This document shows positions 1-25,527 of a stretch of 25,527 bases of DNA, piece after piece. The notes below the pieces were generated by a model. It ran no database searches and was not told the origin of the DNA. It saw only the letters and a program-made list of their open reading frames with translations. The stretch spans positions 1 through 25,527 of IMG/VR virus record IMGVR_UViG_3300028388_003451, one strand, 5' to 3'. The stretch is from a virus. Made by a program: the position numbers and the translations under genes. Position 1 is the first letter of the stretch. Each line of letters starts with the position of its first letter.

Positions 1-387
1 GAAGACAAACTAGACGAACTTATGGCAGAATTTGAAGAGCTTATGGGCGACGTTGATGTAGATGGCGATGGCGATCACGACATGGCGGATCATGAAGCTG
101 AAGAAAAAATGGACAGCGAAGAAGAAGACGAGATGGAAACTGAAATGATGCACGATAAAAAGCGCATGATGGATGATCTCGAAGAAGCAGTTAGTCTTGA
201 AGCAGCTCCTAAGCCGGTAACCAGCGAACAAGGCGACGGTAAGTCAGGACCTGTAGCAGCTAATTCAGGTGCAAAAGGAATGGAAGCTAAGCCAGTTCAC
301 ACTGACACAAGTGATGAAAAAGGACGTCCAGCTCCTACAGCACAAGATCAAGGTGGCACAACGGAACCTGATCTTAAGAAAGTATAA
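1..387 (+). CDS. Acidic prohead-core-like protein, 3' part (5' end outside window)
   Basis: The frame is open from base 1, so the gene begins upstream; the ATG at 22 is probably internal. The visible ~128 residues are very acidic in the first half (runs of D and E with Met), followed by a Pro/Ala/Gly/Thr-rich, low-complexity tail ending in KKV. There is no membrane segment and no enzymatic motif. It lies 11 bases before the prohead protease gene, inside the core-protease-scaffold-capsid block where T4-like phages keep small prohead core proteins (gp67/gp68). I infer a role as an internal scaffold/core component from position and composition only; there is no convincing sequence match to T4 gp67. 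It could instead be the C-terminal tail of another head protein. Confidence 0.6.
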   Translation, partial: EDKLDELMAEFEELMGDVDVDGDGDHDMADHEAEEKMDSEEEDEMETEMMHDKKRMMDDLEEAVSLEAAPKPVTSEQGDGKSGPVAANSGAKGMEAKPVHTDTSDEKGRPAPTAQDQGGTTEPDLKKV

Positions 388-398
388 GGAAACCAGGT

Positions 399-1022
399 AT
401 GGCTCTTTACCTTAAAGAAAATCTTACCTTCGATAATGCTAAAATCACACTAAAAGAGGATAGCGAAGGTAAGAATCTTTTCATGGAAGGCATCTGCATT
501 CAAGGTGGAGTCAAGAACGCTAACGAACGTATCTATCCTGTAAGTGAGATTTCAAAAGCAGTTGAAACACTCAACGAACAGATCAAAGATGGAAGCGTTC
601 TAGGTGAAGTTGATCACCCGGATGACCTTAAAATAAACCTTGACCGTGTGTGTCATGCTATTGATAGCATGTGGATGGACGGTCCAAATGGTTATGGCAA
701 ACTTAAAATTCTACCAACTCCAATGGGAGAACTTGTCAAAACCATGCTCCAATCAGGAGTAAAATTAGGTGTTAGTAGTCGTGGTAGCGGAAACGTTGAC
801 CCGACAACAGGACATGTCAGTGACTTTGAAATTGTCACTGTAGATGTAGTTGCCCAACCTAGTGCGCCAAATGCGTATCCTAAGGCTATCTATGAAGGAC
901 TTATGAACATGAAGTATGGACATAACGTTCTTGAAATGGCTAGGGAAGCTGGGGAGGACAACAAAGTGCAAAGATACTTGAAGGATGAAGTTACTCGTCT
1001 GATCAAGGATCTTAAGATTTAG
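399..1022 (+). CDS. 21: Prohead core protein protease gp21
   Basis: This 207-residue protein matches the T4 gp21 serine protease, which cleaves scaffold and capsid proteins after (I/L)-x-E during head maturation. Seen here: an N-terminal segment with NERIYPVSEI (about 43-52), the conserved GEVDHP around His73 (likely catalytic His), the GVSSRGSG block at 124-131 carrying the likely nucleophile Ser126/127, and the VDVVAQPSAP block at 148-157. The length is close to T4 gp21. An AAGGA ribosome site precedes the ATG, which fits the domain start. It is followed after 9 bases by the scaffold gene, so the two are co-transcribed. LKE at residues 5-7 could be a self-cleavage site (inference). Confidence 0.95.
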   Translation: MALYLKENLTFDNAKITLKEDSEGKNLFMEGICIQGGVKNANERIYPVSEISKAVETLNEQIKDGSVLGEVDHPDDLKINLDRVCHAIDSMWMDGPNGYGKLKILPTPMGELVKTMLQSGVKLGVSSRGSGNVDPTTGHVSDFEIVTVDVVAQPSAPNAYPKAIYEGLMNMKYGHNVLEMAREAGEDNKVQRYLKDEVTRLIKDLKI

Positions 1023-1031
1023 GAGAATCGC

Positions 1032-2129
1032 ATGCTAGATGCTATCAAACCATTATTGGATAGCGATCTGATCAATGAAGACACTCGTCAAGCTATCTCG
1101 GAAGAATGGGAAGCAAAGATGACTGAAACTCGTGAGACGATTCGTGCAGAACTACGTGAAGAGTTTGCACAACGCTATGAGCATGATAAAACAACAATGG
1201 TTGAAGCCCTAGATCGCATGGTAACAGAAGGCTTGCAAAGCGAGATCGAAGCAGTAAAGGCTGAAAAGTCTGCACTAGCAGAAGATCGTGTTAAGTTTAA
1301 TTCTAAGATGCTTGAAGGTGCTGAGAAGTTTAACAACTTCTTAGTTCAAAAGCTATCTGAAGAACTTAGCGAGCTACGCAAGGACAGAAAAGCACAGAAC
1401 GAAGGTTTCGAGAAATTGGAACAATTCGTTGTTGGTGCATTAGCTGAAGAAATCAAGGAATTCCAAGCAGACAAGCAAGACGTAATCGAAACAAAGGTTC
1501 GTCTAGTTGCAGAAGCTCGTGACCAACTTGAAAGTCTAAAGGCTAAGTTCATCTCAGAAAGTGCTTCTAAGATGAGCAATGCTGTTAGCAAGCATCTTAA
1601 GGCTGAAATGAGTCAACTAAAAGAAGACATCCAAGCTGCTCGTGAGAACAACTTTGGACGTAAGATCTTTGAAGCATTTGCTACAGAGTTTGGTGCTACG
1701 CATTTAAATGAAAATGCTGAAGTACGCAAGCTAATGAAAGCAATTGAAGATAAAGATCAACAGTTGGCAGAAGCCATTGAAGCTCAGGAAAACGCAAAAG
1801 TTATTCTTGAGAGTAAGGAAACTGAAATTCGCATGATTAAAGAGTCTAATGAGCGTAGTGCTACATTAGAAGATCTTCTAAGCCCTCTTAACAAAGAGAA
1901 GAGAGAAGTAATGGCGAATTTGTTAGAAAGCGTTCAGACATCCCGCTTAAAGAATGCTTTTGAAAAATATCTACCAGCAGTTTTAGCTGAAGGTAAAGCA
2001 ACAACTAAAGAAGTTATTGCGGAATCTAGAACTGAAGTTACTGGTGATAAATCTGCGAAGGTTGTAACAGACGAGGCAGTTGCTGATGATAGCAACGTAA
2101 TCGCTCTTAAGCGCCTAGCAGGGCTTTAA
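1032..2129 (+). CDS. 22: Prohead core scaffold protein gp22
   Basis: The protein has 365 residues, almost entirely charged, helical and coiled-coil-like (Glu/Lys/Leu/Ala heptads from about 30 to 290), with no enzymatic motif. Placement between the gp21 protease and gp23 capsid genes is the classic T4-like position of gp22, the internal scaffold that is degraded by gp21 and expelled. Many (L/I)-x-E triplets (for example LRE, LAE, LSE, LLE) are available as gp21 cut sites, as expected of the family. A strong TTAGGAG ribosome site precedes the ATG. It is somewhat longer than T4 gp22 (about 270 residues), which is typical of marine relatives. The C-terminal ~60 residues are less charged and end in ALKRLAGL. 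Confidence 0.9.
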   Translation: MLDAIKPLLDSDLINEDTRQAISEEWEAKMTETRETIRAELREEFAQRYEHDKTTMVEALDRMVTEGLQSEIEAVKAEKSALAEDRVKFNSKMLEGAEKFNNFLVQKLSEELSELRKDRKAQNEGFEKLEQFVVGALAEEIKEFQADKQDVIETKVRLVAEARDQLESLKAKFISESASKMSNAVSKHLKAEMSQLKEDIQAARENNFGRKIFEAFATEFGATHLNENAEVRKLMKAIEDKDQQLAEAIEAQENAKVILESKETEIRMIKESNERSATLEDLLSPLNKEKREVMANLLESVQTSRLKNAFEKYLPAVLAEGKATTKEVIAESRTEVTGDKSAKVVTDEAVADDSNVIALKRLAGL

Positions 2130-2148
2130 TTAAAGGAAGGAGACTTAA

Positions 2149-3342
2149 ATGTCACAAGATCTACTAGAAAGCCGTTGGGATGAAACCAAAGAAGCCCTAC
2201 TAGAAGGCTTGAATGGTTCTCGTCGTTCAACAATGGGTGTTATCCTAGAAAACACCAAGAAGCACTTGAATGAATCAAGTGCAGGTACTACTGTATCAGG
2301 CAACATCGCTACGCTTAACCGTGTAATTCTACCTGTTATCCGTCGTGTTATGCCTACAGTTATTGCTAACGAATTGGTTGGTGTTCAGCCAATGACTGGT
2401 CCTGTTGGCCAGATCCACACACTTCGTGTTCGTTATGCACAGGCTTTAACTGATTCATCAGCGGCTGCTACAAGCACATCAGCTGGCGAAGAAGCACTTA
2501 GCCCGTTCAAAATTGCACAGGCTTACTCAACAGTTGCTAACGCTACTAGCTCAGCTAGCAGTTACACTGGTGCTAGCACAGCTACACTAGAAGGCGACGG
2601 TGGTAAGAGCATTTCAGTACAGATCCTAAAGCAGGCTGTGGAAGCTCGTACTCGTAAGCTACAAGCACGTTGGACTTTTGAAGCTGCTCAAGACGCTCAA
2701 GCAATGCACGGCATTGACGTTGAAGCTGAAATCATGGCGGCACTTGCTCAGGAAATCACAGCTGAAATCGACCAAGAGATTCTACTTTCTCTTCGTACAC
2801 TAGCTGCTACTGAGTTCACATACAACCAAGCTACAGTATCGGGTACTGCTACATTCGTTGGTGACGAACACGCTGCACTAGCTGTTCTTATCAACCGTAC
2901 AGCTAACTTGATTGCTCAGCGTACACGTCGTGGTGCTGGTAACTACGCTGTTGTTTCACCTGCTGCACTAACAGTGCTACAGAGTGCTACAACTAGTGCA
3001 TTTGCTCGTACAACAGAAGGTACTTTCGAAGCTCCAACTAACACTAAGTTTGTTGGTACTCTAAACGGTACAATGCGTGTATTCTGTGACAGCTACGCTT
3101 CAGACACAACTCCAGTTCTTGTTGGTTACAAGGGTTCAAGTGAAACAGACGCACCAGCGTTCTATTGCCCATATGTACCACTAATGAGCTCAGGTGTTGT
3201 AATGGAACCATCAACATTCGAGCCAGTTGTATCGTTCATGACACGTTACGGCTACATCGAACTAACCAACACTGCGTCATCTTTCGGTAACGCTGGCGAC
3301 TATGTGGGTGAAATCGCAGTCTCGAACTTGAGCTTCTCATAA
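2149..3342 (+). CDS. 23: Major capsid protein gp23
   Basis: This 397-residue protein is the T4-like major head protein. The N-terminal ~40 residues are a helical propeptide-like stretch. The block NRVILPVIRRVMPTVIANEL (about 57-76) followed by VGVQPMTGPVGQI is the hallmark of the gp23 family, as is the C-terminal region with ASDTTPVLVGYKG and YCPYVPLM. It is shorter than T4 gp23 (521 residues), as usual in marine T4-like phages. A likely gp21 cleavage site is L40-N41-E42 just before SSAG, leaving about 355 residues. The gene has an AAGGAGG-type ribosome site and is followed by a strong terminator. Codon choice is uniform, consistent with high expression. Confidence 0.97.
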   Translation: MSQDLLESRWDETKEALLEGLNGSRRSTMGVILENTKKHLNESSAGTTVSGNIATLNRVILPVIRRVMPTVIANELVGVQPMTGPVGQIHTLRVRYAQALTDSSAAATSTSAGEEALSPFKIAQAYSTVANATSSASSYTGASTATLEGDGGKSISVQILKQAVEARTRKLQARWTFEAAQDAQAMHGIDVEAEIMAALAQEITAEIDQEILLSLRTLAATEFTYNQATVSGTATFVGDEHAALAVLINRTANLIAQRTRRGAGNYAVVSPAALTVLQSATTSAFARTTEGTFEAPTNTKFVGTLNGTMRVFCDSYASDTTPVLVGYKGSSETDAPAFYCPYVPLMSSGVVMEPSTFEPVVSFMTRYGYIELTNTASSFGNAGDYVGEIAVSNLSFS

Positions 3343-3372
3343 TCGAGCTGTAGTTTTAACTACAACGCAACT

Positions 3373-3400
3373 AAAAAGCACTCTTCGGAGTGCTTTTTTT
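3373..3400 (+). terminator. Rho-independent terminator after gp23
   Basis: The stem AAAAAGCACTC (3373-3383) pairs with GAGTGCTTTTT from 3388 around a TTCG tetraloop (3384-3387) and runs into seven T residues. It ends the head-gene transcript. The 3' arm contains GGAG at 3387-3390, ten bases before the ATG at 3401, so the terminator also carries the only visible ribosome site for the next small ORF. Confidence 0.93.
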
Positions 3401-3601
3401 ATGATTTGCTTTATCATACTAAGTATGTGCATGATATACATACTATTCCTTATACAGCTATCAGGGACACAATTTGCGACTCAGCAGATAGCAAACTTTG
3501 GCACCATGGACGAGTGCTTCGACGCTAGAGAACTTCTAGTACAGGAAATAGGACGCCCAGTGGTAAACTATCAGGCAATATGTATTGCACAATCTCAATA
3601 A
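3401..3601 (+). CDS. Small membrane-anchored or secreted protein of unknown function
   Basis: The product is 66 residues. Residues 1-21 are strongly hydrophobic (signal anchor or uncleaved signal sequence). The rest is a short soluble part with two cysteines, C39 in DECFDAR and C61 in YQAICIAQ, which could form a disulfide outside the cytoplasm. The pattern E-C-x-x-A-R ... N-Y-x-A-I-C-I resembles small hypothetical proteins common in marine T4-like phages, which supports it being real. The ATG touches the T-run of the gp23 terminator; expression must come from read-through, with GGAG in the hairpin arm as ribosome site. Met9 and Met11 are alternative starts but lack a ribosome site. I cannot assign a function; a lysis or envelope role is possible but unproven. 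Confidence 0.65.
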   Translation: MICFIILSMCMIYILFLIQLSGTQFATQQIANFGTMDECFDARELLVQEIGRPVVNYQAICIAQSQ

Positions 3602-3629
3602 AAAAATACAAAATAATCTATAAAAATGG

Positions 3630-3657
3630 TTGACTTTTATTTTAACGATGCTATAGT
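3630..3657 (+). promoter_or_regulatory. Sigma70-like promoter driving the putative ncRNA
   Basis: The -35 element is TTGACT (3630-3635), the spacer is 16 bases, and the -10 element is TATAGT (3652-3657) preceded by an extended -10 TGC (3649-3651). Transcription would begin at about 3664. This is the clearest host-type promoter in the window and differs from the TAAATA late boxes ahead of the structural genes. Confidence 0.75.
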
Positions 3658-3663
3658 AATAAA

Positions 3664-3907
3664 CATGTAGCAAGACGTTGTTACATGGGTTGGCAGTAAT
3701 AATCCAGTTTCTAGACAGGATAACTGCACTCGGTTAGGGGTAGTGCCCGGCATATACTTTGGAGACAAAGAGTATGCTAACTGCGATACCAAGCAGAACT
3801 GAGGTTCCGGTCGTGATATGAAGAAAGGTATCTAGACGGCCGGTTGGAGGTAAACCCAAGTCCTTCACCCACCCTTATTACAAAACCCGCCACTGTGCGG
3901 GTTTTTC
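3664..3907 (+). ncRNA. Putative structured non-coding RNA, family unrecognised
   Basis: This stretch lies between a good promoter and a good terminator and has no credible reading frame. Hairpins visible by eye are: 3664-3673 with 3678-3687 (10 pairs, loop GACG); 3693-3697 with 3723-3727, extended by 3702-3705 with 3718-3721; 3750-3754 with 3773-3777, extended by 3757-3761 with 3766-3770 and capped by a GAGA (GNRA-type) loop; 3781-3784 with 3793-3796; and 3807-3814 with 3836-3843 (8 pairs, one G-U). The loop GATACC (3785-3790) is perfectly complementary to GGTATC (3827-3832) inside the loop of the last hairpin, a likely kissing-loop or pseudoknot. GGTATC can instead pair locally with GATAT (3815-3819). 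It does not look like tRNA, tmRNA, RNase P RNA, 6S RNA or a group I intron. It could be a known marine-phage motif (e.g. an IMES-type RNA), which I cannot check, or a long attenuating leader of the gene at 4038. Confidence 0.68.
3882..3907 (+). terminator. Rho-independent terminator closing the ncRNA unit
   Basis: ACCCGC (3885-3890) pairs with GCGGGT (3897-3902) around a 6-base loop and is followed by a T-rich tract. A preceding A-run extends the pairing. It ends the transcript that starts at about 3664. Confidence 0.85.
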
Positions 3908-3939
3908 TTTATAGTACCACACTATATCTAGATTTTTTG

Positions 3940-3947
3940 CTAAATAC
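3940..3947 (+). promoter_or_regulatory. T4-type late promoter box
   Basis: CTAAATAC matches the T4 late consensus core (TATAAATA) and the TAAATAC boxes found before other genes of this window. It would start a late transcript near 3953 that carries the gene at 4038. Confidence 0.6.
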
Positions 3948-3955
3948 AATTATAC

Positions 3956-4017
3956 AACGCAATAATGCGTTTTATGCAGTATTAACCCACTGCGTAGCGG
4001 CTAGAACCCGCATTGGG
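3956..4017 (+). promoter_or_regulatory. Hairpin-rich leader of the gene at 4038
   Basis: Two stems follow the late box: AACGCA (3956-3961) with TGCGTT (3966-3971), loop ATAA; and CCCACTGCG (3986-3994) with CGCATTGGG (4009-4017), one mismatch in nine. A free TTAAGGAG ribosome site follows at about 4022-4029. The stems may stabilise the late mRNA; no T-run follows, so they are not terminators. Confidence 0.5.
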
Positions 4018-4037
4018 CTTCTTTAAGGAGAAATCAA

Positions 4038-4517
4038 ATGGGACGTCCTGTCAAAATTAAAAAATCATCAACAGTTGACATTGGTTTCAACAATCCAACT
4101 GGCGGTCAGTACTACGGTGTAGTAGGTGGTACTGATACTTTAAGTACATATGCAAATCCAGTCACTAAAGTGCGTGTAAAAATTGGTGCTAACGCAGAAG
4201 CTGATGGATATATTGTTCGTCAGAAAGGTGCTAGCAAGTATCTTGTAAGTGACGGTACAAACACTGGTGTTTGTACGCTTGCTAACAAAGCCGACTCTGC
4301 ACTAGCAGCAAATGAAATGACTATTACTGCTCAAGATTCGGGTTCAACTGAATTCCGCATCAAGCGCATGAGCAACAAGTTTGCACTTGACTTCAGTGAT
4401 AATCGTTATCTCATTAACTTCTTTGATGTTAATGCAGGTGTTGAAAAATCAGGTGCAGAAGGTTCAACAACTACAATTGAACTAGCACAAGTTGACAACT
4501 ACAACCTATACGGTTAA
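4038..4517 (+). CDS. Small virion structural protein (hypothetical)
   Basis: The product has 159 residues, starts MGRPVKIKKSS, and is predicted beta-rich throughout, with regions such as KVRVKIGANAEADGYIVRQK and a central YLVSDGTNTGVCTLANK. There is no signal peptide and no enzyme motif. Proteins with the same style of N-terminus and the VRQKGASKYLVSDG/GVCTL pattern recur near capsid genes in marine T4-like phages, so I infer a virion or head-decoration protein. It has its own late promoter, a structured leader and a very good ribosome site (TTAAGGAG), and is followed after 20 bases by a terminator. It thus forms a monocistronic, probably highly expressed late unit. Function is not established. 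Confidence 0.75.
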   Translation: MGRPVKIKKSSTVDIGFNNPTGGQYYGVVGGTDTLSTYANPVTKVRVKIGANAEADGYIVRQKGASKYLVSDGTNTGVCTLANKADSALAANEMTITAQDSGSTEFRIKRMSNKFALDFSDNRYLINFFDVNAGVEKSGAEGSTTTIELAQVDNYNLYG

Positions 4518-4536
4518 AGGTTAATCAACACCAGAG

Positions 4537-4569
4537 CCCCTAGTGTGATAATTACACTGGGGGTTTTTT
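4537..4569 (+). terminator. Rho-independent terminator, fused to the next start codon
   Basis: CCCCTAGTGT (4537-4546) pairs with ACACTGGGGG (4554-4563; one T-G wobble) and is followed by six T residues (4564-4569) and then directly by the ATG at 4570. The GGGGG of the 3' arm is six bases from that ATG and may serve as its ribosome site. Confidence 0.9.
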
Positions 4570-5157
4570 ATGAGTGTAGCCTTTGTACTAGGCAATGGAA
4601 AAAGTAGACTAGCATTAGATTTATATCAACTACAAGAAGTTGGTCCTATATATGCTTGTAATGCAATTTATAGAACATTTACACCTGATGTGTTAGTTGC
4701 AACAGACCCAGGAATCAGTAAAGCAATTCAAGAATCTGGGTATGCAAAGGAACATAGGTTTCATACCAGGCGTCCTATCGAAGGCACAGGTGCTAAAAGT
4801 TTACCTAAAGCATACAAAGGTTTTAGCAGTGGCCCGAATGCAGTGGCACAGGCTTGCATGGATGGATATCACGTGATGTATCTAATAGGATTCGATCTAG
4901 GTACCACAGATGGGCAGTTTAACAATGTGTACGCTGACACAGAATTTTACAAAAAGATAACCGATCCTCCTACTTTTTCAGGAAATTGGATCAAGCAAAT
5001 AAAACAACTTGCAGAAGAATATAGCAATCGTCGTTTTGTTCGGGTTGAAGGTCCAGAAACTGCTTTTGTTTCAGGCTTTAGAGATGTAGCAAATTTACAA
5101 ACCATGCCAATTGACAGGTTTCAAGAAAGGATAAATACTAGAAAAGGCTTGCTATGA
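4570..5157 (+). CDS. Rossmann-like protein, possibly MptE/MAF- or sialyltransferase-like
   Basis: The protein has 195 residues. The N-terminal VLGNGKSRL (6-14), YACNAIYR (28-35) and LVATD (42-46) look like the nucleotide-binding start of a Rossmann-type fold. A second block, SSGPNAVAQACMDGY (86-100) then YLIGFDLG (104-111), has the Ser-Gly ... Ala ... Gly-Tyr ... Ile-Gly-x-Asp pattern seen in the MAF_flag10/DUF115 and CstII-type sialyltransferase families. NNVYADTEFYKK (118-129) resembles proteins recurring in marine myoviruses. A transferase role (for example glycosylation of virion or host surface) is inference; no substrate can be named. The same layout is seen in the protein at 21896-22567. 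The start lies on a terminator T-run and the 3' end overlaps the next gene by 4 bases (ATGA). Confidence 0.7.
   Translation: MSVAFVLGNGKSRLALDLYQLQEVGPIYACNAIYRTFTPDVLVATDPGISKAIQESGYAKEHRFHTRRPIEGTGAKSLPKAYKGFSSGPNAVAQACMDGYHVMYLIGFDLGTTDGQFNNVYADTEFYKKITDPPTFSGNWIKQIKQLAEEYSNRRFVRVEGPETAFVSGFRDVANLQTMPIDRFQERINTRKGLL
5130..5138 (+). promoter_or_regulatory. T4-type late promoter box inside the 3' end of the preceding gene
   Basis: GATAAATAC lies 15 bases upstream of the ATG at 5154. The predicted transcript would have a leader of only about 10 bases. The same nonamer occurs at 6529 and 17067. Confidence 0.6.
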
Positions 5158-5783
5158 ACAACTACAAACGTATAGATGGTGACTACACCATACAAATTGT
5201 TAACGATGAAAACGCACTAACACTTGAAAGTAAGACAGTGAATATCGTTGGTAACCTCGAAGTTGGAGGAAATTTAACCTACATTAACACCGAAGAGCTT
5301 CAAGTCACCGATCCTTTTATACTGCTTAACTCAAGCGATGGCGGTGCTTATTATGCTAACAGTGGTATTATTACACATAAGAGTGCAAGTGCCTATGCTG
5401 GTATAAGATATAATACTGCAAATGACAAGTGGGAACTTTCTACCAGTACAGGTGTGGATGGAACAACTGGTACTTGGAGCGAAATTGGAACAGCTGCCGC
5501 AGGTAGTGTTGCAGGATCAGACACTCATATTCAATACAATGACAGCGGTAGTTTTGGCGGCGAAGCAAACTTTACATACAATGATAGTACCAATCAAATG
5601 GGTCTTGATGGTAGTATTGCATTAACCGATCAAAGCAGTGCTCCGAGTAATGTAGCAAATGCAACAGTTTTATACGCTAACACTGCTAGCAGTGGAGGCA
5701 CAGGGGTTTATTTCGTCGACGGAAGCACCAGCGACGAATTAGTAAGTAAATCTAAAGCCATTGTATTTGGCATAATTTTTTAG
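5154..5783 (+). CDS. Fibre-like virion protein
   Basis: The protein has 209 residues. Residues 33-60 carry the module GNLEVGGNLTYINTEELQV followed by TDPFILLNSSDGG, also present in the large fibres at 13102 and 17098. The middle contains NTANDKWELSTS and IQYNDSGSFGG, typical of marine phage fibre proteins. It is beta-rich with abundant Ser/Thr/Gly/Asn, and has no signal peptide or enzyme motif. It is translationally coupled to the preceding gene (ATGA overlap) and also has its own late box just upstream. It is probably a short fibre or fibre-associated subunit. The C-terminus SKSKAIVFGIIF is short and hydrophobic. Confidence 0.75.
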   Translation: MNNYKRIDGDYTIQIVNDENALTLESKTVNIVGNLEVGGNLTYINTEELQVTDPFILLNSSDGGAYYANSGIITHKSASAYAGIRYNTANDKWELSTSTGVDGTTGTWSEIGTAAAGSVAGSDTHIQYNDSGSFGGEANFTYNDSTNQMGLDGSIALTDQSSAPSNVANATVLYANTASSGGTGVYFVDGSTSDELVSKSKAIVFGIIF

Positions 5784-5794
5784 GGAGAATTTAA

Positions 5795-6109
5795 ATGGCA
5801 GTCACAACTGCAAACGTAACAACAACAGATACCACAGTGTATACCAGTAGTGGTAACAGTGCTGTAACATTTGCAACACTAACAAACTATAGCGCAAGTA
5901 GTGTTACAGTTGATGTACATGTAGTGCCAGACGGTGGTGCAGCAGGTAATCTAAACTTAATTATTGCTAACTTATCAATTACTGCAGAAGATACACATCA
6001 ACTTTATGCATCAGGCGAAAAACTGCTTTTAGAAGACGGTGATACTATTGTGGTAAGTTGCAGTGCAGATAATGCAGTAGCATCAGTAACAAGTTATACA
6101 GCGATTTAA
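5795..6109 (+). CDS. Small beta-rich virion protein
   Basis: The product has 104 residues, rich in Thr, Val, Ala and Ser, with alternating hydrophobic patterns typical of a single beta-sandwich (NYSASSVTVDVHVVPDGG, LLLEDGDTIVVSCSADNA). There is no signal peptide, membrane segment or catalytic motif. A good ribosome site (AGGGAGA) precedes the ATG. It sits in the fibre operon between two fibre-like proteins, so a virion role is likely. Similar small proteins occur beside fibre genes in marine T4-like phages. The precise role, such as decoration or fibre adaptor, is unknown. Confidence 0.7.
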   Translation: MAVTTANVTTTDTTVYTSSGNSAVTFATLTNYSASSVTVDVHVVPDGGAAGNLNLIIANLSITAEDTHQLYASGEKLLLEDGDTIVVSCSADNAVASVTSYTAI

Positions 6110-6111
6110 TT

Positions 6112-6525
6112 TTGGCACAGGGTAGACTACTAAAAAATCCACAACCTCAATCAGATAATGTAGTGCTACCCACCGGCGGCAGTGCTGAACGTCCTGCTGC
6201 TCCAGTTGCTGGAAGTTTTAGATTCAATCTTGATGTAGGTAGAGTTGAATATTTTAACGGAACAGTTTTTAAACAAGTGGCAAATACCGGCTCTGTTGAT
6301 ATTGTGGTAGATTCATTCACTGGCGACGGTAGCACTCTTACATTTGCATTGACTGTAGAAGCTAGTGATGTAAGTCAAATACTGGTATTTGTTGGTAGCA
6401 TTTACCAACAGCCTACAACCTACAGTATCACCGGCAGCGGAGACGATATAACATTTAGTGAAGCACCCCCAGGGGGCGAGCCTATCAACATCATACACAA
6501 TCTTGCTAGTAACGACGCATCTTGA
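6112..6525 (+). CDS. Two-module fibre-associated protein (TTG start)
   Basis: The protein has 137 residues and starts with TTG two bases after the previous stop; there is no in-frame ATG and no clear ribosome site, so translation is probably coupled. It consists almost only of two modules found inside bigger fibres: GSAERPAAPVAGSFRFN (about 23-39), then a beta domain starting FTGDGSTLTF (about 68-77) and ending FSEAPPGGEPINIIHNL. The same pair occurs at about residues 226-345 of the protein at 9879 and 958-1070 of that at 13102. It therefore looks like a free-standing copy of an internal fibre domain. The role is inferred to be virion surface or fibre attachment. Confidence 0.72.
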   Translation: MAQGRLLKNPQPQSDNVVLPTGGSAERPAAPVAGSFRFNLDVGRVEYFNGTVFKQVANTGSVDIVVDSFTGDGSTLTFALTVEASDVSQILVFVGSIYQQPTTYSITGSGDDITFSEAPPGGEPINIIHNLASNDAS

Positions 6526-6528
6526 TGC

Positions 6529-6537
6529 GATAAATAC
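6529..6537 (+). promoter_or_regulatory. T4-type late promoter box
   Basis: GATAAATAC follows the stop at 6525 and precedes the AGAGGA ribosome site and the ATG at 6559. It is identical to the boxes at 5130 and 17067. Confidence 0.65.
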
Positions 6538-6558
6538 TCTACAGAGGAATATCATTAA

Positions 6559-9500
6559 ATGGCACTAGCAAAAGTTGGCGGCAATCTATTAGCAGACAAT
6601 CTTCAAAGAAGCGAAAATCTTACCTTCAATGGTAATTTGCTTACCATTGATGTAGGCAATGATGCAGTAGTCATTCAAGGTATCACACTTACTGGTAACA
6701 GTATTTCAACTGAAAGTGGATTACTCGAACTTGGCAGTAATTCAAATGTAAAAATGACTGGAGGTAGTAACGGGCAAGCACTAACAACCGACGGTGCAGG
6801 CAATTTAAGTTGGAGTACACTTACTACAACAGGTAATAGCATTACTTTAGGAACAAGCACAGACGGTGATCTTCAAGCCAATGGTGCATACGACGGTTGG
6901 ACAACTAGTACTACTGTAACTGATAGCATCGATGATCTAAATCAAATTGCTCTGAATGTAGCTAATAGCACATTTGTTGGTCAAGTAGATTTTAGTGGCA
7001 ACGTTCTAGCAGGCGCAAGTCCAATGACTGTGGCATTTACTCACAGTTTAGTTGGTAATGCAACCAATTACCAATGGGACTTTGGTGATGGTAACACTAG
7101 TACAAGTGCCAATCCAACACACACCTACAGTAATGTAAGTGGCGGACAATTTACTGTACAACTTACAGCATTTAACAGTGAAGGAACATATAGCGGAAAT
7201 GTTAGCTTAGGTGCCAGAGGTAGTGTTGATGATGAAACAAAAACAAACTATATTACTCTTTATACACCAAACCCAATACCTGCATTTACTATCGCAGACG
7301 ATACCATTGATAGTGGCAGTAATGCTTCTATTACCAATGGAAGTCAATATGCAACAAATTATCAATTAGACTGGGGAGACGGTGACGGTAACGTTGATCC
7401 AGGCGATAGTTTTACTACAGCAGAAAACACATACACCAACAGCAGTGGTGACACACAATACACAATCACTCTTTACGGTATTAGCACAACCGCAGGACCT
7501 GCTAATGTAACTGAAACTGCAACGGACACAGTAGATGTTTTCAGTACACACACTTCTACATTTACAAGTAACGTTGTTACTGTGGTAAACGAAGAAGCAA
7601 CCTCAGGTGGTGTTGTTGAGTTCGAAAACACTACATCAACCAGTCCAGGAAACACTGCTACGTTTGGTCCGGGGCAGAAATATCGTTGGACCTGGGGCGA
7701 CGGAGATGTTGCCAATGTAAATATACAAAGCGGCCTAGCAGGAAATCCAGGCGCAAACATTACTCATACTTTTGCACTAAGCGGAGCACAGCAAAGCGCA
7801 GGCACTACGGCAACATTCGATGTTCAATTAGAAACACTTAACGGGCATACAACTAGTCCATTTGTTGCTGGTGCAAATATTACAATATCAGTGGAACCTG
7901 ATGTAAGAGCAAACTTCTCAGGTACAGCAGTTACAACATCAGACCGCACCGGCGATAACCAATATGATTTATATGATGGTACTGATTATAACGGTAATAA
8001 CAGAGCTTTAGCAAGATTTACTAACACTTCTCAAAACGCTGATAGTTATGTATATGACTGGGGAGACTCGAGTGCAAACAACAACGTAACAGAAGATGGC
8101 ACAAGTTCAGGTAGTATAGGTGCTACTATCGATCATGATTATTCAGGCGAAACTGCTGGTGGAACAAACTACACTGTAGATTTTATAGCCAGCGGTACAC
8201 CAGATACAATTGCACAAACTGACAGTGAATCTTTGGTATTTCAGTTGAATGATGTTCCGAGTGCACCGGGTAACCTGAGTACATTTAGTATCACACTTGC
8301 GGACAGCTACCAAGGCACTAGTCCTAAACTAGCCGCAGATTTTACAGACAATTCAACGAGTAATCCGTTGAGTGCCGGTGCTAGTCTTATTACGACAACA
8401 GCTAGACGTTATACCAGTGGCACAATTGATACTAGTACAGTTAATAATGCATACGATGGTGTCAGCGGTACACTTACTGCTAACATCAACGGTAGTGCTA
8501 GTGGAAGTAAAACATTTAGTACATCAACTGGAGAGAACGGAACCTTTACAAGTTTGGTTATCAGCGGCCAGTTAGATGCACACGACAGTATTAGTTCTAG
8601 CACATATCCTACTGGGTTCTATCAAACTTTTGACGCCAAAATTACACAAGCACTCACAAGTTATACAGTAGGTGTTAACGATCAGCGATTGGAACACAGC
8701 ACAACTGGTAACACAAACTATGTCTCGGTAGTATACGATGATCTTACATCAACGCCTACGTTTGGAAGTGCAGGCACACTAAGTGAAGCCACGGGCGGAA
8801 CCAAGCGTTATATTTCGGGTATTCCTTATTATAACACAGGAAGCCCCACACTTACACTTAGTGGCACCACTATCAATGACTTGGTAGGACAGTGCTACAC
8901 AGATCAAAGCAACATTGTTGAAGTTGATCCAGGAACAAATTACGAAAGCACTAGTGCAAGTGCAATTGCAAGTGAAAATTATACCTACGCTACCATCGAT
9001 GGTGCAACAACAATGCTATCGGGTGGCATACCTAAAGCCGACACAGGTACAAGCAGTGCATACGCTATTGGCAACCTAACTGTGGACATTACTAGCTCTA
9101 GTGTTAGAACTGTTGAAAGTCCACGTATTAGAGCCAGAAACGTGAATGGTGTAAGTTCTTACAGTAACTTCTCAGAAAAAGTACAGGTACACACAGCCTC
9201 ACAAAGTGGCATTAGCGAAATTGCTATTGCAGTAAGTGATAGTTTAGGTGCAACCTATGACGATGATGGTGTGCGTGTATTTGATTTTAATGCCGCAACC
9301 ACTGACACACCAGCTATTAGTGACAGTACAAACTATTATACAAACAATCCATATACAGAGTCAAGTGATCCGGGTGTAGAAGGCACACAAGAAGCCACTG
9401 TTAGATTGGGCGTGTTAAAACACGATACAACAGATTATAGTACAGGTTACCTGCCAGTAGGCCCGGATAGAAGCGGAGATACTGGTACGCAATACTTTAC

Positions 9501-9879
9501 ATTTGCTTTCCGCAGAACAACTGTGGCCAACTTTGATATCAATATTACAAGTAGCACAGGTATTACAGGTATGTGGATTGCTGCACCAGGTACAGCAATT
9601 GATGATGCCAGCGACCAAAATGGTTGGTTGGATACCACTGCACAGTATGCTGGTGCTGGTGTGCCAGGTGCTGATACAGGCAACGGTGGTAATGGATCAA
9701 ACGGCTGTGCATTAACAGGTGCTGACGTAGTACCAACAGGAAGCAGTTTAAGCGGTGGCTACTCAATGACACTGGGTACAGAAAACATGAGTAACGCAAC
9801 AGGTAATGTTGTGCTTGTGCGTATTGCACTAGCAAGCGGCGAGAGTGTAACTGCACTTAGCATAGGAGTACAGAGCTAA
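6559..9879 (+). CDS. Large multi-PKD adhesin / virion surface protein
   Basis: The protein has 1106 residues. Residues 1-90 are a fibre-like N-terminus (VGGNLLADNLQRSENLTFNG, then GQALTTDGAGNLSW). At least four PKD-type domains follow, marked by WDFGDGNTS (W173), DWGDGDGN (W272), WTWGDGDV (W379) and DWGDSSAN (W501), each with a downstream H/Y-T-Y/F strand. The middle (about 560-900) is Ser/Thr-rich beta sequence. The C-terminal ~130 residues, with YFTFAFRRTTV, GMWIAAPGTAIDD and a Gly-rich GADTGNGGNGSNGCALTGAD, form a distinct domain like those ending other marine phage surface proteins. PKD domains are carbohydrate/protein-contact folds, so host binding or capsid decoration is inferred. It is preceded by its own late box. 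The stop overlaps the next ATG by one base (TAATG). Confidence 0.8.
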   Translation: MALAKVGGNLLADNLQRSENLTFNGNLLTIDVGNDAVVIQGITLTGNSISTESGLLELGSNSNVKMTGGSNGQALTTDGAGNLSWSTLTTTGNSITLGTSTDGDLQANGAYDGWTTSTTVTDSIDDLNQIALNVANSTFVGQVDFSGNVLAGASPMTVAFTHSLVGNATNYQWDFGDGNTSTSANPTHTYSNVSGGQFTVQLTAFNSEGTYSGNVSLGARGSVDDETKTNYITLYTPNPIPAFTIADDTIDSGSNASITNGSQYATNYQLDWGDGDGNVDPGDSFTTAENTYTNSSGDTQYTITLYGISTTAGPANVTETATDTVDVFSTHTSTFTSNVVTVVNEEATSGGVVEFENTTSTSPGNTATFGPGQKYRWTWGDGDVANVNIQSGLAGNPGANITHTFALSGAQQSAGTTATFDVQLETLNGHTTSPFVAGANITISVEPDVRANFSGTAVTTSDRTGDNQYDLYDGTDYNGNNRALARFTNTSQNADSYVYDWGDSSANNNVTEDGTSSGSIGATIDHDYSGETAGGTNYTVDFIASGTPDTIAQTDSESLVFQLNDVPSAPGNLSTFSITLADSYQGTSPKLAADFTDNSTSNPLSAGASLITTTARRYTSGTIDTSTVNNAYDGVSGTLTANINGSASGSKTFSTSTGENGTFTSLVISGQLDAHDSISSSTYPTGFYQTFDAKITQALTSYTVGVNDQRLEHSTTGNTNYVSVVYDDLTSTPTFGSAGTLSEATGGTKRYISGIPYYNTGSPTLTLSGTTINDLVGQCYTDQSNIVEVDPGTNYESTSASAIASENYTYATIDGATTMLSGGIPKADTGTSSAYAIGNLTVDITSSSVRTVESPRIRARNVNGVSSYSNFSEKVQVHTASQSGISEIAIAVSDSLGATYDDDGVRVFDFNAATTDTPAISDSTNYYTNNPYTESSDPGVEGTQEATVRLGVLKHDTTDYSTGYLPVGPDRSGDTGTQYFTFAFRRTTVANFDINITSSTGITGMWIAAPGTAIDDASDQNGWLDTTAQYAGAGVPGADTGNGGNGSNGCALTGADVVPTGSSLSGGYSMTLGTENMSNATGNVVLVRIALASGESVTALSIGVQS

Positions 9880-11585
9880 TGGCAATCCAAGACACCCAGA
9901 AACTTGATTATGTTTGGAAAAAGATTGGTTTTGCTGCCACTAAAACTGATACTAATGCAAACAAACTAGCCGCTAACGAAGCTATTCCTAGTCCTCTACT
10001 GTTACGTGGAGATAAAGTTTGGCAACAAGCTGGTGATATTCCTGCAACTAAACCAAGCAGTAGCTCGGGTGTTGTAACAGTTTACACTGGTGCAACCACA
10101 GTTGAAACCACAGAAGACAACACTGCAACAGCAAACAGAACATGGAAAACAGGACAAACAGACTGGATTCCGCCTGAGTTCGGAAGTACATATCTGGTAA
10201 ATGTTTACTTGCATGACAGTGGTGATGCAGCAAATGCTGAAAGTATTAGCAATAAATTGTTTATCACAGGTTCGGGTAATGACGATGAATGGTTCTTTGA
10301 TTATCAAAGTGGCGTCTTACATTTCATTGGCGATAACCTACCCGGCGGCAGTTTTTCTGGCAAGAGTATATATGTTGCAGGAGCCCAATATTCGGGTGCA
10401 TTCGGCGTAGGAAGTGCCGGCGGTGAAGATGCTAATATTGGTAATCTTACAGTCAGTAATGTTACTGTTAGCACAGCAACCAGCGGTGATCCACTTATAC
10501 TTGCACCACAAAACAATGCTATTGTAACAATTGATATTAACAGTGGTCTAGTGTTACCTGTTGGTAATACAGGTCAACGACCTGGCTCGCCTGATAATGG
10601 CACTATAAGATTTAACAGCACAAGTAGCAAAGTCGAAGTTTACAACGGTACTAGTTGGGAAACTGTGGGAGATACCACAGCAGTTACCAGTGATGAATTC
10701 GATGGTGACGGCAGTACAACAGAATTTACCTTAAGTGATACTGCTACAACTGACACTGTATTTGTTGTGGTAAACGGTACTGTGCAAGAAGCAGGAGCTG
10801 CTTACACGGTTAGTGGCACAACACTTACATTTACAGAAGCACCTGGATCTAACGATAGAATTCAAGCAAGAACATTTTTCACAGCACAAAGTGTAAATTT
10901 AACTAGCAGTGTTATACAAGATGCTGACAACGATACTAAAATTCAAGTTGAAGAAAGTGCTGACGAAGATGTTATACGTTTTGACGTTGCAGGCAGTGAA
11001 GTTGCTAATATTGATGCCGGTGGACTGAACGTTGTAGGGAATATCGATACAGGCAATGTTAATGCTACAACTTTTGTTGGCAATTTAACCGGTACAGCAA
11101 GTTCTTATACTGTAACCAGTGGTGATGTTACAGCTCATCAAGCTAATTTAAGTATAACCGAAAGCCAAATCTCAGATTTTGGCACATATTTAACAAGTGT
11201 ATCAGGTAATATTACTGTTGATTCAATAACAACTGATGAAGTATACGAAGTTCTTACTTCAAAAACGTCAGCTACAGGCACAGTAACACACGATTTAAGT
11301 ACGGGACACATTTTTTATCATACTAGTATAAGTGCTGATTTTACTGCTAATTTTACAAACATAGATACTACAGCAAATTTAGCAACTACAGCAACACTAG
11401 TTCTAGTACAAGGTAGCACTGCATATATCCCAACAGCAGTGCAAATTAGCGGATCAGGTCAAACCATTAACTGGCAAGGCGGAAGTCAGCCAACAGGTAC
11501 AAATAATGGTATTGATATTGTCACATTCAGTATACTGGATGTTGGCGGTAGTTATACCGTACTAGGTCAATTAACAGACTTCTAA
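9879..11585 (+). CDS. Virion structural / fibre protein of the marine T4-like type
   Basis: The protein has 568 residues. The N-terminus (IQDTQKLDYVWKKIGF, then AIPSPLLLRGDKVWQQAG and TWKTGQTDWIPPEFGSTY) is a widely conserved marine T4-like structural domain of about 170 residues ending near DEWFFDYQSGVLHFIGDNLP. Then come the shared pair QRPGSPDNGTIRFN (about 231) and FDGDGSTTEFTLSD (about 274), a DTKIQVEESADEDVIRFDV block (about 350), a HQANLSITESQISDFGTY repeat unit, and a beta C-terminus ending GGSYTVLGQLTDF. The N-terminal domain probably anchors the protein to the virion and the modules extend outward. Both ends overlap neighbours by a single base (TAATG), indicating coupled translation with 6559 and 11585. 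Confidence 0.82.
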   Translation: MAIQDTQKLDYVWKKIGFAATKTDTNANKLAANEAIPSPLLLRGDKVWQQAGDIPATKPSSSSGVVTVYTGATTVETTEDNTATANRTWKTGQTDWIPPEFGSTYLVNVYLHDSGDAANAESISNKLFITGSGNDDEWFFDYQSGVLHFIGDNLPGGSFSGKSIYVAGAQYSGAFGVGSAGGEDANIGNLTVSNVTVSTATSGDPLILAPQNNAIVTIDINSGLVLPVGNTGQRPGSPDNGTIRFNSTSSKVEVYNGTSWETVGDTTAVTSDEFDGDGSTTEFTLSDTATTDTVFVVVNGTVQEAGAAYTVSGTTLTFTEAPGSNDRIQARTFFTAQSVNLTSSVIQDADNDTKIQVEESADEDVIRFDVAGSEVANIDAGGLNVVGNIDTGNVNATTFVGNLTGTASSYTVTSGDVTAHQANLSITESQISDFGTYLTSVSGNITVDSITTDEVYEVLTSKTSATGTVTHDLSTGHIFYHTSISADFTANFTNIDTTANLATTATLVLVQGSTAYIPTAVQISGSGQTINWQGGSQPTGTNNGIDIVTFSILDVGGSYTVLGQLTDF

Positions 11586-13012
11586 TGTTTAGTTCATTTA
11601 GCGGATCATTTGATTTTGGACGCAGACCTGGTGATCCTCTAGGAACCGGTTACACTGAAACTTTCACTGCTGTAGGCAATGACTCTTGGATAGCCCCTAA
11701 TAATGTATACTTTGTTGAGTACCTTGTTGTAGCCGGCGGTGGAGGCGGCGGCAATGGATATGATAATGCCGGTGGGGGTGGCGGAGCCGGCGGTATGGTC
11801 CGTACAGGTATACTTCCTGTTACTCCTGGAACCAGTTATAGTATTACGGTAGGAGCCGGCGGTGCTGGTGGTGCTGATACTAGAACAAACAATAACGGAT
11901 CCAGTGGCGGAAACAGTGTATTTGGATCAATAACATCACTAGGTGGTGGATATGGCAAAGGCTCAAGAACAAACTCAGGCGCAGGTGAAGCCGCACAAGT
12001 AGGAATCACAACAGCACCAACTGGTGGCGACGGTAACGGTGGTGGTAATGATGGCGGCGGTGGCGGTGGAGCCACTGGAGCAGGTGGCGCCGGAGGTGGA
12101 GCACCTGGTGCAGGTGGTTCTGGATTAACATCAAGCATTACTGGGTCAAGTGTTACTTACGGAGTAGGTGGAGCAGGTGGATACAACGGCGGTCCTTATG
12201 ACGGAGCATCTGGTACTGCTAATAGAGGCAACGGCGGCGTAGGCGGTTCTAGTCCAAGTTTTAATAGTGCCGCAGGAGGATCTGGCGGTTCGGGTATTGT
12301 TGTTCTTCGATACAATCGCAGACAAGAACTTGTTACTTCAAATCTTATATATCACTTGGATGCTAGTCATTCGGACAGTTATCCTACAACTGGGACAGCA
12401 GTCTCGGACTTGTCAGATACACTCGGTGATTCTACCTTAACCAATGGTCCTGTTTTTACAAATGCAGGTAGGAGTAGTTACTGGACATTTGATGGTACTA
12501 ACGATTATTTGTTGACTCCTAATTTAGAAACTCCAATGGCCGGAGAAAGTCACTCAACTGAGTGCTGGATATACCCCACCGGGAATGGCTTGATAGTTAC
12601 CTATACTGGACAATCTAACGTATTCACAGGATATCATCATTCAGCTATAGAGATAGTTTCTGGAAATTTAGAGTTTGGTTTGTGGAATGGTACTGGTATA
12701 ACTTCAACTGGTTCTACAGGTTCCATATCTCTAAACACTTGGCACCAAGTGGTTCTAACCTATGATGGTACAACCTGTCGCGGCTATCTAGATGGTAGTT
12801 TAGCAGGTTCTGTACCGGTAACATGGTCTAGTCCTCAAATCGACTACAGTCTTGATTTTTATATGGGATTTGGCGCCAGCGACATTACCAACCAAGGCGA
12901 TGGCACATACTTCAATGGTAGATTTGGTGTTATTAGACTTTATACAGGTGCACTTAGTGCTGATGTGATCTTACAAAACTTCAATGCCACACGAGATAGA
13001 TTTGGCATTTAG
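11585..13012 (+). CDS. Glycine-rich plus LamG-type lectin adhesin
   Basis: The protein has 475 residues. After a short N-terminus with FTAVGNDSWIAPNNVYFVEY, residues ~50-235 are extremely glycine-rich (VVAGGGGGGNG, GGGGGAGGM, TVGAGGAGG, repeated GGAGG runs), closing with GGSGIVVLRYN. Residues ~245-470 form a concanavalin-A/LamG-like jelly roll: LIYHLDASHS, YWTFDGTNDYLLTP, ECWIYPTG, WHQVVLTYDGTTCRGYLDGS and GRFGVIRLYTGALS. Glycine-rich domains occur in T-even receptor-binding adhesins, and LamG domains bind glycans, so this is a good receptor-binding candidate (inference). The start overlaps the previous stop by one base. No terminator is seen after it. Confidence 0.85.
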   Translation: MFSSFSGSFDFGRRPGDPLGTGYTETFTAVGNDSWIAPNNVYFVEYLVVAGGGGGGNGYDNAGGGGGAGGMVRTGILPVTPGTSYSITVGAGGAGGADTRTNNNGSSGGNSVFGSITSLGGGYGKGSRTNSGAGEAAQVGITTAPTGGDGNGGGNDGGGGGGATGAGGAGGGAPGAGGSGLTSSITGSSVTYGVGGAGGYNGGPYDGASGTANRGNGGVGGSSPSFNSAAGGSGGSGIVVLRYNRRQELVTSNLIYHLDASHSDSYPTTGTAVSDLSDTLGDSTLTNGPVFTNAGRSSYWTFDGTNDYLLTPNLETPMAGESHSTECWIYPTGNGLIVTYTGQSNVFTGYHHSAIEIVSGNLEFGLWNGTGITSTGSTGSISLNTWHQVVLTYDGTTCRGYLDGSLAGSVPVTWSSPQIDYSLDFYMGFGASDITNQGDGTYFNGRFGVIRLYTGALSADVILQNFNATRDRFGI

Positions 13013-13047
13013 TTGTTATCCTATACTTTAAAAATTTAGCTCTACGG

Positions 13048-13054
13048 TAAATAC
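13048..13054 (+). promoter_or_regulatory. T4-type late promoter box
   Basis: TAAATAC lies in the 89-base gap before the fibre gene at 13102, with a TATAGGAA ribosome site further down. The flank (GG) differs from the GATAAATAC boxes. Confidence 0.55.
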
Positions 13055-13101
13055 AATACTAAGAGTGTAACGACTCAATCCATTGATATAGGAACGTTAA
13101 G

Positions 13102-16100
13102 ATGGCCATTACAAGAATTAAGAATAATCAGATTACAGATAGTACTATTAACGCTGGTACTAAATTATCTGATAATTCTATTACCGCTGGTAAACTTGCA
13201 AACAACATTACTTACGGATCAGATTTTACAATCACAGGTAACTTAACAGTTAACGGTACAACTACAACTGTTGATACCAACAACATGACTGTTGATGATC
13301 CTTTACTGCTTCTTGGTAGTAACCAGACTGGGTCGGGCGCAGTTGATATTGGTTTCATTGGTGAACGAGGCGATGATACAAATATCGCATTTGTATTTGA
13401 TGAAAGTGCAGACGAATTTGCTGTAGCTCTTACAAGCACAACAGATGCTAATACCACAATCACTATTACAGATTATGCAGATATACATGCAGGTGGTGTA
13501 ACAGCGGATGACGCAATCACAGCCACTGGTAATGTAACAGGCGGCAACTTGATCACAGCCGGTGCACTCGAATCAGATAGTGCCGCTGTAACTAACGGAA
13601 TTACTGCAGGCACTACAGTTGTTGCCACTGGCAACGTTACAGGTGGTAATTTAACAACTGCCGGGGACGTAACCACAGCAACAGTTACAGCAAGTGGTGC
13701 CATAACAGGTAGTACAAATATTACAGCCACAGGTAACGTAACTGGCGGTAACTTGATTACAGGCGGCGATGCAGACATCACAGGCGATGTTGGTGCTGCT
13801 ACTGCTACTATAACTGGAAATTCTACAATAGGTGGCACCTTAGGGGTCACAGGTGAAGCAACACTTGCAAGTGCTACTGTAAGTGATTTGACAAGCGGAC
13901 GAGTTGTACTAGCAGGTGCAAGTGGTGCAATCGAAGATAGCGGCAATTTAACTTTTGATGGAAGTACATTAGGTGTCACTGGAGCAATTACAGCAAGCAC
14001 AACAGTGACAGCCACTGGGAATGTCACTGGTGGTAACTTAACAACAAGTGGAGATGTAACCACTGCAACAGTTACAGCAAGTGGTGCTATTACTAGTTCA
14101 ACTACTATTACAGCCACTGGTAACATCACAGGTGGTAACTTGATTACTGCTGGTACATTTGAATCATCTGCGGTTACTGCTACTGGTAACATCACAGGTG
14201 GTAATTTGATTACAACCGGTGCAACTGAAACTGGTACTATCACAACCACAGGCGAAGCAACATTAGCTAGTGCTACTGTAAGTGATTTAACCGATGGGCG
14301 TGTCGTACTAGCAGGAAGTAATGGTGCAATTGAAGATAGTGCTAACTTTACATTTGATGGATCTACAGCAGCAGTTACTGGTGCAATTACAGCAAGTACA
14401 ACTATTACAGCCACAGGTAACGTAACTGGTGATAACCTAACAACAAGTGGAGATGTAACCACTGCAACAGTTACAGCAAGTTCAACTGTTACAGCAACTG
14501 GCAATGTCACAGGTGGCAACATCACAACTGCCGGTGTACTAGACGGTGCTACTCTTAACACAACTGGTGCCGGCGATATTGGCGGCGACCTTACAATTGC
14601 AGGTAACTTGATTGTACAAGGTGCAACGCAAACTGTTGATGCTACTACATCAACACTAGTTGACCCGATTATGCAGTTAGGCCGTGGAGCAAACAATGCT
14701 GCACTGACAAGCGATGATGCTAAAGACCGTGGTATTTCTATGTACTACTATGAAGGATCAGAAAAAGTATCTTTCATGGGATTTGATACCACAAACAATA
14801 ACTTTGTGTTTATTCCAGATGCATCAATCACAGGTGAAGTTGTTAGTGGTACCGCAGGTAATGCAACATTTGGTGTTTTGACAACAACTTCAGTATCAGC
14901 AAGCGGTAACGTAACTGCCGGCAATTTAACAACAAGTGGAGACGTAACCACAGCAACAGTTACAGCTTCAGGTGCTATTACTAGTTCAACTACTATTACA
15001 GCTACTGGTAATATTACAGGTGGTAACCTGATTACTGCTGGTACATTTGAATCTGCTTCTGTTACAGCAACAGGTAATGTAACAGGTGGTAATTTGATCA
15101 CAGCAGGTGATACATCGACTGCTACACTACAAACATCAGGAGAAGCTACATTAGCAAGTGCTACTGTAAGCGATTTGACAGACAATCGTGTTGTAATTGC
15201 TGGCACTAGTGGTGCATTAGAAGATGATGCTAACTTTACATTCGACGGCTCGACTCTTGCATTAACAGGAAACGCATCAGTAACAGGTGCAATTACAGCA
15301 AGCACAACTATTACTGGTACAGGCAATGTTACAGGTGGAAACTTAACAACAGCAGGCGATGTAACTACTGCAACAGTTACAGCAAGTGGTGCTATTGCTG
15401 GTTCAACTACAATTACAGCTACAGGTAACGTGACTGGTGGTAACTTAATAACAGCAGGCGATACTTCAACTGCTACACTACAAACATCAGGAGAAGCTAC
15501 ATTAGCAAGTGCTACTGTAAGCGATTTGACTGATGGGCGTGTTGTACTAGCAGGAACCAGCGGCGCTATCGAAGATAGTGCTAACTTTACATTTGATGGA
15601 TCTACGGCAGCAGTTACAGGAGCTATTACAGCAAGCACTACAATTACTGCTACTGGTAACGTAACTGGTGGTAACCTAACAACAGCAGGTGACGTAACCA
15701 CTGCTACTGTAACAGCTTCGGGTGCTATCACTGGATCAACAACTATCACTGCAACTGGTAATGTCACTGGTGGTAACTTGATTACAGGTGGCGATGCAGA
15801 TGTCACAGGTGATGTTAGTGCTGCTACTGCTACAATCAGCGGTAACATATCAGGTGGAAACATTGCTATTTCAGGCAGTGGCGATGTACAAACCAGTTTG
15901 ATTGTCGGCGATGTACTTGCTAATATTACAAGTGGCACAACACTGGATGTTTCATCAACTGACAGTATACTAATTCCAGTTGGTACTACTGCACAACGTC
16001 CAGGCTCACCAGTAACTGGTATGATACGTTTCAATACAACAGTTGATAACCTTGAATTTTACGATGCTGACGGTTGGACAACTGCTGGTAGTCAGTTTAC

Positions 16101-17013
16101 AGTTATTGATAGCGAAACATTCAACGGTGATGGAAGCACAGTAGCATTTACGCTAAGTGACGCACAAACAACTGCAAGTTGTATTGTAAGCATTAACGGT
16201 GTTGTACAGCTTCCAACTACAGCATACAGTGTAAGTTCGACTACACTTACATTTACAGAAGCACCACTTAGCGGTGATTCAATTGAAGTTCGTAAACTCA
16301 CAACCACCCAAACTGTTAGTAGCTTACAAAATGGTGATGGGTCTGCGATTGTTGAAACTCAGGATGGTGTTGCAAATACTAGTGTAACTGGAAACTTAAT
16401 TGTTAGTGGAAGCATCGAAGGCGCCAGCTTTGTTGGGCTAGATGCTACCAAGATCGAGGATGGAACAACTAATGTATCTGTAGATTCGTCAGGAGGTCCA
16501 GTCAGCTTTGATATTGGTGGCACAAATATTATTAATGTTACGAGTGCAGGCATTACCAATGGACAAGCAGATGGTGTCGGTAACATTGGTAGTTCTACCA
16601 CAGGCTTTAACACTGTATTTGCAGTAGCTACAAGCGCACAGTACGCTGACTTGGCAGAAATGTACGCTGCAGATGAAGATATAGAAGTCGGTACTGTTGT
16701 TGTGTTTGGCGGAGATGAGGAAGTAACAACTGCCACAGTTGAGAACGATCATCGTGTAGCAGGTGTTGTTTCAACAAATCCAAGTTACCTAATGAACAGT
16801 GCTATTGATGCAGAACACGCAGTTGCAGTTGCACTTACAGGTCGTGTACCATGTAAAGTTACAGGTAATGTTGCCAAAGGTGACTTGATGGTATCTGCAG
16901 GAAACGGTAAGGCAAAAGCCAACAACAATCCTGCTCCAGGTACAATCATTGGTAAGGCGCTTGAAGCAAGCACAGGTGATGCTACTATTGAGGTGGTAGT
17001 AGGTCGTTTCTAA
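13102..17013 (+). CDS. Giant repetitive tail fibre with C-terminal autoprotease/chaperone-like domain
   Basis: The protein has 1303 residues. The N-terminus ITRIKNNQITDSTINAGTKL is a common marine fibre start. A module with GNLTVNGTTTTVDTNNM and DPLLLLGSN (about 46-113) is followed by a repeat field (about 135-920) with fifteen copies of an ATGN(V/I)TGGN-type unit. Interspersed are four copies of a longer unit (EATLASATVSDLTDGRVVLAG) and a second DP..LG module near 500-575. The shared pair QRPGSPVTGMIRFN (about 964) and FNGDGSTVAFTLSD (about 1007) follows. The last ~145 residues (GNIGSSTTGFNTVFAVATSA, YADLAEMYAADEDIEVGTVV) resemble C-terminal intramolecular chaperone/peptidase G2-like fibre domains. 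It is preceded by a late box and followed by a terminator, so it is a single-gene unit. Confidence 0.85.
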   Translation: MAITRIKNNQITDSTINAGTKLSDNSITAGKLANNITYGSDFTITGNLTVNGTTTTVDTNNMTVDDPLLLLGSNQTGSGAVDIGFIGERGDDTNIAFVFDESADEFAVALTSTTDANTTITITDYADIHAGGVTADDAITATGNVTGGNLITAGALESDSAAVTNGITAGTTVVATGNVTGGNLTTAGDVTTATVTASGAITGSTNITATGNVTGGNLITGGDADITGDVGAATATITGNSTIGGTLGVTGEATLASATVSDLTSGRVVLAGASGAIEDSGNLTFDGSTLGVTGAITASTTVTATGNVTGGNLTTSGDVTTATVTASGAITSSTTITATGNITGGNLITAGTFESSAVTATGNITGGNLITTGATETGTITTTGEATLASATVSDLTDGRVVLAGSNGAIEDSANFTFDGSTAAVTGAITASTTITATGNVTGDNLTTSGDVTTATVTASSTVTATGNVTGGNITTAGVLDGATLNTTGAGDIGGDLTIAGNLIVQGATQTVDATTSTLVDPIMQLGRGANNAALTSDDAKDRGISMYYYEGSEKVSFMGFDTTNNNFVFIPDASITGEVVSGTAGNATFGVLTTTSVSASGNVTAGNLTTSGDVTTATVTASGAITSSTTITATGNITGGNLITAGTFESASVTATGNVTGGNLITAGDTSTATLQTSGEATLASATVSDLTDNRVVIAGTSGALEDDANFTFDGSTLALTGNASVTGAITASTTITGTGNVTGGNLTTAGDVTTATVTASGAIAGSTTITATGNVTGGNLITAGDTSTATLQTSGEATLASATVSDLTDGRVVLAGTSGAIEDSANFTFDGSTAAVTGAITASTTITATGNVTGGNLTTAGDVTTATVTASGAITGSTTITATGNVTGGNLITGGDADVTGDVSAATATISGNISGGNIAISGSGDVQTSLIVGDVLANITSGTTLDVSSTDSILIPVGTTAQRPGSPVTGMIRFNTTVDNLEFYDADGWTTAGSQFTVIDSETFNGDGSTVAFTLSDAQTTASCIVSINGVVQLPTTAYSVSSTTLTFTEAPLSGDSIEVRKLTTTQTVSSLQNGDGSAIVETQDGVANTSVTGNLIVSGSIEGASFVGLDATKIEDGTTNVSVDSSGGPVSFDIGGTNIINVTSAGITNGQADGVGNIGSSTTGFNTVFAVATSAQYADLAEMYAADEDIEVGTVVVFGGDEEVTTATVENDHRVAGVVSTNPSYLMNSAIDAEHAVAVALTGRVPCKVTGNVAKGDLMVSAGNGKAKANNNPAPGTIIGKALEASTGDATIEVVVGRF
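13513..15850 (+). repeat. In-frame hierarchical coding repeats of the fibre gene
   Basis: Short units (about 34 codons, core ATGNVTGGNL) recur about fifteen times. Four longer units (starting near 13857, 14257, 15143 and 15493) are superimposed. Two copies within it are identical over 62 bases (15118-15179 and 15469-15530), 351 bases (117 codons) apart, pointing to recent duplication or conversion. Other copies differ mainly at third codon positions. Confidence 0.9.
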
Positions 17014-17033
17014 AAACAGCCTTAAACCATTGT

Positions 17034-17065
17034 AAAAATAGGGCTCTTGGTAGCCCTATTTTTTT
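17034..17065 (+). terminator. Rho-independent terminator after the giant fibre gene
   Basis: ATAGGGCT (17038-17045) pairs with AGCCCTAT (17052-17059), extended by A-run/T-run pairing, and is followed by T residues. A late box begins two bases later, so one unit ends where the next begins. Confidence 0.93.
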
Positions 17066-17066
17066 G

Positions 17067-17075
17067 GATAAATAC
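17067..17075 (+). promoter_or_regulatory. T4-type late promoter box
   Basis: GATAAATAC directly follows the terminator and precedes the fibre gene at 17098. A TATAAT hexamer also lies at 17078-17083 but has no visible -35 partner. Confidence 0.65.
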
Positions 17076-17097
17076 ACTATAATATGACGGTAATGAA

Positions 17098-20000
17098 ATG
17101 GGATTAACTAGACCACGTGCTCACCAGCTGCAAGACAGCGATTTTAAACAAAGCGTAAGAGCTATTTCTACAAGCAACGTTACACTAAGTGGCGGTGCTC
17201 CTAGCACAGTCGACGGCGTTAGCCTTGCACTCAACGACAGGGTTCTTGTTACAGGACAAAGTACCGGTAGTGAAAATGGTATTTACTATGTAACCACAGT
17301 AGGCAGTGGTAGTAACGGTACTTGGGCAAGAAGTCCAGATGCTGATACCACAGGGGATATGACAGCTGGCATGGTTGTTATGGTAACCGAAGGTACCAGT
17401 TATGCTGATACCAGTTGGAAAATTACCACAGACGATCCCATTACACTTGGGTCTACCAGTATCTCTTTTGCACAAGCCAGTGCTCATGCGTTTGGAACAA
17501 TCAGTGTTAGTGGACAAGATAATCTAGCCGCAGACGGCGTAGGCGATACATTAACAGTAGCCGCTGGCAACAATATCGTTCTTACAACCACGGCGGCCAG
17601 TGATACTCTCACAGTAGCAGCCAACGACACACCAAGTTTCTCTACAGTTACAGCCACTGGTAACATTACAGGTGGCAACATAACCACTGCTGGCACTGGT
17701 ACATTTGGTACTATGACAGACGGCACAGTGTCGTTTACCAGCGGTAACATATCTGGTGTAAACGAACTAAGAATTGATCAAACTGGCACTGGTTTGCGTA
17801 TGACAAACGTTGGTGCATTTGACAACGACGGTTCAGACAATTTCCGTATTTTTTCTACAAATGATTTAACAATCAGTGCCAATGGCCAGAATGGCACTGC
17901 ACTTACTGTTGATGCAACCAATCAAGATGTTACAATTGAGAACGATCTGCGTGTTGATGCAGGTAACTTATACGTTGGCGGCACAGCAGTTACAGCAACA
18001 GCCGCTGAACTGAATCTGCTAGATGGTGTTACAGGTACATTGGTTACTGAAGCAGGAACACAAACACTAACAAATAAATCAATCAGTGCAAGTCAGATCA
18101 ATAGTGGTACACTTGCTAATGCACAAATTAGCAGTGGATCAGTGGTACAACACCAGGGCGATTTAAGCATAACAGAAAGTCAAATAAGCGACTTAGGTAG
18201 CTATATAACAGCCAGTTCAACTGATACATTAACAAATAAATCAATCAGTGCAAGTCAAATCAACAGTGGCACACTTGCTAACGCACAAATCAGTAGTGGA
18301 TCAGTTGTCCAGCACCAAGGTGACTTGACGATTACCGAAAGTCAAATTTCTGATCTTGGCAGTTACATAACAGCTAGTTCAACTGATACATTAACAAACA
18401 AAACTCTTACTAGTCCAAACATAAACGAAGCAGTTGCGTTGACTAGTACTGCAACTGAACTAAACTTGTTAGACGGTGTCACAGGTATTACATTAGGCAC
18501 AGCTAACGAACTACTAGTTGTGGGTACAGATGGAACTAGCATTGCGAGTGATAGTACCTTAAGTGTTGACACCGGTAATAATAGATTGGGTATCAACCAA
18601 ACTTCGCCTGAAGTGACACTGCACATGACAGGTGAAAGTTCACAGTCAGCACAAATAAGAATGGAGCAACACGATAACAGCGGAGATGCTCCAGACATTA
18701 GAACACGCAAAAGCCGAGGTACAGCCGCCAGTCCTTCTAAAAACAATGCTGGTGATTATATTTTCCGCGGCAACTTTGAAAGATATGACGGTAGTGCATA
18801 CACAACAGTTGGCCAACTAGCAGTTGATACAAACGGCAGTAACGCAGATAGATTCCAACTTACACTTACTGTAAGTGATGATGGTGGTACTATTGATGCC
18901 GCGGATGCACAGTTTAAGATTGATGGTAATGCTAGTGGTGCAATTACCTTTAACAATGCATATACGTTTCCAACCGCAGACGGTACTGCAAATCAAGTCC
19001 TGCAAACAGATGGCAGTGGAGCACTTAGTTTTGCAACAGTAAACACAACTGCTATTGATAATGTTGTAGAAGATACTACTCCGCAACTTGGCGGTGACTT
19101 GGATCTCAACAGCAGTGATATAACTGGTACAGGAGATATCAATACCACTGGTACTATCACAGCAAGTGGTAATATTACAGGTGGTAACTTACTTACATCT
19201 GGTACAGTGACAATGGATAGACTGTCACTGAGTTCAAGTCAGACTACGGTACCACCGCTACAACTAACAGCAAACAGTCTGCAAGATGGTGTAGGTGCTC
19301 TCAGAATAGACGGTTCACAAGCAGATATATTCCTTAATCCATCCACTGCTACACATACCACTGTAACTTTTGCAGTTAACAACGATCAAAGATTAGCCTT
19401 TGGTATGGACAACAACAGTGACTTCTACATCACAAGAAGAACTGGTAATGTTTGGTATGATGATACTTTTGTAATAGATAGGGACACCGGCGAACTTCGT
19501 TACGGGTACGATGTATCAGTAACTGGTAACCTTACCTACGGAACACTCAACGACGGTACTACAGCACTAACATCTACAGTTGCAGAACTCAATATCTTAG
19601 ATGGTGTAACTGCTACAACAACTGAACTTAACTACGTTGACGGAGTAACAAGTGCAATACAAACACAACTAGATGCTAAAGCACCCACTGCAAGTCCGAC
19701 ATTTACTGGATCTGCAACAGGTGTTAACTTAACCCTAAGTGGCAACCTAACTGTTAACGGTACTACTACAACAGTAGCAAGCACTAATACGGTGATCAGT
19801 GATAACTTGATTGAACTCAACAACGGTGCTTCTAGTAACGCAAACGACAGCGGTATTGTTATTGAGCGAGGCTCAACTGGCGATAATGCGTTTATGGGCT
19901 GGGATGAATCAGCAGATTCATTTATACTAGGCACAACAACAGCAACAGGATCTAGTACAGGCGACTTAACAATCTCGGCGGCACCACTAAGCATCAGCAG

Positions 20001-20640
20001 TTTAACTCTTGGCGGAACAGCAGTTTCGGCAACAGCAACCGAGCTAAACTTATTAGATGGTGTAACTGGCACACTGGTTACTGAAGCAGGTACCCAGACA
20101 TTAACAAATAAATCAATCAGTGCAAGTCAGATTAACAGTGGTACACTTGCCAATGCACAGATTAGTAGTGGATCAGTAGTACAGCACCAAGGTGACTTGA
20201 CAATCACAGAAAGTCAGATCTCAGACCTTGGCAGCTACATAACAGAATTATCCGATGACACCACACCACAGTTAGGCGGGGTTCTCGATACCAATGGCAA
20301 CAACATTGAGTTCCCGGACAGTTCGGGAGCGGAAGTAAACCGACTGAGATTTGGCACTGGTGATGATCTCGAGATTTATCACGATGGGACTGATAGCTTT
20401 ATTACCGATAGAGGCGCCGGAAGCCTGAGAATACGAGGCTACGGTACGAGGCTTGAGGGAGGCACGAATTCTCCTTTCTTGATCCACAGTGCAGATGGGT
20501 ACCCAACAGGTCAGTATGGCGTGAAGATGTACCACATAACTTATGGGTCATCGTCCGAAAGGCTGAAGACTACATCCAGCGGTTCTGAATTTACCGGAAC
20601 AATTAAGGTAACTTGGTTGTCCAAAACCAAGGCCAGGTAA
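17098..20640 (+). CDS. Large repetitive tail fibre, 5' part of a frameshifted gene
   Basis: This reading frame encodes 1180 residues. The N-terminal ~125 residues (LTRPRAHQLQDSDFKQSVRA, NGIYYVTTVGSGSNGTWARS) are a conserved fibre domain. Then come ELNLLDGVTG units (near residues 303, 454, 829 and 981), three 48-residue LTNKSISASQINSGTLANAQ repeats, a coiled stretch TSAIQTQLDAKAP and a GNLTVNGTTTTV/NLIELNNG module (about 882-950). The segment with DLEIYHDGTDSFITDRGAGS near the end is a common phage fibre module. In homologous modules this runs on into a VVQNQGQ segment; here that segment is in the -1 frame (from 20607), while this frame ends in the atypical VTWLSKTKAR. I infer an indel near 20602-20607. 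The start is supported by the late box and the conserved N-terminus. Confidence 0.8.
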   Translation: MGLTRPRAHQLQDSDFKQSVRAISTSNVTLSGGAPSTVDGVSLALNDRVLVTGQSTGSENGIYYVTTVGSGSNGTWARSPDADTTGDMTAGMVVMVTEGTSYADTSWKITTDDPITLGSTSISFAQASAHAFGTISVSGQDNLAADGVGDTLTVAAGNNIVLTTTAASDTLTVAANDTPSFSTVTATGNITGGNITTAGTGTFGTMTDGTVSFTSGNISGVNELRIDQTGTGLRMTNVGAFDNDGSDNFRIFSTNDLTISANGQNGTALTVDATNQDVTIENDLRVDAGNLYVGGTAVTATAAELNLLDGVTGTLVTEAGTQTLTNKSISASQINSGTLANAQISSGSVVQHQGDLSITESQISDLGSYITASSTDTLTNKSISASQINSGTLANAQISSGSVVQHQGDLTITESQISDLGSYITASSTDTLTNKTLTSPNINEAVALTSTATELNLLDGVTGITLGTANELLVVGTDGTSIASDSTLSVDTGNNRLGINQTSPEVTLHMTGESSQSAQIRMEQHDNSGDAPDIRTRKSRGTAASPSKNNAGDYIFRGNFERYDGSAYTTVGQLAVDTNGSNADRFQLTLTVSDDGGTIDAADAQFKIDGNASGAITFNNAYTFPTADGTANQVLQTDGSGALSFATVNTTAIDNVVEDTTPQLGGDLDLNSSDITGTGDINTTGTITASGNITGGNLLTSGTVTMDRLSLSSSQTTVPPLQLTANSLQDGVGALRIDGSQADIFLNPSTATHTTVTFAVNNDQRLAFGMDNNSDFYITRRTGNVWYDDTFVIDRDTGELRYGYDVSVTGNLTYGTLNDGTTALTSTVAELNILDGVTATTTELNYVDGVTSAIQTQLDAKAPTASPTFTGSATGVNLTLSGNLTVNGTTTTVASTNTVISDNLIELNNGASSNANDSGIVIERGSTGDNAFMGWDESADSFILGTTTATGSSTGDLTISAAPLSISSLTLGGTAVSATATELNLLDGVTGTLVTEAGTQTLTNKSISASQINSGTLANAQISSGSVVQHQGDLTITESQISDLGSYITELSDDTTPQLGGVLDTNGNNIEFPDSSGAEVNRLRFGTGDDLEIYHDGTDSFITDRGAGSLRIRGYGTRLEGGTNSPFLIHSADGYPTGQYGVKMYHITYGSSSERLKTTSSGSEFTGTIKVTWLSKTKAR
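18067..18210 (+). repeat. 144-base fibre repeat, copy 1
   Basis: It encodes a 48-residue unit from LTNKSISASQ to DLGSYIT. Copies 2 and 3 are at 18229-18372 and 20101-20244, the same length, differing mostly at synonymous sites. Confidence 0.9.
18229..18372 (+). repeat. 144-base fibre repeat, copy 2
   Basis: It starts 162 bases after copy 1, so the pair is a near-tandem duplication with a short STD linker. The first ~25 bases are nearly identical in all copies. Confidence 0.9.
20101..20244 (+). repeat. 144-base fibre repeat, copy 3
   Basis: This copy is about 1.9 kb downstream of copies 1 and 2 and is again preceded by an ELNLLDGVTG unit, as copy 1 is. The whole two-unit block was therefore copied. 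Confidence 0.9.
20281..20600 (+). other. GC-richer cassette within the fibre gene
   Basis: By hand count 150 of the 300 bases from 20281 to 20580 are G or C (50%), against 20 of 60 in repeat sequence at 18061-18120. Codons such as CGA, AGG, CTG, TCC and TCG, scarce elsewhere in the cluster, are frequent here. It encodes the IYHDG-type module and ends at the frameshift, which suggests a recombinational insert. Confidence 0.6.
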
Positions 20641-21032
20641 AATTAGATGATGCTGATAATAGTGCTCACGTTGCACTAAGAGCACCTGCTACTGTAACTG
20701 CTAATGTAACATTAACACTACCAAACGGAACAGGCACTGAAGGACAAGTTTTATCAACTGACGGAACAGGAACACTATCATTTATTGATCAGTCCAGCGG
20801 AGGAGGATCAGGAAGTAGTTACCCAAACAGTACTTTTAGTACAGTACCAGGTACTAACGGAGACTTTGATTTAAGTTTTAACGTGGCACAAACTACACAA
20901 GAATCTCCATTTGAAGCAACCGGTACCGATGCATTTGGTGTTAACCTTGGAGAAGTATATGATGCCATGGATCCAATTGGTAGTGTAGACAGCATAGATT
21001 ACGGCGAAGACGAAGCCTATGTAGGCGCATAA
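20607..21032 (+). CDS. 3' part of the frameshifted fibre (displaced frame)
   Basis: The frame opens after TAA at 20604-20606 and reads GNLVVQNQGQVKLDDADN, then APATVTANVTLTLPNGTGTE and GQVLSTDGTGTLSFIDQSS. This is the usual continuation of phage fibre modules of the IYHDG type, so it belongs to the gene at 17098 rather than being an independent gene. A TTG at 20613 could act as a start, but no ribosome site is present. The last ~60 residues (NGDFDLSFNVAQTTQESPFE ... SIDYGEDEAYVGA) are acidic. If the frame were restored, the whole fibre would be about 1310 residues. It is either a true mutation, an assembly/sequencing error or, less likely, recoding. Confidence 0.7.
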   Translation, partial: GNLVVQNQGQVKLDDADNSAHVALRAPATVTANVTLTLPNGTGTEGQVLSTDGTGTLSFIDQSSGGGSGSSYPNSTFSTVPGTNGDFDLSFNVAQTTQESPFEATGTDAFGVNLGEVYDAMDPIGSVDSIDYGEDEAYVGA

Positions 21033-21036
21033 ATAA
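21028..21036 (+). promoter_or_regulatory. T4-type late promoter box overlapping a stop codon
   Basis: CATAAATAA contains the TAA stop (21030-21032) of the upstream frame and lies 17 bases before the ATG at 21053. A TAGGAG ribosome site lies between. Confidence 0.55.
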
Positions 21037-21052
21037 GGTATAGGAGTAAAAG

Positions 21053-21895
21053 ATGCCAACTACTTTACAATTTAGACGTGGAACTACATCACAAAACAAT
21101 AGTTTCACCGGTGCCTTGGGTGAGATAAGTGTAGACACCGATAAAGATACTATACGAGTACACGATGGATCAACCGCTGGCGGTTTTGAAATAGTACAAA
21201 CTACGGCAACTCAAACATTAACAAACAAATCAATAGATGCAAGTCAGTTAACAGGCACAATAGCAGATGCACGAATAGCAAGTAGTAGTATTACACAACA
21301 TCAAGCTAATATCACTGGAACAGGCGCACTAAATTCAGGCAGTATAACAAGTGGATTTGGCAGTATTGATGTAGGATCAAGCACTATTGCTACCACAGGT
21401 GCAGTAACTCTTGATAGTATCACAAAGGCTGGTACTACCGGTGTTGGCAACATTGGTGCTAGTGGGCAAGCGTTCAACACAGTATTTGCAAAAGCAACAT
21501 CAGCACAATATGCCGATTTAGCGGAAAAATATCTTGCTGATCAACCTTATGCGCCAGGCACAGTTCTTATCATTGGCGGTAGTGCAGAAGTTACTGCTTG
21601 TAACAAGTATGCAGATAGTTCAAGTGCAGGAATTGTAAGTACACACCCTGCTTACCTAATGAATAGCTCTCTAGAAGATGCAAACAGTGTAGAGCTTGCA
21701 CTAACAGGTCGTGTGCCGTGCCGTGTAGTTGGAGATATTTCCAAAGGAGATCTTCTTACCACAAGCGAAATAGAAGGTACAGCAACACGCTTGATGCCTG
21801 ATAGTTTTGTTCCTGGGTGCGTTATTGGTAAGTCACTTGAAGATTACAACAGCACAGAACCTGGCATTATTGAGGTAATAGTAGGCAAGGTTTAA
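21053..21895 (+). CDS. Short tail fibre with Mtd-type N-terminus and autoprotease/chaperone-like C-terminus
   Basis: The protein has 280 residues. Residues 1-48 (LQFRRGTTSQNNSFTGALGE, then ISVDTDKDTIRVHDGSTAGG) match the beta-prism-like N-terminal domain found in phage tropism proteins such as Mtd. Residues ~55-125 hold a TLTNKSIDASQ/TQHQANI repeat unit related to those of the fibre at 17098. Residues ~130-280 (VGNIGASGQAFNTVFAKATS, YADLAEKYLADQPYAPGTVL, GRVPCRVVGDISKGDLLTT) are a second copy of the C-terminal domain of the 1303-residue fibre. It looks like a minimal fibre: anchor, one linker and the terminal domain. It has its own late box and is followed immediately by the gene at 21896 with no gap. 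Confidence 0.85.
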   Translation: MPTTLQFRRGTTSQNNSFTGALGEISVDTDKDTIRVHDGSTAGGFEIVQTTATQTLTNKSIDASQLTGTIADARIASSSITQHQANITGTGALNSGSITSGFGSIDVGSSTIATTGAVTLDSITKAGTTGVGNIGASGQAFNTVFAKATSAQYADLAEKYLADQPYAPGTVLIIGGSAEVTACNKYADSSSAGIVSTHPAYLMNSSLEDANSVELALTGRVPCRVVGDISKGDLLTTSEIEGTATRLMPDSFVPGCVIGKSLEDYNSTEPGIIEVIVGKV

Positions 21896-22567
21896 ATGCA
21901 AGAAAGGTATCGTGACGATTATGATGGCGAATTCGTAATTGTTAACACTTCATTCAGGAACGGTCAAAAACACCAAGAACGAGAGTGGATTCCTAATCCA
22001 ATTGAAAACAATTACATAAGTGCAAGAGCTGTTGTTATTGGGTCTGGTTCGAGTAGAGATAAATTCCCAATACATAGATTGCAAGGCCACAAAGGCGGAC
22101 TATTAGGTAAAAAGCGTTTACAGAGTTACGGCAGTGAAGGATGCTGGCGTGAACTGCAATGCGACTTTTATATAGACACCACTTGTAACGATCATCAAGA
22201 ATTAATCGATTCAAAGTATGCTGAACGTGTGACTGTGTATACTGGTGCTAAACAATGTATAGCTTATCCAGGGGAGTTTTATATGATCCCTTACAATGTC
22301 AGTTTACAGAGCGATGCTGGGTTAGCAATGTATATTGCAGCATTTGATGGACATAAAGAAATATATTGTGTAGGCGTTGACGCTTCAGATCAAAATGGAG
22401 ATCCTAAGATCAAAGTTGTAAATCAAATTAAAAATATTATTGAAACTTATACCAGGACTCAATTTATTTTTGTAAACAATAATAGCAATCTACATCCTGA
22501 GTGGAGAAAAAATAAAAATTATTCTCACATGTCTTATGCAGAGTTTATATCCAACTGTGATGTGTGA
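21896..22567 (+). CDS. Conserved marine-myovirus protein, Rossmann/transferase-like
   Basis: The product has 223 residues; the ATG follows the previous stop without a gap. The N-terminal ~45 residues (RDDYDGEFVIVNTSFRNGQ, REWIPNPIENNYISARA) are typical of a protein recurring in marine T4-like phages. Then VVIGSGSSR (46-54) resembles VLGNGKSRL of the protein at 4570, and LQSDAGLAMYIAAFDGHK then IYCVGVDAS (137-164) parallels its SGPNAVAQACMDGY...YLIGFDLG. The shared layout suggests a divergent family relative. By analogy with MAF/DUF115- and CstII-type folds a transferase role is possible, but no catalytic residue can be proved. Its last 34 bases overlap the Nudix gene on the other strand. Confidence 0.72.
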   Translation: MQERYRDDYDGEFVIVNTSFRNGQKHQEREWIPNPIENNYISARAVVIGSGSSRDKFPIHRLQGHKGGLLGKKRLQSYGSEGCWRELQCDFYIDTTCNDHQELIDSKYAERVTVYTGAKQCIAYPGEFYMIPYNVSLQSDAGLAMYIAAFDGHKEIYCVGVDASDQNGDPKIKVVNQIKNIIETYTRTQFIFVNNNSNLHPEWRKNKNYSHMSYAEFISNCDV

Positions 22568-22989
22568 ATATCTTTTGCTGTTTCAACTTTCTGAATGACA
22601 TCATGCATGTTTACTGTATTCCACAGTCCTGGATGCAAAGGCCTAGGCCAAGTTCTGCTTTTAATCCAACTATATCCGATATGTTCATGATTTAATATGG
22701 GAACAAATTCTTTTTCAACTGAGCAAAAAAACGTGTGATAGCAAAATTTGTTATCTGGGCTGGTAAATTTTTCAATAGGAGAAAGTTTAATATACGCAGG
22801 CATACTGCCTAGTTCTTCTGTGCATTCTCTATAGATAGAAGTCATTAAAGTTTCGCCTTTTTCGACCTTGCCACCAGGTAAACCCCAAGTGTTTGGATGT
22901 TTTGGATCATTGCGTAATAGGTAAAGGTATCTATCTGTATCTATACTATAGAACCAAATGCCAACAGCATTTATAATACCAAACTCCAT
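22534..22989 (-). CDS. Nudix hydrolase
   Basis: The protein has 151 residues. A complete Nudix box lies at residues 40-62: G40-x5-E46-x7-R54-E55-x2-E58-E59-x-G61, preceded by WGLPGG (35-40). The family hydrolyses nucleoside diphosphates linked to another moiety (oxidised dNTPs, ADP-ribose, NAD(H), capped RNA); the substrate cannot be read from this sequence. The N-terminus INAVGIWFYSIDTDRYLYLL is the usual first beta strand pair. A GGGGGGAG ribosome site lies within the end of the gp15 gene, with which it overlaps by 19 bases, so it is co-transcribed with gp15. Its 3' end overlaps the convergent gene at 21896 by 34 bases. The metal-binding glutamates all seem present, so it should be active. 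Confidence 0.93.
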   Translation of the reverse strand: MEFGIINAVGIWFYSIDTDRYLYLLRNDPKHPNTWGLPGGKVEKGETLMTSIYRECTEELGSMPAYIKLSPIEKFTSPDNKFCYHTFFCSVEKEFVPILNHEHIGYSWIKSRTWPRPLHPGLWNTVNMHDVIQKVETAKDIHTSQLDINSA

Positions 22990-24359
22990 TCTCCCCCCGG
23001 ATAAAGTCCTTCATAACTCTTAAGCCATTGTCCGCCAGCCCAGCGATATTGTATACTTGTAGTTAGATTAGTAACAAACTGTACATCTGCAAGTTCACTA
23101 CTGTCAAATACTACATTCCATTTTGTTCCGTCATATTGAACAATATCATTTGCATTTGCAACAAGTGGTGAGTTGTCTGTGCCTCTCCATGCTTCTGCAT
23201 CGCCGTCGTCGGAAGTACCAGTACTTTCCACAAACAAATAACGCTGACCATTTTCAGCCGCAGGCAAACCTGCACCTGGTCCTTTGCGTAAAGGATCTAC
23301 TATAGCATTAATTGGATCTAGTGTGTTTGTTGGTATAGTATCTTCGTCAACTGTAAACAACAAAAATCTATCATCAGTTGGATGATAGGCAACAGTGCCA
23401 ACAATTTCACTATCGGTATATACATTGGTTAGCCTAATTTGACTTATGCCGTTGCGTAGTTCGCCATATAGATCAACAACTGTGTGCCACATTAGATTAC
23501 TAGGTTGGCTAGCAGGAGCATCTATACTTTCAACTTCTTCGCCAACTGCATTGTGTTCAAGCACTTGTAGTTGATTGCCGATTAATAGTGTTTGGTAGTT
23601 ATAAGGAGTCATTTTTTGTCTTGTACCTAGCAACAGATCGTTGTCAAGAATTGCTTCATTGAGGTCTCCGTCTGATTCATACATACTAGCAATAATTTTT
23701 TGTACAACACCCAGTTTCTTGATTTTTGCTGGTGGCGAAATCCAAATTGGCATGCTGAATCCTAAACTTGAAATATCGATAGGATCCTCTGTGCCCATTG
23801 GTATAGTTCTACTACTCCATTGATTTCTCTCTAGATTAACAACACTTAAACTTGCCCAGTCTAAAAAGTTGTCAGTGCTTTGTATTTCCAAACTGGGATT
23901 GAACAGTGTAAGTATTTGTTCAAGTAATTGTAGTTTTTGGTTTGTGTTACTGGTCCAAATATCTAACTGAACTTCTAGATTATAAGGAACTGGCATCAAT
24001 CTTTCTACAGTAAATGCATTTGCTTGTGTAGTATCATAACTTTGATTATCTTCGTCCCACACACGCTGTCTTACATTGCGTTTCTCAACAAAATAAGGTT
24101 CTTGCACTCTGTCACGAGCATAATTCAAACCAGTTACATAAAAAGTCATTAATGGAGTTGCTGGCATGCTATTAGCACTATTTTGCTGTAGTACTGTTTG
24201 AGCTTGTCTACTAGCATCGCCGTAACGTACAGGAACACGGTACAGTGCATAACTGCCATCTTCCTCTCTGCCGTATTCCACCTGGAAGTTGCTGAAAATT
24301 CTTGTAAACTGTAACAAAAATCTTCGTATTTGTTCATCATAAAAAAACTGTTGAGCCAT
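22971..24359 (-). CDS. 15: Tail sheath stabiliser and completion protein gp15
   Basis: The protein has 462 residues. Its N-terminal ~230 residues align by eye with T4 gp15: FFYDEQIRRFLLQFTRIFSN and YALYRVPVRYGDASRQ correspond to FYNSSFRRYATLMGDLFSN and FIRVPITYASKE of T4. PVPYNLEVQLDIWTSN...LLEQILTLFNPSLEI (about 123-158) corresponds to the T4 ...VEQILPYFQPHF region. gp15 caps the top of the contracted-tail sheath and joins it to the neck. T4 gp15 has about 270 residues; here a C-terminal extension (about 270-462) contains GLPAAENGQRYLFVES and YDGTKWNVVFDSS blocks. The ATG at 24357-24359 abuts the end of gp14 (TAATG-type one-base overlap), marking an operon gp14-gp15-Nudix. Confidence 0.93.
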   Translation of the reverse strand: MAQQFFYDEQIRRFLLQFTRIFSNFQVEYGREEDGSYALYRVPVRYGDASRQAQTVLQQNSANSMPATPLMTFYVTGLNYARDRVQEPYFVEKRNVRQRVWDEDNQSYDTTQANAFTVERLMPVPYNLEVQLDIWTSNTNQKLQLLEQILTLFNPSLEIQSTDNFLDWASLSVVNLERNQWSSRTIPMGTEDPIDISSLGFSMPIWISPPAKIKKLGVVQKIIASMYESDGDLNEAILDNDLLLGTRQKMTPYNYQTLLIGNQLQVLEHNAVGEEVESIDAPASQPSNLMWHTVVDLYGELRNGISQIRLTNVYTDSEIVGTVAYHPTDDRFLLFTVDEDTIPTNTLDPINAIVDPLRKGPGAGLPAAENGQRYLFVESTGTSDDGDAEAWRGTDNSPLVANANDIVQYDGTKWNVVFDSSELADVQFVTNLTTSIQYRWAGGQWLKSYEGLYPGGEWSLVL

Positions 24360-25527
24360 TAGTTATCTGCCTCTGGGCGTAATATGTTACTGAGACTTTG
24401 ACGACTTGGAATATCGCCTCTATCTTTGGTTTCGACTGTAGCATCATTATTAACAAAGCTACTGCGTAGTGAATCGTTATCAGCACCCGGTGTAAGATCT
24501 GTTCTTACATTATCGTCTACCTTAACCCATCTTGCACCGTCATAGCGGAATAATCTATTGGGAAAGTAGTCTAAACGTAATGCATACTCACCAAGTTCTG
24601 GATTCACAGGGAAACTTATGCCAGGTGTTACTGGTAATCCGTTTGGTGCTGTTTCTGTGCCTGTTAAGTATCCGAGAGCGTACCCTTCGCCTTGTGGAGT
24701 TACTGTGCCGTCACTTACTGAATCGTCCTGTGTTGGATTTCCTGGTGTACCATCTGCATTTGTGCTAACAATATAAAACTTGCTGTTGTCGTAACCACTG
24801 AGTGGCACTTCAAATTCAGCTTGTGTAAGAATTTTATCGTTGATATCTAGATCTTTAGCTTTTGTAGTAAGTAGATCTGATTCAGTGTCTGGTGTATGCA
24901 CAGTCCAGTAATCTGTATTTGTAATTTCAATGCCAGGATCTACATCGTCAATGGCTCTATAATATGTAGATCCGTCTAACACAATAGACCCACTTGGATA
25001 ATAATTACCTGAATCCCAGATGTTGTCCTCTGCAAATGGTTTGCTAAGAATATCGTTGTACTCTTGTGCGCCTACCAACGGAGTAGCCTTAACACGCCAC
25101 AAATGCGGAAGCCAAGTTTGTGAAAAACCTTCGCTTGCAAAAGCTGCATCTTGAATTACATAATATTTTGGTAAAGCCTTTGGAATATCTGTGTCCAAGG
25201 GATGGTAATCTTTTAAATTTGGCAATTCTAACACGTCACCTGCCATAAGTTTACGACCCAATGTGTCGATCATTGCATTATAGTGGAACGTAATAAAAAG
25301 TGTATCGTTGTTTAAGAATAACCCAAATTGGCTTAGATCAAAGTCAATGTCCTGTGCATTGTATACCCCACGCATTTCATAGATATCTTGCGAATAACTG
25401 CGATCTCTGTTTTCTAGTAAAAATAAATCTTCAATAAAAAGTGGGTTTTCACTGCTGTAACTTGGTTGGGTAGCATCTTGTGTACCACCACTTATGCTTG
25501 AACTATCATCGCCGCTGGGTTTAGGCC
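24359..25527 (-). CDS. 14: Neck protein gp14, running off the right edge
   Basis: The frame stays open from 24359 to the window end, so the start is outside; the Met at 25375 is internal, because the upstream codons read ...LFLLENRDRSYSQDIYEMRG, part of the conserved family sequence. About 389 residues are visible. Family features are EMRGVYNAQDIDFDLSQFG, MIDTLGRKLMAGDVLELP, ALPKYYVIQDAAFASEGFSQ and LPHLWRVKATPLVGAQEY, matching gp14 of marine T4-like phages (T4 gp14 itself is shorter, about 256 residues). An inserted segment with YPSGSIVLDGSTYYRAID and ITNTDYWTV looks like a carbohydrate-module-type fold, and GEYALRLDYFPNRLFRYDG lies near the end. gp14 joins gp13 in the head-tail connector. 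Confidence 0.92.
   Translation of the reverse strand, partial: PKPSGDDSSSISGGTQDATQPSYSSENPLFIEDLFLLENRDRSYSQDIYEMRGVYNAQDIDFDLSQFGLFLNNDTLFITFHYNAMIDTLGRKLMAGDVLELPNLKDYHPLDTDIPKALPKYYVIQDAAFASEGFSQTWLPHLWRVKATPLVGAQEYNDILSKPFAEDNIWDSGNYYPSGSIVLDGSTYYRAIDDVDPGIEITNTDYWTVHTPDTESDLLTTKAKDLDINDKILTQAEFEVPLSGYDNSKFYIVSTNADGTPGNPTQDDSVSDGTVTPQGEGYALGYLTGTETAPNGLPVTPGISFPVNPELGEYALRLDYFPNRLFRYDGARWVKVDDNVRTDLTPGADNDSLRSSFVNNDATVETKDRGDIPSRQSLSNILRPEADN

Follow-up and report, generated by a model that had tools for sequence, protein, structure and literature searches.

The interval downstream of the major capsid protein gene (gp23) in the viral sequence IMGVR_UViG_3300028388_003451 of IMG/VR (a record of 26.6 kb; positions 1 to 25,527, the whole of the 25,527-nt stretch analysed, hereafter the window) raises the question of whether it encodes an RNA of its own and, if so, of which kind. 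An initial annotation made from the sequence alone had described a stand-alone structured unit at 3630–3907, with a host-type promoter, several hairpins and a terminator, set among genes with late boxes, and had considered it an undescribed element fitting no common RNA class. The first part of this description stood, as the unit is real and the promoter, hairpins and terminator lie where they had been placed. The second part fell, since the Rfam covariance search found a full-length match (model positions 1–192 of 192) to manA RNA (RF01745) at 3668–3876 on the + strand, with 92.4 bits (cut-off 55.2, E = 8e-23), which rules out an undescribed RNA class; manA was the only Rfam family to reach its cut-off at this site. 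Judged from its sequence, the unit belongs, as a divergent representative, to the manA family, known since 2010, and the novelty lies in the architecture, a free-standing manA variant with its own promoter and terminator. The region 3661–3910 folds with -89.7 kcal/mol (z = -4.8; none of 200 dinucleotide shuffles was as good). No conserved ORF was detected in the transcript, the longest in the window having 20 aa and the frames differing between relatives, in agreement with the earlier view that no plausible ORF is present. The features of the locus are listed in Table 1.

Table 1. Features of the manA RNA gene and of its surroundings in the window
Feature	Coordinates	Strand	Remarks
Major capsid protein gp23 gene, upstream neighbour	2149..3342	+	Pfam Gp23, 328.6 bits
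Intrinsic terminator of gp23	3373..3398	+	11-pair stem, TTCG loop, T run
66-aa ORF between gp23 and the RNA, no known family	3401..3601	+	Missing, like the RNA unit, from L003
Extended sigma70-type promoter TTGACT-16-TATAGT, TG before -10	3630..3657	+	Kept in relatives; probable start near 3664-3665
RNA gene, divergent manA-family RNA plus terminator	3664..3907	+	RF01745 match, compensated pairs; predicted start
5' hairpin, 9 pairs, loop GACG	3665..3686	+	Begins at the predicted first transcribed base
Closing helix, 5' strand GGGU	3687..3690	+	Partner of 3867-3870; invariant in window clade
Arm 1 (3693-3697/3723-3727, inner 3702-3706/3717-3721)	3693..3727	+	6 compensated pairs
Arm 2 (helix 3729-3735/3797-3803), carries three hairpins	3729..3803	+	8 compensated pairs over the arm
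Arm 3 (helix 3807-3813/3837-3843), invariant GGUAUC in loop	3807..3843	+	4 compensated pairs
Arm 4 (GGAGG 3846-3850/CCUUC 3862-3866)	3846..3866	+	Invariant in A4
Closing helix, 3' strand ACCC	3867..3870	+	Invariant in window clade
Intrinsic terminator of the RNA gene	3882..3905	+	Common to relatives, stem sequence varies
Late-promoter box TAAATA of the next gene	3941..3946	+	
Freshwater-2 RNA RF02980, leader of ORF 4038-4517	3955..4040	+	73.8 bits, cut-off 49.9

As blastn of the RNA region against named phages gave no match, the family consensus was used to find relatives (37 phage records found, 20 examined), and further loci were taken from IMG/VR by pattern scans. Since the search patterns are confined to the 3' core or the 5' hairpin and include neither promoter nor terminator, these two elements were not selected for. 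With a covariance model, R1, constructed from the family consensus and 19 phage copies, the loci split into a marine cyanophage clade, whose full-length copies mostly score 150–195 bits, and a window clade scoring 36–58 bits. The latter comprises 43 closely related loci including the window, with 24 distinct cores; a more specific pattern for this clade gave no matches. Each of the 10 large window-clade records passed the RF01745 cut-off, with one copy apiece. The hosts of the window clade are probably not cyanobacteria, because no psbA was detected in 13 window-clade records, which may be incomplete. Among named relatives, those closest to the window gp23 belong to jumbo T4-like phages, PA5oct for instance (64% identity). 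Two further loci, L287:3852-4058 and L301:3746-3953, score 35.7 and 43.2 bits, below the Rfam cut-off; promoter, 5' hairpin, closing strand and terminator are retained in both, but the interior differs. They fold no better than shuffles and may represent a third, diverged manA group.

The structure was analysed with RNAalifold on 28 window-clade sequences (A4). Of 66 predicted pairs, 23 showed compensatory changes, as against 8.7 pairs changed on both sides in shuffles and 1–3 with the partners slid, and 98.8% of cells were paired when the predicted structure and a GATACC/GGTATC contact (see below) were counted together. Comparative sequence evidence of this kind strongly supports the predicted pairing of the RNA in the window clade, and bears out the structured character claimed at the outset. 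Several details are worth noting: i) the 5' hairpin carries an A-U to G-C exchange in 12 of the 28 sequences; ii) the closing helix reads GGGAG/CUCCC or GGGUG/CACCC in cyanophages, differing in sequence but still pairing; iii) arm 2 includes a hairpin at 3750–3777 capped by a GAGA (GNRA) loop at 3762–3765; and iv) in L292 and L297 both sides of arm 4 are changed with the pairing kept (AGAGG/CCTCT). The initial annotation had also proposed a kissing or pseudoknot contact between the loops GATACC (3785–3790) and GGTATC (3827–3832). The complementarity is there, but the contact itself found no covariation in its favour: the outer pair fails in 11 and a second pair in 2 of the 28 sequences, with zero compensatory changes, and GGTATC is absent from the marine manA sequences, leaving the contact possible but unsupported. 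Two other readings were dropped, a pseudoknot suggested by the Rfam brackets, which mark the nested closing helix, and a pairing of CCUCC near the 3' end with the ribosomal anti-SD sequence, the window clade having ACCC at that place.

Apart from the promoter of the RNA, neither strand of the 25.5-kb window has an extended sigma70-type promoter with a score of 10/12 or more, the chance level being 0.15 per strand (first-order Markov shuffles). Since about 2.3 looser matches are expected by chance in an 800-base local scan, the promoter was established by its conservation in relatives. Every one of the 23 distinct window-clade copies with sufficient flanking sequence has a promoter of at least 10/12 (2.6% in random stretches taken from these loci); it ends 26–28 nt before the core and has the extended TG in 22 of the 23. 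Such a promoter is also present in 98 of 104 distinct marine copies. A terminator starts 7–10 nt after the core in all 23 testable distinct window-clade copies (random stretches, 2%); its arms fall into several unrelated sequences, next to a core that hardly varies. Of the marine copies, 12 of 107 were found to have a terminator; a looser search gave 21/21 for the window clade and 18/106 for the marine clade (control, 5.4%), placing the marine proportion at about 11–17%. The RNA thus appears to start from a promoter of its own in both clades, and the window-clade copies appear to be closed off downstream as well. Family membership, pairing and the conserved promoter and terminator are shown by comparison among relatives, and it is well supported that the unit is a transcription unit of its own, having the promoter, intrinsic terminator and lack of a conserved ORF that define a free-standing small RNA gene; from this we infer that the gene itself is transcribed.

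Independence from the next gene is suggested by the downstream region. In most window-clade loci the terminator is followed by a late box (GATAAATAC or similar) and then by a freshwater-2-like leader, after which the ORF usually begins with MGRP, although L084 has a different gene there. On the + strand of the window, TAAATA occurs at or near gene starts in all cases but one (7718). The freshwater-2 RNA of the window starts just 3' of its late box and ends at the ATG of the following ORF; members of this RNA family seem to form the 5' UTR of a late structural gene in T4-like phages. The 5'-UTR position implied by the cis-regulatory label of manA, which is an annotation of the family and not part of its model, was thus not found here, where the RNA ends in a terminator in 23/23 copies and a separate late box serves the next gene. 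The close relative L003 has gp23 as well as the next gene with its late leader but no RNA unit; its matches to the window lie at 3217–3342 and 3901–4436, with 55 bases between them. This comparison shows that the RNA unit would be dispensable for the neighbouring gene.

What follows gp23 varies among close gp23 relatives, and this interval seems to be a site of turnover. It is empty in L003 (5382–5436), and in L010, L017, L020, L029, L033, L059 and L067 homing endonuclease-like ORFs, recognized by eye, were seen about 50–100 nt after gp23 with similar sigma70 promoters. A fixed position of manA after gp23 was rejected, as manA was found in 0/73 records of close gp23 relatives with the Rfam model and in 0/71 loci with R1. 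Elsewhere in the window, two long ORFs on the - strand, 13473–14696 and 14748–16034 (407 and 428 aa), lie antisense to a 1303-aa ORF (13102–17013) and are probably an effect of composition.

In cyanophages, manA directly follows gp23 in five named phages (P-HM1, MED4-213, P-RSM4, metaG-MbCM1 and S-SSM5), and in others it follows pstS, regA, ferredoxin, pebS or other genes. In P-HM1 and MED4-213 the manA copy has a terminator at its end. The genes 3' of the marine copies are diverse (gp32 in 22 of 86, transaldolase in 9, phosphomannomutase in 4, mannose-6-P isomerase in 3 and PurS in 3), a spread that fits better with a promoter-bearing RNA cassette than with a sensor of a single metabolite. 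Many marine copies appear to be shielded from upstream transcription, the -35 element lying within the terminator hairpin of the upstream gene in 45 of 97 distinct loci (3.4% when the preceding bases were shuffled). In such fused terminator-promoters (L135–L273), TTGACA is in the hairpin and the T run stands just before the -10 element. Since the next ORF is on the same strand in 102 of 106 marine copies and the terminator is mostly absent, the RNA may have a leader role in this clade, perhaps in addition to that of a free RNA. Small hypothetical proteins annotated over manA in P-HM1 (PHM1_121), P-HM2 (PHM2_011 and PHM2_012), P-SSM4 (PSSM4_169.1) and S-SSM5 (SSSM5_127) are probably spurious genes. 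Strong manA matches were also seen in cellular contigs, namely in a 189-kb contig from a single Prochlorococcus cell and in two bins of marine metagenomes (L277, L278 and L279), which may be phage DNA.

We consider it likely that the divergent manA RNA of the window is encoded by a T4-like phage as an RNA gene in its own right, non-coding and acting in trans. Host RNA polymerase would start at the extended sigma70 promoter, on the first base of the 5' hairpin, and stop at the intrinsic terminator, yielding a folded RNA of about 240 nt that consists of the 5' hairpin and a junction of four arms with GGGU/ACCC as its closing helix. Synthesis of this RNA would not depend on the surrounding late genes. 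The type of promoter suggests that it is made early in infection, and since there is no gene in cis, action in trans as a stable structured RNA would be most likely, with a protein or another RNA perhaps as its partner. In cyanophages, this promoter-plus-RNA cassette would have been fused secondarily to genes and, mostly lacking a terminator, would run into an assortment of them; on this account, such running into genes is the origin of the cis-regulatory label of manA.

That label has its own history. The RNA was rated 'Y' as cis-regulatory and 'y' as a riboswitch by Weinberg et al. in 2010 (PMC2864571), is listed as cis-regulatory by Rfam as well, and has since been described in the same way (PMC9964418; PMC12197685), once with the remark that its role is still to be verified. 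Under such a scheme, a ligand would fold the manA core and control either terminator read-through or translation of the following gene. The many marine phages with a gene start within 100 nt are in keeping with this, and the short distance between core and terminator in the window clade is a layout that riboswitches share, an aptamer followed closely by a terminator. However, an attenuation riboswitch requires that a terminator arm pair alternatively with the RNA, and although the terminator stems vary widely, complementarity of their arms to the RNA did not exceed that of shuffles for 10 of 11 variants (the exception being L096), which counts against a riboswitch; no expression platform such as a shared antiterminator was found. 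The next gene is preceded by a late promoter and leader of its own and persists in L003 without the RNA, and the marine downstream genes are too diverse for one metabolite. We therefore regard a cis-acting leader or riboswitch as unlikely.

It is more doubtful still that the unit serves as a strong early promoter with a stable folded 5' end which protects or boosts the transcript behind it, the window-clade copies being orphans of such a device. The constant placement of the RNA directly at a strong promoter, the hairpin at its first base, the marine -35 elements within upstream terminator hairpins and the assorted downstream genes would all agree with this, but the window-clade copies keep their full pairing with nothing downstream to protect, and the conserved loops exceed the needs of a stabiliser. 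Least probable is a passenger lacking a phage function in an interval that takes up mobile early-promoter units, as the endonuclease-like ORFs behind similar promoters, the empty interval of L003 and the many manA loci of cyanophages might suggest, given that pairing, promoter and terminator are strongly conserved in all copies and no mobility protein adjoins the RNA.

Returning to the trans-acting RNA gene, it is conceivable, and we propose this only tentatively, that the whole manA family is a promoter-bearing phage RNA gene acting in trans and not a riboswitch class, found in no fewer than two groups of T4-like phages, with L287 and L301 as a possible third, diverged one, and that the gene associations from which it was named reflect read-through from a strong promoter. 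The window-clade copies give reason to doubt the cis-regulatory label of the family. For a riboswitch candidate of such long standing, copies associated with no gene redirect the search towards a free RNA with an early-type promoter. The question becomes directly testable, namely whether a discrete RNA of about 240 nt appears at early stages of infection and which partner it has. manA RNA is encoded by phages whose infection transcriptomes have been sequenced, among them P-HM2 (positions about 4770–5020), for which strand-specific RNA-seq of infected Prochlorococcus MED4 is public (GEO GSE79359, PMC5082946).

Compared with known systems, the window RNA resembles manA RF01745 in its covariance match over the full length, in the order of its arms, in its 5' hairpin and closing helix, and in the position after gp23 that it shares with the five named phages above. 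It differs from marine manA in that its clade is far removed in sequence, always has a terminator and no gene in cis, and occurs in phages without detected psbA. Freshwater-2 RNA (RF02980) is likewise structured and lies in the same intergenic region, but it is the leader of a late gene (4038–4517) behind a late box and would be a separate transcript. Free-standing small RNAs of phages are structured and non-coding and have their own promoter and terminator; among them, the window RNA is set apart by reaching the Rfam cut-off for manA alone.
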